A stretch of 64,000 bases of DNA from Notoacmeibacter sp. MSK16QG-6 (GTDB lineage Bacteria > Pseudomonadota > Alphaproteobacteria > Rhizobiales > Rhizobiaceae): NCBI RefSeq assembly GCF_024158145.1, contig NZ_JAMYXM010000001.1, positions 434,001 to 498,000 on the forward strand, written 5' to 3'. The notes beneath the pieces are model-generated. The model was not told where the DNA came from, did no database searches, and worked only from the letters and a program-made list of their open reading frames with translations. Below, piece after piece: positions 1 to 64,000 of the stretch. The number at the start of each line of letters is the position of its first letter. Positions within the stretch are counted from its first letter, which is position 1. Position numbers and translations under genes: made by a program.

Positions 1-1371
1 TTCCGGACTGGTTTCGGTGCGTACGAGTATGATCTTCTTGCCGCGCTCGGCGAGTTCGGCCGCCTCGTCGGGCGAAAAGACAATCTGGCCGGAAGCGGCG
101 CCGGGCGCAGCCGGTAGACCGCTGGCAATATGATCGCGCTGCGCATCCGGATCGATCGACGCATGAAGCAGGCTGACGAGCGATAGCGGATCAATCCGCA
201 CAAGCGCGTCGTTACGTGTAATGAGACCGGCTTCGGCCATCTCGACAGCAATGCGCAGCGCAGCGCCAGCCGAACGCTTGGCGGCGCGCGTCTGCAATAT
301 ATAGAGCGTACCGCTTTCCACAGTGAACTCGATATCCTGCATGTCGCCATAGTGAGCTTCGAGCCGTTCGGCGACAGCCTTCAGTTCTTCATACGCTTTC
401 GGGAACATCGTCTGCATCGAACGGTCGTCGCCTTGCTCGCAATGACCGGTCGCCTGCCCGCTGGATAGGGGCAGCGGTGTCCGCATGCCCGACACGACAT
501 CTTCGCCTTGAGAACGGGGCAGATACTCGCCGTAGAGCATCTTTACACCCGTGTTCGGCTCACGCGTGAAGCAGACGCCCGTCGCCGACCGATCATCGCG
601 ATTGCCAAAAACCATTGACTGGATCGTGACAGCCGTGCCGTCCCGATCGTGCAAGCCGTGCAAGGCGCGAAAAGCGATTGCCCGCGGGTTCATCCAGGAA
701 CCGAGAACGGCGCGGATCGCGCCGCGCAATTGCGTTTCGACATTCTGCGGAAAGGGCTCACCCAGCTCCTCATCGATGAAAGCCAGATAGCGAGCGACCA
801 CCGCCTTCCAGTCCTCAGCGGTCATTTCCGCGTCACTGTCCCGACCCAGCCGTTCGCGCTCCTCCTCGATAATCTCTTCGAAGAACTCAAGATCGAGACG
901 CAGGACCGTGTCCGCATACATTTGAATAAAGCGGCGATAGCTGTCCCAGGCGAAACGGCCATCGCCTGTCTCTTCCGCCAGAGCTTCCACGGCGCTGTCA
1001 TTGAGGCCGAGGTTGAGGATCGTATCCATCATCCCAGGCATCGATGCACGCGCGCCCGACCGAACCGCCAGCAAAAGACTGTTCCGCCCTGCCCCGAAAC
1101 GTCGGCCGGTCGTCTTTTCCAGACGCTCCATGGCCTGACGCACTTGATCCTCTACCCCGTCAGGCACCACGCGATGCTGGCTGAAATAGCGGCAGACTTC
1201 GGTGGTCAGAGTGAACCCAGGCGGCACCGACAGGCCAAGCGACGACATCTCGGCGAGATTGGCGCCTTTCCCGCCAAGGAAATCCGCCATATCAGCCGAT
1301 CCGTCCGCAGCGCCCGCTCCAAAGGAGAAAACGTAACGCTCAGGCGCTTGTCGTTTTTCGCCCGCCACCAT
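1..1371 (-). CDS. ppdK: Pyruvate, phosphate dikinase, N-terminal part (runs off the left edge)
   Basis: Interconverts pyruvate, ATP and phosphate with PEP, AMP and PPi in the cytoplasm. The ATG at 1371-1369 is preceded by AGGA and opens a frame that stays open to base 1 (457 codons). The ATP-grasp nucleotide-binding domain is visible: GGKGANLAEM near residue 35, SGARASMPGMMDT near residue 103, SATGVCFTREPNTG, and LYILQTRAAKR near residue 350. The frame ends just before the usual phospho-histidine segment, so the catalytic His and the PEP-binding barrel lie outside the window. Family identity is secure. The gene is cut by the window edge, not broken. Confidence 0.95.
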   Translation of the reverse strand, partial: MVAGEKRQAPERYVFSFGAGAADGSADMADFLGGKGANLAEMSSLGLSVPPGFTLTTEVCRYFSQHRVVPDGVEDQVRQAMERLEKTTGRRFGAGRNSLLLAVRSGARASMPGMMDTILNLGLNDSAVEALAEETGDGRFAWDSYRRFIQMYADTVLRLDLEFFEEIIEEERERLGRDSDAEMTAEDWKAVVARYLAFIDEELGEPFPQNVETQLRGAIRAVLGSWMNPRAIAFRALHGLHDRDGTAVTIQSMVFGNRDDRSATGVCFTREPNTGVKMLYGEYLPRSQGEDVVSGMRTPLPLSSGQATGHCEQGDDRSMQTMFPKAYEELKAVAERLEAHYGDMQDIEFTVESGTLYILQTRAAKRSAGAALRIAVEMAEAGLITRNDALVRIDPLSLVSLLHASIDPDAQRDHIASGLPAAPGAASGQIVFSPDEAAELAERGKKIILVRTETSPE

Positions 1372-1418
1372 CGATCCTGTGTTGGCCTCCCTTGCAGCAA
1401 CCAACACGATTATTACAG

Positions 1419-1460
1419 TTTTCGCAAATGCGAAAAGCCGTTTCGCGATGCGAAACGGCT
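1419..1460 (-). terminator. Tandem hairpins behind the DsbA-like gene
   Basis: A perfect 11-bp stem (1436-1446 with 1450-1460, 3-base loop) abuts a second perfect 8-bp stem (1419-1426 with 1429-1436, 2-base loop). They share base 1436. On the minus strand, stem one is followed by TTTT, which is also the start of stem two. This fits termination of the DsbA-like gene before ppdK. The four half-arms all carry TTTCGC or its complement, so the second hairpin may be a partial duplication of the first. Confidence 0.7.
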
Positions 1461-1478
1461 GGATATTCGTACAATTGG

Positions 1479-2405
1479 TTACTTGGCGGCAACCTGATCG
1501 ATCAGTGCCGCCATCTGCCCGGCGGTCAGCGCACCGGCATATTTCTTACCGTCAATGAAAAAGGTCGGCGTCGCCTGAACCTCGAATTCCTCGCTGGCCT
1601 GTTTACGGACCGCGTTGATATTATCGAGCAGCGCCTGATCTTTCAGGCAGGCGTCGAAGGACTCCTCTGTGAAGCCCGCGATCTTAACGGTGTCAAAAAG
1701 AGATTTGGCCGCATTTTCCGGTTCGGCACGCGCCCAGACATCCTGACGGTCGAACAGAACATCCACGACAGGGAAGTATTTATCCTCTGAACAGCGAGCG
1801 AGCATAAAGGCGGCCGTGGCGCGAGGATCGAGCGGAAACTCCCGAAGGATAAACCGTACTTTTCCCGTCTGAATGAACGCCTCGTTTATCTTCGGAAATG
1901 TCTCCTCGTGAAAAGCCCGGCAATGACCGCAGGTCATCGACGCATATTCCACGATTGTCACCGGCGCATCCTCACTTCCGAGCACCATGTCCGGCAGGCT
2001 GGTATTCTGAAGCAGCTTTTCCATATCCACCGTGCCTTCCGGCTCCGGCAGTTCAGCGCGTTCGATTTCCTCGGCGGCAGGGGAGGCGTCAGACGCGTCG
2101 GCTTTGGCTGTGTCTTCGGCTGGCTCACTGGTGGATTCGGATTCCGATGCATCGGGGGTCGCAGAAGCGTCCGAACTCGGCTTTTCCTCGGCTGCGCTAT
2201 CGGCCTGCGCCAATTCAACGCTCTCACTTTCTGGCGAGGCGGTCTCGGCAGGCTGCGCGGCCGTCGATGCCGTGATTTCGTTGTCGGTGGCGGTCGAAGC
2301 GGCAGTCTCGTCCGAACTGTCGGAGCACCCGGCAACACCCACGGCAAGAAAACCGGCGGCGGAAAGAGCAATCAAGCTTGAAGAGCGGAAGAAACGGAAA
2401 TCCAT
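1479..2405 (-). CDS. DsbA-family thiol:disulfide oxidoreductase, lipoprotein with acidic linker
   Basis: Probable periplasmic dithiol oxidase or isomerase. The chosen ATG at 2405 gives 308 aa: a hydrophobic signal and a lipobox (GVAGC) near residue 25, then about 100 residues rich in Ser, Ala, Glu and Asp, then a thioredoxin-like domain. The active site is CGHC at residues 159-162, and the cis-proline loop is ATPTFFIDG near residue 285. The open frame extends 50 codons upstream, but that stretch has no signal-peptide character. The predicted topology is membrane anchor, flexible acidic spacer, catalytic head. It lies in the same direction as the DciA-like gene, 146 bp downstream of it. The substrate is unknown. 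Confidence 0.88.
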   Translation of the reverse strand: MDFRFFRSSSLIALSAAGFLAVGVAGCSDSSDETAASTATDNEITASTAAQPAETASPESESVELAQADSAAEEKPSSDASATPDASESESTSEPAEDTAKADASDASPAAEEIERAELPEPEGTVDMEKLLQNTSLPDMVLGSEDAPVTIVEYASMTCGHCRAFHEETFPKINEAFIQTGKVRFILREFPLDPRATAAFMLARCSEDKYFPVVDVLFDRQDVWARAEPENAAKSLFDTVKIAGFTEESFDACLKDQALLDNINAVRKQASEEFEVQATPTFFIDGKKYAGALTAGQMAALIDQVAAK

Positions 2406-2551
2406 TACAGGCCTTTCATAGGTCGCAGCGCGGACCGGCAGGCCGCGTCTTTCAATTGTCTCATGCCTTGCCGCAAAAGGCGGCGAGAGCATGACGTGGA
2501 AATATGTCCAGACTCTATCAAATCCAGCCAAGACAGACGTTCTCGACCGTT

Positions 2552-3055
2552 TCAAGGCTTGCTTTCGCTCTTGACCGCGCGGCCGAGCCTTTCAAGCGCC
2601 TGGCGAAGCTTGTCACTCTCGATCTCGGCAAGGCTTTCAGTCAGTTCTTCTTCTTCGTCACACCGTAACGAGCGTAGCGTGGGTCGTGCCTTTCTGCGCT
2701 CCGGCACCGTGACCGGGCGCTGGACAAGCTTGATCCGCTCAATTGCTCCATAACCGAGGAAAGTGTTGACCCGCGAGATCAGCTCGCCCGTCTCGTGCTG
2801 AATGGCGAGCGCCGCATAACCTTCGGCAGCGATGACAAGCGTTGCCGGCTTGAACGGATCGTCTTCGGAGGAGCGGCGCGGCCAAACGATCTTTTCGGGT
2901 CGTGATAGGCGCGCCAGCCGCCGGCCCGCGATTTCCTCCCAACCCTCTATCAATTCCAGCGAAACGCCTGTCTTCTTGCGCAGAACCGGATCTACCAGTC
3001 GCGAGACAAGGTCTGAGACGGCCTGCGCATTGCGTTTGCGATAGTGTTTGGCCAT
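2552..3055 (-). CDS. DciA/DUF721 family protein (probable helicase-loader-like)
   Basis: A 167-aa basic protein. The N-terminal part, residues 1-100, has the DUF721 pattern: a helix with KTGVSLELIEGWEEIAG, then PEKIVWPRR and an ATLVIAAEGYAALAIQHET strand region. The C-terminus is charged and helical (EELTESLAEIES). DciA proteins load the replicative helicase DnaB in bacteria that lack DnaC or DnaI. Alphaproteobacterial DUF721 members are more divergent, so the function is inferred. The ATG at 3055 was preferred to an upstream in-frame start (3097) because homologues begin near MAKHYRKR. It is divergent from mutY across 70 bp. Confidence 0.75.
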   Translation of the reverse strand: MAKHYRKRNAQAVSDLVSRLVDPVLRKKTGVSLELIEGWEEIAGRRLARLSRPEKIVWPRRSSEDDPFKPATLVIAAEGYAALAIQHETGELISRVNTFLGYGAIERIKLVQRPVTVPERRKARPTLRSLRCDEEEELTESLAEIESDKLRQALERLGRAVKSESKP

Positions 3056-3125
3056 ATCGTTTCTGCTGCACTCCCTGCGGCGTCCCGTCCGTTGCATTTC
3101 CTAGCACAAGGCCTGAACCTGCGAT

Positions 3126-4235
3126 ATGGCATCTACCTCAGAGAGAGGCCGCAAGGGTCCTGTCCAATCTGATGCTATATCCCCTCTTTTGCTGGGCTGG
3201 TACGACAGCCATGCTCGGGTGCTGCCCTGGCGGGTGTCGCCATCCGATATCGCTAAGGGAGTTCGGCCCGACCCCTATCGCGTCTGGCTGTCGGAGATCA
3301 TGCTGCAGCAGACCACCGTTGCGGCGGTGAAGGCCTATTTCGAAAAGTTCGTCGCGACATGGCCGACGGTCGACGACCTCGCCGGTGCATCGGATGACAG
3401 CGTCATGGCGGCGTGGGCCGGGCTTGGCTATTATTCGCGGGCGCGCAATCTGCTGGCCGCGGCCCGGCAAGTCAGCAAAGCGGGCGGCGGCTTTCCGACC
3501 GATGCTGCCGGGCTAAAGACGCTACCGGGCGTCGGCGATTATACGTCAGCCGCCATCGCCGCCATCGCTTTCGACCAATCTATCGCCGTCATCGATGGCA
3601 ATGTTGAGCGCGTTGCCAGCCGGCTCGTTGCTTTGGACGAGCCGGTAAAGACAGCGAAAAAGCTGGTCCATCGGTTCGTTTCGGACATCACCCCTTCGCA
3701 ACGGCCCGGCGACTTCGCACAAGCCATGATGGATCTTGGAGCGACGATCTGCACGCCGAAGCGGCCGGCATGTGCGCTTTGCCCGATCAACGCGCATTGC
3801 ATCGCGTTCAGGGAAGGGCCGGACCCTGCGAGCCTGCCTATCAAGCTTCCCAAAAAGGCGCGCCCTGCCCGGCTCGCCGGCGCCTATATCGCCGAACGAT
3901 CGTCGGACGGCGCGATCATGCTGGTGCGGCGACCATCCTCAGGCCTTCTCGGTGGTATGGCGGGGCCGTATCTGACCGACTTCTCCTCCAAGCACGATGG
4001 TGAGACCGGAGAGATTGCCGCGCCATTCGAAGGGGACTGGATCGATTGCGGCTTGGCCGAACACGGGTTCACTCATTTTCAGTTGACGCTGGAAGTGATG
4101 TGGGCGCGCATAGATGGCAAATCCGCCCTGCCGGATGGTGCCTTCTGGTGCCCGCGGGACAAGCTTTCCGACGCCGCACTTCCGACAGTCATGAAGAAAG
4201 CAATCGTCGCCGCTATACCCGACGCATTCCGTTGA
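3126..4235 (+). CDS. mutY: A/G-specific adenine DNA glycosylase MutY
   Basis: Removes adenine mispaired with 8-oxoguanine or guanine during base excision repair. The 369-aa protein shows the catalytic Glu in SEIMLQQT (about residue 57), the helix-hairpin-helix LPGVGDYTSAAI, the catalytic Asp in VIDGNVERV (about residue 157), and a 4Fe-4S ligand set C-x6-C-x2-C-x5-C starting near residue 210. A C-terminal NUDIX-like 8-oxoG recognition domain ends the protein, with the FTHFQL element. Length and all key residues are intact. The next gene, a HAD phosphatase, follows after 16 bp and may be co-transcribed. Confidence 0.97.
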   Translation: MASTSERGRKGPVQSDAISPLLLGWYDSHARVLPWRVSPSDIAKGVRPDPYRVWLSEIMLQQTTVAAVKAYFEKFVATWPTVDDLAGASDDSVMAAWAGLGYYSRARNLLAAARQVSKAGGGFPTDAAGLKTLPGVGDYTSAAIAAIAFDQSIAVIDGNVERVASRLVALDEPVKTAKKLVHRFVSDITPSQRPGDFAQAMMDLGATICTPKRPACALCPINAHCIAFREGPDPASLPIKLPKKARPARLAGAYIAERSSDGAIMLVRRPSSGLLGGMAGPYLTDFSSKHDGETGEIAAPFEGDWIDCGLAEHGFTHFQLTLEVMWARIDGKSALPDGAFWCPRDKLSDAALPTVMKKAIVAAIPDAFR

Positions 4236-4251
4236 AAGGGAAGCCGAACCG

Positions 4252-4860
4252 ATGAGCATTCATCACATTGTTTTCGATATTGGCCGGGTGCTGATCCACT
4301 GGGATCATCACGCCGCCTATCTTGAGGCCCTGCCCGACGAAGAGGCACGACTGCGCTTTTTTGAGGACGTGGATTTTCAGGGATGGAACCTTCAGCAGGA
4401 TGCGGGTCGGAGCTGGGCGGAGGGGGAGAGAGACCTTGCTGCACAGTTTCCGCACTATGAAGAGCTTATCCGCCTGTTCCGCAAGAATTGGCACCTGACC
4501 GTGCCGCACGCCATCGACGAGAGCGTGGCGATCATGCGCGACCTCATCGATTGCGGCTATGACGTGACGCTTCTGACCAACTGGTCAGCCGATACATACC
4601 CCATCGCGACCGAGCGTTACGGCTTTCTCGCAGAGCCGCGCGGCGTGACCGTTTCCGGAGAAATCCGAATGGTGAAGCCCGATCCGGCCATCTACGATCA
4701 CCATCAGCGGACTTTCGAACTCGATCCGGAGAGAACGCTTTTTATCGACGATTCCGAACGCAATGTGAAAGCCGCCCGCGCTTTTGGCTGGCAGGCCGTT
4801 CTGTTCGTTTCGCCCGGCCAGCTTCGCGCCGATCTTCGCGATCACGGCATTTCGACTTAA
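4252..4860 (+). CDS. HAD-superfamily hydrolase, YihX-like
   Basis: A 202-aa probable phosphatase. Motif I is FDIGRVL near the N-terminus: the nucleophile Asp is present, but the usual second Asp is Gly, as in YihX-type sugar-phosphate phosphatases (family knowledge). Motif II is LLTNWS, motif III the Lys of MVKPDPAIYD and motif IV FIDDSERNV. The cap is the small helical type between motifs I and II. The substrate cannot be told from sequence. It lies 16 bp after mutY and converges on ccrM with only 9 bp between stop codons. Confidence 0.85.
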   Translation: MSIHHIVFDIGRVLIHWDHHAAYLEALPDEEARLRFFEDVDFQGWNLQQDAGRSWAEGERDLAAQFPHYEELIRLFRKNWHLTVPHAIDESVAIMRDLIDCGYDVTLLTNWSADTYPIATERYGFLAEPRGVTVSGEIRMVKPDPAIYDHHQRTFELDPERTLFIDDSERNVKAARAFGWQAVLFVSPGQLRADLRDHGIST

Positions 4861-4869
4861 GGCAGACGT

Positions 4870-6135
<1,266 letters not shown>

Positions 6136-6188
6136 CTAGACGATATAGGCCGCTGCGTTCGACAGCCTCCAGCAGAAAGCTCCAAACC

Positions 6189-6875
6189 ATGTCCTCTCCC
6201 GAATTCGTCATCTTCGACTGCGACGGCGTTCTCGTCGACTCCGAGGTGATCGCCTCGCGCGTCGATGCCAAGCTGCTTTCGTCCATCGGCTATGACATTA
6301 CACCCGAAGAGATGTCGGAGCGGTTTGCCGGACTGACCTTCAAGGATATTCTGCTGGCGGTGGAAGCCGAAGCGAATATCCCCATCCCGGCTTCATTGCT
6401 CGGCGACGCCGACAAGGAGATCGACCGCCGCCTGCGCCGCGAGGTCAAAAGCATAGAAGGCGCGGCTTGGTTGCTGCAGTCGGTCGGACTACCCTTCGCG
6501 ATATGCTCCAACTCCGGCTACGAGCGTCTCGACATCACTCTCACGGCGACCGGCCTGAAACCGCTGGTGCCAGCGCTCTACAGCGCCAAGGACGAAGATG
6601 GCGTGATGGAAAAGCCAGCGCCCGACATCTACCTGATGGCCGCAGAGAAAGCCGGCGCCAGTCCGGGCCGAACCTTTGTGCTCGAGGATTCCACGCATGG
6701 CGTTCACGGCGCCAGCCGCGCCGGGATGCGTGTGATCGGATTCACCGGCGGCAGCCACACCTATCTCGGTCATGCCGACAAGCTATTGGAAGCAGGCGCC
6801 GAAACGGTCATCGCCAAACTGCGCGATTTTCCTGCTACCGTGGAGGCGCTAGGCAGCTTCGGCCGACTTGGCTGA
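6189..6875 (+). CDS. HAD-IA family phosphatase
   Basis: A 228-aa cytoplasmic phosphatase with all four HAD motifs: FDCDGVLVDSE at the N-terminus, ICSNSG near residue 105, the Lys of EKPAPDIY, and VLEDSTHG. The helical cap lies between motifs I and II, as in beta-phosphoglucomutase or phosphoglycolate and 6-phosphogluconate phosphatases. Which substrate it uses is undecided. The ATG at 6189 begins the protein right before motif I; the open frame extends 32 codons upstream without family similarity. It is divergent from ccrM with 161 bp between start codons. Confidence 0.88.
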   Translation: MSSPEFVIFDCDGVLVDSEVIASRVDAKLLSSIGYDITPEEMSERFAGLTFKDILLAVEAEANIPIPASLLGDADKEIDRRLRREVKSIEGAAWLLQSVGLPFAICSNSGYERLDITLTATGLKPLVPALYSAKDEDGVMEKPAPDIYLMAAEKAGASPGRTFVLEDSTHGVHGASRAGMRVIGFTGGSHTYLGHADKLLEAGAETVIAKLRDFPATVEALGSFGRLG

Positions 6876-6945
6876 CCGGCGATCTGGCCATTGCGGCACT
6901 GGCGAGCGATAATTGTTTGACGCGATCAGACAGTGCGAGGCCGGC

Positions 6946-7278
6946 ATGAGCGATGACAGCCCATTCACGATACTATGCGACCTGCTGCGCCCCTATTCTT
7001 CAGACATGACGGTTCAGGCCGATACCGAAAACACCTTTCTTCTGGAAGAGGAGAGATCGGGCGAAAAGCCGCAAATGTTCGCGCGGGTGCATATCGGAAA
7101 GCGATATACCAGCTTTCATCTCATGCCGATCTACTGCCACCCCGGCCTGCTCGACGGAATGAGCGAACAGTTACGAAAACGAATGCAGGGCAAATCCTGC
7201 TTCAATTTCACAAGCGGGGAGCAAATTCCCCGCGATGAACTGCAAGATCTGATCCGCCGCAGCTACGAGAGCCTTTGA
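6946..7278 (+). CDS. Conserved hypothetical protein, 110 aa
   Basis: A small soluble protein with no signal or membrane segment. The ATG at 6946 has GAGG five bases upstream. The middle and C-terminus carry a striking block (SFHLMPIYCHPGLL, then LRKRMQGKSCFNF) followed by a short acidic/basic tail. I recall similar HLMP...KRMQGKSCFNF proteins of unknown function in other bacteria, but cannot name the family with certainty. It follows the HAD gene by 70 bp in the same direction and converges on the lipoprotein gene with 4 bp between stops. Confidence 0.7.
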   Translation: MSDDSPFTILCDLLRPYSSDMTVQADTENTFLLEEERSGEKPQMFARVHIGKRYTSFHLMPIYCHPGLLDGMSEQLRKRMQGKSCFNFTSGEQIPRDELQDLIRRSYESL

Positions 7279-7282
7279 GGCC

Positions 7283-7858
7283 TCAGTTCGTTGCCGCGCG
7301 ACCTTTCTTCGGACCTTCGTCAAAACCGGCATAGATGAGAATATTGCGCGCATCTGGCTGATCGATGCTGACGCCTGTATCGGTGTAGATGAATTGCGTC
7401 GCGCCACTGGTGTTCGCATCAACAGAGAACGGCTTGATTTCCGAATAGAGAACTTCATCACCCTTCAGCGCCGCTACACGGATCGGCAACTGCACGGTAC
7501 CGCTGCTGCCTTTCGGACCGAGCAAGACCCGCCCGGCAACCGCCACCGTCATGGCAAGGCGACCGTTCTCATATTTGCATTGGCGCGAAACATCCGTGAT
7601 CGACGCCTGATAGCGCACATTCTGCGAACTCTCCTCACCGTCATAGGTGTTGAAATAGGCGGTGCCGTCGCGCAGTTGCACTCTCGGGCAGTAGCCCCGC
7701 AGTTCCTCGAAAGAAACCCGCTCCAGATCGCTATTGTCCTTTTCAGACTGCGATACGTCGAGACCGTCCGTCGAACTCTGGCACGCCGCAAGAGTGGCGC
7801 CGATCAGTATTACAGCCGCTGCGCGCAGCATCGTCGCGCCATCGCTTTTGAAAATCAT
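7283..7858 (-). CDS. Putative outer-membrane or periplasmic lipoprotein of unknown function
   Basis: About 191 aa from the ATG at 7858. Alternative starts at 7873 and 7831 are possible and none has a strong ribosome site. The N-terminus is a lipoprotein signal (hydrophobic run ending LAAC), after which the mature part starts CQSSTDGLDVSQ. The rest looks like a beta-rich periplasmic domain with YCPRVQLRDGTAYFNTY and a GRVLLGPKGSSG turn. Similar lipoproteins are widespread in Rhizobiales without assigned roles. It is divergent from thrC across 210 bp. Confidence 0.72.
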   Translation of the reverse strand: MIFKSDGATMLRAAAVILIGATLAACQSSTDGLDVSQSEKDNSDLERVSFEELRGYCPRVQLRDGTAYFNTYDGEESSQNVRYQASITDVSRQCKYENGRLAMTVAVAGRVLLGPKGSSGTVQLPIRVAALKGDEVLYSEIKPFSVDANTSGATQFIYTDTGVSIDQPDARNILIYAGFDEGPKKGRAATN

Positions 7859-8068
7859 CACCCGCAACCCCATACGCCAATTCATTTGCCGGCCTGTCCT
7901 ATCGTTTATGGCCCAGGATGAAAACCGTTTCGATTGGGCCAAAGCAAGGCAAGCGCAAGATGGCGGAAAAAGACAGCCGTTTGCATCGCCACCTGCATGG
8001 CCTATACCGGCGCGGAAAACTCACCAATGACCGACGGATCGCTCCGGCGGTTCTGCCCGGACATGACG

Positions 8069-9463
8069 ATGGATTATGTTTCAACGCGGGGCGAGGCCCC
8101 GTCCCTTCCATTCCGAGACGCCCTTCTAACCGGACTGGCGCGTGATGGCGGCCTATATCTGCCGCGGCAATGGCCGCAATTCAGTGCTGACGAAATTCGC
8201 GCAATGGCGGAACTTCCCTATGCGGAACTCGCGGTGCGCGTGCTGTGGCCCTTTGTCGAAGGCGAGATCGAACGGGATGCGTTCGAGGAGATCGTTCGCG
8301 ACGCCTACGCGACATTCTCCCATGAGGCCATCTGTCCGTTGACCCAGACGGGCCATAACCGCTTCGTTCTGGAACTCTTCCACGGGCCGACGCTCGCCTT
8401 CAAGGACGTCGCCATGCAGCTTCTGGCGCGTATGATGGATCACGTCCTCGCCGAGCGCGACGAGCGGGCGACCATCGTCGGCGCTACGTCGGGCGATACG
8501 GGAGGCGCGGCTATCGACGGCTTTGGCGGGCGAGACCGAACTGACATCTTCATCCTCTTTCCGCATGGTCGCGTATCGCCGGTTCAGCAACGCCAGATGA
8601 CCACATCACCGCATGGCAATGTTCATGCGCTCGCCGTCGAGGGCAATTTCGACGATTGCCAGAACCTCGTCAAAGCGATGTTCAACCACCATGCTTTCCG
8701 CGATTCGGTGCGTTTATCCGGGGTCAACTCGATCAACTGGGCGCGCATCATGGCGCAGATCGTCTATTATTTCTCCAGCGCGATCAGCCTTGGCGCACCG
8801 GATCGCCCGGTCTCCTTCACCGTGCCGACGGGCAATTTCGGCGACGTCTTCGCAGGTTACTGCGCCAAGCGGATGGGCCTGCCGATCGACCGTCTGGTGG
8901 TCGCGACCAATGCCAATGACATTCTGGCGCGCACCCTGGAGAGCGGCGCCTATTCCATGGAGGGCGTTGTCGCAACCACCTCACCCTCAATGGACATTCA
9001 AATCTCTTCCAATTTCGAGCGCCTTCTCTTTGAAGCCGGAGAACGCGATGCGGCACAGGTACGCCGCTCCATGGATCTGCTTTTGCAGAGCCGGCGCTTC
9101 ATGCTGGATGAGACAGTCTTGTCCGCGATTCGCAGCGAATTCGATGCCGACAGGGCAAGCGAGGAAGAAATCGCGGCGGAAATCTCTCAGACCTGGAAAG
9201 CGAACGGCTATCTGCTCGATCCTCATTCGGCGGCCGCCCATGCGGTGGCGCGACGGTTCGCAGAACCGGCAGTGCCCATGGTCGTCCTGGCGACGGCTCA
9301 TCCCGCAAAATTTCCAGATGCAGTCAAAGCCGCCAGTGGGGTATCGCCAGACCTGCCCAATCACCTTTCGGATCTGATGGAGCGGCGCGAACGTTACGAA
9401 GTCCTTTCCCCAGAGCTTGAAATGGTGGAGGATCATATCAGGGAACGGAGCCGGGCCGGTTGA
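8069..9463 (+). CDS. thrC: Threonine synthase
   Basis: PLP enzyme that converts O-phosphohomoserine to threonine. It is 464 aa from ATG 8069, where homologues begin (MDYVSTRGEAP). A near-identical alternative ATG lies two codons upstream, and the frame is open to 7934. The N-terminal ARDGGLYLPR is typical. The PLP lysine is K112 in LAFKDVAMQL, followed by the substrate/phosphate-binding GATSGDTGGAAIDGF and TVPTGNFGDVFAG. This is the long type-2 threonine synthase form. The downstream M16 peptidase starts 55 bp later. thrB is 8 kb away on the other strand. Confidence 0.96.
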   Translation: MDYVSTRGEAPSLPFRDALLTGLARDGGLYLPRQWPQFSADEIRAMAELPYAELAVRVLWPFVEGEIERDAFEEIVRDAYATFSHEAICPLTQTGHNRFVLELFHGPTLAFKDVAMQLLARMMDHVLAERDERATIVGATSGDTGGAAIDGFGGRDRTDIFILFPHGRVSPVQQRQMTTSPHGNVHALAVEGNFDDCQNLVKAMFNHHAFRDSVRLSGVNSINWARIMAQIVYYFSSAISLGAPDRPVSFTVPTGNFGDVFAGYCAKRMGLPIDRLVVATNANDILARTLESGAYSMEGVVATTSPSMDIQISSNFERLLFEAGERDAAQVRRSMDLLLQSRRFMLDETVLSAIRSEFDADRASEEEIAAEISQTWKANGYLLDPHSAAAHAVARRFAEPAVPMVVLATAHPAKFPDAVKAASGVSPDLPNHLSDLMERRERYEVLSPELEMVEDHIRERSRAG

Positions 9464-9518
9464 GGAAGCCGAAACCTCCGTTCGGAGTTCAGTAGAGAGT
9501 GAGTTGGGAGGAACGACA

Positions 9519-10814
9519 TTGAGGGTTCAGACGACAACACTTGCGAACGGCCTAATCGTCGCGACGGAAACCCGGTCGCATGTTGAAAGCGTTGCCCTTG
9601 GGCTCTGGAACAATAGCGGCTCGCGTCATGAGCGTCCGGACGAGCACGGTATCGCCCATTTGCTGGAACATATGGCGTTTAAGGGCACCAGACGTCGCAG
9701 CGCAGAAGATATCGCTTTCGAAATCGAAAATGTCGGTGGCGAAATCAATGCCTCGACCTCGGTGGAAACCACCTCATTCTTCGCGCGCGTTCTGAAGGAG
9801 GATGTCGGCCTCGCGACAGATATCCTTTGTGACATTCTACGTGACTCCGTTTTTGACGAAGACGAACTGCAGCGCGAGAAGCACGTCATTGTGCAGGAAA
9901 TCGGCGCAGCCATGGACACGCCGGACGACATCGTCTTCGACCGTTTTGCCGAGACTGCCTTTCAAGGCCAGCCGGTCGGCCGCTCCGTGCTAGGCACGCG
10001 CGAGACGATCGAGGAATTTTCATCTGAGCAGCTTCGATCCTATCTGGACCGGGAATATGGCGCCGATCGAATGATCGCGGTCGCCGTCGGCGCGGTCGAG
10101 CATGAGGATTTCCTGCGTGAGATCGAAAGCCGCCTTGGCGATCTCGGTTTTCACAGTGGTGACGACACGTCGCCCGAAGCTGTCTATACAGGCGGCGATT
10201 TCCGCGAGACACGCAGTCTGCTGGATGCGCAAATCCTGATCGGTTTCGAAGGCAAACCTTTCTTGGCCCGCGATTTCTATGCCAGCCAGCTTCTGGCTAC
10301 CGTCCTTGGCGGCGGTATGAGTTCGCGGCTATTCCAGGAAGTGCGTGAGCGGCGCGGTCTTTGTTATTCCGTTTCCGCCTTTCATTGGAGTTTTTCAGAT
10401 ACGGGCCTGTTCGGCATTCACGCCGCGACAGGCGAAGAGGACATCGCCGATCTGGTGCCGGTTATCCTCGAAGAAATGATGGAGTTGCCCAACAGCGTCC
10501 GCAAGGATGAAGTGGACCGCGCCCGCGCCCAATTGCGCGCCAGCCTCTTTATGAGCGGCGAAAGTTCGATGAGCCGCGCCAGTCAGATCGCGCGCCAGTT
10601 GCTGATCCATGGGCGGGTTCTACCGCGTCAGGAGATTATGGACCGTCTCTCCGACATCTCCGTGGACCGGGTGGGCGATCTCGCCTATCGCACCTTTAGC
10701 GGCAGCGCACCCACGGTGGCGGCGATCGGTCCGCTCAACCCGCTGCTTTCATACGACGATTTCCACAGCAGTCTGCATATGCCGACAGAGATACGGCGCG
10801 CCGCCGCGTCATGA
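9519..10814 (+). CDS. M16-family zinc peptidase (processing-peptidase-like)
   Basis: A 431-aa insulinase-type metallopeptidase. The inverted zinc motif HLLEH falls at residues 47-51, and the downstream acidic ligand region is HVIVQEIGAAMDTPDD. The second, inactive half carries GGGMSSRLFQEVRERRGLCY. This resembles alphaproteobacterial relatives of the mitochondrial processing peptidase beta subunit. The best start is TTG at 9519, six bases after a perfect GGGAGGA; the frame is open upstream but overlaps thrC. In related genomes thrC, this peptidase and an acetyltransferase are commonly consecutive, as here. Confidence 0.92.
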   Translation: MRVQTTTLANGLIVATETRSHVESVALGLWNNSGSRHERPDEHGIAHLLEHMAFKGTRRRSAEDIAFEIENVGGEINASTSVETTSFFARVLKEDVGLATDILCDILRDSVFDEDELQREKHVIVQEIGAAMDTPDDIVFDRFAETAFQGQPVGRSVLGTRETIEEFSSEQLRSYLDREYGADRMIAVAVGAVEHEDFLREIESRLGDLGFHSGDDTSPEAVYTGGDFRETRSLLDAQILIGFEGKPFLARDFYASQLLATVLGGGMSSRLFQEVRERRGLCYSVSAFHWSFSDTGLFGIHAATGEEDIADLVPVILEEMMELPNSVRKDEVDRARAQLRASLFMSGESSMSRASQIARQLLIHGRVLPRQEIMDRLSDISVDRVGDLAYRTFSGSAPTVAAIGPLNPLLSYDDFHSSLHMPTEIRRAAAS

Positions 10815-10829
10815 TGGTGTCGGCCCGCC

Positions 10830-11414
10830 ATGCTCGACCGCCTTCTGAAACCTCAAATCCGTCTCAAGGGACGTGAGGTCACCTTACGTCTGCCACAGCC
10901 CGCCGACTTCAGCGACTGGGCGAATTTGCGGATGAGAAGCCGGTCTTTCCTGGAGCCGTGGGAGCCCAAGTGGCCCGAGCCACCCTTCTCGCGGCGGGAG
11001 TTCATCCAAACGGTCCGCCGGCAGACCGGCGAAGCGCGCGCCAAGAAGGCCTACAGCTTTTTCATCGTTTCGGACGATGGCACTTTGATGGGCGGAATTA
11101 CACTTTCCAACATCCGATACGGCGTCTGCCAGAATGGCGAAATCGGATATTGGATGGGCGAACCCTTTGCCGGCAACGGCTATATGCACGATGCAATCGA
11201 CACGCTGTGCGAGTTTGGTTTCCGGCAACTGCGTTTGCATCGCATTCAGGCAGCCTGTATCCCCGGCAACGAACGTTCCGAACGTCTGCTCAAAAAAGCC
11301 GGATTTGAGCGCGAAGGGCTATTGCGATCCTATCTGCTGATCGGCGGCGCGTGGCGGGATCACCATCTTTACGCCCGGCTCAGCGGCGAGGATGGCAGGC
11401 TGGGGCCAATTTGA
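10830..11414 (+). CDS. GNAT N-acetyltransferase, RimJ-like
   Basis: A 194-aa acetyl-CoA-dependent N-acetyltransferase of the ribosomal-protein alanine acetyltransferase type. GNAT features are IGYWMGEPFAGNGYMHDAI (the acetyl-CoA-binding turn uses AGNGYM) and the C-terminal N-E-R-SERLLKKAGFEREGLLRSY block, which is characteristic of RimJ/RimL. The target protein is not determinable. It starts 15 bp after the M16 peptidase stop and ends 11 bp before the next gene, so the three-gene run is probably one transcript. Confidence 0.88.
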   Translation: MLDRLLKPQIRLKGREVTLRLPQPADFSDWANLRMRSRSFLEPWEPKWPEPPFSRREFIQTVRRQTGEARAKKAYSFFIVSDDGTLMGGITLSNIRYGVCQNGEIGYWMGEPFAGNGYMHDAIDTLCEFGFRQLRLHRIQAACIPGNERSERLLKKAGFEREGLLRSYLLIGGAWRDHHLYARLSGEDGRLGPI

Positions 11415-11425
11415 GGGAGCGGGAA

Positions 11426-14332
11426 GTGACGCGCAACGAAGCGCAGACTGACTATTGGCATTGGCTAGCGGCGTTTTTCGTGCTGCTTGCCGGGCTTCTC
11501 ACGCCCGCATCCGGCCTTCTTCATGCGCAGGACAATACGATTCGCGTCGAAGCCGACGATCTCGCGCTCGACCTGTCCCGCGCGGTGGCGATCACGTCCA
11601 ACGGCTCACGAACGTTTCAGGTTTCGGCAGCGCCGGGCGAAGACGGAATCGTTCGCAGGATCGAGGTCGAGGCACTTGGCAGCCCGCCTTCAGGCCACTG
11701 GGCCGTGTTATCGCTCGCTAATGCCAGCGAGCAACAGATCGACCGGCTGATCGTCGCGCCTCACTACCGGCTGGTTGGTTCCGGGCTCTGGAAACCCGAT
11801 CTCGGTGCGCAGCGCATCGTCAATATCACCCCATCAGAGGGGTTCGCGCTGGACCGCCAACAGAGCGACGACGCTGATATCTTCAATCTGACGCTCAACC
11901 CCAACAGCGTCGTCACGCTTGTCCTCGAACTGTCGACGCCCGATCTGCCACAGCTCTATATCTGGGAGCCGGAAGCCTATAAGGACACGATCAACGCCTA
12001 CACGCTGTTTCGCGGTATCGTCATCGGCATTTCGGGACTGCTGGCTCTTTTCCTGACCATTCTGTTCGTGGTGCGCGGAACGGTCATGTTTCCGGCTGCC
12101 GCGGCGCTGGCCTGGGCCGTTCTCTTCTACATATCGGTCGATTTCGGATTTCTGGACCGGCTTGTCGGCATAGCAGTGGGTAGCGAACCGGTTTGGCGAG
12201 CAACAGCGGAGATCGGGCTGGCGGGAACACTCGTCATCTTTCTGTTCGCCTATTTGAATCTTTCGCGCTGGCACAAACATTTCAGCCACGCAGCGCTCGT
12301 CTGGCTCACAGCTCTCGGCTGCCTTGTCGCGCTCGCGATTTTCTACCCCAATTTCTCCGCAGGTGTAGCGCGCATCTCGCTGGCGCTGACAGCGGCTGTC
12401 GGGCTCGGCGTGATCGTTTGGCAGGCCACTCACCGATACGACAGGGCGATCATGCTGGTGCCAAGCTGGGTGGCCGTCGTTGCATGGATCGTCGCCATGG
12501 GAATGACCGTGGCTGGCTCCATCGACAATGATGTCGTGCAACCGGCCCTTGGCGGCGGACTGGTGCTTATCGTTCTTCTGATCGGCTTCACCGTCATGCA
12601 GCATGCCTTCTCGGGCGGCGCGGTTCGCCAGGGACTGTTTTCCGATGTCGAGCGCCAGGCCCTGGCGATGACGGGATCGGGCGATGTCGTTTTCGACTGG
12701 GATGTGCTGAGCGACCGTATCGTGACGCGGCCCGACGTCGCGCCGATGATCGGATTGCATCGCAACGCCCTTCGCGGGCCGGCCCGCAACTGGGTCGAAG
12801 CCATGCATATCGACGATCGCGACCACTTCCGCACGACGCTGGATATGATTCTGGAGCATCGGCGGGGGCGCATTCGCCAGGATTTTCGTTTGCGGGGCGA
12901 AGACGGCCATTACCATTGGTATAGCCTCAAAGCGCGGCCTGTCGTCGGCGCCGATGGCGAGGTCGTCCGCTGCGTCGGCACGATGAGCGAGATTACCGAG
13001 CAGAAGAAGGCGGAAGAGCGGCTGCTCTACGACTCGGTCCACGATCACATGACCGGTCTGCCCAACCGCGAGCTTTTCATGGATCGGCTGACGTCGCTGA
13101 TCGCGACGGCCAGAGAGGACGACCGTATCCGCCCGACAGTGCTGGCGATCGACATCGACCGCTTCAAAACGGTCAACGAATCGCTCGGCATCTCGGTGGG
13201 CGATACCATCCTTCTGACCGTGGCGCGGCGTCTCGCCCGCATTTGCCGCAGCGAAGACACGCTGTCGCGTTTCTCTGGCGATCACTTCATGATTTCGCTG
13301 GCAGGGCGGCCCGACCCATCCGAGGTGAAAGCCTTCACCGCCCAAGTGAAAAAGACGATTTCCGCACCCATCAATTTCGCCAATCAGGAAATCGTGCTGA
13401 CACCATCCATTGGCGTGGCCGGCTGGACGCAGCAACATGGTAGCGCTCAGGACTTGGTGAAGGATGCGGAGCTTGCGCTGCATCAGGCCAAGCGTTTCGG
13501 CGGCGACCGGATTGAGCCTTTCCGACCGGCATTCCGAACGCTCGGCTCCGATCATCTGCACATTGAGGCCGATCTGCATCGTGCGCTCGACAATGGCGAA
13601 TTACACGTTCTCTATCAGCCGATCATCAGCGTCCGAACGATGAGCGTGGCGGGTTTCGAGGCGCTCATACGCTGGAACCATCCCAAACGCGGGCCTATCG
13701 CGCCGTCCGATTTCGTACCTATTGCCGAGAATTCGGGGCTGATCGCCCGTCTCGGCCTGTTCGTCATGCAGCGAGCTGCCGACGATATCGCCACGATTTC
13801 ACGCAATAGCGGGCGCGACGACATATATGTTGCCGTCAATTTGTCATCGAGCCAGTTCCTTCGTCAGGATCTCGTCTCCGACGTGAAATCCGTCCTGACG
13901 CGGACAGGGGTGAAGCCGGAGACCTTTCGTCTGGAACTGACCGAATCGATGGTGATGAGCAATCCGGAGCAGAATGCGCGTGTTCTTGAGCGGCTAGACG
14001 CCTTGGGAATCGGGCTTTCCATCGATGATTTCGGTACAGGTTATTCGGCGCTATCCTATCTGACGCGCTTTCCGTTCGACTGCATCAAAATCGACCGGTC
14101 ATTCGTCATCGATCGGTCAGAGCGCTCGCAGGCTCTTCTACGGTCATTGATAAGCCTTGGACATGAGGTGGGGATGAGCATCGTAGTCGAGGGAGTCGAC
14201 GACGACGAAACGCTCGCCCTACTGCAGGAAACAGGCTGCGACTACATTCAAAGTTTCATGTTCGGCAAGCCGGTCGACATTCACACCGCGCAGGAATACT
14301 GCGCCAGAGAGACCTCGGCCGCAGCGCAATAG
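11426..14332 (+). CDS. Membrane PAS-GGDEF-EAL protein, predicted cyclic-di-GMP phosphodiesterase
   Basis: 968 aa from a GTG at 11426, with GGGAGCGGGAA immediately upstream. There is a signal or transmembrane helix at 12-32, an extracytoplasmic domain to about 180, then about seven to eight hydrophobic helices (185-400), an arrangement like 7TM sensor receptors. A PAS domain (about 410-520) is followed by a GGDEF domain whose signature reads SGDHF near residue 615. That is degenerate, so diguanylate cyclase activity is unlikely. The EAL domain is intact: FEALIRW near 743, ELTESMVM, DDFGTGYSALSYL, KIDRSFV, VVEGVDD. It probably hydrolyses c-di-GMP in response to a periplasmic or membrane signal. 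Confidence 0.93.
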   Translation: MTRNEAQTDYWHWLAAFFVLLAGLLTPASGLLHAQDNTIRVEADDLALDLSRAVAITSNGSRTFQVSAAPGEDGIVRRIEVEALGSPPSGHWAVLSLANASEQQIDRLIVAPHYRLVGSGLWKPDLGAQRIVNITPSEGFALDRQQSDDADIFNLTLNPNSVVTLVLELSTPDLPQLYIWEPEAYKDTINAYTLFRGIVIGISGLLALFLTILFVVRGTVMFPAAAALAWAVLFYISVDFGFLDRLVGIAVGSEPVWRATAEIGLAGTLVIFLFAYLNLSRWHKHFSHAALVWLTALGCLVALAIFYPNFSAGVARISLALTAAVGLGVIVWQATHRYDRAIMLVPSWVAVVAWIVAMGMTVAGSIDNDVVQPALGGGLVLIVLLIGFTVMQHAFSGGAVRQGLFSDVERQALAMTGSGDVVFDWDVLSDRIVTRPDVAPMIGLHRNALRGPARNWVEAMHIDDRDHFRTTLDMILEHRRGRIRQDFRLRGEDGHYHWYSLKARPVVGADGEVVRCVGTMSEITEQKKAEERLLYDSVHDHMTGLPNRELFMDRLTSLIATAREDDRIRPTVLAIDIDRFKTVNESLGISVGDTILLTVARRLARICRSEDTLSRFSGDHFMISLAGRPDPSEVKAFTAQVKKTISAPINFANQEIVLTPSIGVAGWTQQHGSAQDLVKDAELALHQAKRFGGDRIEPFRPAFRTLGSDHLHIEADLHRALDNGELHVLYQPIISVRTMSVAGFEALIRWNHPKRGPIAPSDFVPIAENSGLIARLGLFVMQRAADDIATISRNSGRDDIYVAVNLSSSQFLRQDLVSDVKSVLTRTGVKPETFRLELTESMVMSNPEQNARVLERLDALGIGLSIDDFGTGYSALSYLTRFPFDCIKIDRSFVIDRSERSQALLRSLISLGHEVGMSIVVEGVDDDETLALLQETGCDYIQSFMFGKPVDIHTAQEYCARETSAAAQ

Positions 14333-14349
14333 CGTTACATCTCAGCCGC

Positions 14350-14925
14350 TCAAGCGTTTCCCGCCACCGTACTGAGATTGACCGGATTGATGCCTAGAAG
14401 GCCGAGAGCGCCGGGCCAGATCTCATCGAGCGGGCTATCGAAGATCAGATCGGACGGTGCGTCTGCGACAAGCCATCCGTTCTGTGCAATTTCCTCTTCA
14501 AGCTGGCCGGCATCCCAGCCGGCGTAGCCGAGCGCCATGATCGCTTTCTGAGGCCCGGAGCCATCGCTGATGGCGCGAAGAATATCGACGGTCGCGGTCA
14601 GACGGAGCCCATCGGACACATCCAGCGAGGAGGAAAGGGAATAATCGTCGCTGTGTAGTACAAAGCCGCGACTGCGATCGACGGGTCCGCCATCGCGCAC
14701 GATCATTTCCCGCGCGCCACGGGGCAAATGGATTGGCTCATCCTCATCGATCAGGCCGATCTGCATCAGAAGATCAGCGAAACCCAGCTCCTGCCCACGG
14801 TTGATAACGATCCCCATTGCACCCTCGTCCGAATGGGCGCAGAGCACGATCACCGCGCGTGCAAAGCGTTCGTCCGGCATATCCGGCATGGCGATCAGAA
14901 ATTTGCCTTCAAGAGAACCGCGCAT
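14350..14925 (-). CDS. YqgE/AlgH family protein (DUF179)
   Basis: A 191-aa protein of the UPF0301 family, with the family's KFLIAMPDMPDERFARAVI start, AMGIVINR, RDGGPVDRSRGFVLHS and the ALGYAGWDAGQLEEEI segment. The function of the family is unsettled; in Pseudomonas AlgH was linked to alginate regulation. The ATG at 14925 has AAAGGA nine bases upstream, and the 30-codon upstream extension lacks homology. It converges on the EAL gene and is divergent from the DsbD-N-like gene. Confidence 0.93.
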   Translation of the reverse strand: MRGSLEGKFLIAMPDMPDERFARAVIVLCAHSDEGAMGIVINRGQELGFADLLMQIGLIDEDEPIHLPRGAREMIVRDGGPVDRSRGFVLHSDDYSLSSSLDVSDGLRLTATVDILRAISDGSGPQKAIMALGYAGWDAGQLEEEIAQNGWLVADAPSDLIFDSPLDEIWPGALGLLGINPVNLSTVAGNA

Positions 14926-15068
14926 CTTTTTGTCCTTTGAACAGCCCAGCCTAACGAGAGATTGACCGCTGTAAAGGGAAACATCTTCTTCGAACCATGC
15001 CCCGAAGCAGCCCATATTCGCGGTATGCTAACGACAGAAAGCGTTTATGAGCGGCAGCGGAGCGTTGA

Positions 15069-15893
15069 ATGCGGGCAACTTTTTTCGGCTTGATCCTTAC
15101 TCCGATCCTCACGCTTTTGATGACTGCGGCTACTATGGCCGGCGTTGGCTCGTGGACCGAATTTGAGGGTGGCCGAGCGCGTCTTCTGGCCGGTGGCGAT
15201 CCATCTGCAAGGACTGGGCAAGCCTGGCTTGAGATAGAGTTGGAAGCCGGCTGGAAAACCTACTGGCTGGAGCCGGGCGATGGCGGCGTACCGCCATCCG
15301 TCACTCTCCGAAAAGGTGGGGAAACGATAAAGCCCGAGCTGGCCATGCCAGCGCCCTCCCGATTTCGCGAGCCCAACACGATTTGGGCCGGCTATAAGGA
15401 CCGAACGTACATTTCGATGACCTATCCGCAGGCGGAGACGCTGCTTTCGACGCCTCTTCACGCTTCTGCCTTTCTTGGCATCTGTCGCGAAATTTGCATT
15501 CCGGTCGAGATCGATCTCACAGCGCCGCTCGAAGACGGCGAAAAGCTATCGGCGGCAACAGATGAGCTCTATCGGTCGGCCAAGCTCCCTGAACCGTTCG
15601 CGTCGGAGGGGCTGCTTCCACTTATCGAAAAGCAGGACGAAACCTTCACCGTCACATTCGAAGGAACGGCGCTGCGAGGTGCGAAGGACGCCGAACTCTT
15701 CGTCGCATCCGCACCTAAAGGACTGCGCCTCGCCACACCGTTAGCCGTTTCCGATAATGGCGATGGCGTGTTGCAGTTCGAAATTCCAATTCTTCGAGAG
15801 AAGGCGGCGATAGAAAGCGGCGAAGTCAGCCTGTTGCTCAGCCTGGGTGGCGACAGCTATCATGGTACCGCGCTGCTCCCGCAATCAAAATGA
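15069..15893 (+). CDS. Periplasmic DsbD N-terminal-domain-like protein
   Basis: A 274-aa secreted protein. The signal peptide is residues 1-24 (hydrophobic, ending TMAGVG). The domain resembles the periplasmic thiol-transfer module of DsbD (DsbC-binding alpha domain): WLEIELEAGWKTYWLEPGDGG, FREPNTIWAGYKDRTYIS and the cysteine pair in LGICREICIP near residue 135. There is no transmembrane electron-transfer domain, so it must receive electrons from a separate partner or be purely structural. It is followed 77 bp later by a peroxiredoxin, hinting at a shared redox role (inference). Confidence 0.85.
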   Translation: MRATFFGLILTPILTLLMTAATMAGVGSWTEFEGGRARLLAGGDPSARTGQAWLEIELEAGWKTYWLEPGDGGVPPSVTLRKGGETIKPELAMPAPSRFREPNTIWAGYKDRTYISMTYPQAETLLSTPLHASAFLGICREICIPVEIDLTAPLEDGEKLSAATDELYRSAKLPEPFASEGLLPLIEKQDETFTVTFEGTALRGAKDAELFVASAPKGLRLATPLAVSDNGDGVLQFEIPILREKAAIESGEVSLLLSLGGDSYHGTALLPQSK

Positions 15894-15970
15894 GAAGAGC
15901 CTTGCTTTCCCATTCAACGCTCTAATTCACGCCGGATGGCGGATCGACCGTCGACGAAGAGGGACAAGCA

Positions 15971-16453
15971 ATGACAATCGCCAAGGGCCAGAGACTGCCA
16001 TTCGGGTCATTTATGACGCCAGGTGCCGACGGGCCGGAAAAAATCGCCACTGATGCGCTCTTTCAGGGAAAAACTGCCGTCCTGATCGGCGTACCGGGCG
16101 CTTTCACGCCCACTTGCTCACTGAACCATCTGCCGACCTTCATCGACAAGAACGATGCGCTTCGATCAAAGGGCGTGGAAGAGATTGCGGTCATCTCGGT
16201 GAACGACCCTTTTGTGGTGAAGGCATGGCGTGATTCCACCGGGGGCGAAGGCAAAGTGACCTATCTGGCAGACCCTAAAGGCGAATATATCCAATCACTC
16301 GGCCTCGACATGGATATTCCCGGCCTGGGCGGTCTTCGTTCCAAGCGGTTCTGCATGCTGGTCAAAGACAATGTTGTCCAGGAACTGATGGTCGAGGACA
16401 GTCCCGGTGAGAGCGGGAAGACCGACGCCGACGCGCTGCTCGCCAAACTCTGA
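15971..16453 (+). CDS. Peroxiredoxin, Prx5 type
   Basis: A 160-aa thiol peroxidase reducing peroxides, cytoplasmic (no signal). The peroxidatic cysteine sits in PGAFTPTCS (about residue 50), typical of the Prx5/glutaredoxin-linked group. It also has the conserved R in the GLRSKRFCMLVKD segment, whose Cys could act as resolving or auxiliary thiol. The start has AGGGA upstream. The gene faces rnhA tail to tail, 12 bp between stops. In Rhizobiales this Prx, rnhA, thrB and ispH are commonly neighbours, as here. Confidence 0.94.
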   Translation: MTIAKGQRLPFGSFMTPGADGPEKIATDALFQGKTAVLIGVPGAFTPTCSLNHLPTFIDKNDALRSKGVEEIAVISVNDPFVVKAWRDSTGGEGKVTYLADPKGEYIQSLGLDMDIPGLGGLRSKRFCMLVKDNVVQELMVEDSPGESGKTDADALLAKL

Positions 16454-16465
16454 AGGCTTCGGTAT

Positions 16466-16912
16466 CTAGTCTTTTCTGGGTTTGAAGGGTTCCATGCCAT
16501 TGCGCGCCAGTTCATCGGCGCGCTCGTTCTCCGGATGACCGGCATGGCCCTTTACCCAGTGCCATGTCACGTCATGGCGCGAGCGGGCCTCATCCAACGC
16601 CTTCCAAAGCTCTTCGTTTTTGACAGGCTTCTTGGCGGCTGTCTTCCAGCCATTGCGTTTCCAGCCCTCGATCCAGCCGCGAATGCCATCACGCACATAA
16701 ACGCTGTCGGTATGCAGATCGACACGGCACGACCCCTTCAAGGCGTTCAATGCTTCGATCGCAGCCGTCAGCTCCATGCGGTTATTGGTGGTCAATGCCT
16801 CGCCGCCGGAGAGTTCTTTTTCCTGCGCGCCATGGCGAAGCAATGCGCCCCAGCCGCCAGGCCCGGGATTGCCCGAACACGCGCCGTCGGTAAAAATTTC
16901 CACGTGCTTCAT
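16466..16912 (-). CDS. rnhA: Ribonuclease HI
   Basis: Cleaves RNA in RNA-DNA hybrids. The 148-aa protein has the catalytic DEDD residues: Asp in [17 protein letters not shown], Glu in [13 protein letters not shown], Asp in [11 protein letters not shown], Asp in NERADELAR. The handle region is present ([15 protein letters not shown]). The start codon overlaps the thrB stop by four bases (ATGA), so the two are translationally coupled in an ispH-thrB-rnhA run. Confidence 0.97.
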
Positions 16913-17874
16913 TCGGCAAGACCATATGCTTCAGGATCCTCAACCTGCGCATGATAGCGCATCCACGAAAGGGGTTGGCGCGGGTCCTTCTTCGTGACAG
17001 TCGCGCCTTCGGGCGTGTGTATCCAGTCATAGAGACGCGTAAGCATGAAGCGTGTGGCTGCGCCCCTGCAGAGCGTCGGCAGTGCAGCCTTCTCGGCATC
17101 CGACAGACGACGCACGCTCTGATAACCCCTTAACAGAGCCTCGCCCTTTTGCCGGTCGAAGCGGTGATCGGCATCGAAGCACCAAGCATTCAGTACGATG
17201 GCGACGTCGTAGGCGAAAAGGTCGCTACAGGCGAAGTAGAAATCGATAAGCCCGGAAAAGCGGTCGCCCAGAAAAAAGACGTTGTCGGGAAAGGCGTCAG
17301 CATGGATGACCCCCGCGGGCAAATCATGCGGCCATTCTGCCTCCAGGCGATCCAGCATCGCGCGGCTTTCCGCGGCCAGGCCCTCGATCACCGCGTAGGC
17401 CTTGTCACCAACCTGTTCGAAAAGCGGCCGCCAGTCGGACAGCGATAGCCCGTTCCGGCGCGTGCCTTCAAAATCGGCCACATCGACGTGCATCCGGGCG
17501 AGAGCTTCTCCGACGCCTTCACAGTGAATATTCAGCGGCTCGCGCGGCCACACGCCCTCCAGAAAAGTCACCATTGCAGCCGGACGGTCGGCCAGATGAC
17601 CGATTACCCCGCCGTCGCTCCGCTGGACCGGTTGCGGACATGCAAAACCTTTGCCGGCAAGGTGATCCATCAGGCCTACAAAAAACGGCAATTCCTCTTC
17701 ATTCACTCGCTTCTCGTAAAGCGTGAGAATGAATTCGCCGCCCTCAAGATGGACAATGAAATTGGAGTTCTCCACTCCCTCCGCAATGCCGCGATAGGAC
17801 AGCAATTCGCCAAGGTCGTACTGTGCAAGGAAATCGCGCAGTTGGCCTTCGGTAATGTCCGTGTAAACCGCCAT
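16909..17874 (-). CDS. thrB: Homoserine kinase (APH-fold ThrB)
   Basis: Phosphorylates L-homoserine in threonine synthesis, supplying the ThrC substrate. 321 aa of the aminoglycoside-phosphotransferase fold type used by alphaproteobacteria: [16 protein letters not shown] near the start (ATP site), the catalytic [14 protein letters not shown] with Asp/Asn, and [17 protein letters not shown] for Mg binding. It overlaps rnhA by four bases and lies 7 bp downstream of ispH. Confidence 0.95.
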
Positions 17875-17881
17875 GAAACGC

Positions 17882-18886
17882 TCAGGCCGCTCCGTTGACG
17901 AAGGCCATGTCGGCGGGCGTCAATTCGACGTCGCGCAGCGCCCGCATGACAGGGAAGGTTTCGTTTTCCTCCATGGCGAGCGCGATATCCACCGTTACAT
18001 CGAACCGCTCGCGGAACGATTCGATGATCGCATCGACGATAATTTCCGGTGCCGAAGCGCCCGCCGAAAGCCCGACGAGAGCGCCGTCGCCAAGCCGGTC
18101 CCACCATTCGATCTCATCGGCCTGCTGTACAAGCTTGGCCAGCTTTGCGCCGCTCCGCTCGGCAACCTCGACCAGTCGCCGCGAGTTGGAGGAATTGGGC
18201 GCGCCGACAATCAGGAAAAGATCGCAGCCCTCCGCCGCCTGCTTGACCGCATCCTGACGGTTGGTGGTGGCATAGCAGATGCTCTCCGCAGCCGGCGCTT
18301 CCATGTGCGGGAACCGCTGCTTCAGACGAGCAATGATGCCAGCCGTGTCGTCAACCGAAAGGGTGGTCTGCGTGACGAAGCCGAGTGACACATCGTCGGA
18401 GAAGGCGAGTTTGTCGGCGTCGTTTTCGGTTTCCACCAGCGTCACTTCGCCTTCGGGCAGTTGCCCCATGGTGCCGATGACTTCGGGGTGGCCTGCGTGG
18501 CCGATCAGCAGAACATGACGGCCAAGCCGGCGGTGGCGCATGGCTTGCTTATGAACCTTGGAGACGAGCGGACAGGTTGCGTCGAGATAGAAAAGACTAC
18601 GTTCTTCCGCATCCTCCGGCACGCTCTTCGGCACGCCGTGAGCCGAAAAAACGACCGGGCGGTCGCGGTGTTCCGGCGGAATTTCGGACAATTCTTCGAT
18701 GAAGATCGCCCCCTTGGCCCTTAGTCCCTCTACCACGTAGCGATTATGCACGATTTCGTGGCGAACATAGACGGGCGCGCCGTGTTTCTTAATGGCCAGC
18801 ACGACGATCTGGATGGCGCGATCAACGCCGGCGCAAAAGCCGCGCGGCTCGCAAAGGCGGAGCGTCAGCTTCGGTCGTGCGGTCAT
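17882..18886 (-). CDS. ispH: 4-hydroxy-3-methylbut-2-enyl diphosphate reductase
   Basis: Final MEP-pathway step, making IPP and DMAPP with a 4Fe-4S cluster. 334 aa from the ATG at 18886, with GAGG six bases upstream. Cluster cysteines appear in [26 protein letters not shown] and [40 protein letters not shown] and [11 protein letters not shown] form the substrate pocket. An upstream in-frame extension of 44 codons overlaps SURF1 and is not counted. ispE lies at 58.6 kb and dxs is not in the window. Confidence 0.97.
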
Positions 18887-18947
18887 GAACATCCTCGATT
18901 TCGCTGCAATGCGCTGGGCCTCAACTGGGGTCTGACGCCCTACCCTG

Positions 18948-19712
18948 TCAAGCGCTGCCCGGCCGACGCCGCGATTGCCAGATTGCGTATGCCACCACGC
19001 CCACAAGAACCAGAGCAAGGCCGTACCAGGTCAGAGCGTAGGATAGGTGATTGTTCGGCAGGTTGACCTGCGTCACACCTGGCCGGGGCGCAGTGCCAGG
19101 AGGAACGGCCTCGCCGGGCCGTCCGAGATCGACGAAGATCGGCACGATATGGTTGATGTCGATGTTTAGCGCGGCGGCCATGGTCGACCCGTCTTTCCAG
19201 AAAAAGGAAGAATTTTCGGGCTCATTGTCGGGCAGAAGAGAGGATGGCTTTTTCGTCGGCATTTCACGGGCAATGCCTTCGATATTCTGGATATCTGAAG
19301 CCACACCTTCACCCGCCTCGAAATTGCCCCGCTGGTCGTAGGGAACGAAGCCGCGATTGACGAGCAAGATGTCCCGTCCGGACTCAGGCCACTGGCCGGG
19401 CTGCAGCTTGAATGGCTGATATACGTACCAGCCGGACTGGCCATCGAAGGTGGCCAGAAAGAAGACCGCCTTGCCAGCGACGAAGCGTCCGGTCGCTTGT
19501 ACGGGCGTGAACTCCACGCCGCCTGAATCCCCGGCACTTTTCGCGATCTCATTGAGATCAATAACCTTCTGGTGAATGCGCGCATCGATTGTCGCCAGCA
19601 GGTTCTCTTTCCATGCCAGGCGATTCACCTGCCACGTGCCAAGGCTCATCAGGACGACAAACGCCCCTACGATCAAGACGGTGGCGGCGACGAAGCGCAG
19701 ATTCGATCTCAT
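18948..19712 (-). CDS. SURF1 family cytochrome oxidase assembly protein
   Basis: Inner-membrane factor assisting heme insertion or assembly of cytochrome c oxidase. The 254-aa protein has two transmembrane helices, one near the N-terminus ([21 protein letters not shown]) and one at the C-terminus ([19 protein letters not shown]), around a periplasmic domain with [24 protein letters not shown] and [11 protein letters not shown], the SURF1 signatures. The ATG at 19712 was preferred over 19748. It is 62 bp upstream of ispH and separated from ctaE by a terminator-like hairpin. Confidence 0.94.
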
Positions 19713-19735
19713 ATCTTCCGCCGTTTCGAAAAGGA

Positions 19736-19758
19736 AAAGGCGGGACAAGCCCGCCTTT
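19736..19758 (-). terminator. Rho-independent terminator behind ctaE
   Basis: A perfect 9-bp stem (19736-19744 with 19750-19758, loop 5) is followed on the minus strand by TTCCTTTTC. It sits 34 bp after the ctaE stop and 24 bp before the SURF1 start. Some or all cox transcripts may therefore end here, with SURF1-ispH-thrB-rnhA read from their own promoter or by read-through. Confidence 0.75.
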
Positions 19759-19791
19759 CAAAGATGAAGATAGGTTGCTTTCGCGCCAATC

Positions 19792-20670
19792 CTAGTGATG
19801 GGCGATGGGCGCGCCCCAGCTGGCCCAGACGTAGATACAGAAGAAGAGAAACAGCCAGACCACGTCCACGAAGTGCCAGTACCATGCGGCAGCTTCGAAA
19901 CCGAAGTGCTTTTCTGGCGTGAAGTGTCCACGCATGGCGCGGAAAAGGCATATCAGAAGGAAGATCGTACCGACGAGCACATGAAAGCCGTGGAAGCCGG
20001 TCGCCATGAAGAACGTCGCGCCGTAAATGCTGTTCTTGAACGCGAAGGGCGCCACTGCGTACTCGTAGAACTGAACGCACGAGAAAAGAATGCCGAGCGC
20101 AACGGTCAGCGCCAATCCCCAGATAAGTCCCTTTCGATCGCCGTGAATCAGCGAATGGTGTGCCCAAGTGACGGTGGTGCCGGACAAAAGCAGGATCACC
20201 GTGTTGTAAAGAGGCAGATGCAGGGGGTCGACGACCTCAATGCCCTGGGGCGGCCATTGACCACCCGTATAATCGGAGCGTGTGACCTGAACCGCTTCAC
20301 CGGCAAAGAGGCTAGCGTCGAAGAACGCCCAGAACCATGCCACGAAGAACATCACTTCGGAGGCGATGAACATAATCATGCCGTAGCGGAGATGAAGTGA
20401 GACCACGCGTGTGTGGAAGCCCTCATGGCTTTCCTTGATCGTGTCCGACCACCAGCCGAACATGCAGTAGAGCACCAGCACAAGGCCGATGAAGAACAGC
20501 CAGGGATTAGCCAGATCGAGGCCAAGGAACGGCAGCGGCGAACCCATCGCATAGCGCATCCATGCGATCGCGCCGAGCGCCATCACCAATGCGCCAATAG
20601 CCGAGAGCACCGGCCATGGGCTCGGATCGATGATGTGATAATCATGCTTCTTTGCGTGGGCGTCCGCCAT
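19792..20670 (-). CDS. ctaE: Cytochrome c oxidase subunit III
   Basis: Inner-membrane subunit of the aa3-type terminal oxidase. The 292-aa protein has seven hydrophobic helices and signature segments: YHIIDPSPWPV at the N-terminus, RYGMIMFIASEVMFFVAWFW (the Glu of helix III), THE-type TVTWAHHSL, ATGFHGFHVLVGT and the C-terminal YWHFVDVVWLFLFFCIY. It starts 1 bp after the ctaG stop region, so it is tightly coupled to it. Confidence 0.97.
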   Translation of the reverse strand: MADAHAKKHDYHIIDPSPWPVLSAIGALVMALGAIAWMRYAMGSPLPFLGLDLANPWLFFIGLVLVLYCMFGWWSDTIKESHEGFHTRVVSLHLRYGMIMFIASEVMFFVAWFWAFFDASLFAGEAVQVTRSDYTGGQWPPQGIEVVDPLHLPLYNTVILLLSGTTVTWAHHSLIHGDRKGLIWGLALTVALGILFSCVQFYEYAVAPFAFKNSIYGATFFMATGFHGFHVLVGTIFLLICLFRAMRGHFTPEKHFGFEAAAWYWHFVDVVWLFLFFCIYVWASWGAPIAHH

Positions 20671-20671
20671 A

Positions 20672-21295
20672 TCAATCCCCGGTTGTCTTCCGCGCGATCG
20701 AGCGCGTGGTCACATTATCCGTCCTCCCAGCGGATGCCACTGCATCGCTGTCCCGGTCAAGTGGGAACATGGTGTAGGACAGGGTTATGGTCTTCAGATC
20801 GGCCAGTTCCGGCACATCCAGAATGTCGGGATCGACATAGAAGGTGATCCCCATATCGACCTTTTCGCCCGGCTGAAGCGTCTGTTCGGTAAAACAGAAA
20901 CAGTCGATCTTGTTGAAATATGCGCCCGCCATTTCCGGCGTCACATTGAAGCTTGCCTGGCCCGAACTCGGCCTATCGATCAGGTTCTTCGCCGTGTAGT
21001 TGACCACGGCGGATTCACCCAGCCGCACCGTTACCGGCGCCGCGGGCCTGAAGTCCCACGGCACGTCAGGCGCATTGGCATCGAAGCGGATGGTTATCTT
21101 ACGATCGACGATCTGGTCAGACCCAGCGTCCGCCCTCTGCGTGGTGCCGCCATAGCCCGTCACCTGGCAGAAAATCTTGTAGAGCGGCACCGCTGCGAAG
21201 GAGAGCGCACCCATACCGACGACCAAGCCAAGAGCCATGCCCGCCGTGGCGACGTTGCGGCGGCTCTTCCTTTTGTCAGCCGGGTCCGCGGTCAT
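20672..21295 (-). CDS. ctaG: Cytochrome c oxidase copper-assembly protein CtaG (Cox11)
   Basis: Delivers copper to the CuB site of subunit I. 207 aa with an N-terminal membrane anchor (VATAGMALGLVVGMGALSFA), AAVPLYKIFCQVTGYGGTTQ, and the copper-binding CFCFTEQTLQPGEK motif near residue 125 in a periplasmic immunoglobulin-like domain. Its ATG overlaps the stop of the preceding 52-aa gene (ATGA), and ctaE begins one base after its own stop. Confidence 0.97.
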   Translation of the reverse strand: MTADPADKRKSRRNVATAGMALGLVVGMGALSFAAVPLYKIFCQVTGYGGTTQRADAGSDQIVDRKITIRFDANAPDVPWDFRPAAPVTVRLGESAVVNYTAKNLIDRPSSGQASFNVTPEMAGAYFNKIDCFCFTEQTLQPGEKVDMGITFYVDPDILDVPELADLKTITLSYTMFPLDRDSDAVASAGRTDNVTTRSIARKTTGD

Positions 21296-21450
21296 TGGCC
21301 GATATTCCCGAAATAACGGATCGTATAGGCGTAGAAGAGTATCACCAGCGCGCCCAGCACCAACGCGATCGCTATGGAACGCATTCGCCGCGCCTTCTGC
21401 TGCTGCGGCGTCAGTTGAACGCGCTCCTGCTGCTTGTCTGGCTCGACCAT
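21292..21450 (-). CDS. CoxF-like small membrane protein (52 aa) in the oxidase operon
   Basis: ATG at 21450-21448, TGA at 21294-21292. The product starts MVEPDKQQERVQLTPQQQ, has a basic KARRMR, then one transmembrane helix (SIAIALVLGALVILFYAYTI) and a short tail ending YFGNIGQ. It lies 2 bp after ctaB and overlaps the ctaG start by four bases, so translation is almost certainly coupled. Alphaproteobacterial cox operons carry a small CoxF/assembly-factor gene at this position. A role in oxidase assembly is inferred from position and topology. Confidence 0.85.
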   Translation of the reverse strand: MVEPDKQQERVQLTPQQQKARRMRSIAIALVLGALVILFYAYTIRYFGNIGQ

Positions 21451-21452
21451 TC

Positions 21453-22394
21453 TCAGCCTCCGATTACCGGATAGAACGGCGAGACGATATGGTCGACCAG
21501 CAGACCGGCGAAGATCGCGAATAGATACAGGATCGAGAAACCGAACAGGCGTTTGGCCGGCGTCATCTTCTCATCACCGTCTGCCATGCGAAGCGTCTGC
21601 CAGGCGTGACGCAGAAAATTGAGGCCGAGAAGTGCGGCTACAATCCCAAAGATCGGGCTGGCAAAGCCGAGCAGAGCGGGCGCCACTCCAAGCGGCGCAA
21701 GGAGAAGCGAATAACCGAAGATTTGCCGTTTTGTAGACGCTTCGCCCGCGACATTCGGCATCATCGGAATACCGGCCGCGCCGTAATCCTTGCATGCGAA
21801 CAGCGCGAGCGCCCAGAAATGCGGCGGCGTCCAGATGAAAATGATGAGGAAAAGGACAATCGGCTCGATGCTGATCGCGCCCGTAGCGCAGGCCCAACCC
21901 AGCAGCGGCGGAAAGGAGCCGGCAGCACCGCCAATTACAATGTTCTGCGGCGTCGTGCGCTTGAGATACATCGAGTAGATGACGGCATAGAAAAAGATCG
22001 TGAACGCCAGAATACCAGCCGACAGCCAGTTCACCATGATACCAAGCGTGGCGACCGAAAATCCCGAAAGGATGAGACCGAAAGCGAGCGCTTCGCCCGG
22101 CTGAATGCGTCCGGCGGGGATCGGTCGCTTGGCTGTCCGACGCATTATGGCGTCGATATCGGCGTCGAACCACATGTTCAGCGCGCCTGAAGCGCCTGCG
22201 CCTATTGCGATACAGAGAATGGAAATGAACCCAGTGAAGGGATCGACGGTCCCTGGCGCCACCACCAGCCCCACCAATGCGGTGAAGACCACAAGGCTCA
22301 TTACGCGCGGCTTCAGCAGCGCAAGAAAATCGCCGGGCGTGGCTTCAGACAGATGCACGCTCTCGGTGATGTCCTGATCCTGCACGATGCTCAT
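21453..22394 (-). CDS. ctaB: Protoheme IX farnesyltransferase (heme O synthase)
   Basis: Adds a farnesyl group to heme b, the first step to heme a for the oxidase. The 313-aa protein has about nine transmembrane helices of the UbiA superfamily. The Asp-rich site is [20 protein letters not shown], and the second Asp-type loop lies in [38 protein letters not shown] is the usual start region. It lies between ctaD and the 52-aa gene. Confidence 0.96.
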
Positions 22395-22473
22395 TTCGAG
22401 GCTTCGCTCCGTTCAATCCGGCCGTTGGGAAATCGTTACGACCGAGGCCAGCACCTTTTCTTCACGGTGCAAA

Positions 22474-22494
22474 CCGCCGGCCACAGGCCGACGG
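22474..22494. repeat. GC-rich inverted repeat between ctaD and ctaB
   Basis: CCGCCGGCC at 22474-22482 pairs with GGCCGACGG at 22486-22494 (8 of 9 pairs, 3-base loop). A-residues stand on one side and CTTTTTCTGTCTTT on the plus-strand side. On the minus (operon) strand only TTT follows. It could be a weak attenuator or an RNA-processing site between the highly expressed ctaD and the assembly genes, or it may have no function. Confidence 0.35.
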
Positions 22495-22522
22495 CTTTTT
22501 CTGTCTTTCGGCTTCCGCGTGG

Positions 22523-24181
<1,659 letters not shown>

Positions 24182-25093
24182 TTACTCCGTCATCGTCTTG
24201 TTGGCGCCAGCGGTGGCGTCCGCGAGTTTTTTGTTCTTGTCGGCTTCGATGGAAGCCGCCAGAGCGCCGAACGCGCCCTGAAGGTCCGAACCCGCCGACT
24301 GAATGAACGTGTTGTACTGATCCCTGCTGACCACACGCACCGCAATCGGCATATAGGCGTGGTCCTTGCCGCAGATTTCAGAACACTGGCCGTAATAGAT
24401 GCCTTCTTTCTCGGCGCGGAACCAAGCCTCGTTGATGCGGCCGGGAACGGCGTCGTGCTTCAAGCCGAACGCCGGCATGGCGAAGGCATGGATCACGTCG
24501 GCGCCGGTGACGAGAAGGCGAATGGTCGTGTCGACGGGGACGACCAGTTCGTTATCGACAGCCAGTAGGCGCGGATATTCTTCCAGATCCGTTTTACCGG
24601 AAGCTTCCCGGTTATCATTGGCCAGAAGGATCGAGTCGTAAGAAATCGCTTCTGCGCCCTCTTCAGCATCCGCAGGCGGCTGATATTCATATCCCCAATA
24701 CCACTGGTAGCCCGTCGCCTTCACGGTCAGCTCGGGTTCTTCATCGGGCGTGTATTGTGCGGTCAGAAGATTGAAGGACGGGATCGCCAGAAGCAGAAGG
24801 ATCAGAATCGGCGCCGCGGTCCAGATGACTTCGATCACCGTGTTATGACTCGTGCGCGACGGCACCGGGTTGGCGCTTTCGCGAAAACGGAATGCGACAT
24901 AGAGAAGCAGCGCCAGAACAAACAGAACGATCGGGATGATGAACCAGAAGGTATAGGTCTCGAACCAGACGATCTGTTCCATGATAGGCGTCGCCGCCGG
25001 TTGCAGGGTAAACTGCCATGGCTCTGGTTTTGCAGCATGGGCTACACCGCCGCCAAGCATTACAGTCAAAAGGCTGGCAGAGATTCTCTTCAT
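24182..25093 (-). CDS. ctaC: Cytochrome c oxidase subunit II
   Basis: Accepts electrons from cytochrome c through the binuclear CuA centre. 303 aa from ATG 25093: a signal peptide (ISASLLTVMLGGGVAHA), two transmembrane helices (about 45-65 and 90-110), then a periplasmic cupredoxin domain with VKATGYQWYWGYEY and the CuA ligand set GQCSEICGKDHAYMPI. The frame extends 32 codons upstream without signal features. First gene of the cox block; GAGGAG lies upstream of the start. Confidence 0.97.
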   Translation of the reverse strand: MKRISASLLTVMLGGGVAHAAKPEPWQFTLQPAATPIMEQIVWFETYTFWFIIPIVLFVLALLLYVAFRFRESANPVPSRTSHNTVIEVIWTAAPILILLLLAIPSFNLLTAQYTPDEEPELTVKATGYQWYWGYEYQPPADAEEGAEAISYDSILLANDNREASGKTDLEEYPRLLAVDNELVVPVDTTIRLLVTGADVIHAFAMPAFGLKHDAVPGRINEAWFRAEKEGIYYGQCSEICGKDHAYMPIAVRVVSRDQYNTFIQSAGSDLQGAFGALAASIEADKNKKLADATAGANKTMTE

Positions 25094-25413
25094 TGCCGTA
25101 CCGTCTCCTCGATCGGAATGCCCCTCGGCAGCTCGCGCCTTGCGTCTGAGCCGCCCGTGATCCGCGCTCTCAAACCACACTCCAAGCAACTGTGCAACAT
25201 GCAGTTGGGTCGTATGGCCCGCTCTCCAGGGCAGTATGAATAGGCTTCTTCTAATGTGTTATGCGCCGTTCGAAAAGAGCCGATGGCACAAAACCGTATC
25301 CTCCTTTTGGACGTATTGCAGTGTCAGGGAAATGCCGCCGTCGCTCTTCGACTGGCAAAATGGCAACGAACGCGCCATGTTGGCGCAATGACGAATCGCT
25401 TGGAGATCGATCA
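25094..25413. other. Intergenic region between divergent ctaC and ialB-like genes
   Basis: 320 bp with no convincing gene. It should contain the promoters of both the cox block (minus) and the IalB-like gene (plus). The only structure I see is a weak interrupted repeat, CAACTG at 25187-25192 with CAGTTG at 25202-25207. I cannot assign -35/-10 elements or a regulator site with confidence. Confidence 0.6.
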
Positions 25414-25938
25414 GTGAAGCTTTCCCGCTGCCGGTTGCAGACCATTTTGCTGACCCTTCTCGGCCTTTTTACTCTCGCGATTGCCTCACCTGCCCATGCG
25501 CAGGACGGTGTGGTCAAAGAAACATATGGCGAGTGGAAGCTGGTATGCGACACGCCGGCTGGCGCGTCGTCGGAGCAATGCGCGATCATTCAGCTGGTTC
25601 TGGACGAAGAGGCCGATATCGGACTTTCGGCCATCGTCCTGCGGACCGCCGACGGTAAGGCCGAACTGCTTCGCGTGGTGGTGCCCCTCGGTGTTGTGTT
25701 GCCGAACGGCCTCGGGCTTCTTGTCGACGAGCAGAATATCGGCAACGCACAGTTCACTTCTTGCCTTGCCGATGGCTGCTACGCGCAGGTCGTTCTCAAC
25801 GAGCAGCTTCTCGAGACCATGAAAAACGGCAAGAGCGCTACCTTCGTCGTCTTCAAGACGCCGGAAGAGGGAATCGGCGTTCCGATTGAACTCGGCAATT
25901 TCGCCGAAGCCTATGAGGCTCTCGGTAAATCCAACTGA
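25414..25938 (+). CDS. Invasion-associated locus B (IalB) family periplasmic protein
   Basis: 174 aa from a GTG at 25414, seven bases after GGAGA. The signal peptide ends SPAHAQ near residue 30. The mature domain starts VVKETYGEWKLVCDTP and has two cysteine pairs (KLVCD, SSEQCAI; TSCLADGCYAQV), typical of the IalB family first described from Bartonella erythrocyte invasion. In free-living Rhizobiales the family is common and its role is unknown, so no virulence role should be read into it. It sits upstream of tldD, as in relatives. Confidence 0.88.
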   Translation: MKLSRCRLQTILLTLLGLFTLAIASPAHAQDGVVKETYGEWKLVCDTPAGASSEQCAIIQLVLDEEADIGLSAIVLRTADGKAELLRVVVPLGVVLPNGLGLLVDEQNIGNAQFTSCLADGCYAQVVLNEQLLETMKNGKSATFVVFKTPEEGIGVPIELGNFAEAYEALGKSN

Positions 25939-26030
25939 TCGAGAGCGGCTCTCAAGCGGCGGTGACGGAATGCGCACGCATTCCTATATGCATCGGCACG
26001 CGCCCGATGAATTCATAAAGGACAAGCCGC

Positions 26031-27455
26031 ATGACCGACAGCCTTGTCGAACAGTTCGATGTCTCGCCGGAAGAAGTCCGCTCCATTGTTGCCGATGCCG
26101 TTGGCCAGGGCGATGATGGCGAACTCTACGTCGAATATACCGAAAGCGAAGCCCTCGCCTTCGATGACGGCAAGCTGAAGACCGGCAGTTTTTCCACAGA
26201 TCGCGGTTTCGGCCTGCGCGCGGTGGCTGGCGAAGCGACCGGATACGCCCATTCATCCGATCTTTCGGCCCGGAGCCTTCGGCAGGCTGCGTCCGCCGTG
26301 AAGGCCGTCACAGCCGGCCATTCCGGCACGGTGGCCGACGCACCGGCTGGAACCAACAAAAAGTTGTATGGCGACGTCAATCCAATCCTTTCGCCTGGCT
26401 TCGATGAAAAAGCGCAGCTTCTGCAGACCATCGACGCCTATTTGCGGGACCGCGATCCGCGCGTCCGACAGGTCAGCGCCTCGCTCGTCGGCTCCTGGCA
26501 GCAGGTCGAAATCTTGCGGGCCGATGGCCGGCTTGTGCGCGATATCCGCCCGTTGGTGCGTGTGAATATTTCCGTGATCGTCGGCGAAGGCGATAGACAG
26601 GAGACAGGTAGCGCCGGAATGGGCGGACGCTCCGGCTTTGGCGACTTCATCGCTGAACAAAGCTGGCAGGATGCGGCGGACGATGCATTGCGGCAGGCGC
26701 TCGTCAATCTGGACGCAAGACCCGCTCCGGCCGGAAGCTTCGATGTCGTTCTCGGCGCGGGGTGGCCTGGCGTCATGCTGCATGAGGCCGTCGGCCATGG
26801 CCTCGAAGGCGATTTCAACCGCAAGAAAACCAGCGCCTTTTCGGATTTGATGGGCAAGCGCGTCGCGGCGCCCGGCGTGACGGTGGTCGATGACGGCTCG
26901 ATTTCGGAGCGGCGCGGTTCGCTTACCATCGATGATGAAGGCACGCCTACGCAGCGGACAGTGCTGATCGAAGACGGCATACTTGTCGGCTATATGCAGG
27001 ACAGGTTGAATGGACGGCTCATGAGCGGCGCCTCCACGGGCAACGGCCGGCGCGAGAGCTACGCGCATTCCCCCATGCCGCGCATGACCAACACGATCAT
27101 GGAAAGCGGAGAGCACGACCCAGCCGAAATTATCGCTTCGGTCAAAAACGGTATTTACGCCGTCTCCTTCGGCGGCGGGCAGGTGGATATCACATCGGGC
27201 AAATTCGTCTTCGGCTGTACGGAGGCCTATCGCATCGAAGACGGTAAGGTCACGCACCCTGTGCGAGGCGCCATGTTGATCGGCAACGGACCGGAAGCGA
27301 TGCGTCGAATCGATATGATCGGCAACGATTCAAAACTCGACCGTGGCATCGGCATGTGCGGCAAAGCCGGTCAAGGCGTACCTGTCGGCGTCGGCCAACC
27401 GCATCTTCTGATGCGCGACATGACAATTGGCGGCACCGAAGCCAAGGCGGCTTGA
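26031..27455 (+). CDS. tldD: Metalloprotease TldD
   Basis: Zinc-dependent protease subunit that acts with TldE/PmbA on modified peptides and antitoxins in the cytoplasm. 474 aa; zinc motif HEAVGHGLEGD near residue 250, the RRGSLTIDDEGTPTQRTVLIEDG segment and the C-terminal GGGQVDITSGKFVFGCTEAY and NGPEAMRRIDMIGND blocks, all TldD signatures. TldE is not in the window. The upstream gap of 92 bp has no clear promoter. Confidence 0.96.
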   Translation: MTDSLVEQFDVSPEEVRSIVADAVGQGDDGELYVEYTESEALAFDDGKLKTGSFSTDRGFGLRAVAGEATGYAHSSDLSARSLRQAASAVKAVTAGHSGTVADAPAGTNKKLYGDVNPILSPGFDEKAQLLQTIDAYLRDRDPRVRQVSASLVGSWQQVEILRADGRLVRDIRPLVRVNISVIVGEGDRQETGSAGMGGRSGFGDFIAEQSWQDAADDALRQALVNLDARPAPAGSFDVVLGAGWPGVMLHEAVGHGLEGDFNRKKTSAFSDLMGKRVAAPGVTVVDDGSISERRGSLTIDDEGTPTQRTVLIEDGILVGYMQDRLNGRLMSGASTGNGRRESYAHSPMPRMTNTIMESGEHDPAEIIASVKNGIYAVSFGGGQVDITSGKFVFGCTEAYRIEDGKVTHPVRGAMLIGNGPEAMRRIDMIGNDSKLDRGIGMCGKAGQGVPVGVGQPHLLMRDMTIGGTEAKAA

Positions 27456-27546
27456 ACAATCCCTTTTCCATGGGGTTCAGCGCCAGGCTCTCCTTGCAAT
27501 CACGCCGTGAAAGGATCGCAAAAGCAGCGTTGCAGAAGGACGTTTT

Positions 27547-28263
27547 ATGGCTAGAAGCCCCAGCATCGTTATTCTGACCGGGGCGGGCATTTCGGCTGAA
27601 AGCGGCCTCCACACGTTTCGGGACAAAAACGGAATCTGGAATCGCGTCAGGTTGGAGGACGTCGCGACACCGGAGGCTTTTGCCGCTCACCCTGCCCGCG
27701 TTCAAAAGTTCTACAACAAGCGTCGGGCGATGCTGCCAAGCGTTCAGCCCAATGCCGCCCATCACGCTCTTGCCCGTCTCGAAAAAACCTATGACGGCCT
27801 GGTTACCATTATCACGCAGAACGTCGACGATCTGCACGAGCGGGCTGGCTCCGACTCGGTCATCCATATGCATGGTGAACTGAACAAATCGCTGTGCGCG
27901 GCCTGCGGCACTTCCATTCCGCACAAAGGCGATCTCTCCATCGATAGCGAATGCGGCCATTGCGGCGCAATCGGACGATTACGTCCCGACGTCGTCTGGT
28001 TCGGCGAAATGCCCTACCAGATGGACCGCATCTACGAACTTCTGCGCGACTGCGATCTCTTCATTTCCATCGGCACGAGCGGGAATGTCTATCCCGCCGC
28101 GCAGTTCGTGCAGGAAGCGAGCCATGGTGGCGCTCATACGCTCGAAATCAATCTGGAGCCATCGCTCGGCGTCTCCGATTTTGCGGAGACCCGACACGGG
28201 AAAGCAGGCGCGCTGCTGCCTCTCTTCGTGGACGAGGTCCTGACCGGCCAGTACCGGTTCTAG
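27547..28263 (+). CDS. cobB: NAD-dependent protein deacylase, Sir2 family (class III, CobB-like)
   Basis: 238 aa. The NAD-binding GAGISAESGL, catalytic His region TQNVDDLHERAGS...HMHGEL and the four zinc cysteines (CAAC, later CGHC) are intact. FYNKRRAML contains the Tyr-x-x-Arg pair of class III sirtuins, which prefer succinyl- or malonyl-lysine; this specificity is inferred from the family. Its stop codon overlaps that of the convergent RNA methyltransferase gene: both TAGs lie in the palindrome CTAG at 28260-28263. Confidence 0.95.
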   Translation: MARSPSIVILTGAGISAESGLHTFRDKNGIWNRVRLEDVATPEAFAAHPARVQKFYNKRRAMLPSVQPNAAHHALARLEKTYDGLVTIITQNVDDLHERAGSDSVIHMHGELNKSLCAACGTSIPHKGDLSIDSECGHCGAIGRLRPDVVWFGEMPYQMDRIYELLRDCDLFISIGTSGNVYPAAQFVQEASHGGAHTLEINLEPSLGVSDFAETRHGKAGALLPLFVDEVLTGQYRF

Positions 28264-29531
28264 CGCAAAGACCGTCGGCGCGGTTTGCCCGGCTTCTCTA
28301 GCAGAGCAACAGCTTCAAGGTGATGCGACCAGAGAAACTGGTCGATTGGCGTCACCGACTTCAGGCGGTAGCCACCCTCGATCAGGAGGGAAAGATCGCG
28401 TGCCAGCGTGGTCGGATTACAGGATACCGCCGCAACTTTCTGAACATCGCTTTTCGCCAGTTGCCAGCACTGCGCTTCCGCACCGGCGCGCGGTGGATCG
28501 AAGACCAGCCCTTCAAAGGACTTCAGTTCCTTCCACGTGAGCGGCCGGTCGAAGAGATCGCGCTTTTCGGTCGTTACACGCCGTAGTTTCTCGCCGTGGC
28601 GGAAGCCACGATCCAGTGCGGCGATAGAGGCCGCATCGCCTTCGACGGCGTGGACCGTCGATGACCGGGCAAGACGGAGGGCGAATGTGCCACAGCCTGC
28701 AAACAGGTCGGCGACGTTTTTTGCGCTTCTCAGATGATCGGTGACGAGCTTCGCCATCGCCTCTTCCGCATCCTCTGTCGCCTGCAAAAATCCACCCGGC
28801 GGCGGGACGACATCGACCTGACCGAAGGCGACGACCGGCTTTTGAGCCTCGACCAGGATTTCACCGTTGAGCGACAGACGAGAAAAACGCGCCTTCAGAG
28901 CAAAATCCGTTACCGCGCGGCGGTCGATATCGCTCAAGGCGGACAATCCAGCGAGAGCAATATCGAGACCGGTGCGCGCCGCCGTGATCGTAATGGAAAA
29001 CGGTTTGCTATCCTGCGCCGCCAGAACTGCCATCTGTCGAAGCCGCGGCAGCGCATCGACGATTTTTCGGTCGGCGACAATGCATGTTTCGATAGGAACG
29101 ATCCGATTCGACAGGGCTGCATGATAGCCGAGCAGAAGACCACTCTCCGTTTGCCGGGCGCTCAGGCTCACGCGGCGACGTGCATGCTCCGCGCATGGCA
29201 CGATCTCGGCGATGTCGCACCCAATACCGCGTGCTTGCAGCGCATCGACCAGTTTCTGCCGTTTCCAGGTTTCATAAGCGGCACGCTCCCAATGTTGCAG
29301 GGAGCAACCCCCGCAATCTGTAAAATGGGGACATGGCGGATCGACGCGCTCATGTGATGCTTCGAGGATGGCGATCGGCTCGCCGCGTCCCTTGGATACG
29401 GCGGCGCTTACCGTCTCGCCAGGAAGGGTGAAGGGGATGAAGGCGCTATCGCCCGACAAGTCGCTGGCGACGCCGTCGCCCTGGTCACCCATTTTATGAA
29501 CCGACCAACGCGCTGCGGTTGTCGGTTTCAC
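28260..29531 (-). CDS. Class I SAM-dependent RNA methyltransferase, RlmD/TrmA family
   Basis: Predicted 5-methyluridine methyltransferase acting on rRNA or tRNA. 423 aa from a GTG at 29531 with GAGGA seven bases upstream; the start overlaps the tlyA stop (GTGA). An RlmD-type Fe-S cysteine set is seen in PPCPHFTDCGGCSLQHW. The SAM site is VADLFAGCGTFAL, and the catalytic cysteine is in VSCNPTTLARDL, followed by QFLWSHHLEAVALL. Which RNA position it modifies is not determinable. Translation is probably coupled to tlyA. Confidence 0.92.
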   Translation of the reverse strand: MKPTTAARWSVHKMGDQGDGVASDLSGDSAFIPFTLPGETVSAAVSKGRGEPIAILEASHERVDPPCPHFTDCGGCSLQHWERAAYETWKRQKLVDALQARGIGCDIAEIVPCAEHARRRVSLSARQTESGLLLGYHAALSNRIVPIETCIVADRKIVDALPRLRQMAVLAAQDSKPFSITITAARTGLDIALAGLSALSDIDRRAVTDFALKARFSRLSLNGEILVEAQKPVVAFGQVDVVPPPGGFLQATEDAEEAMAKLVTDHLRSAKNVADLFAGCGTFALRLARSSTVHAVEGDAASIAALDRGFRHGEKLRRVTTEKRDLFDRPLTWKELKSFEGLVFDPPRAGAEAQCWQLAKSDVQKVAAVSCNPTTLARDLSLLIEGGYRLKSVTPIDQFLWSHHLEAVALLEKPGKPRRRSLR

Positions 29532-30283
29532 TCGGTATTCCTCACGCCCGCCAGAAGAAATTCGCGATTGCCTTCTCCGCCGAGTATCGGGCTCGGCACA
29601 ACGCCAAGCGAACGCCAGCCGCGCTGGCGATCCAGCCACATGCGTATGTCATGGGCCACCGCCTCGGCGACCGCTACCGATTTGACGATGCCGCCTTTGC
29701 CGATCTGGGCTGGCGAGAGTTCGAATTGCGGCTTCACCAGCAGAACACAGCGCGCGCCGAACGGCGCGATCTCGAGAGCTGGCTGCAACGCCAGTCGCAA
29801 GGATATGAAAGAAACATCGGAAACAATAAGATCGGGACGGTATGGCAAGGCGTCCGAGGTGAGGTTCCGCGCATTGAACCCTTCCATGACCGTCACCCGG
29901 GGATCGGTGCGCAGGCTTTCATGCAACTGTTCATGGCCGACATCGAGCGCGACGACGTGTTCGGCGCCCTCATTGAGCAAGATTTGCGTAAAACCGCCCG
30001 TCGAGGCACCGACATCCAGCGCTTTAGCCCCCTTCACATTTAGGCCAAAGGATTCGATGGCGTGATCCAGCTTCAGCGCTGCCCGCGATACGAAGCGAAG
30101 TGCCGGATCGTCCACCATGATTTCGCAGGCAGTGGAAAATGTCTGCCCCGGCTTTTCCGTGTGACGTCCATCGACCCGGACCGTGCCGCGAAGGATCGCG
30201 TCTCGGGCGCGTGACCGAGTGTCGAACACCCCGCGCTCGACAAGCAGTTGATCCAGTCTCTTGCGTTGTTCCACCAATCCCAT
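29528..30283 (-). CDS. tlyA: TlyA-family rRNA (2'-O)-methyltransferase / S4-domain protein
   Basis: 251 aa from ATG 30283. An S4 RNA-binding domain at the N-terminus (RKRLDQLLVERGVFDTRSRARDAI) is followed by a Rossmann methyltransferase: ALDVGASTGGFTQILL, VVALDVGHEQL, DLIVSDVSFISL and VLLVKPQFEL (the KDKE-like set with K in KPQFE). TlyA proteins methylate 16S and/or 23S rRNA; the exact target here is inferred. A TTG at 30337 in the same frame is an alternative start. In many Rhizobiales dxs lies between xseB and this gene; here there is only a 93-bp gap. Confidence 0.92.
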   Translation of the reverse strand: MGLVEQRKRLDQLLVERGVFDTRSRARDAILRGTVRVDGRHTEKPGQTFSTACEIMVDDPALRFVSRAALKLDHAIESFGLNVKGAKALDVGASTGGFTQILLNEGAEHVVALDVGHEQLHESLRTDPRVTVMEGFNARNLTSDALPYRPDLIVSDVSFISLRLALQPALEIAPFGARCVLLVKPQFELSPAQIGKGGIVKSVAVAEAVAHDIRMWLDRQRGWRSLGVVPSPILGGEGNREFLLAGVRNTE

Positions 30284-30376
30284 GATGGATGGGTGCACCG
30301 AACAGACGCGCCGATCAAGTAGCAGATCGCGCTTCAACGGATTTCGTGGGAAAATCCAGAACGGCAGACGACTATT

Positions 30377-30628
30377 CTATTCGGGGTCGAGGGGCTCGGC
30401 GCCTGTCGGCTGACCATCCCTGGAAAGGCGAATCTTCTCCACCTTGTCCTCAGCGCTTTTGAGAAGCTTGTCGCAACGCGCTTTCAAAGCTTCGCCGCGT
30501 TCATAAAGACTGATGGAGCGTTCCAGAGGAACATTGCCCTCTTCCAGAGCCGTGAAGATTTTTTCCAGCTCCGCCATCGCCGCCTCGAAGGAGAGGCTTT
30601 CAACAGGGCTACTTTCGGCCTCTGCCAT
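30377..30628 (-). CDS. xseB: Exodeoxyribonuclease VII small subunit
   Basis: 83-aa small subunit of the single-strand exonuclease. The family pattern is plain: [36 protein letters not shown] then [16 protein letters not shown], two antiparallel helices. The stop is read at 30377 and the start is 4 bp after the HDAC-like stop, so these two are one transcript. The large subunit xseA is not in the window. Confidence 0.96.
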
Positions 30629-30632
30629 AGTG

Positions 30633-31571
30633 CTAGCCCTCCATCATGCGGCGGATATGAGTGGCCGAACTGGCTGCCAACCCAATCAGGTCGTAACCGC
30701 CTTCAAGAAAGCTCACCACGCGGTGGTTGCAGAGTGCGCCGGAAACGTCGAGCAGTTTTCCCGTCGCCCAGTCAAAGTCGTCCTCCACCAGATTAATCGA
30801 CGAAAGCGGGTCGCGATGGTGGGCGTCAAAACCGGCGGAGATAATCATCAGATCCGGCTTGAAATCGACCAGTGCCGGCAGAACCCGCTCGTTGAATGCA
30901 GCTCGAAACGCATCGCCATCATCGCCCGCGGAAAGCGGCGCATTGACGATATTGCCGTGTGCGCCCGTCTCATCCTTCGCGCCGGTGCCGGGATAAAGCG
31001 GCATCTGATGGGTGGAGCAGTAGAGAAAGTTCGGGTTGTCCCAAGCGATGTCCTGGGTGCCGTTGCCATGATGAACGTCGAAATCAATCACCGCGACGCG
31101 ATCGGCGCTATGCTTTTCCAGTGCGTGAAGAGCAGCGATTGCCGCCGTATTGAAGAAGCAAAAGCCCATCGCTCTGGTCTTCTCGGCGTGATGACCCGGC
31201 GGCCGGGCGGCGATGAACGCATTGTCCATCTCGCCAGACATTACCGCATCCACAGCAGAAATACCCGCTCCGATAGCCCGCAAGGCGGCCTCCCAGCTTT
31301 TCGGGCTTGCGACCGTATCTTCATCGAACCGATAAAGCGTGTCGGTACCGTCTCGCGGTATTCCGGCGCGTACGGCCTCCAGGTGCCCTTCGGGATGGGC
31401 GAGGAGAATTGCATCTTCCGATCCGATAGGCGCTTCGACCCGAATAAGGTTCTGGAACGCTTCATGCGTAAGCGCCTGATCGACCGCTGCAAGACGGTCG
31501 GGCCGCTCCGGATGTCCCGGCCCGGTCAAATGCTCCAGAAAGATCGGATGGTGGTAGAGATGTGTCGTCAT
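30633..31571 (-). CDS. Histone-deacetylase-family amidohydrolase
   Basis: 312-aa zinc-dependent deacetylase-like enzyme. The catalytic pair is in [20 protein letters not shown]; metal ligands lie in [15 protein letters not shown] and [14 protein letters not shown]; the C-terminal SFLEGGYDL loop is present. Bacterial members act on acetylated polyamines, acetoin-related or small substrates. The substrate here is unknown. The order HDAC-xseB-tlyA is typical of Rhizobiales. Confidence 0.93.
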
Positions 31572-31613
31572 GATGGTGTTGTAACGCCTTCGGCAAAAAC
31601 GGCAATGCGCGCG

Positions 31614-32606
31614 TCAGCGAAAGGCGGTGGCGTAGAGTTTACCAGCAGCCGAGCGCATCACGACCGCGTCGCCAATAATCGCCATGTCATCGGCAATGGT
31701 GAAATCTAGCGTCAGGCGATGGACCACTTCATCGCCCCTTCCGAAGATTAGTGCGCGTCTCTCGCGCTCCGGCACCGCCCAGTCTTCGTCCTGCCTCACC
31801 GCCGTCGACAGATCACGGCTGCCAATGGCGTGGTTGGAGAAAAGAGTTTCGCCGCCTAGCCTGGTTGATTTCGACAACGCGCCATCTTCGAACCGCCATT
31901 GAAGCAGCGGGCCGCCGAGGTGAGGTGTGATGACGGCCATGACCGGCGCTTTGTCGTACACCGGCAAGGGGTTGAGCCAACGGTTGGGCCGCCCGATGGG
32001 TTCGCTTGCGGCACGCTCCGTTAACACACCATCGACAAGCCCCCAGATCGATAGCCTGGACCCTGTGGCGGCGTCGCTCACGACGGCGATGACTTCCGTG
32101 AGCCCATCGCCATCCAAATCGGCCAATCTCGGCGTCAAATCCTCAAAGACTGAGTTAGTCGGCAGATCAGCGTTGAACGTTTCGCCATCGGCTGTTCGGA
32201 CAACAAGGCTTCCGGCCTCGAACTCATCGCCCAAAACGCCGTGGGCGTAACGTCGTGTCGGACCCGCATACCAGGCCTCGCGAATATCGCCCTCCGCATG
32301 CTCGGCCACCGTCCCATCCGGCAGTCCACCGGCGGGTGTCGGACGAGCCTGCTCTGCGCGGCCGGCTTTTTGAGCGCATACGAGCGTCACGGCGCAAGGC
32401 TCAAGCTTGGCATAGCCCTCGTCTGAGCGAATAAACACGCCCGACTTCAGAAGAATGACGTCCTTGACCGGCTGCGGCGTCGAAATCTCGACAACTTTTC
32501 TATCGTCCGGTCCGCCACCGGGCTCTTGAGCAACCGCTTCGCCAAGGTAGATCGGCGCGGCAATCGCAGCGATCAGCGCCATACCGGCAACACCTGGTGG
32601 TCTCAC
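31614..32606 (-). CDS. Secreted protein of unknown function with FG-GAP/VCBS-like repeat
   Basis: 330 aa, GTG start at 32606 that overlaps the stop of the PNPOx-like gene (GTGA). An N-terminal signal (GMALIAAIAAPIYLGEAVAQ) is followed by a beta-rich protein with one clear Asp-rich calcium-loop-like motif, LADLDGDGLTEVIAV, and a second related strand set around RLSIWGLVDGVL. This suggests a small beta-propeller. No catalytic residues are recognisable. It is likely periplasmic. The translational coupling to the PNPOx-like gene does not explain its role. Confidence 0.8.
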   Translation of the reverse strand: MRPPGVAGMALIAAIAAPIYLGEAVAQEPGGGPDDRKVVEISTPQPVKDVILLKSGVFIRSDEGYAKLEPCAVTLVCAQKAGRAEQARPTPAGGLPDGTVAEHAEGDIREAWYAGPTRRYAHGVLGDEFEAGSLVVRTADGETFNADLPTNSVFEDLTPRLADLDGDGLTEVIAVVSDAATGSRLSIWGLVDGVLTERAASEPIGRPNRWLNPLPVYDKAPVMAVITPHLGGPLLQWRFEDGALSKSTRLGGETLFSNHAIGSRDLSTAVRQDEDWAVPERERRALIFGRGDEVVHRLTLDFTIADDMAIIGDAVVMRSAAGKLYATAFR

Positions 32607-33034
32607 CCTTTCGATCCGTCCAGGACGAGTTCGCCATTGTCTTCGCCATCCCAGTAGGCGATGCGCTCAGCGGTTACTTCCAAAAGCACGAGCCCTTCGG
32701 TATCCACACCGTCCTTGAACCATGCGTCGAGATCGCTGACCCAATGGTCGCGAAACGCTGCTTTGTCCTGAATGACCCGAGCCTTGCCTTCCAGCGCCAA
32801 TGATAACCAGTTTTCACCTTGAAAGGTCAGGCAGACCTGCGGGTCCTTTTCGATGTCGGCAACCATTCGGGCATCGTCCAGCGTGAAGAAATAGGATGTG
32901 CCATCGTACTCGACGTCGGAATTGTTGCTCATCGGACGGGCGCCGATGCGATTGCCGGCGGTTTTGCTGCACAACATGCAGATATCGATCTTCGCCATCC
33001 GTTCGGCGAGGTCGCTTAAGGTCATTTCCGTCAT
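32603..33034 (-). CDS. Pyridoxamine 5'-phosphate oxidase-like FMN-binding split-barrel protein
   Basis: 143 aa; ATG 33034 chosen for GGAG nine bases upstream (two ATGs further upstream lack this). It resembles the general stress protein 26 group: ARPMSN, YFFTLDDARMVADIEKDPQVCLTF, DHWVSDLDAWFKDG. This is the FMN-binding split-barrel fold, but lacks the B6-specific residues of true PdxH, which is encoded separately at 37.4 kb. It may bind FMN, heme or F420; the ligand is undetermined. Confidence 0.85.
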   Translation of the reverse strand: MTEMTLSDLAERMAKIDICMLCSKTAGNRIGARPMSNNSDVEYDGTSYFFTLDDARMVADIEKDPQVCLTFQGENWLSLALEGKARVIQDKAAFRDHWVSDLDAWFKDGVDTEGLVLLEVTAERIAYWDGEDNGELVLDGSKG

Positions 33035-33098
33035 AGTGAGCCGCTCCATTATCATTTCAGTCCATAACGTCTGGAACGGGCGGGAGTTCGCCTAAAAA

Positions 33099-34205
33099 TC
33101 AGATCCGTCCGGTCTGCCCACGGTGCATCAGGTAGGCGTCAGCGATCGCGCAGGCCACCATGGCTTCACCGATGGGTACGGCGCGGATGCCAACGCAGGG
33201 GTCGTGCCGGCCTTTCGTCACCACGTCGACATCCTGCCCCTGCCGGTCGACGCTGCGGCGTGGCGTCAGAATGGACGATGTCGGCTTGACGGCAAAGCGT
33301 GCGACGACCGGTTCGCCCGTGGCGATTCCGCCGAGAATGCCGCCAGCCTTATTGGACAGAAATTCCGGTCTTCCGTTCCGATCCATCCGCATTTCGTCGG
33401 CGTTTTCAACGCCGGTCAGGCGGGCCGCGTTGAACCCCTCCCCTATTTCAACACCCTTAACGGCATTGATGCTCATAAGGCCCGCGGCGATTTCGGTATC
33501 GAGCTTGGCGTATATCGGAGCACCGAGACCGGCGGGCACGCCCTCGGCGACGATTTCTATGATCGCACCGACGCTGTCATGCGCCTTGCGCACTTCGTCC
33601 AGATAGGCTTCGAAGACCGGAATGGAGGCGGCGTCCGGCGTGAAAAACGGATTATCATCCCGCTCGACGACCGACCAATCCCAACTGGCCCGGTCAATGT
33701 CCTTTTCTCCCATCGCGACCAGCGCGCCACGCACTTTCAATCCGGGAACGATTCTGCGAGCGATCGCTCCGGCGGCGACACGGGCGGCGGTCTCACGGGC
33801 GGAAGAGCGGCCCCCGCCACGATGATCGCGCAGACCATATTTGACGTCGTAGGTGTAGTCGGCATGACCGGGCCGATACTGATCGGCGATCTTGCCGTAG
33901 TCTTTCGAACGCTGATCGGTATTCTCGATCATCATCGCGATAGGAGTACCGGTGGTTACCAGAACATCTTTACCGGCGCTCGGCTCATCCATGACGCCTG
34001 AGAGAATTTTCACCTCATCGGGCTCGCGCCGTTGCGTAACAAAACGGCTCTGCCCCGGTTTGCGGCGGTCGAGTTCGTGCTGAATATCGTCTCGCGTGAA
34101 ACGGATGCCGGGCGGGCAGCCATCGATCACACAGCCAAGAGCCGGTCCGTGGCTTTCACCCCAGGTTGTAACCCGGAAAAGATGGCCGAAACTGTTGTAG
34201 CTCAT
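33099..34205 (-). CDS. aroC: Chorismate synthase
   Basis: Makes chorismate from EPSP with reduced FMN, ending the shikimate pathway. 368 aa with the three family signatures: [18 protein letters not shown] near the N-terminus, [20 protein letters not shown] and, at the C-terminus, [18 protein letters not shown]. It has the usual length. It lies 64 bp upstream of the PNPOx-like gene, and 80 bp separate it from the phosphatase upstream. Confidence 0.98.
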
Positions 34206-34285
34206 GGCGAAACGCCCTCTCGCAGAACCGTGGCGGAAGGGCCTCTCCTAAACGCAAAGCGCGCAATGCGGCAAGACGGAGCAGG

Positions 34286-34891
34286 CTAAAGCCAGCGGAC
34301 TTTACCATTCTCAAGAAGGGCGATGCGGTTTTGCGGGACGATCATCTCGGCAGCTTCGTCCTCTGAAAGATCACCGAAGAGCCGAAACGCGCATCGAAGG
34401 ATGCCGCCATGGCTGACACAGATGGCGGGCTTTTCGGCTTGCAGAGTTTCGTCGAACCACGGCTTCAAGCGCTTGAGCAGAATTTCGTAGCTCTCAGCGC
34501 CTTCGCCGGGCGGCACGAAGTTCCATTTATCGGCTTCCCGGCGGGCCGAAATGCCGGGATCCCGCTGTTCAAGTTCGGCAAATGTATATGTCTCCCACTC
34601 GCCGAAGCTGAGTTCTCTTAACCGATCATCGGTCGCAAAATCGTCCTCAGGCACGTGAAGGCTGCGGCGCACGCGGCGCATGGTCTGCCTCGTCCGCAGC
34701 ATGGGCGAGGAAACGAAGAGGAAGTCGGTAACCGGGCGCGACAGGTGCTCTCGAAGAAATTCGCCGTTCTCCAAGGCTTGCGTTTTGCCCTTTTGATTGA
34801 GCGGACGGTCTGTCTGACCCTGCAGGCGGTTTTCGGCGTTCCAGTCCGTCTGGCCATGGCGGATGAGGTAGATCGGCGGTGTGTGCGGCAC
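34286..34891 (-). CDS. Histidine phosphatase (phosphoglycerate mutase-like) family protein
   Basis: 201 aa with the RHG motif LIRHGQTDWNAENRLQGQTD, the acidic LRELSFGEWE and the second catalytic His in AICVSHGGILRCAFR. The likely activity is a broad-specificity phosphatase such as cofactor-type phosphatases of the CobC/GpmB group; the substrate is not defined. The start codon is GTG at 34891. The stop-to-start distance to fabI upstream is 35 bp. Confidence 0.9.
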   Translation of the reverse strand: MPHTPPIYLIRHGQTDWNAENRLQGQTDRPLNQKGKTQALENGEFLREHLSRPVTDFLFVSSPMLRTRQTMRRVRRSLHVPEDDFATDDRLRELSFGEWETYTFAELEQRDPGISARREADKWNFVPPGEGAESYEILLKRLKPWFDETLQAEKPAICVSHGGILRCAFRLFGDLSEDEAAEMIVPQNRIALLENGKVRWL

Positions 34892-34926
34892 GTTCTCGTC
34901 TTTTTCCGCTGGAGAGATTTCGCCCG

Positions 34927-35751
34927 TCAGCTATTGCCGGTGACGACTGCGATATCGGGAGCATCGACGGCTTTCATGCCCACGACATGATAGCCGCTAT
35001 CGACATGCAGGATTTCTCCCGTCATCCCGCGACCGAGGTCGGACAGCAAATAGAGCGCCGAATCGCCAACCTCTTCAATCGTGGTGTTGCGTTTCATCGG
35101 CGAGTTCAACTCGTTCCACTTCAGAATATAGCGAAAGTCGCCAATGCCCGACGCGGCGAGCGTACGAATGGGACCGGCGGAGATGGCGTTGCAGCGAATG
35201 CCGCGATTGCCAAGATCGACCGCCAGATAGCGCACCGACGCTTCCAGCGCGGCCTTGGCGACGCCCATCACATTGTAGTGCGGCATCACCTTTTCCGCGC
35301 CGTAATAGGTGAGCGTGAGCATGGAGCCGCCATCATTCATGATGGCCTCGGCCCGGCGGGCCACCGCCGTGAATGAATAGACCGAGACATCCATGGTGCG
35401 CAGAAAATTGTCGCGGCTGGTCTGCAGGTATTTTCCGTCCAGTTCGCTCTTGTCGGAAAAGGCGATGGCGTGGACGACGAAGTCGATCTTGCCCCACTCC
35501 TTTTCCAGCTTGTCAAAGGCAGCATCGATGGAATCGGGGTCGGTGACGTCGCAATCGCTGACAAGAAGCGCGTCCAGTTCCTCACCGAGCGGTCCGACAC
35601 GCTTTTTCAGCGCCTCGCCCTGCCATGTCAGCGCGATTTCCGCGCCGGCGTCACGCAGCGATTTGGCAATGCCCCAGGCAATGGATTTCTTGTTGGCGAG
35701 GCCCATGATCAGGCCCTTCTTGCCAGCCATCAGCCCGGATGTGTCGGCCAT
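34927..35751 (-). CDS. fabI: Enoyl-[acyl-carrier-protein] reductase (NADH)
   Basis: Last reduction step of fatty-acid elongation. 274 aa, short-chain dehydrogenase fold: GLIMGLANKKSIAWGIAKSL at the NADH site, HAIAFSDKSELDGKYL, the Tyr-x6-Lys catalytic pair in YNVMGVAKAALEASVRYLA, and AISAGPIRTLAASGI. The typical FabI group, expected triclosan-sensitive by family. It is flanked upstream by the DnaJ-like gene (86 bp). Confidence 0.97.
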   Translation of the reverse strand: MADTSGLMAGKKGLIMGLANKKSIAWGIAKSLRDAGAEIALTWQGEALKKRVGPLGEELDALLVSDCDVTDPDSIDAAFDKLEKEWGKIDFVVHAIAFSDKSELDGKYLQTSRDNFLRTMDVSVYSFTAVARRAEAIMNDGGSMLTLTYYGAEKVMPHYNVMGVAKAALEASVRYLAVDLGNRGIRCNAISAGPIRTLAASGIGDFRYILKWNELNSPMKRNTTIEEVGDSALYLLSDLGRGMTGEILHVDSGYHVVGMKAVDAPDIAVVTGNS

Positions 35752-35837
35752 TTTTCAGAATCTCCAAATGCATGCGCAGCGCGGGACTAATCTTTAGTCG
35801 CTATTGCACATGCCTAGGAGGCGTTCAAGTTCAGCGC

Positions 35838-36797
35838 TCAGCCCTGATCGGCGGTTTCATGACGCAGAAACTGTTCCAGAGCCGCATCACCACCCTCTGG
35901 CAGCATGATGCGCAAATGAACCAGCAGATCGCCTGCGCCACCGCTCTTGCGGGGAAGGCCTTTACCGGGAATGCGAAGCACCTTGTCGGAGGACGACCAT
36001 TTTGGAACGGTGACCGCCACACGTCCGCCCTTCGGCAAATCCACAGCTACTTTGCCGCCGAAGACGGCTCGCTGCAGATCGATCGGCAAATCGACATGCA
36101 GATTGGCGCCATCAACGCGGAACCTCGAGTGATGCGCAAAGCGAATCGTGATCAACGCATCACCGGGCTCACCGCCCATGGGGGATGCGCCGCCCTGCCC
36201 CCGCAACCGGATCGTCTGGCCATCCTCGACATTATCGGGCAGCTTGACGGCCAGTTTCCGGCCATCCGAGAAGACCGCTGTTACCTTATCGGCTCCCATA
36301 ACCTGTTCGAGCGTGACATCGAGGGTCGCCTTTACGTCTGGACCCTTGCCGGAAAAACCAGATGCCGACTGGCGGCGCGCACCGGCGCGGCCGCCGGCTC
36401 CACTGCGAGCGGCACGGCCGAACAATTCGGAAAAAATATCGTCGGTAAAACCGCCGCCCATGCCCCCGGGACCGCCGCTGCGGAACTCGAAATGACTTGC
36501 ACCCGGATCGCTTTGGCCCCTGCGAAACCCTCCAAAGGGATCGTCTCCGCCAGCAAAGCCAGCGAAGGCCGGCTTGCCCTCTGCATCGATCTCACCAGCG
36601 TCGTACTGCTTACGTTTGGCGGCATCGCCAACCACGTCATACGCCTGGCTGATCTCAGAAAAGCGGTCGCGCGCCTTCGGATCATCCTGATTGGCGTCGG
36701 GATGATATTTCTTGGCGAGTTTGCGAAAAGCACTTTTGATCTCTTTTTCGGACGCCGTCTTGCTGACGCCGAGAACGGTGTAAGGGTCGCGTGCCAT
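35838..36797 (-). CDS. DnaJ-class co-chaperone of the CbpA type
   Basis: 319 aa. J domain at 1-70 with the essential HPD ([21 protein letters not shown]), a glycine-rich linker (about 90-150, including [18 protein letters not shown]), then a two-barrel client-binding region ([18 protein letters not shown]). There is no CxxCxGxG zinc finger, so it is class II (CbpA/DnaJ2-like), not DnaJ itself. It stimulates DnaK ATPase by family knowledge. Confidence 0.93.
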
Positions 36798-36892
36798 CGT
36801 GTTCGACTGTGTCCATCGCTCAGAAAACGGTATCTGTCACCGGAAATATGGGGTGCAACACACTGGATTTCCAGACTTCGTTGCTGAACCGA

Positions 36893-37402
36893 TCAAACCT
36901 TCTGGAAGCTCGTGACTTTCCAATCCTCGTCTATCCTGCGGCATATTTCCGCAGTCCAGAGTGCGGCACCCTGATAGGTCTGGCGGTGGATCGTGAACTG
37001 GCGGCAGGTTACGCCGATATCGGTCGTTTCGCGAACGCCCTGCACGGTTCCCGATGCGCCGGTGGTCGCGTTTCGCCAAGAAACCGCTTCGCCAGTATAA
37101 GCTTGGAGGTCGGTGGCTATCACCATGCCGATCACAGTATCGCGGTCACTCTTCAATTCATCTTCGACGGCGTTGCCGAACGCGCTTGGCGGCGATGACT
37201 TGGCGGGGCCCGCATCAATCGATCCGGTGATGAGGGACGGGTCGTCGTCAATAGCGGCCAGATTGACGCCGCCGCCGCACCCAGCCACCACAAAGGCCTG
37301 AAAAAGAAGCGCTGTCACCGGGACAAACGGCGACTGGCGCTTTCGTATGTGCTGCCTTAACTGATGGCTAGCGGCCAATTCCGCGTCTCCAAACGCAACC
37401 AT
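36893..37402 (-). CDS. Putative surface-antigen-like lipoprotein
   Basis: About 169 aa from ATG 37402. A lipoprotein signal is present, though with an unusually long basic n-region ([14 protein letters not shown]) before VVAGC. The mature part begins with [21 protein letters not shown], characteristic of the Rickettsia 17-kDa-related/RT0821 family, and ends with a domain containing [15 protein letters not shown] and [21 protein letters not shown] at 37378 with GGAG upstream would give a more usual signal length. The start codons of this gene and pdxH lie 13 bp apart on opposite strands. Confidence 0.75.
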
Positions 37403-37415
37403 AGGACGTGCCATT

Positions 37416-38030
37416 TTGAAACCGACAGAGTTAACGGCTGGTGACTTTACCGAGCATTCCGATCCATACGCACTGTTCGGCCTGTGGCTCGCCGATGCGG
37501 AAGCCAGCGAAATTAACGATCCGAACGCCATGTCGGTGGCCAGCGTCGACGCTAACGGAATGCCCGATGTGCGGGTTCTTCTCCTAAAGGGATTCGATAG
37601 CGACGGCTTCGTTTTTTACACCAATTTCGAAAGCCAGAAGGGCAGACAACTTCTCGGGCAACCACGAGTGGCGCTCTGTTTTCACTGGAAATCGCTCCGC
37701 CGTCAGGTCCGTATTCGCGGCACGGTCGAACTGGTCTCCGATAGCGAGGCAGACGACTATTACGCCACCCGACCGCGCGGCAGCAGGATCGGCGCCTGGG
37801 CCAGCCAGCAATCCCGGCCGCTGCCCGACCGTGCAACGCTGGAAAAGGCCGTCGCGGATTTTGAAGCGAAATTCGAGGGAGAGGAACCGCCGCGGCCGCC
37901 GCACTGGTCAGGATTTCGTGTCACGCCGGTGCAGATGGAGTTCTGGCACGACCGGCCCTTCCGCCTGCATGACCGGGTTCGTTTCGATCAAGAAAGCGAT
38001 GGCTGGAAAAAGACGCGGCTTTACCCCTAA
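37416..38030 (+). CDS. pdxH: Pyridoxamine/pyridoxine 5'-phosphate oxidase
   Basis: Makes PLP from PNP/PMP using FMN. 204 aa; the start is TTG at 37416 with AGGA nine bases upstream, matching where Rhizobiales homologues begin (xxxTELTxGDFTE). Signatures: [63 protein letters not shown], and the C-terminal FRLHDRVRF...KKTRLYP. Its stop overlaps that of the enoyl-CoA hydratase (convergent). Confidence 0.96.
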
Positions 38031-38791
38031 GCGCTTGCCTTTGATACTTTGCGGCTCATGAAGGATTGAAAAGCCTGACGCGCTTCGTCGCTTTTCAGGC
38101 GTTCACCGAATAGCTCGCCCTCTTTCTTGCAAAGAGCCAGCCGCGCGTCGCGATCCCCCATCAGAAGATCGCGGGCAATGGCAAGAGCCTCGGGCGGCTT
38201 CTGCGCCAAACGCTTCGCCGTAGACATCGCCTCGCTTTCCATGTTCTCAGGCTCGACAATCTTCCAGACAAGCCCGGCGTCACGGGCTTCTTCGCCATTC
38301 AAAGAATCACCGAGCGCCAAAAGAGCGAAAGCCCGCTGATGCCCCATCACTGTGGGCGCCATGCCAGAGGAAGCAAATTCCGGCGTCAGGCCGAGATCGA
38401 GAAACGGCGTACTGAAGCTCGAGCGCGCGGTCGCAATCGTGAGGTCGCAGTTGAAGTGAATCGTCGTGCCGATCCCCACTGCGATGCCGTCGACGCCCGA
38501 AACGACCGGCTTTCTGGCGCGGATCATCACATCCATGAATTCGAATACTTCGCCGCCGTGCTCACCGCCCATCGCGATGGTCATGAAGTCGCCGAGATCG
38601 TTGCCGGCAGAGAAAACGCCTTCGCTGCCCAGCAAAAGATGCACCCGGACCGCATCGTCGGCGTCGGCGGAGCGAATGGCCTCGGCCATGGCGGCATACA
38701 TCGCACGCGTCAGAGCATTTTTCTTCTCCAGACGGTGCATGCGAACGACATTGACCGCACCGTCACGGCTAACTTTAACGTGCTCGCTCAT
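38027..38791 (-). CDS. Enoyl-CoA hydratase/isomerase family protein
   Basis: 254 aa from ATG 38791 with GAGGAA six bases upstream. It is crotonase-fold: [10 protein letters not shown] (oxyanion hole), [20 protein letters not shown], and [17 protein letters not shown]. The usual catalytic Glu position in GIAVGIGTT is not a clear Glu, so isomerase or hydratase activity is undecided. It begins 11 bp after the acyl-CoA dehydrogenase stop, giving a two-gene unit for an acyl-CoA pathway. Confidence 0.88.
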
Positions 38792-38802
38792 CGCTGTTCC
38801 TC

Positions 38803-40626
38803 TCACGCGCTTGCCAGAGCGTGTTCCGCCGCCGCCTTCAAGCTGTCCGCTCCGGATAGAACCCGGTCCTTGAGCGCGGATGTCTCGCCCAGCAAATTCT
38901 CGGCAAAAAACCGCGCCAGCGCCGTACGTCCTTGGTTCTCGCCGGTTTCAGCGCTGCGCGCGAGGTAACAGCCGCCGGCGGTCAGGCCGAACTGGCGAAG
39001 GTAAGGCGTTGCCGCGGCGAGCGCGCTTTCCGTTTCACCCGCTTGCAAGCGTTCCTGCAGCCATTCGGTGGCTTCCGTCAGATCGTCGAGCGCCCGACCG
39101 AGCCGCTCGCCCGTCGTGCCGAAAGCCTCTGCGTTGGACTTTCCTGCCTCATCGGCCATTTGACGCAAATCGGCGATGTAGTCATGCACTGCCCGACCAT
39201 TGGCAAGCGGCAGCTTGCGCATGACGAGGTCGATGGCCTGAATGCCGTTCGTCCCCTCATAGATCGGCGCTATCCGTGCATCGCGCAGAAGCCGGGCGGC
39301 GCCTGTCTCTTCCACGTAACCCATACCGCCGTGCACCTGAATGCCGGTATTGGCGACATCGACTCCGATATCGGTGGAGAAGGCTTTGGCGATAGGCGTC
39401 AGGAGGTTGGCTCGTGCGGCCCATTTGCTCGTCTCGTCAGCCTGTCCATCGGCGCCGGACGCCGCCCCGCGCGCAGATACACCATGCGCATCGTGGCTCA
39501 TGTCGATAGCGAAGGCGCAGGCGTAGCAGATGGCGCGGGCAGCCGCTGTCATGGCCTTCATGGTGAGCAGGCTGCGCCGGACATCGGGATGGAAGACGAT
39601 CGGTGCCATGCCCTCGCCCTGCCAGCCGGCTGCTTTCCCCTGCCGCCGCTCCTCAGCATATTCAAGCGCCTTCTGGTAAGCCGCTTCGGCAACGGCGACG
39701 CCTTCGAGACCGACCAGGAGCCGCGCATTGTTCATCATCGTGAACATGCAGTTGAGGCCACGATTTTCCTCGCCGATCAGCCAGCCGATAGCGCCCGGCT
39801 GGTCGCCGAATTTGCCGTCGCCATAGATCATCGTGCAGGTCGGCGAGCCGTGAATGCCGAGCTTATGCTCGACGCTGTGGCAGATCACGTCATTGCGCGC
39901 GCCGGGCGCGCCGTCTTCGTTCGGGATGAATTTCGGCACGAGGAAGAGGGAGATGCCGCGCGTGCCAGCCGGTGCGTCCGGCAGCCGCGCCAGAACGAGA
40001 TGAACGATATTGTCCGTGAAATCGTGCTCGCCGAAAGTGATGAATATCTTCTGACCGAAGATACGATAAGTGCCGTCACCGACCGGCTCGGCCTTGGCCT
40101 TCAGCGCCGCGAGGTCGGAGCCGGCCTGCGGTTCGGTCAGATTCATCGTGCCGGTCCACTCGCCGGAAACGAGCTTTGCCAGATAGGTCGCCTTGAGTTC
40201 GTCTGAACCATGAATTTCAAGCGCTTCGACCGCGCCCATTGTCAGTGTCGGGCAAAGCGAGAAGCCGATGGAAGCGCTGTTCCACATCTCAGAGACGGCA
40301 AGGCCCAGCGAGAGAGGCAGGCCCTGGCCGCCAAATTCTTCCGGCCCGGTGATCGCATTCCAGCCGCCCTCGGTCCATCGGCGATAAAGATCGGCCCATC
40401 CTTCCGCCGTGGTGACTTCGCCATCCTTGACCGTGACGCCGTCGCGATCGCCATGCCAGCCGATCGGCACCATTTCCTCATTGGCAAAGCGGGCCGCCTC
40501 GTCGAGGATCGCATCGACCAGATCGTCGGAGATCTCGTCGCCGAACCGACCGTCTTCCAGAGCGGCGCCAAAGCCTACCGTGTACTTGAGCGTGTGAGCG
40601 ATATCTGAAACCGGGGCGCGATACAT
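38803..40626 (-). CDS. Acyl-CoA dehydrogenase, long form (about 600 aa)
   Basis: 607 aa from ATG 40626, eight bases after GGGAGG. FAD-dependent alpha/beta acyl-CoA oxidation: N-terminal helical domain, LTEPQAGSDLAALKAKA and the FAD/substrate region QKIFITFGEHDF, then GLEGVAVAEAAY, the mobile loop and catalytic Glu in APIYEGTNGIQAIDL, and an extra C-terminal helical domain. This is the long subgroup that includes 3-methylmercaptopropionyl-CoA dehydrogenase DmdC and many medium- or long-chain enzymes; the substrate is not determinable. Confidence 0.9.
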   Translation of the reverse strand: MYRAPVSDIAHTLKYTVGFGAALEDGRFGDEISDDLVDAILDEAARFANEEMVPIGWHGDRDGVTVKDGEVTTAEGWADLYRRWTEGGWNAITGPEEFGGQGLPLSLGLAVSEMWNSASIGFSLCPTLTMGAVEALEIHGSDELKATYLAKLVSGEWTGTMNLTEPQAGSDLAALKAKAEPVGDGTYRIFGQKIFITFGEHDFTDNIVHLVLARLPDAPAGTRGISLFLVPKFIPNEDGAPGARNDVICHSVEHKLGIHGSPTCTMIYGDGKFGDQPGAIGWLIGEENRGLNCMFTMMNNARLLVGLEGVAVAEAAYQKALEYAEERRQGKAAGWQGEGMAPIVFHPDVRRSLLTMKAMTAAARAICYACAFAIDMSHDAHGVSARGAASGADGQADETSKWAARANLLTPIAKAFSTDIGVDVANTGIQVHGGMGYVEETGAARLLRDARIAPIYEGTNGIQAIDLVMRKLPLANGRAVHDYIADLRQMADEAGKSNAEAFGTTGERLGRALDDLTEATEWLQERLQAGETESALAAATPYLRQFGLTAGGCYLARSAETGENQGRTALARFFAENLLGETSALKDRVLSGADSLKAAAEHALASA

Positions 40627-40889
40627 GCCGAAGCCTCCCATTTTCTGTCTTGCAGGCCGTCTGCCTGTCCATATGGGCTGCGTAACTGCGTCAGCCATGG
40701 GCAGCCTGTCCAGTTCGCTGCGCCATCCACAACCGGACGTATGATTCTTGCGCGCGATCAAATGTGGCAGTTGTGGGCCAATTTCCGTCAAAACCCGGCC
40801 CCATTGGTCAGTCACAAGGCGTGACATGGGTGCTTCGTCGGCGGGATGGCGAACGTTAAAGACTCGAATTCACAAAGAGGGGATACTGC

Positions 40890-42461
40890 GTGCGGGACGG
40901 CATAAAGAGACTCACTGTGCGATTCACGGGCGCTGCGCTGGCTGCCCTTATTTCCATACCTGCGGCGGTAGCCGATACGGCGAACGAGCCATGGAAGCGA
41001 GATGAGCTCGCTCTGGTGATCGACGCTTACGAGTACAATCCTATCGATTGGGAGGGTCTGTCCTCCGATGAGCGGGTTGCCGGCTTCATCAACAAGGCTT
41101 CGGATGGCCTGCCGCCGAAATATCGCTGCAAGGGCGATGGCATCGAATACGATCATTGCCGGTTGGCCTGGAAGCGGTATTCCGTGACCAAGGAACTTTA
41201 CCACACCCGCAAGATGATGGCGAAGGAGCTCGGCTTGGTGTGGGGCGCCTACCACCTCGGTCGTCCCGGCAATCCCGAAGAGCAGGCGGACCATTTTCTC
41301 CAGTTCGCCGATCCGCAGGATGACGAGCTGATCGCCATCGACATCGAGGATAACGATCCCGAAAAATTCATGAGCCTCGAAGACGCGGAGATTTTTGCAC
41401 GTCGCATCAAATCGCGGACGGGCCGCTGGCCGGTGCTTTACACCAATGGCAGCACCTCGAAATTCATTGCGCAGCGGGCCAATCAGTATCCGATCCTTTC
41501 GCGTCTTCAGATCTGGTACGCCCGTTATCGGAACGAGATCGAAGGTGTCTTCCCCCTTGGCAATTGGGAAAATTATGCGCTCTGGCAGTTTGCCAGCCAC
41601 ATTAATTGTAAGGGCAAGTCAACCTGTCCTTATCGGCCGCTCGGCACCGCCGAAGACATCGACGTCAATGTTGCGCCGATGAGTAAAGTCGCTCTGAAGA
41701 AGGCCTGGCCCTTCGGCGAACTGACGCCGAAACTCGTTCCCGATGAAGTTCTGGTCGCGAAGACCGATGATGCGGAAGACGAGAAAACCGTGGCTGCCGA
41801 GACGAATTCCGACGATGCTGGCGAGATGATCGAAGTGGCATCGGTCGACGAAGACCTTGTCGCTATCCCGACGCCAATGCGTTCGCCCCGCGATCCGAAG
41901 CCGGCTGACGACGCCGTCGCCGTCGCTTCTACCGATGAGTCGGAAGCCGGTGAGACTGCCCCTATCGAGCTTGCCACGGTGACGACACCCGTCGAACAGG
42001 ACGGTTCGCCGGCACTGGCCTTCGCCGCCCAACCGATAGCGAAGCGGACTGCGACTCAAGCTCTGGCAAACTTCGCTGCAGGCAAAGCGATTAGTCCTGC
42101 CTTCGCAAAGAAGGTCGAGGGAGCCGAATACAAAACATCAGCGGCCCGTCCCGAGAAAGAGGCGATTGCCGCCGTCAAGACGGATGAAGCGAAAAGCAGT
42201 TCGTCGCATAAAGCTTCTCTGAAGAAGGTCGGATCGAAAACGAGCAGCCCTACCGAGAAAGCGACAATCGTGAAGAGCACGAAGGTTGCGAAGGCCAAAA
42301 AGCCGGCTGCGCCGAAAACTCCGATTGTAAAGGCTGCTCTCAAAACAAAAGCCGTCAAGGACGAGACAAGGGGCCTAAGCTTCCTGGAGCGAATCCAGTC
42401 CATCGTGGAGAACACTCCCGATGAGCTACCGCTTTTGGGCCAGAGCACCGACGCGCAGTGA
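40890..42461 (+). CDS. GH25 lysozyme-like (muramidase) secreted protein with long repetitive tail
   Basis: 523 aa from a GTG at 40890 (GAGGGG seven bases upstream). A signal peptide ends near SIPAAVADT. The glycoside hydrolase family 25 catalytic domain (about residues 40-265) carries LALVIDAYEYN with the first acidic residue, GAYHLGRPGNPEEQADHFL and IAIDIEDND with the catalytic Glu, plus LQIWYARY and YALWQFAS. The last 240 residues (about 285-523) are low-complexity, rich in Ala, Glu, Lys and Thr with several KK/AK repeats, probably disordered or wall-associated. Likely a peptidoglycan-acting enzyme; its target in a Gram-negative is unknown. Confidence 0.87.
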   Translation: MRDGIKRLTVRFTGAALAALISIPAAVADTANEPWKRDELALVIDAYEYNPIDWEGLSSDERVAGFINKASDGLPPKYRCKGDGIEYDHCRLAWKRYSVTKELYHTRKMMAKELGLVWGAYHLGRPGNPEEQADHFLQFADPQDDELIAIDIEDNDPEKFMSLEDAEIFARRIKSRTGRWPVLYTNGSTSKFIAQRANQYPILSRLQIWYARYRNEIEGVFPLGNWENYALWQFASHINCKGKSTCPYRPLGTAEDIDVNVAPMSKVALKKAWPFGELTPKLVPDEVLVAKTDDAEDEKTVAAETNSDDAGEMIEVASVDEDLVAIPTPMRSPRDPKPADDAVAVASTDESEAGETAPIELATVTTPVEQDGSPALAFAAQPIAKRTATQALANFAAGKAISPAFAKKVEGAEYKTSAARPEKEAIAAVKTDEAKSSSSHKASLKKVGSKTSSPTEKATIVKSTKVAKAKKPAAPKTPIVKAALKTKAVKDETRGLSFLERIQSIVENTPDELPLLGQSTDAQ

Positions 42462-42490
42462 ATCTGGCGTGAGCTAACGCTAGACGGACC

Positions 42491-42518
42491 AAAACGCGGG
42501 AATCATTCCCCGCGTTTT
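42491..42518. terminator. Bidirectional terminator between GH25 gene and purD
   Basis: AAAACGCGGG at 42491-42500 pairs with CCCGCGTTTT at 42509-42518, with A-runs and T-runs on both strands. It lies 30 bp after the GH25 stop and includes the purD stop codon (42503-42505) in its loop. It can serve both convergent genes. Confidence 0.8.
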
Positions 42519-43786
42519 AACGCGCGCCAGGCAATGTCTTTGCGGAAGAAGCCGTCATCCCATTCGATCCGATCGATCGCGGAGTAAGCTTTTTCGCGCG
42601 CGGCGCCGACACTTTCCGCTATCGCAGTGACATTCAGAACCCGTCCGCCATTGGCGAGGATTCTGCCTCCCTTTTCAGTGGTCCCCGCGTGGAAAACCAT
42701 AACGCTATCGTCAGAGAGGGTTTCGAGACCGGCGATCTCGCCGCCCTTTTTGGGCGCACCAGGATAGCCCTCTGCCGCCATGACGACCGTCAATGCCGGG
42801 TCGTCCGACCATTGCAGCGGCTCACACTCGGCCAGCTGGCCCTGCGCCGCTGCTAAAAGAACCGGCAACAGGTCGCTCTTAAGCCGCATCATCAGCACCT
42901 GGCATTCGGGATCGCCGAAGCGGACATTGTACTCGATCAGCTTCGGTCCTTCGTCGCCGATCATCAGACCGGCATAGAGAACGCCCATGAAGGGTGTGCC
43001 GCGCTCCGCCATGCCTTCGAGCGTCGGCTGCACTATCCGAGACATGACGACGTCAATGTGCTCATCGGTCAGAACAGGCGCTGGGGAATATGCTCCCATT
43101 CCGCCGGTGTTCGGCCCGGTATCGCCCTCTCCGACACGCTTGTGGTCCTGAGCGCCGGCCAGTGGCATGGCAGATTTGCCGTCGCAAATGCAGAAGAAGG
43201 ACGCCTCCTCGCCTGTGAGAAATTCCTCGATGACGACTTCCGCGCCCGCTTCGCCGAATACGCCTTCGAAGCAATCGTCAATTGCTGCGGACGCCTGCTC
43301 GACCGTCTCTGCCACCGTGACGCCCTTGCCCGCCGCGAGACCATCCGCCTTGACGACGATTGGCGCACCGACCTGACGTATGTACGCTTTCGCCTTCGGC
43401 GCATTGTTGAAGCGCGCCCAACCCGCAGTCGGGATATCCTTCAGATCACAGATTTCTTTCGTGAAGGCCTTGGAGCCTTCCAGCTGCGCCGCTTCTCTCG
43501 AAGCACCGAAACAGGCGATATCCGCGTCTCGCAAATCGTCGGCAAGGCCGGCAACGAGCGGCGCTTCAGGCCCGACCACCACTAGATCGATGGCTTTATC
43601 GCGACAGAACTCGATGATCAAATTGTGATCCGAAAGGTCCAAAGCGACACATTCGGCACACGTCGCGATACCGGGATTGCCCGGCGCGGCGTAGAGATGT
43701 CCCAGCCGGTCCGATTGAGCGATCTTCCATGCCAACGCGTGCTCGCGCCCGCCCGACCCTATTAGAAGTGTGTTGATGGCATTCAT
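42503..43786 (-). CDS. purD: Phosphoribosylamine-glycine ligase
   Basis: ATP-dependent formation of GAR from PRA and glycine, second step of purine synthesis. The 427-aa protein shows [14 protein letters not shown] at the N-terminus, the ATP-grasp loop [28 protein letters not shown], and the signature [14 protein letters not shown] with the Mg ligands. Standard length. It is separated from the convergent GH25 gene by a terminator and from the divergent prenyltransferase gene by 133 bp. Confidence 0.97.
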
Positions 43787-43919
43787 TATCGTCTCTTCCG
43801 GCGCTCGTGCGGATCTTCGCCGACTGCCTATGGCGGCAGCGGGGACGAATCAAGTTCGATCGGACGCTTTCCCTAGCCGATGACTTGACCGTTCCGCTTC
43901 GCGCTGCAATCTGCCGCTC

Positions 43920-44999
43920 ATGGACAAGGTTCAGGATTTCGGCCATCAGGGCCGCGTAGCCGATGCCCCCTCGGGTCACTGGGTCTATCGGCTTTTACCG
44001 CGCTCTGCCTGGCCTTACGCGCAACTGGCCCGTTGGGATCGGCCCATCGGATGGTGGCTGCTTTTGTGGCCTTGCTGGTGGAGTCTCGCCATGGCGGCGA
44101 GCCTGACGGCGCAGTCCATCGCCGGCAGCGGTACGGCGGGCGGACGCGAGGCCGGCCAATTGTCCGCCGCGGTCGATCCACTCTGGCTGTTCGTTCTTTT
44201 CGTCGCGGATATGACCCTCTTCATGATCGGCGCCATCGCCATGCGCGGGGCCGGATGCACATGGAACGATGTGGTCGACCGAAAGATCGACGCCCAGGTT
44301 GCCCGCACCCGTTCCAGGCCGCTACCCTCCGGACAGGTCAGTACGAAACAGGCGGCCGGTTTTCTGGCCGCGCAAGTGCTGATCGGTTTTGTGGTTCTCG
44401 TTACGCTTTCGGTCCTCCCCGTTATGATCGGAGTTCACCCGTTCGAAAGCGGGATCGGCACATTCGGCCTCGGCGTCGCATCGCTTGCCATCGTCGCGGT
44501 TTATCCTTTTGCAAAACGCTTTACCGACTGGCCGCAAAGCGTTCTCGGCCTTGCCTTTTCATGGGGCGCGCTGATGGGATGGCAGGTCTGGTTCGGCACG
44601 CTCGGCTGGCCCCCTCTTGCCCTCTATGCCGGCGCGATCCTCTGGACCATCGGCTATGACACGATCTACGCCCATCAGGACAAGGAGGACGATGCGCTTG
44701 TCGGCGTTCGCTCCACCGCGCGCCTTTTCGGTGAAAAAACCGGGCGGGCGCTGATCTGGATCTATGCCGCCGCGCTGGTCTTCATGGCGCTGGCTTTTGC
44801 GCTGGCCGAGGTTCCGCTGCCCGCCTTTGCCGGGCTGATTGCCGCCGGGCTTCATATGGCCGGCCAGATACGCTCGCTCGATATCGACGATGCCGACCAG
44901 TGCCTGGCGCTCTTCAAGAGCAATAAAAGACTAGGCTGGCTCATCTTCCTCGGCCTCGTCGGCGGCGCAGGATGGGCCGTGCTTTCGCCGCAGATCTAG
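43920..44999 (+). CDS. ubiA: 4-hydroxybenzoate polyprenyltransferase (UbiA family)
   Basis: Transfers the polyprenyl chain to 4-hydroxybenzoate in ubiquinone synthesis. The 359-aa membrane protein has about nine helices and an N-terminal cytoplasmic stretch of about 35 residues, longer than in E. coli UbiA. The Asp-rich sites are NDVVDRKIDAQVARTRSRPL and DTIYAHQDKEDDALVG. RWDRPIGWWLLLWPCWWSL is the usual substrate-binding helix. Its polyprenyl donor would be the IspB product (55.3 kb). Confidence 0.94.
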   Translation: MDKVQDFGHQGRVADAPSGHWVYRLLPRSAWPYAQLARWDRPIGWWLLLWPCWWSLAMAASLTAQSIAGSGTAGGREAGQLSAAVDPLWLFVLFVADMTLFMIGAIAMRGAGCTWNDVVDRKIDAQVARTRSRPLPSGQVSTKQAAGFLAAQVLIGFVVLVTLSVLPVMIGVHPFESGIGTFGLGVASLAIVAVYPFAKRFTDWPQSVLGLAFSWGALMGWQVWFGTLGWPPLALYAGAILWTIGYDTIYAHQDKEDDALVGVRSTARLFGEKTGRALIWIYAAALVFMALAFALAEVPLPAFAGLIAAGLHMAGQIRSLDIDDADQCLALFKSNKRLGWLIFLGLVGGAGWAVLSPQI

Positions 45000-45016
45000 T
45001 ATGGCTGCGAAAGAAA

Positions 45017-45040
45017 AGGCGGCTCGTCGCCGAACCGCCT
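45017..45040 (-). terminator. Terminator between ubiA and the DUF6101-like gene
   Basis: AGGCGGCTCG (45017-45026) pairs with CGAACCGCCT (45031-45040) with one mismatch and a 4-base loop. The minus strand continues with TTTTCTTTC, fitting termination of the minus-strand gene. Plus-strand T content is weaker. Confidence 0.72.
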
Positions 45041-45065
45041 CTTCCTGCTTCTCAAGGTGGTAGCC

Positions 45066-45641
45066 TTACTGACGTGCGATGATTTCCTGGCCATCGACGA
45101 TCAGCCGCATTCCCATCGATCCCGTCCGGCGACGAGCGAGGAAACGTGGCCGGCGGGCGCGGGTGGGACGTCCCGCGCGGCGCTCGCTCGGCTGCGATTT
45201 TTTCACCGCGCCAAGGCTTTCTTCCAGCGTGCGAGCCACGCCATCAGATTCGATCAGCAGCATTTGAAGGCCCAGCTTTTCCGACCAGAGGTGCCAGTCC
45301 GCCGCGATATCGTCGAGATTGTCGGCGACCAGCAAAGGCACTGTGAGGTTGGGGTCTTCGTGCAGAAGCGAAAGGGTCACGTCGATCCGACCGCCCTCAA
45401 GTTCCTTGGCTTCGGCTGCGACGCCGCGATAGGCGGTCAGGCCGAGCATCATGGAAAGCGGCAAGCCGCTCTTTTCCAGAACGCGGCGAGCGACGACGCC
45501 CTTTTCGTGAACGGTGAAGCTGACCGGCTCTCCGTTCTCATCATAGCCGCAGCTGACGGTCTGCGGCAGGTTGAAAGGGTCGAGCCGGAGGCTGGTGATC
45601 TCTTCCCTGTGTGCGATCATCCGATCGGCAATGTTCTTCAT
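45066..45641 (-). CDS. DUF6101-like conserved hypothetical protein
   Basis: 191 aa from ATG 45641 (AGGGAA nine bases upstream; an in-frame start at 45734 is less likely). The first 130 residues resemble a Rhizobiales-specific family I recall as DUF6101: LRLDPFNLP near the N-terminus, RRVLEKSGLPLSMML, LTVPLLVADNLDDIAADW, LWSEKLGLQMLLIESDG. The C-terminus is strongly basic (RRAGRPTRARRPRFLARRR), suggesting nucleic-acid or membrane contact. No function is known. Confidence 0.75.
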   Translation of the reverse strand: MKNIADRMIAHREEITSLRLDPFNLPQTVSCGYDENGEPVSFTVHEKGVVARRVLEKSGLPLSMMLGLTAYRGVAAEAKELEGGRIDVTLSLLHEDPNLTVPLLVADNLDDIAADWHLWSEKLGLQMLLIESDGVARTLEESLGAVKKSQPSERRAGRPTRARRPRFLARRRTGSMGMRLIVDGQEIIARQ

Positions 45642-45860
45642 ATCTGGCGTTCCCTGTAAGACTTCCGATCCAAATCGCTGGGCAATTGCCCGGAAGTTCG
45701 TCCGCGCCGTCTTTTGCGGCGTCGATGAAGCCACATTATGCGAGGGGAAGCCGAAAACGCCTTAAGAGGCAGGGTGAACGAAACCTAAGCGATTCCGAGG
45801 GTTACGGAAAAGCGAACGAAACAGGTTCTGGAAACACCGTCTTAACGATAGCAGGGGCGG

Positions 45861-47273
45861 TCAGATCACTTTGCCCGGGTTCATGATGCAGGCAGGATCG
45901 AGCGTCTGCTTGATACGCCGCATGAGATCGAGAGCCACGGCAGACTTCGTCGCGATCAATTCGTCGCGTTTCAGTGCGCCAACACCGTGTTCTGCGGCAA
46001 AAGAGCCGCCGAAGCGTCGAACGACCTCGTGCACGGCAGCGTTCAGCGGTTTCCATTTGGAAAGAAACTCGTCGCCAGCGCCAGACGGCCCCTGCACGTT
46101 AAAGTGAAGATTGCCGTCGCCCATATGACCGAAACAGACAAGCCGCCCTTCCGGCGTCGTCTTTTCCACGGCAGCACCAGCCTCGGCGATGAAGGCTGGA
46201 ATAGAAGAAACCGGCACGGAAATGTCGTGTTTGATGGAAGCACCCTCGACCCTTTGAGCGTCCGGGATCGATTCGCGCACCTTCCAGAAATCGGCGCCTT
46301 GCGCGATGGAACTGGCAAGAACCGCGTCGATCACGGTTCCTTTATCCAGCGCAGCGCTCAATATTTCTTCGGCTAGTCCGCGCGCCTCTTCTTCACTGCG
46401 GCCAGACGAGATTTCGATCAGCACGTGCCATGCAGCCTCGTCCTGAATCGGCACGCGCACATCGGATATATGATCCTGTGCAAGACGGACGGCGCGGTCG
46501 GCCATCAGTTCGAACGCCGTCAAAGCGCCTCCGGCGGCGGAGGCAGCATGACGGAACAGCTTAAGCGCATCTGCCGGCTTGCCTACGGTCGCCCAAGCGA
46601 TCTGCCGCCCTTTCGGCTGCGGCGCCAGCTTCAGAACCGCCGCTGTAATGACACCGAGCGTGCCCTCAGCGCCGACAAACAGGTTTTTCAGATCGTAGCC
46701 GGAATTGTCCTTCCGCAGCTTGCGAAGATCGTCCAGTACCTCACCGGAAGGTAAGACCACTTCCAGACCAAGGCAGAGATCGCGGGCATTGCCATTGGCA
46801 AGAACATTCACGCCACCCGCATTCGTTGCCAGAATACCGCCGATCTGCGCCGTGCCCTGGCTGGCGATGGATAGCGGAAACATTAGATCGCGGTCCGCTG
46901 CGGCCTGCCTGACAGTTTGAAGCGGAACGCCGGCTTCGACCGTCATCGTGCCGGCGTCGGTATCGATTTCGCGTATGGCGCACAGCCGAGACAATGAAAG
47001 AATAATCTGGCTGCCCGTGTCATCCGGCGTCTGGCCGCCGACGAGACCGGTGTTACCGCCCTGCGGAACGATAGCCGTGCCGGTCTCGCTCGCCAGGCGT
47101 AAAATTGCCGCCACTTCGTCAGTCGATGCCGGGCGCAGCACCAGAGGCGTCTCGCCGTGAAAGAGTTTGCGCAATTCGTGCCGATATGGCGCGGTATCAG
47201 CATCATCCCGAAGCGCGTATTTGTCGCCGACAATGGCGGTAAAGCGGTCGATCAGATCTGGCGCCATCGTCAT
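45861..47273 (-). CDS. FAD-linked oxidase, GlcD/D-2-hydroxyacid dehydrogenase type
   Basis: 470 aa. The FAD-binding (PCMH) domain has VPQGGNTGLVGGQTPDD, the IGGILATNAGGVNVLANGNARD loop and NSGYDLKNLFVGAEGTLGVIT. The C-terminal domain has CFGHMGDGNLHFNVQ and AEHGVGALKRDELI. This is the glycolate oxidase subunit D, D-lactate or D-2-hydroxyglutarate dehydrogenase family; the substrate is not set. Its ATG overlaps the tsaC stop (ATGA). 219 bp separate its stop from the DUF6101-like start. Confidence 0.9.
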   Translation of the reverse strand: MTMAPDLIDRFTAIVGDKYALRDDADTAPYRHELRKLFHGETPLVLRPASTDEVAAILRLASETGTAIVPQGGNTGLVGGQTPDDTGSQIILSLSRLCAIREIDTDAGTMTVEAGVPLQTVRQAAADRDLMFPLSIASQGTAQIGGILATNAGGVNVLANGNARDLCLGLEVVLPSGEVLDDLRKLRKDNSGYDLKNLFVGAEGTLGVITAAVLKLAPQPKGRQIAWATVGKPADALKLFRHAASAAGGALTAFELMADRAVRLAQDHISDVRVPIQDEAAWHVLIEISSGRSEEEARGLAEEILSAALDKGTVIDAVLASSIAQGADFWKVRESIPDAQRVEGASIKHDISVPVSSIPAFIAEAGAAVEKTTPEGRLVCFGHMGDGNLHFNVQGPSGAGDEFLSKWKPLNAAVHEVVRRFGGSFAAEHGVGALKRDELIATKSAVALDLMRRIKQTLDPACIMNPGKVI

Positions 47274-48274
47274 CTTTTATCGCTCTCGCTTCTGGGAGCA
47301 GCGGCACGGATCAAGCGGTCGCGTATTGCCTCGCCCAGCCCTTCGGTCGGGATGGGTTCAACGGCAATGCCTGCCGCGCCGCAGCCATCCAGCGCTCTCA
47401 TGGCGGCGAAGAGCCGCGCGGCCGCCTGTCGCAGATCGCCGGATTCGCTCAGATTTTCGACCGCGACGGCCCGTTCGAAACCGCCAACGCGATCCGGGCC
47501 GAACGCCAGAAGCGCTTCGCCTTCCCGAACCTTCTCGACATCGAGGCGCAGAGTCGTATTCGGCGCATAGTGCGAGGTCATCATGCCGGGTGCTTCAATG
47601 GCTGCTCCGTGCCCGGCGCGGCGAACTTCGCCGAAATTGGTCAGTTCCTCCGCCGTAACTCCTCCGGGTCGCAAGACGGTAATGATACCGTCTTCCACCT
47701 TCGCGATCGTAGACTCGACACCGACCGGCGGGGCGCCGCCATCGACGATCATCGCAACCGATCCGCCGAGATCGTTCGCCACGGCCTGTGCATCCGTTCC
47801 GCTGATCCGCCCGGACCGGTTCGCGCTCGGCGCGGCAAGCGGTCGGCCAAGTTCGGCGATAATGCGGGACGCAAAACCGAGAGGATGACGAATCGCCAGT
47901 GTGGGTTGGCCGGCAGTCACAAGATCGTGGACGGGCGCATCATCCCTTTTGGTCAATACGAGGGTGAGCGGGCCAGGCCAAAACGCGGCGGCCAGGTCAC
48001 GCGACAGCGGATCGAAACGGCAGAGCCGTTCGGCCATGGCTATTCCATCCACATGGGCGATCAGCGGATTGAAACGTGGGCGTCCCTTCGCCGCAAAGAT
48101 CGCGGCGACCGCCTCGCCATTGGCGGCATCGGCTGCAAGACCGTAAACCGTCTCTGTCGGCAGAACGACGAGTTCGCCGTTTTCGAGCGCCGCAACCGCC
48201 GATGCGACGCTGTCTGGCTCGTCCGCCAATCGGATGAGTGGCACATTGCTAGCGGATACGGTCTTCATGCTCAT
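47270..48274 (-). CDS. tsaC: Threonylcarbamoyl-AMP synthase (Sua5/YrdC/TsaC)
   Basis: 334 aa. The YrdC domain (1-200) has LPTETVYGLAADAANGEAVAAIF, KGRPRFNPLIAHV, FWPGPLTLVL, IRHPLGFASRIIAEL and APSANRSGRISGTDA. The C-terminal half is the Sua5 domain (STIAKVEDGIITVLRPGGVT, APGMMTSHYAP). It makes threonylcarbamoyl-AMP for the t6A37 modification of tRNAs reading ANN codons. It is co-translated with the FAD oxidase gene by an ATGA overlap. Confidence 0.96.
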   Translation of the reverse strand: MSMKTVSASNVPLIRLADEPDSVASAVAALENGELVVLPTETVYGLAADAANGEAVAAIFAAKGRPRFNPLIAHVDGIAMAERLCRFDPLSRDLAAAFWPGPLTLVLTKRDDAPVHDLVTAGQPTLAIRHPLGFASRIIAELGRPLAAPSANRSGRISGTDAQAVANDLGGSVAMIVDGGAPPVGVESTIAKVEDGIITVLRPGGVTAEELTNFGEVRRAGHGAAIEAPGMMTSHYAPNTTLRLDVEKVREGEALLAFGPDRVGGFERAVAVENLSESGDLRQAAARLFAAMRALDGCGAAGIAVEPIPTEGLGEAIRDRLIRAAAPRSESDKR

Positions 48275-48323
48275 GGACTAGCGTCAAGACGAACCTTGCG
48301 CAATCCGCTCCCGGCGCTTGCCA

Positions 48324-48338
48324 TTAACCCGGCATTAA
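48324..48338 (+). promoter_or_regulatory. CtrA-type binding site
   Basis: TTAA-N7-TTAA with the spacer CCCGGCA, matching the alphaproteobacterial CtrA consensus. It lies inside an exact 11-bp tandem repeat (CATTAACCCGG twice, 48322-48343). It stands 64 bp upstream of the secreted acidic gene and 50 bp upstream of tsaC on the other strand, so either could be the controlled gene. Confidence 0.6.
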
Positions 48339-48401
48339 CCCGGTTTGCCAACCTCGCTGAAAGGTCATCATGCCAATTTGGCCAGCATGAGGAAGACTGT
48401 C

Positions 48402-49061
48402 ATGACATATCGCCCTATCGCCGCTTTCACATGCGCCGCCGCTCTTGCGCTCGGTGCCGCCGCATCTCACGCGCAGACGGAGACCGGCCCGGGCGGCTAT
48501 GTTTATGAGTACAAGTCGCCATCGATAATGCTGGTCAAGCCGGAGGGCTGGCAGCCGCCCGAGGCGGAAGTGCCCGAACCGGCGCTGTTGCGGCCGATCA
48601 TGCCGACAGATCTATATGAAGACGAGGATCTGGCGCAGGTGGGTTCGCTCGACGATGTTATCGGACGGCCAAACGAAAACGCGCTTGGCCCGGTTCTGGC
48701 GGCGCAGCGCGCCGAGGAGCGCCAGCGCAGAATTGCTTCGCAGCAGCAATCGGGCGATGACGCCAATCGGCTAGCTGAAACGACGACGCCTTTGCCCGAA
48801 GAAGGCGTTGACCGACAGACGACCGCGGCCCTTCCAGATGAAGATGAAGCAGCGCAGGACGGCGTTGCTGTTGAGAACGGTGTCGACGTCATTCGCGGCG
48901 ACAGCGCTGCATCGCCGATGGCTTCCGAAAAGCCATCAATGTCCGAGCTCATCGACAAGCAGGCTGAACCTGCAATCGTCGAGGTGGAGAAGACGGAGGA
49001 GCCGGACGAACAGGCCGCGCGTTCCGAGCCCGAATTCTCCGGGATGGAAATGCGCTTCTAG
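48402..49061 (+). CDS. Secreted acidic protein of unknown function
   Basis: 219 aa. ATG 48402 has AGGAAGA six bases upstream; an alternative at 48387 is weaker. A signal peptide ends AAASHAQ. The mature protein starts with GPGGYVYEYKSPSIM, a short proline-rich part, then a long Asp/Glu/Gln/Ala-rich low-complexity stretch. No domain is recognised. It faces a CtrA-type promoter element, so cell-cycle control is possible. It converges on glyS with 9 bp between stops. Confidence 0.65.
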   Translation: MTYRPIAAFTCAAALALGAAASHAQTETGPGGYVYEYKSPSIMLVKPEGWQPPEAEVPEPALLRPIMPTDLYEDEDLAQVGSLDDVIGRPNENALGPVLAAQRAEERQRRIASQQQSGDDANRLAETTTPLPEEGVDRQTTAALPDEDEAAQDGVAVENGVDVIRGDSAASPMASEKPSMSELIDKQAEPAIVEVEKTEEPDEQAARSEPEFSGMEMRF

Positions 49062-49070
49062 GCACTTTTC

Positions 49071-51581
49071 CTAGCCGCTGATCTTCGAAAAATCGGCCAC
49101 CTGCCCAATCGCATTGCGAATGCGGTGGAGCAGCGCCAGGCGGTTGGCGCGCACAGACGCGATCTCCGCATTGACCATCACCGCATCGAAAAACGCATCG
49201 ACAGGCCCGCGCAGCTTGGAGAGCGCGGCGAGCGCCTTCCCATAATCCTCCGCTTCGATAGCCTCCGCAGCCGCCTTCTCCTGCGCTTCCAGCGCCTCGA
49301 ACAGCGCCCGCTCCTCGTCCTGCTCAAAGAGCGCCGGATCGACCGGCTGGTCGAACGATAAGCCCTGCTGTTCCTCTTTGGCGAGAATATTCGTTGCGCG
49401 CTTCGTACCGGCGAGAAGGTTCTGGCCTTCCTCGGTGTCGAGGAAATTGCCAAGCGCCTGCACCCGGCGAATGATCAGGAGGAGATCGTCGTTCTGCTGC
49501 TGGTTCTCTCCCCTTGCGGGAGAGATGTCGGCGGAGCCGACAGAGAGGGGTTCTCCGTTGCGGTCTTCTCCCCTCTCTGCCCTGCCGGGCATCTCCCCCG
49601 CGCGGGGGGAGAGCGAAGCTTCGCCGCCACTCGCCAGCACGGCGTCGATCAGATCATGCCGCGCACCCTGATCGCGGAGGTAAACCTTGAGGCGATCATG
49701 GAAGAAGGAGAGGAGGTCGGCCGATTTGCTTACCAACTCAAGAGGAAATCTTTCTTCCATCTCTTTCGCATGTGGTCCCAATACCCGGCGATAGGACTGA
49801 AGCCATTCTTCTTCAGGCATTTCATTAATATCAAACAGCTCGTGCCAATTGCGAAGTTTGTTTTCTATGTCTTTATCTCGCATGAGATGAAACGACATAT
49901 AGAAGCGGATCTTGGGTAATAGCCCCAACCGAACACCATTCTCCGCTACAATCCGGATCACGCCCAGCGCGGCCCTTCGCAGAGCATAGGGGTCCTTGCT
50001 ACCGGTCGGCTTTTCGTCGATGGCCCAGAAGCCGGTCAGCGTGTCGAGCTTGTCGGCCAGCGCCGCGGCAATCGCGACCGGATCGGTCGGCACCGCATCA
50101 CTCGGCCCCTGCGGGCGGTAATGATCCTCGATGGCGGTCGCGACGCTCTCATCCTCGCCCTGCAGCAGCGCATAGGTCTTGCCCATCGCGCCCTGCACTT
50201 CCGGAAATTCCTGCACCACCTCGGTCTGCAGATCGGCCTTGGCGAGCAGCGCCGCGCGGCGGGCCTTTGCCGGGTCCGCACCGACAATCGGGGCCAATTC
50301 TTCCGCGAGCGCCGCGATGCGGCGGACGCGCTCGCCCTGCGTGCCCAATTTCGCATGGAAGGTCACAATCAAATGGTCGAGCCGCGCCATGCGCTGATCG
50401 AGCGGTTTGGACAGGTCCAGGCCAAGTTCGTCGGCGCTTGCTTTCAAATCGTCGAGGTCCGGCAGATCCTGCTGGTCGGTGCGCCAGAAATAGAGCGCAT
50501 CGGCGAGGCGCGCGCGCACCACCTTGCCGTTGCCGCGCGCGATCTCCTTGCCGCCATCCTTCGCTTCGATGTTCGAAACGAGGATGAATTTGTTGGAAAG
50601 GCTTCCCCCCTCACCCGGCTCGCCATGCGAGCCACCCTCTCCGTCCAGGGGAGAGGAGATTCTCTGCCGCGTCACGAAGCATTTCTGGTTCGTCTTGATC
50701 GTCAGGCGGATCACCTCGTCCGGGATTTCGAGAAACTCTTCCTCGAATTCGCCCAGCAGCACAACCGGCCATTCCACCAGGCCGGACACCTCTTCCAGCA
50801 GCGCCTCGTCCTCGACCAGTTCGAGGCCGTTGGCGAAGGCCAGATCTTTCGCATCGTGCAGGATGATGTCTTTCCGCCGCTCGGCGGAGAGCACGACATT
50901 GGCCTTTTCCAGCTTGCCGACATAATCATCGAAACGACGCACGGTGATTTCACCGCCCGCATGGAAGCGATGGCCGACGGTCATGTTGCCAGAGCGGATG
51001 GCATCGACCTCGAAATCGACAACGACCGGATCTTCGGTTTCCGGGCCGAATGTGCAGAGAACCGATTGTAGCGGGCGCACCCAGCGCATCGTTTCGCCAC
51101 CCTGCCCCTCGATTCCGTTGTAAGTCGAGCCCTTCGGGCCGGAGGCCGGCCCCCAGCGCATGGATTTCGGCCAGGGAAACGAACGGATGATACCGGGCAT
51201 CGCCTCGGCGATGATCTCTTCTGCGGCGCGGCCCGGCTTCTCGATGACGGCGATGTAGAAATCGCCCTTCTTCGGATCGCTCTTCACTTCTGCCTGCTCG
51301 ATGCTGTCGAGGCCCGCGCCGCGCAAAAAGCCGGCGATCGCCTTTTCCGGCGCATCGGTGCGTGGACCTTTCCGCTCTTCGCGCACATCGGCGGAGCGGG
51401 ACGTCAGGCCGCGAATATCGAGCGTCAGGCGGCGTGGGGTCCAGTGCTCGGCAGCGCCTTCATAGGTGAGGCCGGCATCGACCAGCGCGTCGGTCACCAT
51501 CTTCCTCAGATCGCCAGCGGCCTTCCGCTGCATGCGGGCGGGGATCTCTTCGGAGCGCAGTTCGAGAAGAAGGTCAGGCAT
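49071..51581 (-). CDS. glyS: Glycyl-tRNA synthetase beta subunit, with two repeat insertions
   Basis: Beta chain of the heterotetrameric bacterial GlyRS, charging glycine to tRNA. 836 aa: [15 protein letters not shown] at the N-terminus, [49 protein letters not shown], the HD-like central part ([20 protein letters not shown]) and the C-terminal anticodon-binding region. Residues about 309-326 and 656-692 are Gly/Pro/Ser-rich insertions encoded by palindromic repeats (50605-50656, 49506-49613), both in frame. Flanking sequence resumes normally, so the enzyme is probably functional. Confidence 0.95.
49506..49613. repeat. Palindromic repeat element inside glyS (108 bp, element B)
   Basis: 108 bp containing two diverged copies of a roughly 45-bp unit in inverted orientation. 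Copy one: stem 49506-49512/49518-49524, then TGTCGGC-GGA-GCCGACA (49526-49542). The arms GAGAGGGG (49543-49550) and CCCCTCTC (49570-49577) pair, and copy two carries TGCCC...GGGCA (49578-49591) and a GC-rich hairpin around 49592-49613. It adds 36 codons to glyS in frame. It resembles the CTCTCCC...GGGAGAG intergenic repeats common in Rhizobiales. Confidence 0.82.
50605..50656. repeat. Palindromic repeat element inside glyS (52 bp, element A)
   Basis: Read on the minus strand, the element goes CTCTCCCC-TGGA-CGGAGAGGG then TGGCTCGC-ATG-GCGAGCC-GGGTGAGGGG. GGCTCGC (50617-50623) and GCGAGCC (50627-50633) form a perfect 7-bp hairpin. CTCTCC (50637-50642) pairs with GGAGAG (50650-50655). It contributes about 17 codons ([17 protein letters not shown]) to glyS without a frameshift. 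The same sequence type is known from intergenic repeats of Rhizobiales. Confidence 0.8.
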
Positions 51582-51607
51582 TGTCTTTTACAATATGTTG
51601 TGTTGCG

Positions 51608-51643
51608 CGCCTTGCACCACGCTCGTGGATTAAATGCAAGGCG
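51608..51643 (-). repeat. Strong nested hairpin in the leader of glyS
   Basis: CGCCTTGCA (51608-51616) pairs with TGCAAGGCG (51635-51643), and within it CCACG (51617-51621) pairs with CGTGG (51624-51628), leaving ATTAAA as a bulge. It lies 27 bp upstream of the glyS ATG on the minus strand and has no T-run, so it is not an ordinary terminator. It may be a leader structure affecting glyS expression or mRNA stability. Confidence 0.55.
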
Positions 51644-51677
51644 TCAGTGATCTCCGCGAGAGTGGCTGCATCCGGGA

Positions 51678-52307
51678 TTAGCCAAGCTCACGCAGGCCGT
51701 GGGGCGTTTCGATTTCGGCTTTTATGCCGACGACTGAGCTGTTTCGAAAAACCACGCGTCTATCGGTGAAAAGTGGAAGCAGCGTCTTTTCGATCTCATG
51801 GGCCTGCGGGTGATTGACGGTCAACTTCGACAGGCGGCAGCCGCGCTCGGCCATGGTCGCGCCGGGTGTCTTTCCGTCCGGCCATTGCATGATCGTCGGG
51901 AACGCGCCTTCAAACGGCATCGAGCCATCGTCCGGCACGGTGATGCGCCATGTCAGATCGCCGCGGCTGACCGTGACAGGCTTGCCGAGCGAGGGCGGCA
52001 AGACAGTGCAGGCGGCATCGAGATCGTTGGTGCGAAGAATCCAGGTGGAGAGAAAGGGCGCCCGCTCGCCATGGCGGTCGAGCGCGTACCAGCGTGGCTG
52101 CGAAGGTGGCGGCGCGCTGGGATCGATGGCGATGACTTCGAGAAACTCGGTCTCGCCGAGCCGCATGAAATGGTTGTGCGTGCCCATCTTCGGGTGGCTG
52201 CCGCCGGCAGGAATTTCGACGCCGAGGCATTGCCGAACGAAATCAGCGCCCGATGTGAGATCGGGCGCGGCGATGGCGAGATGGTCGAGTTGGAAAGCCA
52301 GCGCCAT
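51678..52307 (-). CDS. Glyoxalase-like (VOC) domain protein between glyQ and glyS
   Basis: 209 aa from ATG 52307. The vicinal-oxygen-chelate start LDHLAIAAPDLTSGADFV and the following GTHNHFMRLGETEFLEVIAI, then LSTWILRTNDLDAA and GAFPTIMQWP are typical of the glyoxalase-like domain group. A single long VOC-type unit; metal ligands appear as His in DHL, Glu in FLEV and His in SHPKM. The substrate is unknown. It sits 4 bp after glyQ and 96 bp before glyS, so it is probably co-expressed with GlyRS. Confidence 0.85.
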   Translation of the reverse strand: MALAFQLDHLAIAAPDLTSGADFVRQCLGVEIPAGGSHPKMGTHNHFMRLGETEFLEVIAIDPSAPPPSQPRWYALDRHGERAPFLSTWILRTNDLDAACTVLPPSLGKPVTVSRGDLTWRITVPDDGSMPFEGAFPTIMQWPDGKTPGATMAERGCRLSKLTVNHPQAHEIEKTLLPLFTDRRVVFRNSSVVGIKAEIETPHGLRELG

Positions 52308-52311
52308 GCGA

Positions 52312-53250
52312 TCAGGCAGCCACTTTGCCGGCCCCACCCGCTTCCGTCTTCAGAAACGCTTCGCCGCATTGGCGGGCGAGGTTGCGGACGCGCAGAATGT
52401 AGCTCTGCCGGTCGGTGACGGATATGACGCCGCGCGCGTCCAGCAAGTTGAAAACGTGACTGGCTTTGATGCACTGGTCATAGGCCGGCAGGACGCAGGC
52501 GTGAAGACCGCCCTCGCCCTCTGGTTCGCCAGCCGTGAGGATTGCTGCGCATGCGGTCTCTGCATCCTCGAAATGACGGCGCAGCACGTCCGTATCGGCA
52601 ATCTCGAAATTGTAGCGTGAGTATTCCTGCTCGGCCTGCAAAAAGACGTCGCCGTAGGTCACCTTGTCGTCGCCTTCGCCGCCGTTGAAGTTCAGATCGT
52701 AGACATTGTCGACGTTCTGAACATACATGGCGATGCGTTCCAGCCCGTAGGTCAGCTCGCCGGCGACCGGCGCGCATTCGATGCCACAGACCTGTTGGAA
52801 ATAGGTGAACTGGCTGACCTCCATGCCGTCGCACCAGCATTCCCAGCCAAGTCCCCAGGCGCCGAGCGTCGGGCTTTCCCAGTCGTCTTCGACGAAACGG
52901 ATATCGTGCAGCAGCGGATCGATACCGATGGCCTCCAGGCTACCGAGATAGAGTTCCTGCAGATTGGTCGGGTTCGGCTTCAGAATCACCTGATACTGGT
53001 AATAGTGCTGAAGTCGGTTAGGGTTCTCGCCGTAGCGGCCATCCTTAGGGCGACGTGACGGCTGCACGTAGGCCGCATTCCAACGCTTCGGGCCGAGCGC
53101 ACGAAGCGTAGTCGCGGGATGAAACGTGCCCGCGCCGACTTCCATGTCATAGGGCTGCAAAATGGCGCAGCCCTGTCTCGCCCAATAGTCGTGCAGCGTC
53201 AGGATGAGCCCCTGAAAGGAGCGCGTTGGATCGAGGTGTAATGCGGTCAC
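52312..53250 (-). CDS. glyQ: Glycyl-tRNA synthetase alpha subunit
   Basis: Catalytic alpha chain of GlyRS. About 312 aa from GTG 53250: [81 protein letters not shown] and [11 protein letters not shown], all highly conserved. No ATG is available near the expected start; TTG at 53265 and TTG at 53313 are alternatives, and neither has a good Shine-Dalgarno site. Confidence 0.96.
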
Positions 53251-53376
53251 GGGATGGTCCGTCAAGATCGGAAAATCGCCGCGGACCCTAGTGGGGCCGC
53301 CTTTCGGAATCAAGCGTCCACTATGGAAGGACGATGGCGAACGCCAATGCCACCAAGGCAGAGGACAATTTAGGCG

Positions 53377-55209
53377 TCAGTTTGCCGCTGACGGCGCCGG
53401 GTCGACTGCAGAAGCCGCATCGGCATTGCGCGCCGGTTCGTCTTCCGGAATGCCGCGCGCCTGCTTGCTCATGATCGCCGCCATCAGCTTGGCATCGGGC
53501 TTCTTCATCGCCTTCACCGCAGCCAGTGCCGCATTCCACTGATATTCCGCTTCCAGCTTGCGCCCGACTTGCCAGTAAGCGTCACCCAAATGGTCATTAA
53601 CCGTCGGATCTTCCGGCATCAGGGCGATGGCGCGCTCCAGTTCACGCACCGCCTCGTCATACCGGCCGAGACGATAGAACGCCCAACCCAGCGAATCGAC
53701 GATGAAACCGGCATCGGGTCGCGCATCGACGGCTTTTCGAATCAGGTCCAGCCCTTCATCCAGCTTCTCGTTCCGGTCGACAAGGGAATAGCCAAGATAG
53801 TTGAGAACCTCTGGCCGGTTCGGCTCAAGGCTCAAGGCGCGGCGGAAATCGGGCTCCGCTTTCTCCCACTGCTTAAGCCGCTCATAGGCCATGCCGCGAC
53901 GGTAATAAAAATTCCAGTCCGGCTTGCTGCCACCGGTCTCCAGCGCCTCGACCGCCTCTTCGTAGAGTTCCGCCGCCTCGGAGAATTGTTCGTTGCGGGC
54001 GAAGATATCGCCGAGCGCGAGATAGGCTCGTTCTTCAAGAGGATCACGCTTTATCGCATCCCTCAAGGATTTTTCGGCGGCGTCGTAGTCCTCGGCGTCG
54101 GCAAGCGCGAGACCGGATTGCAGGTCTGCAACGCGTCGCAGCGGCGATTTTTCGGGCACATCCTTGTAATATTCCAAAGCGCGCAGAGGAAAGCCGAGCC
54201 GCTCTTCCGCAAGACCGATTTGAACCAGAATCGTGCCGTTTTGCGGCGTCAGCGCCCGAGCCATCTGCAGGTAAATCCGCGTCAGCGCTTCACTACCGGG
54301 ACGATTTAAAACTAGGCCGAGATCATAGAGATAGATAGCCGCGCCTTCACGGGCGGATTTTACAAAACGCTCCGGCCGCTTGCCGGATTTCAGTTTATCG
54401 CGCAGTTCGCCGAATTCGATGAATTGAGGCGCGACGGCTTCGCCGCTCGACAGAACCGATCGGGCGAAATCTGCGCGGCCATCGCGGATAAGCCAGCTTG
54501 CATAGGCGGCGACACCCTGGACCCAAAGATCAGGAGCTCCGGCCGACGCTTCTTCATCATCGAGAAGCGAGCGGTAGAGACCGTCTGCTTCGGGAAGATT
54601 GTAAAGATCGGCCATAAAAGCCGATTGCAGCGCCGTGAACGGTGCATACCAGGGCTGGCTGTCGAGCGCCTTGAGATCGGCCATCGCGCCCTTGACGTCG
54701 CCATTGCCAGCCTTCGCCCAGGCCGCCATTACACCATTGGTCAGTCTTTGCAGATCGTCCTGTCCGGGCCGGTCCTCCAGCATCGACGCCACGCGTTTGA
54801 AATTCTTGCCCCGCATCGCGTCGACGGAGAGGGTCAGCCGGGCAAAACGTTCCGCCTCAGGCACAGCCTTGAGACGCTCGGCCTCTTCCAACGCCTCGTT
54901 GAACTTGCCGCGCCCAAGAAGAGTCATCATGAGGTTGACGCGCAGCTTGGTTTCGGTCGGATCGAAGCTCAGCGCACGGCGAAGATATGTAATCGATCTG
55001 TCGAGATCGCCTTCCTCCGTCGCGAGTTGCGCCGCCAGAAAAGCGCCGGCGCGCGAGCGGATTTCAACGGGGCGTTCATCAACGCTTTCAGTGGCCGCAT
55101 GGACGGGGGTTCGATCGATAACAGGCCACCCGATGCCGACCAGTGCCGCCAGAGCCAGAGGAACAGCCTTCCGGCCGAGCAATTTCCTTGGTGTCATCGA
55201 ACGTCCCAT
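53377..55209 (-). CDS. Secreted or membrane-anchored TPR-repeat protein
   Basis: 610 aa. The N-terminal hydrophobic helix (VPLALAALVGIGWPVIDR) is a signal or anchor. The rest is predicted to be tetratricopeptide repeats: LATEEGDLDRSITYLRRALSFDP near 65-90, AYLALGDIFARNEQFSEAAELYEEAVEAL, RRGMAYERLKQWEKAEPDFRRALSLEPN, LGYSLVDRNEKLDEGLDLIRKAVDARPD, LGWAFYRLGRYDEAVRELERAIALMPED. Such periplasmic TPR proteins scaffold envelope complexes; the partner is unknown. ATG 55197 is an alternative start. Confidence 0.9.
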   Translation of the reverse strand: MGRSMTPRKLLGRKAVPLALAALVGIGWPVIDRTPVHAATESVDERPVEIRSRAGAFLAAQLATEEGDLDRSITYLRRALSFDPTETKLRVNLMMTLLGRGKFNEALEEAERLKAVPEAERFARLTLSVDAMRGKNFKRVASMLEDRPGQDDLQRLTNGVMAAWAKAGNGDVKGAMADLKALDSQPWYAPFTALQSAFMADLYNLPEADGLYRSLLDDEEASAGAPDLWVQGVAAYASWLIRDGRADFARSVLSSGEAVAPQFIEFGELRDKLKSGKRPERFVKSAREGAAIYLYDLGLVLNRPGSEALTRIYLQMARALTPQNGTILVQIGLAEERLGFPLRALEYYKDVPEKSPLRRVADLQSGLALADAEDYDAAEKSLRDAIKRDPLEERAYLALGDIFARNEQFSEAAELYEEAVEALETGGSKPDWNFYYRRGMAYERLKQWEKAEPDFRRALSLEPNRPEVLNYLGYSLVDRNEKLDEGLDLIRKAVDARPDAGFIVDSLGWAFYRLGRYDEAVRELERAIALMPEDPTVNDHLGDAYWQVGRKLEAEYQWNAALAAVKAMKKPDAKLMAAIMSKQARGIPEDEPARNADAASAVDPAPSAAN

Positions 55210-55299
55210 CTTTCAAATCACCTGCGCTATCCTGCTGTTCAAGCATGGCCATTTTGCGGTGTGTCGGTTCGAAAATCGTACGACTAGCAACACAGCGCG

Positions 55300-56316
55300 T
55301 CAGACGACGCGGCTGATGCAAAAGCCGACCACCTGATCCAGCGCGTCACGCCACGGTCCTGACGGCAATTCCTCAAGAGCGGCCCTTGCCTGCTCTCCAT
55401 AGCGCCGTGCTTCGCTGACCGTCTTCTCCACGGCCGCAGTCCGGTCGAGACGTTCGATGGCCGATGCAAGGGCGACATCATCGTTCTGTCCGTCCTCGAT
55501 AGCCGATTTCCAGAAGGCCCGATCCTGCTCATCGCCGTCGCGATAAGCGAAAATTACCGGCAATGTTACCTTGCCCTCGCGGAAATCGTCACCGACATTC
55601 TTTCCCAGCGACGCCGCCGATCCGCCATAGTCCAAGGCATCGTCGACGAGCTGGAAAGCCATGCCGAGCGTATCGCCATATGTGCGAAGAGCCTGCCGTT
55701 CCCTGTCGGTCGCGCCGACGATGATCGGCCCCATTTCCGCAGCGGCGGAGAAGAGCGCGGCCGTCTTGGCCCGGATCACGGCCTCATAGTCCGCTTTCGT
55801 GGTCTCCATCGAACGCGATGCGGAAAGCTGCCAGACCTCACCTTCGGCGATAACGGATGCTGCGGTAGACAAAACGTCGAGCGCACCCAGCGAGCCGACA
55901 TCGACCATCAGCCGGAACGCTTGTCCCAGAAGGAAATCGCCGACGAGTACAGACGCCTGATTGCCCCAGATACGGCGAGCGGTGGCGCGAGCGCGCCGCA
56001 TGTCGCTCTCATCGACGACATCGTCATGCAGCAGGGTAGCGGTATGCATGAACTCGACCGCGGTCGCCAATCTGATGTGGGCATCGCCTCGATAGCCGAA
56101 CATTTCGGCGCTGGCGATGGTGAGCATGGGACGGAGGCGCTTGCCGCCCGCATTGACGAGATAGTTCGAAATTTCGGGGATGAGTTCGACGTCTGAACCT
56201 GCCTTCGACAGGATCAGTTCGTTGACAGCGCCCATTGCGTCGGCAGTCAGCTTCAGCAGGGGTTCCACGGACGCGGCCACCACTGTCTCTCCGTCCTGCA
56301 CCCTTTCAATCCTCAA
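55300..56316 (-). CDS. ispB: Polyprenyl (octaprenyl-type) diphosphate synthase
   Basis: Makes the long isoprenoid side chain for ubiquinone. About 338 aa from TTG 56316 (GGAG eight bases upstream); GTG 56325 and GTG 56301 are alternatives. First Asp-rich motif LLHDDVVDESDMRR, second QLVDDALDYGGS, plus NAGGKRLRPML and KTAALFSAAAEMGP. The residues before the first Asp motif are small, consistent with a long-chain product, but chain length is not proven. Divergent from the DUF2007 gene. Confidence 0.93.
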   Translation of the reverse strand: MRIERVQDGETVVAASVEPLLKLTADAMGAVNELILSKAGSDVELIPEISNYLVNAGGKRLRPMLTIASAEMFGYRGDAHIRLATAVEFMHTATLLHDDVVDESDMRRARATARRIWGNQASVLVGDFLLGQAFRLMVDVGSLGALDVLSTAASVIAEGEVWQLSASRSMETTKADYEAVIRAKTAALFSAAAEMGPIIVGATDRERQALRTYGDTLGMAFQLVDDALDYGGSAASLGKNVGDDFREGKVTLPVIFAYRDGDEQDRAFWKSAIEDGQNDDVALASAIERLDRTAAVEKTVSEARRYGEQARAALEELPSGPWRDALDQVVGFCISRVV

Positions 56317-56441
56317 ACGTGACACTCCATTGAAATGAACCGCACTTGGCCTCGGCCCGTTCCATAGCCAGCGCCCCTTCGGAGCGCAAGGCAATCCACA
56401 GCCGCTTGCCGACGACCCTGCGGTCTGCGAAAGGTGCGTCC

Positions 56442-56666
56442 ATGGATATTCTTTATCGATCCAACAATGCCGTTGAGCTGTCCTTCGTCGAGGCGCTGCT
56501 TCGCGATGCCGGAATACGTTACGTTGTTGCCGATCAAAACATGTCGATCATGGAAGGATCGCTGGGGATCCTGCCACGTCGTGTGCTTGTCGAAACGCAG
56601 GACATAGACAGGGCCGCGCGTCTTCTTGCCGACGCGGATATCGAACGCGGCGTTTATGACGACTGA
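56442..56666 (+). CDS. DUF2007 family small protein
   Basis: 74 aa. ATG 56442 has AAAGG upstream. The DUF2007 pattern is plain: MDILYRSNNAVELSFVEALL, then GIRYVVADQNMS and GILPRRVLVETQDIDRAARLLADA. DUF2007 domains form a small alpha/beta fold, proposed to bind signalling nucleotides or proteins; the function here is unknown. It overlaps the methyltransferase start by 11 bp and is probably translationally coupled. Confidence 0.88.
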   Translation: MDILYRSNNAVELSFVEALLRDAGIRYVVADQNMSIMEGSLGILPRRVLVETQDIDRAARLLADADIERGVYDD

Positions 56667-57456
56667 GACCGAGAGCGATACCACGCTCGACGCCTTCCAT
56701 CGTGGACGGTTCTATCTGGTACAGCCGAAGAAGCAGGGGCACCGCGCCGGGCTCGATGCGATGTTGCTGGCCAGCGCTCTGCCACGCACATTCACCGGTA
56801 CGGTGGTCGATCTTGGCGCCGGCAGTGGCGCAGCCGGTCTCGGAGTTTTGTCCCGCTGCCCACAGGCTAAAGCAGTACTCGTCGAAAACGCGCCGGTCAT
56901 GATCGATTGTGCGGCGAAAACGCTTATGCATCCGCAAAATGCCGGACTGGCGTCTCGCGCCAGCCTCGTTTCCGCCGATGCAGGCGCCGCCGCCCAAAGT
57001 CGGCGGGCGGCCGGACTTGCCGACCACTCCGCCCATGCAGTGATACTCAACCCACCCTTCAACGATCCACGTGACCGTTCCACGACCGATCCGTTGCGGC
57101 GCGAAGCCCATGTCATGACCCAGACGCTTTTGGAAGACTGGCTCAGAACAGCTGCCGCCATGTCGAAAGCCGGCGCGTGGTGCGCGATGATCTTCCGGCC
57201 ACGCCATCTGACCGAAGCGCTCAGCGCAATGAGCGGCCGGTTTGGCGGCCTTGGACTGAGGTTCGTTCAGGCGCGACCGATGGCGCCTGCCATCCGTCTC
57301 ATAATTCGGGGAAGGCGAAATGATCGCGCTCCGCTTACAGTCCACCCGCCTCTTGTCCTGCATGGTGAATCCGGCAGCGCGTTCGCCCCAGAAGCCGACG
57401 CGCTAATCAACGGCGAAGCGGATTTTTTCCCGGCTCAACCCGACAGAATGCTTTGA
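56656..57456 (+). CDS. tRNA1(Val) A37 N6-methyltransferase-like protein
   Basis: 266 aa. SAM site VVDLGAGSGAAGLGVL, the N6-adenine catalytic NPPF (HAVILNPPFNDPRD) and the N-terminal FYLVQPKKQGHRAGLDAMLL are typical of TrmN6/YfiC-type methyltransferases. These methylate A37 of tRNA1(Val); the actual RNA target in this organism is not shown by sequence. Starts at ATG 56656 inside the end of the DUF2007 gene. Confidence 0.88.
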   Translation: MTTETESDTTLDAFHRGRFYLVQPKKQGHRAGLDAMLLASALPRTFTGTVVDLGAGSGAAGLGVLSRCPQAKAVLVENAPVMIDCAAKTLMHPQNAGLASRASLVSADAGAAAQSRRAAGLADHSAHAVILNPPFNDPRDRSTTDPLRREAHVMTQTLLEDWLRTAAAMSKAGAWCAMIFRPRHLTEALSAMSGRFGGLGLRFVQARPMAPAIRLIIRGRRNDRAPLTVHPPLVLHGESGSAFAPEADALINGEADFFPAQPDRML

Positions 57457-57510
57457 GAGGGCCGATCGTCTTCCTACATGGTCAACATCATCCGAATCCA
57501 CGGAGTTCCC

Positions 57511-58371
57511 TTGGCCAATTTTCTTAAATCACTTGTTCCCGCTCGCTTTCGCTCGGAAAAGACCGTCATTCCCGTCGTTCGACTGCAGGGCGCGATTTCA
57601 GCAGCAGCCGGATCGCCGCTTCGTCAGGGACTTTCCTTCGCCACGGCCGCCCCACTTCTTCATAGAGCATTCTCGATCAAGAGCGCGCCGGCTGTCGCCA
57701 TCGCCATCAACTCACCAGGGGGCTCCCCGGTCCAATCGCGGCAGATCTTTCAGCGGATCAGAGCGCTCGCCGAAGAGAAGGAAAAGGCGGTCTTCGTATT
57801 CTGCGAAGATGTGGCAGCGTCCGGTGGTTATATGATCGCCATTGCCGGCGACGAAATCTATGCCGACCCCAGTTCGATCGTCGGCTCCATCGGCGTTCTC
57901 TATGCCGGATTCGGCTTTACTGAAGCCATTGAAAAGCTTGGCATCGAAAGGCGGGTTTACACGGCGGGCGAAAACAAGGCGACACTCGATCCGTTCCAGC
58001 CGATCAAAGAGGACGACGTCGAGCGGCTGAAGTCGTTGCAACTCGAAATCCACGACGTTTTCAAGGATATGGTCAGAGAGCGGCGGGCGGGTAAGCTTTC
58101 CGACGATCCGGAGCTTTTTACCGGCGCTTTCTGGACCGGTCAGGGTGCTTTGTCGCGCGGCCTCATCGACGGTCTCGGCGATGTCCGCTCCGTCCTGCGT
58201 GAAAAATACGGTGACAAGGTTCGCCTCAAGCCGATTGCCCCCTCCGGTGGTTTGCTAGGCCGGCGAATTTCCCCCTTTCGGAACGATCTTGCCGAGGCCG
58301 GCGCGGGCGTTGCAGGCGGATTGGTCCAAACAATTGAAGAACGGCTGATATGGCAGCGATTCGGACTTTGA
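57511..58371 (+). CDS. sppA: S49-family signal peptide peptidase (SppA/SohB-like)
   Basis: 286 aa from TTG 57511 (GGAG five bases upstream); homologues start here (ANFLKSLVPARFR). An ATG at 57478 with no ribosome site is an alternative. The catalytic Ser lies in DVAASGGYMIAIAGDEIYA and the Lys in GENKATLDPFQP, a Ser-Lys dyad. AIAINSPGGSPVQS is the N-terminal signature. A single-domain, possibly membrane-associated enzyme that cleaves signal peptides. The hydrophobic anchor is weak. Confidence 0.92.
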   Translation: MANFLKSLVPARFRSEKTVIPVVRLQGAISAAAGSPLRQGLSFATAAPLLHRAFSIKSAPAVAIAINSPGGSPVQSRQIFQRIRALAEEKEKAVFVFCEDVAASGGYMIAIAGDEIYADPSSIVGSIGVLYAGFGFTEAIEKLGIERRVYTAGENKATLDPFQPIKEDDVERLKSLQLEIHDVFKDMVRERRAGKLSDDPELFTGAFWTGQGALSRGLIDGLGDVRSVLREKYGDKVRLKPIAPSGGLLGRRISPFRNDLAEAGAGVAGGLVQTIEERLIWQRFGL

Positions 58372-58428
58372 TTTCGTCGCGATCCGACCGTAAGATAGGA
58401 CCATGACCCAATTTGCGGGAGATGTGGG

Positions 58429-58608
58429 ATGCCGCAACTCATTATAGCTGCCTTGGCAGGTGTTGCAGCCGCTGCCGCCTATCGCATGTATCAAACCGAG
58501 AGCGAGCGGGTGAACCGTACTGTCCGCGAAGCGGAAGACGAGACGGAAACGCCGCGCGGCACTTTGGTGCGTGATCCCGAAACAGGCGAGTATCGTCTGA
58601 AACAGTGA
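58429..58608 (+). CDS. Small hypothetical protein, 59 aa, N-terminal membrane helix
   Basis: ATG 58429-58431 with GGGAGA upstream, stop TGA at 58606. MPQLIIAALAGVAAAAAYRM is a hydrophobic N-terminal segment; the rest is charged (ESERVNRTVREAEDETE) and ends YRLKQ. The stop overlaps the GTG start of ispE (GTGA), so the two are translationally coupled. No family is recognised. It follows the S49 peptidase by 57 bp and looks like a real gene on spacing and coding bias. Confidence 0.7.
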   Translation: MPQLIIAALAGVAAAAAYRMYQTESERVNRTVREAEDETETPRGTLVRDPETGEYRLKQ

Positions 58609-59528
58609 TTTTGCGCGATACTGCGGAAACCGTAGCCAACACAGAAACCGTCAGCGTTTTCGCGCCGGCTAAAGTCAATCTGGCGTTACATGTGACAGGC
58701 CGACGAGAAGACGGCTATCACACACTTGAAACGCTGGCGGTGTTCGTATCCGCCGGCGATCGTCTCACAGCATCGCTCGCGACGGCCGATCGCTACGAGA
58801 TCGTTGGCCCCAATAGCGGAAGCCTACCAACCCATAACGACAATCTGGAGCTGAAGGCGCGCGATCTGTTGCGCGCGGAATTTGGCACGCCGAATTGTCC
58901 GCCCGTCGCGATTCGCCTGGAAAAGCATTTGCCCGTGGCGGCCGGTGTTGGAGGCGGCTCGGCGGACGCGGCTGCGACGCTTCTGGCGCTTTGCCGTCTA
59001 TGGGAACTTCCGTTGACCACCAATAGTCCGGAATTGATCCGGCTGGCACTTTCTCTAGGCGCAGACGTTCCGATGTGTCTTGCCTCGTCCACGCTTGTGG
59101 CCTCGGGCGTCGGTGAAGGCCTCAAGCTGATCGATAACTGGCCGACATTGGCGATGGTGCTGGTGAATACTGGAGAAAAGGTTGCGACGGCCGCGGTGTT
59201 CAGCGAGTTGGAGGATCATCATAACCCGTCTCTCGCCGCGCTGCCGACAACACCGGATTTGGAGACCCTCGTCTCCTTCCTTCGATCGACCCGGAACGAT
59301 TTGCAGCCACCGGCCATGGCGATTGCCCCTTCCATATCCGATGCGCTGACGGCGTTGGACCAGGAGCGTCCGCTTTTCATGAGGATGACCGGTTCCGGCG
59401 CGACCTGCTTCGGGATTTTCAGGTCGCTGTCGGATGCCAACAACGCCGCGAAGAGCATTCGCGGTCGTCAGCCCGGCTGGTACGTCGAGGCGGTGCACAC
59501 CGTTGAGAGCAGAGAAGAAGCGACATGA
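58605..59528 (+). CDS. ispE: 4-diphosphocytidyl-2-C-methyl-D-erythritol kinase
   Basis: Phosphorylates CDP-ME in the MEP isoprenoid pathway. 307 aa; GHMP-kinase fold: FAPAKVNLALHVTGRREDGYH, the Mg-ATP loop LPVAAGVGGGSADAAATLL, LSLGADVPMCLAS and MRMTGSGATCFGIF near the C-terminus. The start is a GTG at 58605 inside the stop of the 59-aa gene. moaB overlaps its stop by four bases (ATGA). Confidence 0.96.
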   Translation: MILRDTAETVANTETVSVFAPAKVNLALHVTGRREDGYHTLETLAVFVSAGDRLTASLATADRYEIVGPNSGSLPTHNDNLELKARDLLRAEFGTPNCPPVAIRLEKHLPVAAGVGGGSADAAATLLALCRLWELPLTTNSPELIRLALSLGADVPMCLASSTLVASGVGEGLKLIDNWPTLAMVLVNTGEKVATAAVFSELEDHHNPSLAALPTTPDLETLVSFLRSTRNDLQPPAMAIAPSISDALTALDQERPLFMRMTGSGATCFGIFRSLSDANNAAKSIRGRQPGWYVEAVHTVESREEAT

Positions 59529-60091
59529 GCCATAACCGTATCGACGAAAACCGCGCCTTTATCGCCGTTGGTTTCGGTGTCATCACCGTCTCCGACACGC
59601 GGACATTGGAGGAGGATCGATCCGGCGACGTGCTTGCCAGCCGCATCGCCGGAGCCGGCCACGAATTGCGCGTCCGCGATATTGTCCGCGACGAGATTGG
59701 CGCCATTCAGACACTGGTGCGTGAATGGAGCCGCCGGGACGATATCGACGCCATCATACTCACAGGTGGGACAGGTTTTACCGGGCGCGACGTAACGCCG
59801 GATGCGATCGAACCGCTCTATGACAAAGCGATGGACGGATTCTCGGCCATCTTTCACCGCATCTCTTTTGAAAAAATCGGAACGTCGACCATTCAGTCGC
59901 GAGCCAGCGCCGGTCTCATCAACCAAACCTTCGTTTTTTCCATTCCCGGCTCAACGGGGGCATGCAAGGACGCCTGGGACGGCATCTTTCAGCCGCAGTT
60001 CGACTATCGGCATATGCCCTGCAATTTTGTGGAAATCATGCCGCGCCTTGACGAGCATTTAAAACGCGGCGGCGGCGCCAAAAGCCTCTGA
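59525..60091 (+). CDS. moaB: Molybdenum cofactor biosynthesis protein MoaB/MogA-like
   Basis: 188 aa. Molybdopterin-binding fold: FGVITVSDTRTLEEDRSGDVL, DAIILTGGTGFTGRDVTPDAIEPLYDK and the FSIPGSTGACKDAWDGIFQPQ C-terminal part. Adenylylates molybdopterin or binds it in Moco synthesis. MoaB and MogA are hard to separate by sequence; MoaB is the safer choice here. Co-translated with ispE. Confidence 0.92.
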   Translation: MSHNRIDENRAFIAVGFGVITVSDTRTLEEDRSGDVLASRIAGAGHELRVRDIVRDEIGAIQTLVREWSRRDDIDAIILTGGTGFTGRDVTPDAIEPLYDKAMDGFSAIFHRISFEKIGTSTIQSRASAGLINQTFVFSIPGSTGACKDAWDGIFQPQFDYRHMPCNFVEIMPRLDEHLKRGGGAKSL

Positions 60092-60104
60092 CGAAACTTC
60101 GGCG

Positions 60105-60614
60105 TCAGCGCATTCTTGCCGTTGCCGGGTGCAACTCAACGTCGAGAGGCCGTGTCGCAAGGCCGGTTCCTACGCTTTCGAGAGAACGATGCGGTTTGCA
60201 GAGCGCAAGCGCCTGTCGCTTTGTGATCAGGAGACCGTAATAAAGCGCCCCGTTGCGTCTTAGACGGCGCAGAAAAGGCGGGCGCGACGCCTTTGACAGA
60301 CGGAAGCGCGCAGCCTTCGTGCTTGCGGCCATATGTTCGCCCAATCCCTCGCGCCAGAATCCGGTTGGACGACTGCCCGGTTCCAGAAGAAGGAGCCACT
60401 CGGCTTTCGCGCGGCGTATGGCGGCAAGCGTGTCGCCGCCGGCCAAAAAGATGCATCCCGTCATCTCAGCCACCTTGCGGGTGTGATCTGTCGAGCCGGT
60501 ATCACAGACGATCACCTCTCTAACCGTGCCGTCGACAGCCGCGGACACGAGAGACGCGAGGGTGCGCGCCAGCGCTTCCTCGTCATTGTGCGTTTCCAAA
60601 ATAACCGTGAGCAT
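60105..60614 (-). CDS. Small family 2-type glycosyltransferase-like protein
   Basis: 169 aa from ATG 60614 (GAGG six bases upstream; 60620 is the alternative). The N-terminus LTVILETHNDEEALARTLASL and VREVIVCDTGSTDHTRKVAE carry the nucleotide-sugar-binding Rossmann-like start of GT2 enzymes with the Asp of CDTGSTD. It is truncated compared with full GT2 domains, so it may be a degenerate or specialised version. It converges on moaB, and its start region is 69 bp from the first LexA-type box, so it might share that control. Confidence 0.65.
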   Translation of the reverse strand: MLTVILETHNDEEALARTLASLVSAAVDGTVREVIVCDTGSTDHTRKVAEMTGCIFLAGGDTLAAIRRAKAEWLLLLEPGSRPTGFWREGLGEHMAASTKAARFRLSKASRPPFLRRLRRNGALYYGLLITKRQALALCKPHRSLESVGTGLATRPLDVELHPATARMR

Positions 60615-60683
60615 ACCCATCCTCTACCAATGCCGAGGAGAAGCGCAAGAGCGCAAAGGCGTCTAAGCGCCAAGCAGAGTTTT

Positions 60684-60698
60684 GTTCTTGCTATGTTC
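60684..60698 (+). promoter_or_regulatory. LexA-type box 1 (GTTC-N7-GTTC)
   Basis: GTTC at 60684-60687, seven bases, GTTC at 60695-60698. This is the alphaproteobacterial LexA consensus. It lies 52 bp before the radical SAM start and 69 bp before the start of the divergent glycosyltransferase-like gene. Its AT-rich setting suits a core promoter region. Confidence 0.75.
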
Positions 60699-60725
60699 TA
60701 AATATCTGCTAGGACTAATTTCGCA

Positions 60726-60740
60726 GAACAGTTAGCGAAC
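60726..60740 (-). promoter_or_regulatory. LexA-type box 2 (GAAC-N7-GAAC)
   Basis: GAAC at 60726-60729, seven bases, GAAC at 60737-60740, i.e. the same box on the minus strand. It ends immediately before GGAG, the ribosome site of the radical SAM gene. Centre-to-centre distance to box 1 is 42 bp, about four helical turns, suitable for cooperative repressor binding. Confidence 0.72.
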
Positions 60741-60750
60741 GGAGATTCGC

Positions 60751-61905
60751 ATGGAGCAGATTGAACGGGCAGACCGAGCCGCATTTGGTATCGGGCGAGC
60801 TGCGCTCGCTAATAGTATTGTCGATGGCGCGGGCCTTCGGATCGATCATTCGCGCAGACGCGGGCGGGGAACCGCGCTCAATACGACCGGCCGGTTTGAG
60901 CCCCTGACACGCGAAGGATTCGACGATGGCTGGCAGTCGATCGAGGAACTGCCTCCCTTCAGAACCGATGTGCAGGTGGAGAAGCCCAAGAAGATTATTG
61001 CACGCAATAGTTCGCCAGACATCGCCTTTGACAGGTCGGTCAATCCCTATCGGGGATGCGAGCATGGTTGCGTTTATTGCTTTGCGCGTCCGACACACGC
61101 CTATATGGGCCTGTCACCGGGCCTGGAGTTCGAAAGCCGACTCTTTGCCAAACCGGACGCAGCGCGTCTGCTGGCGGCCGAACTGGCGGCCAAGAACTAT
61201 GAGCCCCGGACCATCGCTATCGGGACCAATACCGACCCCTATCAGCCCATCGAAAAGGATTGGCGCATCATGCGCCATGTCCTCGAAGTGCTGGAAGCCG
61301 CCAATCATCCGGTCGGCATCGTGACGAAAAACGCCATGGTCGTGCGAGACATCGATATCCTTTCGCGTATGGCTGAAAAAGGCTTGGCCAAAGTCGCCAT
61401 TTCCGTCACGACGCTGGATCGAAAAGTCGCCCGTTCGATGGAGCCTCGCGCATCGACGCCGACAAAGCGGCTGGAAGCGATACGCGCCTTATCCGATGCG
61501 GGCATTCCAACCTCGGTCATCGCCGCCCCTGTGGTGCCTGGGCTGACCGATCACGAGATCGAACGGATTCTCGACGCCGGCGCGGCTGCGGGGGCGAAGG
61601 AGGCGAGTTACATCATTCTGCGGCTTCCGCTCGAAGTTGCGCCGATTTTCAAGGATTGGCTGCTGCGTGAATACCCTGATCGTTACCGGCATGTTCTTTC
61701 GCTTATTCGTTCCATGCGTGGCGGGCGCGATTACGACGCCGAGTGGGGCAAGCGAATGAAAGGTTCTGGCCCTTACGCCTGGCAGATCGGACGCCGCTTC
61801 GAGATGGCCGCCCGCCGGCTTGGGCTGAATACGGAAAAGAAAGTGCTGCGGACCGATCTGTTCCAAGCGCCGCCGCTGGAGAACGAGCAACTGATGCTGC
61901 TTTGA
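60751..61905 (+). CDS. PA0069/SplB-like radical SAM protein, putatively SOS-controlled
   Basis: 384 aa. The radical SAM cluster motif CEHGCVYC lies in NPYRGCEHGCVYCFARPTHA (C-x3-C-x2-C), followed by IAIGTNTDPYQPIEKD and VGIVTKNAMVVRDIDIL. The C-terminal part has RLPLEVAPIFKDWL and PYAWQIGRRFEMAARRLGL. It belongs to the COG1533 group, related to spore photoproduct lyase, but the true substrate is unknown. Two LexA-type boxes stand directly in front, implying induction by DNA damage, which fits a repair role (inference). Confidence 0.9.
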   Translation: MEQIERADRAAFGIGRAALANSIVDGAGLRIDHSRRRGRGTALNTTGRFEPLTREGFDDGWQSIEELPPFRTDVQVEKPKKIIARNSSPDIAFDRSVNPYRGCEHGCVYCFARPTHAYMGLSPGLEFESRLFAKPDAARLLAAELAAKNYEPRTIAIGTNTDPYQPIEKDWRIMRHVLEVLEAANHPVGIVTKNAMVVRDIDILSRMAEKGLAKVAISVTTLDRKVARSMEPRASTPTKRLEAIRALSDAGIPTSVIAAPVVPGLTDHEIERILDAGAAAGAKEASYIILRLPLEVAPIFKDWLLREYPDRYRHVLSLIRSMRGGRDYDAEWGKRMKGSGPYAWQIGRRFEMAARRLGLNTEKKVLRTDLFQAPPLENEQLMLL

Positions 61906-61993
61906 ACGAAGTATTCAACAGGCGTTGCGATGGCCTCCCCTCGTCGTCGCCCGCCTCTCTGGCGGTTCCCCGAATCACCCGCCGGAGCGCCCG

Positions 61994-62024
61994 GTCCCGC
62001 CTTGCCGCCCTTTTCAGGCGGGAC
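61994..62024. repeat. Inverted repeat downstream of the radical SAM gene
   Basis: GTCCCGCCT (61994-62002) and AGGCGGGAC (62016-62024), a 9-bp perfect stem with a 13-base loop. No T-run follows (TTGC), so classical termination is uncertain. It is 88 bp after the radical SAM stop. Confidence 0.5.
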
Positions 62025-62029
62025 TTGCA

Positions 62030-62088
62030 GAGAATCGGGACCGGTGCGATGGTCGCCCGCCTAATGCCTCGTCCGCGTCCCGATTCTC
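62030..62088. repeat. 12-bp perfect inverted repeat around the rnhB start with GANTC sites
   Basis: GAGAATCGGGAC at 62030-62041 pairs exactly with GTCCCGATTCTC at 62077-62088; the spacer is 35 bp and includes the rnhB ATG at 62049 and a second ATG at 62064. Each arm contains a GANTC site (GAATC 62032-62036, GATTC 62082-62086), which CcrM would methylate. It could be a regulator-binding site or an mRNA hairpin hiding the ribosome site. Confidence 0.55.
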
Positions 62089-62759
62089 AAACGGCGGTTC
62101 TGCCGCTTACGATGCCGCGATCCTCTCCGGATTTTGGCACGGAAAAAGCGTGTTATCGCAGTGGCGCGCGGCTCGTTTCAGGTGTCGACGAAGCTGGCAG
62201 AGGGCCGCTGGCCGGCCCTGTTGTCGCCGCCTCCGTTATTCTCGACCCAAAGCATGTTCCCCCAGGGTTGAACGACTCCAAGAAGTTGACGGCTGTTCAA
62301 CGCGAAGCGCTCTATACGCTGATCATGGACAGTGCCGTTTCCGTTTCCGTCTGCGCGATGGGGGCGGAGACGATCGACCGTATAAACATCCTGCAAGCAA
62401 GCCTGACGGCCATGCGCCGGGCGATTGCCGGCCATATCACGACGCCGTGCGTCGCCCTGATCGACGGTGACAAGCATCCGCCGAAAGCCCCTTGCGAAAC
62501 GCGGATCATGATCAAGGGCGATCAGCGAAGCCTTTCCATTGCCGCCGCGTCGATTATCGCGAAGGTAACGCGGGACCGTATGCTGGCGCGATGCTGCGAG
62601 CGCTTTCCCGACTACGGCTTCTCGCAGCATGCGGGCTACGGTACAGCGGTTCATCGTGACGCCATCACGGTACACGGTCCCGTACGACGTCTACACCGGT
62701 TGAGTTTTGGAATGCTCCGCTCGACCCGGTCTGAGGCCATCTCCAGCGGCGAACTCTAG
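62049..62759 (+). CDS. rnhB: Ribonuclease HII
   Basis: 236 aa from ATG 62049; ATG 62064 and 62112 are possible. Cleaves single ribonucleotides or RNA-DNA hybrids. Catalytic acidic residues: GVDEAGRGPLAGPVVAA (Asp-Glu), ALIDGDKHP and the Asp in IAKVTRDRML; also GLNDSKKLTA and YGFSQHAGYGTAVHRDAI. The N-terminal 60 residues are poorly conserved, which makes the start uncertain. Confidence 0.95.
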   Translation: MVARLMPRPRPDSQTAVLPLTMPRSSPDFGTEKACYRSGARLVSGVDEAGRGPLAGPVVAASVILDPKHVPPGLNDSKKLTAVQREALYTLIMDSAVSVSVCAMGAETIDRINILQASLTAMRRAIAGHITTPCVALIDGDKHPPKAPCETRIMIKGDQRSLSIAAASIIAKVTRDRMLARCCERFPDYGFSQHAGYGTAVHRDAITVHGPVRRLHRLSFGMLRSTRSEAISSGEL

Positions 62760-62772
62760 CCACCAGACAAAA

Positions 62773-62794
62773 AAGGCGCCCATATGGACGCCTT
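62773..62794. terminator. Bidirectional terminator between rnhB and the atp genes
   Basis: AAGGCGCCCATATGGACGCCTT: stem AAGGCG/CGCCTT plus inner CCAT/ATGG around one mismatch. Minus strand continues TTTTTTGTC, a classic T-run, terminating the atp transcript; the plus strand continues CTTTAAAA. Confidence 0.85.
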
Positions 62795-62822
62795 CTTTAA
62801 AATCTCATGTCCGGCAAACGTT

Positions 62823-63314
62823 TTAGTGAAGCTTGGTGCGGATCGTCGACAGGCTCTCATCGATAATCTGCTGCTGCTTCTCCGGTCCAACGGAATCCGA
62901 AATCACGCGCCGCGCTGCGGCAGTAGCGATTTCAATCGCCCGGTTGCGGACGGCGCTGATCGCGTCGGTTTCGGCCTGTGCGATCTTCTGCTCGGCACTT
63001 GCGGTGCGACGCTCCAGATATTCCTGCGACTTCTCCGCAGCTTCTTTGCGGATCGATTCGGCCTCACGCTTGGCGGAAGCGACGATCTGCTCGGCCTCTT
63101 CCTCGGCCTCACGGCGCTTGCGCTGCAATTCGGCCAGCACGCCCTGAGCCTCTTCACGCAATTCTCGCGCTTCGTCGAGTTCGTTGCGAATACGCTCGGC
63201 CCGACCGTCGAGAACTTTAGCCAGCGTCTTGTGCACGCCGAGATAACCAAGCAGCGCCAGAAACATGATCAGCGCGGCGAAAACCCACCATGTGGCTTGC
63301 GTGGTCGCATCCAT
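62823..63314 (-). CDS. atpF: F-type ATP synthase subunit b
   Basis: 163 aa. N-terminal transmembrane helix (TWWVFAALIMFLALLGYL), then a long charged amphipathic helix (about 35-135; RAERIRNELDEARELREEA, RREAEEEAEQIV) that forms the peripheral stalk, and a C-terminal IATAAARRVISDSVGPE that binds F1. Its ATG sits on the last base of the b' gene, so they are coupled. Confidence 0.96.
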   Translation of the reverse strand: MDATTQATWWVFAALIMFLALLGYLGVHKTLAKVLDGRAERIRNELDEARELREEAQGVLAELQRKRREAEEEAEQIVASAKREAESIRKEAAEKSQEYLERRTASAEQKIAQAETDAISAVRNRAIEIATAAARRVISDSVGPEKQQQIIDESLSTIRTKLH

Positions 63315-63910
63315 CAGACGGTCTCCTCTTTGCGCACATTTTCAACAGCGTTGGCGACCTTGGCCTCATCGGCAGAACCAAGGATAGCGCCAACGATTGC
63401 AGTGGCCGTCTCTCTGGCGATCTCGCCAACATCCTGCATGGCTTCCGCGCGAATGGCCGCGATGCGGGTTTCCGCTTCCGCCAGCTTGGCATCGAGTTCC
63501 TGTTCGACACGCGCTCTTTCGGAATCGGCTTCCGCCTTGGCTTTCTCCTGCGCATCGTTGGAGAGTTTATTTGCCTTGGCGCGGGCCTCAGCCAGTTCCT
63601 GCTCGTAGGCAGCGGTGGCCTCATTGGCCTCTTCGCGCATACGAGCCGCCTGGTCGAGATCCTGAGCGATTCGGTCGCGCCGGGTTTCCAGGGTACCGGC
63701 AATGCGCGGCAGAATAACGCTTTTGAGGATCAGGTAGAAAAGCCCGAACGTAATTGCCAGCCAGAGAAGCTGCGACGGGTAATAAGTCGGATCGAAAGGC
63801 GGAAAGACATCGGAATGACCGCCATCATGGCCGACTTCCGAGTGTGTTTCGGCTTCCGTCACCGCATGGCTTTCGCCGTCTGACTGCGCAAAGGCCGGTG
63901 TTACGAACAT
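63314..63910 (-). CDS. atpG: F-type ATP synthase subunit b'
   Basis: 198 aa. Has an extended, His/Asp/Glu-rich N-terminal region of about 45 residues (including [12 protein letters not shown]), then a transmembrane helix ([19 protein letters not shown]) and a long coiled-coil stalk helix. Separate b and b' genes are typical of alphaproteobacteria and phototrophs. Starts at ATG 63910 with GGAG upstream. atpB and atpE are presumably further right. Confidence 0.93.
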
Positions 63911-63977
63911 TGCTCCATCCCGTCCTGTTGGGAGGTCTCAGATGATCCGCAGGGCTGCGGACCGGAGGGCGCCTGGC

Positions 63978-64000
63978 CGTATGGCCGCTTAGGCCATACG
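63978..64000. repeat. Inverted repeat at the right edge
   Basis: CGTATGGCC (63978-63986) and GGCCATACG (63992-64000), a perfect 9-bp stem with a 5-base loop. A second small hairpin, CCGCAG-GG-CTGCGG, lies at 63947-63960. Both are in the gap upstream of the b' gene, possibly an intercistronic structure of the atp operon. The 90-bp region 63911-64000 holds no clear gene. Confidence 0.55.

Follow-up and report, generated by a model that had tools for sequence, protein, structure and literature searches.

Previously Described Systems

PA0069 belongs to the LexA regulon of P. aeruginosa, and an splB gene belongs to that of M. tuberculosis. The proteins of the PA0069 type are widespread. A search of the literature on PA0069 or Rv2578c, at the level of titles and the opening lines of abstracts, found no study of a PA0069-family protein.

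The control of splB/COG1533 by the SOS response was predicted in 2012 for the alpha- and betaproteobacteria. In the relevant passages of that paper (PMC3323433), the proposal rested on members of these two groups with several chromosomes, and the trait was not observed in the gammaproteobacteria. The same passages give CTGT-N8-ACAG as the motif of LexA in most beta- and gammaproteobacteria (PMC3323433). LexA control of the PA0069-type family has also been proposed for other phyla, in passages of PMC8565304, and passages of two further papers (PMC7739468, PMC9380542) list a radical SAM protein under LexA in Gram-positive bacteria and in Streptomyces. The SOS link of splB/COG1533 is not new, and the present analysis confirms and sharpens this published link.

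The locus described here lies within a stretch of 64,000 nucleotides from Notoacmeibacter sp. MSK16QG-6, the whole of which is referred to as the window. Its features are the following, with the positions counted from the first letter of the window:

60105 to 60620, minus strand: small family-2 glycosyltransferase-like gene, divergent from the radical SAM gene (PF00535, 33.0 bits)
60684 to 60698, plus strand: LexA box 1, GTTCTTGCTATGTTC, predicted order-wide operator overlapping the -35 element (motif match and conservation)
60688 to 60693, plus strand: predicted -35 element, TTGCTA, inside box 1 (near-invariant TTG at box offsets 4-6)
60710 to 60715, plus strand: predicted -10 element, TAGGAC (T and A conserved at box offsets 27 and 28 in the order and in the congeners)
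60721 to 60724, plus strand: predicted transcription start region (ATG peak at box offsets 38-40 in the relatives)
60726 to 60740, minus strand: LexA box 2, GAACAGTTAGCGAAC, putative genus-level second operator, at about +3 to +18 (motif match and congeners)
60741 to 60744, plus strand: Shine-Dalgarno sequence GGAG, six bases before the ATG (read from the sequence)
60751 to 61905, plus strand: gene of a PA0069-family radical SAM protein of 384 amino acids (NF033668, 573.7 bits, cut-off 360; Pfam Radical_SAM)
62064 to 62759, plus strand: rnhB (RNase HII), downstream of the radical SAM gene (PF01351; start assigned by eye)

Two LexA-Type Boxes in One Promoter

A preliminary description of this locus placed two LexA-type boxes at 60684-60698 and 60726-60740, and these positions are exact, with a distance of 42 bp from the start of one box to the start of the other. 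Neither strand of the window holds any match to GTTC-N7-GTTC apart from these two boxes. Given that the shuffled window contains a mean of 2.2 matches, against the two real ones, their number is ordinary, and it is the presence of both in a single promoter that is unusual. The genome as a whole (3.54 Mb) has 121 matches to this pattern, versus 48 to the reversed control pattern, and 30 matches to the stricter form ending in TGTTC, versus five for the control. At the match density of the genome, a given box has a probability of approximately 0.004 of being accompanied by another match within 60 bp in either direction, which agrees with the original view that two boxes in one promoter are improbable by chance.

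Conservation of Box 1 within the Order

The forward box is present in the promoter region of 134 of 136 distinct loci of the order (counted after the removal of the duplicates L042, L077, and L078), in a set that was picked by similarity and contains many Mesorhizobium and Bradyrhizobium. As the loci are related, the counts are not independent. The density of the forward boxes in these loci is 134 per 55,572 bp of promoter region, versus three per 708,688 bp in the rest of their sequence.

As this set had been chosen by similarity, a second sample was drawn evenly from the order. A match to the radical SAM protein was found in 104 of the 121 genomes sampled, 99 of which could be examined, leaving out four fragments (G002, G032, G037, and G104) and one locus (L302) that has no upstream DNA. 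The exact box 1 is present in 92 of the 99 genomes with the gene. The other seven are made up of two with a one-mismatch box, two with a match in the GAAC orientation only, and three with neither. The search for the radical SAM protein gave no match in 17 of the 121 genomes of the order, or, for the family, in 7/121, and six of these seven family genomes are small (1.1-1.9 Mb).

A Motif that Follows the Repressor

The comparison was extended to a sample of 219 genomes of the phylum, 98 of them with a match to the protein, from which G267 and G240 (stops or fragments) were excluded before the promoters were counted. In the other orders of the same class, GTTC-N7-GTTC is found in 27 of 31 promoters and the exact CTGT-N8-ACAG in none, whereas in the other class of the phylum (the GTDB Gammaproteobacteria, which include the betaproteobacteria) the exact CTGT-N8-ACAG is found in 26 of 34 promoters and the alphaproteobacterial motif in none. 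The motif proper to the class is absent from 4/31 and 8/34 promoters, respectively. Four permuted or re-spaced control patterns had no exact match in the 34 promoters, and matched between one and four of them when up to one mismatch was allowed.

The letters of the operator change with the repressor, then, and the same gene lies behind them, an arrangement that is hardly explicable except by LexA control. As evidence for such control, this motif switch appears to be close to decisive. The fact that the operator follows the LexA motif from one class to the other also argues strongly that control by damage is an enduring trait of the PA0069 proteins.

Taken from these comparisons of sequence, the control of the radical SAM gene by LexA can be regarded as nearly certain. 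This was the central claim of the preliminary description, for a radical SAM gene of the PA0069/COG1533 type, and it is borne out by the conservation of box 1 and by the class-specific motif. The role in DNA damage that was proposed together with it follows by inference from the LexA control.

The Other Boxes of the Genome

The boxes of the same genome were read in 35 stretches (111,475 bases) out of the 121 places, and 30 frames near boxes were scanned. LexA itself is encoded in the genome, with a profile score above the cut-off, and boxes are found at lexA, at parE, and at a radical SAM gene of the TIGR03916 family, the proteins of all three scoring above their profile cut-offs. A further box has a uvrD-like helicase gene on one side and an imuA-like gene (66.9 bits, NCBIfam cut-off 150) on the other, and there are boxes at a umuD-like gene (103.7 bits, cut-off 110) and a umuC-like gene (381.1 bits, cut-off 431), both of which fall below the NCBIfam cut-offs. 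The gene of a YifB/ComM-type ATPase, radA, and the gene of an O-acetyl-ADP-ribose deacetylase are weaker box-bearing candidates, and the other boxes covered by the reading are within or next to genes that have no evident SOS link. The recA gene was not among the genes identified at the box places examined (35 stretches, 30 frames).

The reading of ruvC as a box-controlled SOS gene was rejected, since the box concerned (G000:C9:186398) lies just past the ruvC stop codon and before a toxin-antitoxin-like pair. The odds of LexA control of the radical SAM gene were not altered when ruvC was dropped, because they rest on the comparative counts. The box itself (G000:C9:186398-186412; L155:2001-2015 with L155:1284-1950) stands ahead of a MazE-type antitoxin and PIN-domain pair that is inserted between ruvC and ruvA, and this toxin-antitoxin-like pair may be under SOS control.

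A number of other boxes are of interest in their own right. An overlapping triple GTTC repeat (L157:2001-2026; G000:C10:94876-94901), equivalent to two boxes in two registers, precedes the probable start codon of the TIGR03916 radical SAM gene by two bases. Among the 100 of the 121 matches listed, the pairs of boxes less than 60 bp apart are this one and that of the window, both of which are at radical SAM genes. One box (L228:1001-1015; G000:C7:322928-322942) lies directly 5' of the frame of the O-acetyl-ADP-ribose deacetylase, a macrodomain protein, which is a possible SOS-linked ADP-ribose hydrolase. The radA/sms frame has another (L227:1001-1015; G000:C7:220602-220616) at its 5' end, and a frame resembling a glutathione transferase has a third (L146:2001-2015; G000:C7:386425-386439) in the same place, approximately 120 bp upstream of a divergent gene for an oligopeptidase-B-like protein.

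Predicted Anatomy of the Promoter and Proposed Leaderless Start

A generic scan for the sigma-70 consensus found no promoter between positions 60050 and 62250, and the elements of the promoter were placed, for this reason, from the conserved columns of the relatives. On this basis, the -35 element would sit within the LexA operator across the loci, with the -10 element approximately 17 bp further on. The spacer between the two is 16 bp in the window, and 17 bp fits most of the relatives. The notion that the two boxes flank the core promoter needs refining for box 1, which contains the predicted -35 element. Box 2 lies just downstream of the predicted transcription start.

An in-frame ATG is found at box offset 38, 39, or 40 in 44 of the 92 evenly drawn promoters (9, 22, and 13, respectively), while every other offset from 18 to 109 has an ATG in 0 to 4 of the 92. 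In the larger set, the ATG is at offsets 38-40 in 71/134 loci. Given that this codon coincides with the predicted transcription start, a leaderless mRNA is predicted, and these counts suggest that it would be found in about half of the order. In Sinorhizobium meliloti, which belongs to the same order, 171 leaderless mRNAs have been mapped, according to passages of PMC3616915. An arrangement of this type would represent a very compact damage switch, with the operator, promoter, and start codon all within about 42 bases.

The ATG at offsets 38-40 is absent from the genus of the window, in which a Shine-Dalgarno start is found instead. The start codon of the window is 67 bp downstream of the first base of box 1, and box 2 does adjoin the ribosome site, as first described, with the GGAG at 60741-60744 and the ATG at 60751. 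In the parts of the literature covered by the searches, no description of either a leaderless promoter or a second operator was found, although this absence is not proven.

Box 2 as a Possible Second Operator

Box 2 is present in all three of the genomes of the genus that were searched, always at 42 bp from box 1, and it occupies the place of the predicted leaderless start codon of many relatives. Outside the genus, an exact reverse box 18-75 bases from box 1 was found in three of 131 box-bearing loci. The conservation expected across the Rhizobiales is seen for box 1, in both of the samples described above, but for box 2 it is confined to the three congeners and these 3/131 loci.

The weight matrix used as a yardstick was made from just six other boxes of the same genome, that of the ruvC-ruvA interval among them. 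Box 1 ranks fourth on this matrix, but box 2 only 38th, among the 100 of the 121 genome matches listed, and the versions of box 2 in the congeners have even lower scores (-7.4 and -3.6). The scan with a LexA matrix speaks for the first box, in other words, rather than the second, and the original claim of two boxes is best restated as one order-wide box and one genus-level box with a weaker center.

Second boxes, in either orientation, occur in seven of the 92 evenly drawn promoters, including that of the window, and in six without it, where 0.37 would be expected from a background density that was not matched for the composition of promoters. This suggests that a second operator may have been gained repeatedly in the promoters of the radical SAM genes. 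Sites resembling box 2 at one or two mismatches showed no excess in the relatives over the control motifs, in a test that is crude, given that one permuted control motif was itself found in exact form in 15/131 loci. This lack of excess means that nothing favors box 2 as the eroded remnant of an ancestral site.

The promoter might also be read as one of ordinary single-box repression, in which box 1 is the only operator and box 2 is either a product of chance or a translation-related sequence at the ribosome site. This reading deserves serious attention, at something over a third of the probability, given that the center of box 2 is unlike those of the other SOS boxes of the genome, that the box is missing from 128 of the 131 box-bearing loci outside the genus, and that one of its half-sites adjoins the Shine-Dalgarno GGAG. 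It is opposed by the pattern of conservation in the three congeners, where 8/8 tetrad bases are kept, versus only 2/7 bases of the diverged center and 29/73 bases upstream of box 1, and where the spacing of 42 bp is exact in every case, as well as by the six second matches in radical SAM promoters elsewhere, set against the 0.37 expected. On the evidence of the sequence, the scales tip modestly toward a functional box 2, and the tight repression by two boxes that had been proposed is plausible. It is also conceivable that LexA acts on the divergent glycosyltransferase gene instead, or on the two genes together from a single operator, a prospect raised in part in the preliminary description and lent some support by the position of the glycosyltransferase start, 64 bp from box 1, and by the frequency of the pair, whose members stand next to each other and divergently in 95 of 130 loci. 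This is improbable, however, as the glycosyltransferase was not found in this arrangement in the remaining 35 of the 130 loci, whereas box 1, which is found with or without it, is missing from just 2/136. Box 1 also keeps a fixed register with the promoter of the radical SAM gene, toward which the -35, -10, and ATG point, and in the other class of the phylum the operator is again upstream of the radical SAM gene. The operator is, for these reasons, assigned to the radical SAM gene, and the sharing of the promoter is not upheld.

Neighboring Genes

The upstream neighbors of the radical SAM gene are ispE, moaB, and the short divergent family-2 glycosyltransferase gene, the last of which is probably outside the SOS unit. 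Downstream, rnhB is found on the same strand in 126/134 loci, and the scan of the window identified no terminator-like site between it and the radical SAM gene. It is possible that rnhB is a read-through partner of the radical SAM gene, and that DNA damage induces RNase HII along with it.

The Radical SAM Protein and the Spore Photoproduct Lyases

The protein of the window was aligned with 75 of the 95 remaining references, to give a set of 76 members, with nine loci that have no stop codon within reach being dropped. All 76 members match the NF033668 model at E <=0.01, and the CX3CX2C cluster (C103/C107/C110 in the window) is invariant in all of them. The AlphaFold2 model built from these 76 sequences has a mean pLDDT of 90.6.

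A search of the solved structures with the single sequence gave no match at E values of up to 1, and the search with the alignment recovered weak matches to SkfB, NifB, and the globin-coupled sensors, with the spore photoproduct lyase (SPL) not among them. As SPL was absent from this sequence search of the structures, the folds were compared. The closest solved fold is that of SPL (Z 18.4, rmsd 3.6, 270 residues), with the next family at Z 14.3, and Foldseek agrees that SPL is the closest. The comparison of the SPL profile with that of the family aligned 82 columns, all of them outside the catalytic region.

Two residues of SPL are relevant here, that is, C140, which is taken to be the hydrogen-donor cysteine, and Y98, which is taken to be the second tyrosine of the radical relay. 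As the profile alignment does not cover the region concerned, column 159 was matched to C140 by eye, on the basis of the TxD motif.

According to the 2012 proposal, the gene would encode a true spore photoproduct lyase, and the reversal of the photoproduct would form part of the SOS response. The fold, which has SPL as its nearest solved relative at Z 18.4, is compatible with this, as is the match of 21 of the 76 members to the SPL model TIGR04070 at E <=0.01 (best 2.9e-6), and the SOS regulation itself was proposed in the relevant passages of PMC3323433. The protein of the window scores only 15.9 bits on TIGR04070, by comparison, against a cut-off of 400, and no cysteine except the three of the cluster is conserved in a majority of the 76 members. 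A cysteine occurs at column 159 in 0/76 members, and in at most 16/76 at any of the columns from 120 to 199. The position of the second relay tyrosine (F111 in the window) is occupied by Phe in 60/76 members and by Tyr in 16/76. The conservation of the SPL fold without a conserved cysteine outside the cluster indicates that the PA0069-family protein is probably not a spore photoproduct lyase, and the 2012 reading of the enzyme has little to recommend it. Should the SPL-type cysteine truly be absent, the customary label "spore photoproduct lyase / photoreactivation" would be mistaken, and there would be a new lesion or a new radical repair reaction to be found. The regulation of the gene and the modeled fold lend a modest preponderance to a nucleic-acid repair substrate.

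A Model of a Proposed SOS-Controlled Repair Gene

By analogy with the general mechanism of LexA, damage to the DNA would lead to the formation of RecA filaments and the self-cleavage of LexA, which would turn on the radical SAM gene. In the genus of the window, a second, weaker operator located just past the predicted transcription start, four helical turns away from the first, may add a block to initiation or early elongation. Within the enzyme, S-adenosylmethionine would be reduced at the 4Fe-4S cluster, and the resulting radical would reverse or modify a damaged DNA nucleobase, in a repair chemistry that may be akin to that of SPL, but without its cysteine hydrogen donor. The reading preferred here, in which the gene belongs to the SOS regulon, with the steps of the promoter and the enzyme as proposed, is assigned a probability of about 0.88.

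A broader picture, which is tentative and falls somewhat short of even odds, would have PA0069 as an SOS repair enzyme found throughout the phylum, with the fold of SPL but not its activity as a lyase, acting on an unknown lesion, leaderless in much of the order, with the -35 element inside the operator, and with second operators gained on several occasions.

Comparison with the Known Systems

In common with the solved SPL structures (PDB 4fhc and relatives), the protein of the window has the fold over approximately 270 residues, the CX3CX2C cluster, and a tyrosine just before the last cysteine of this cluster. In contrast to SPL, the PA0069 family has no conserved donor cysteine, and Phe mostly replaces the second relay tyrosine; the protein of the window also scores well under the SPL cut-off. 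The nearest named sister family is that of Rv2578c (NF038135), on which the protein of the window scores 222.3 bits, below the cut-off of 430. In the same genome, TIGR03916 (rSAM_link_UDG, COG4277) is also a putative DNA-repair radical SAM gene behind LexA boxes, but it belongs to another family, and its boxes form the overlapping triple GTTC repeat described above, directly ahead of the probable start codon.

The 2012 alphaproteobacterial LexA regulon with "splB" has the same type of operator and the same proposed regulation, the gene family being equated with that "splB" by name and description, as the PA0069 label is absent from the relevant passages of PMC3323433. The present analysis goes beyond this in an operator that would overlap the -35 element, a start codon that is often at the predicted transcription start, and a putative second operator in one genus. 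The class-specific motif also extends across the GTDB Gammaproteobacteria, whereas the same passages included the alpha- and betaproteobacteria, but not the gammaproteobacteria (PMC3323433). What is new in relation to the known systems is the phylum-wide motif switch, the predicted anatomy of operator, -35 element, and leaderless start, the putative second operator at the level of the genus, and the doubt cast on the label of photoproduct lyase.
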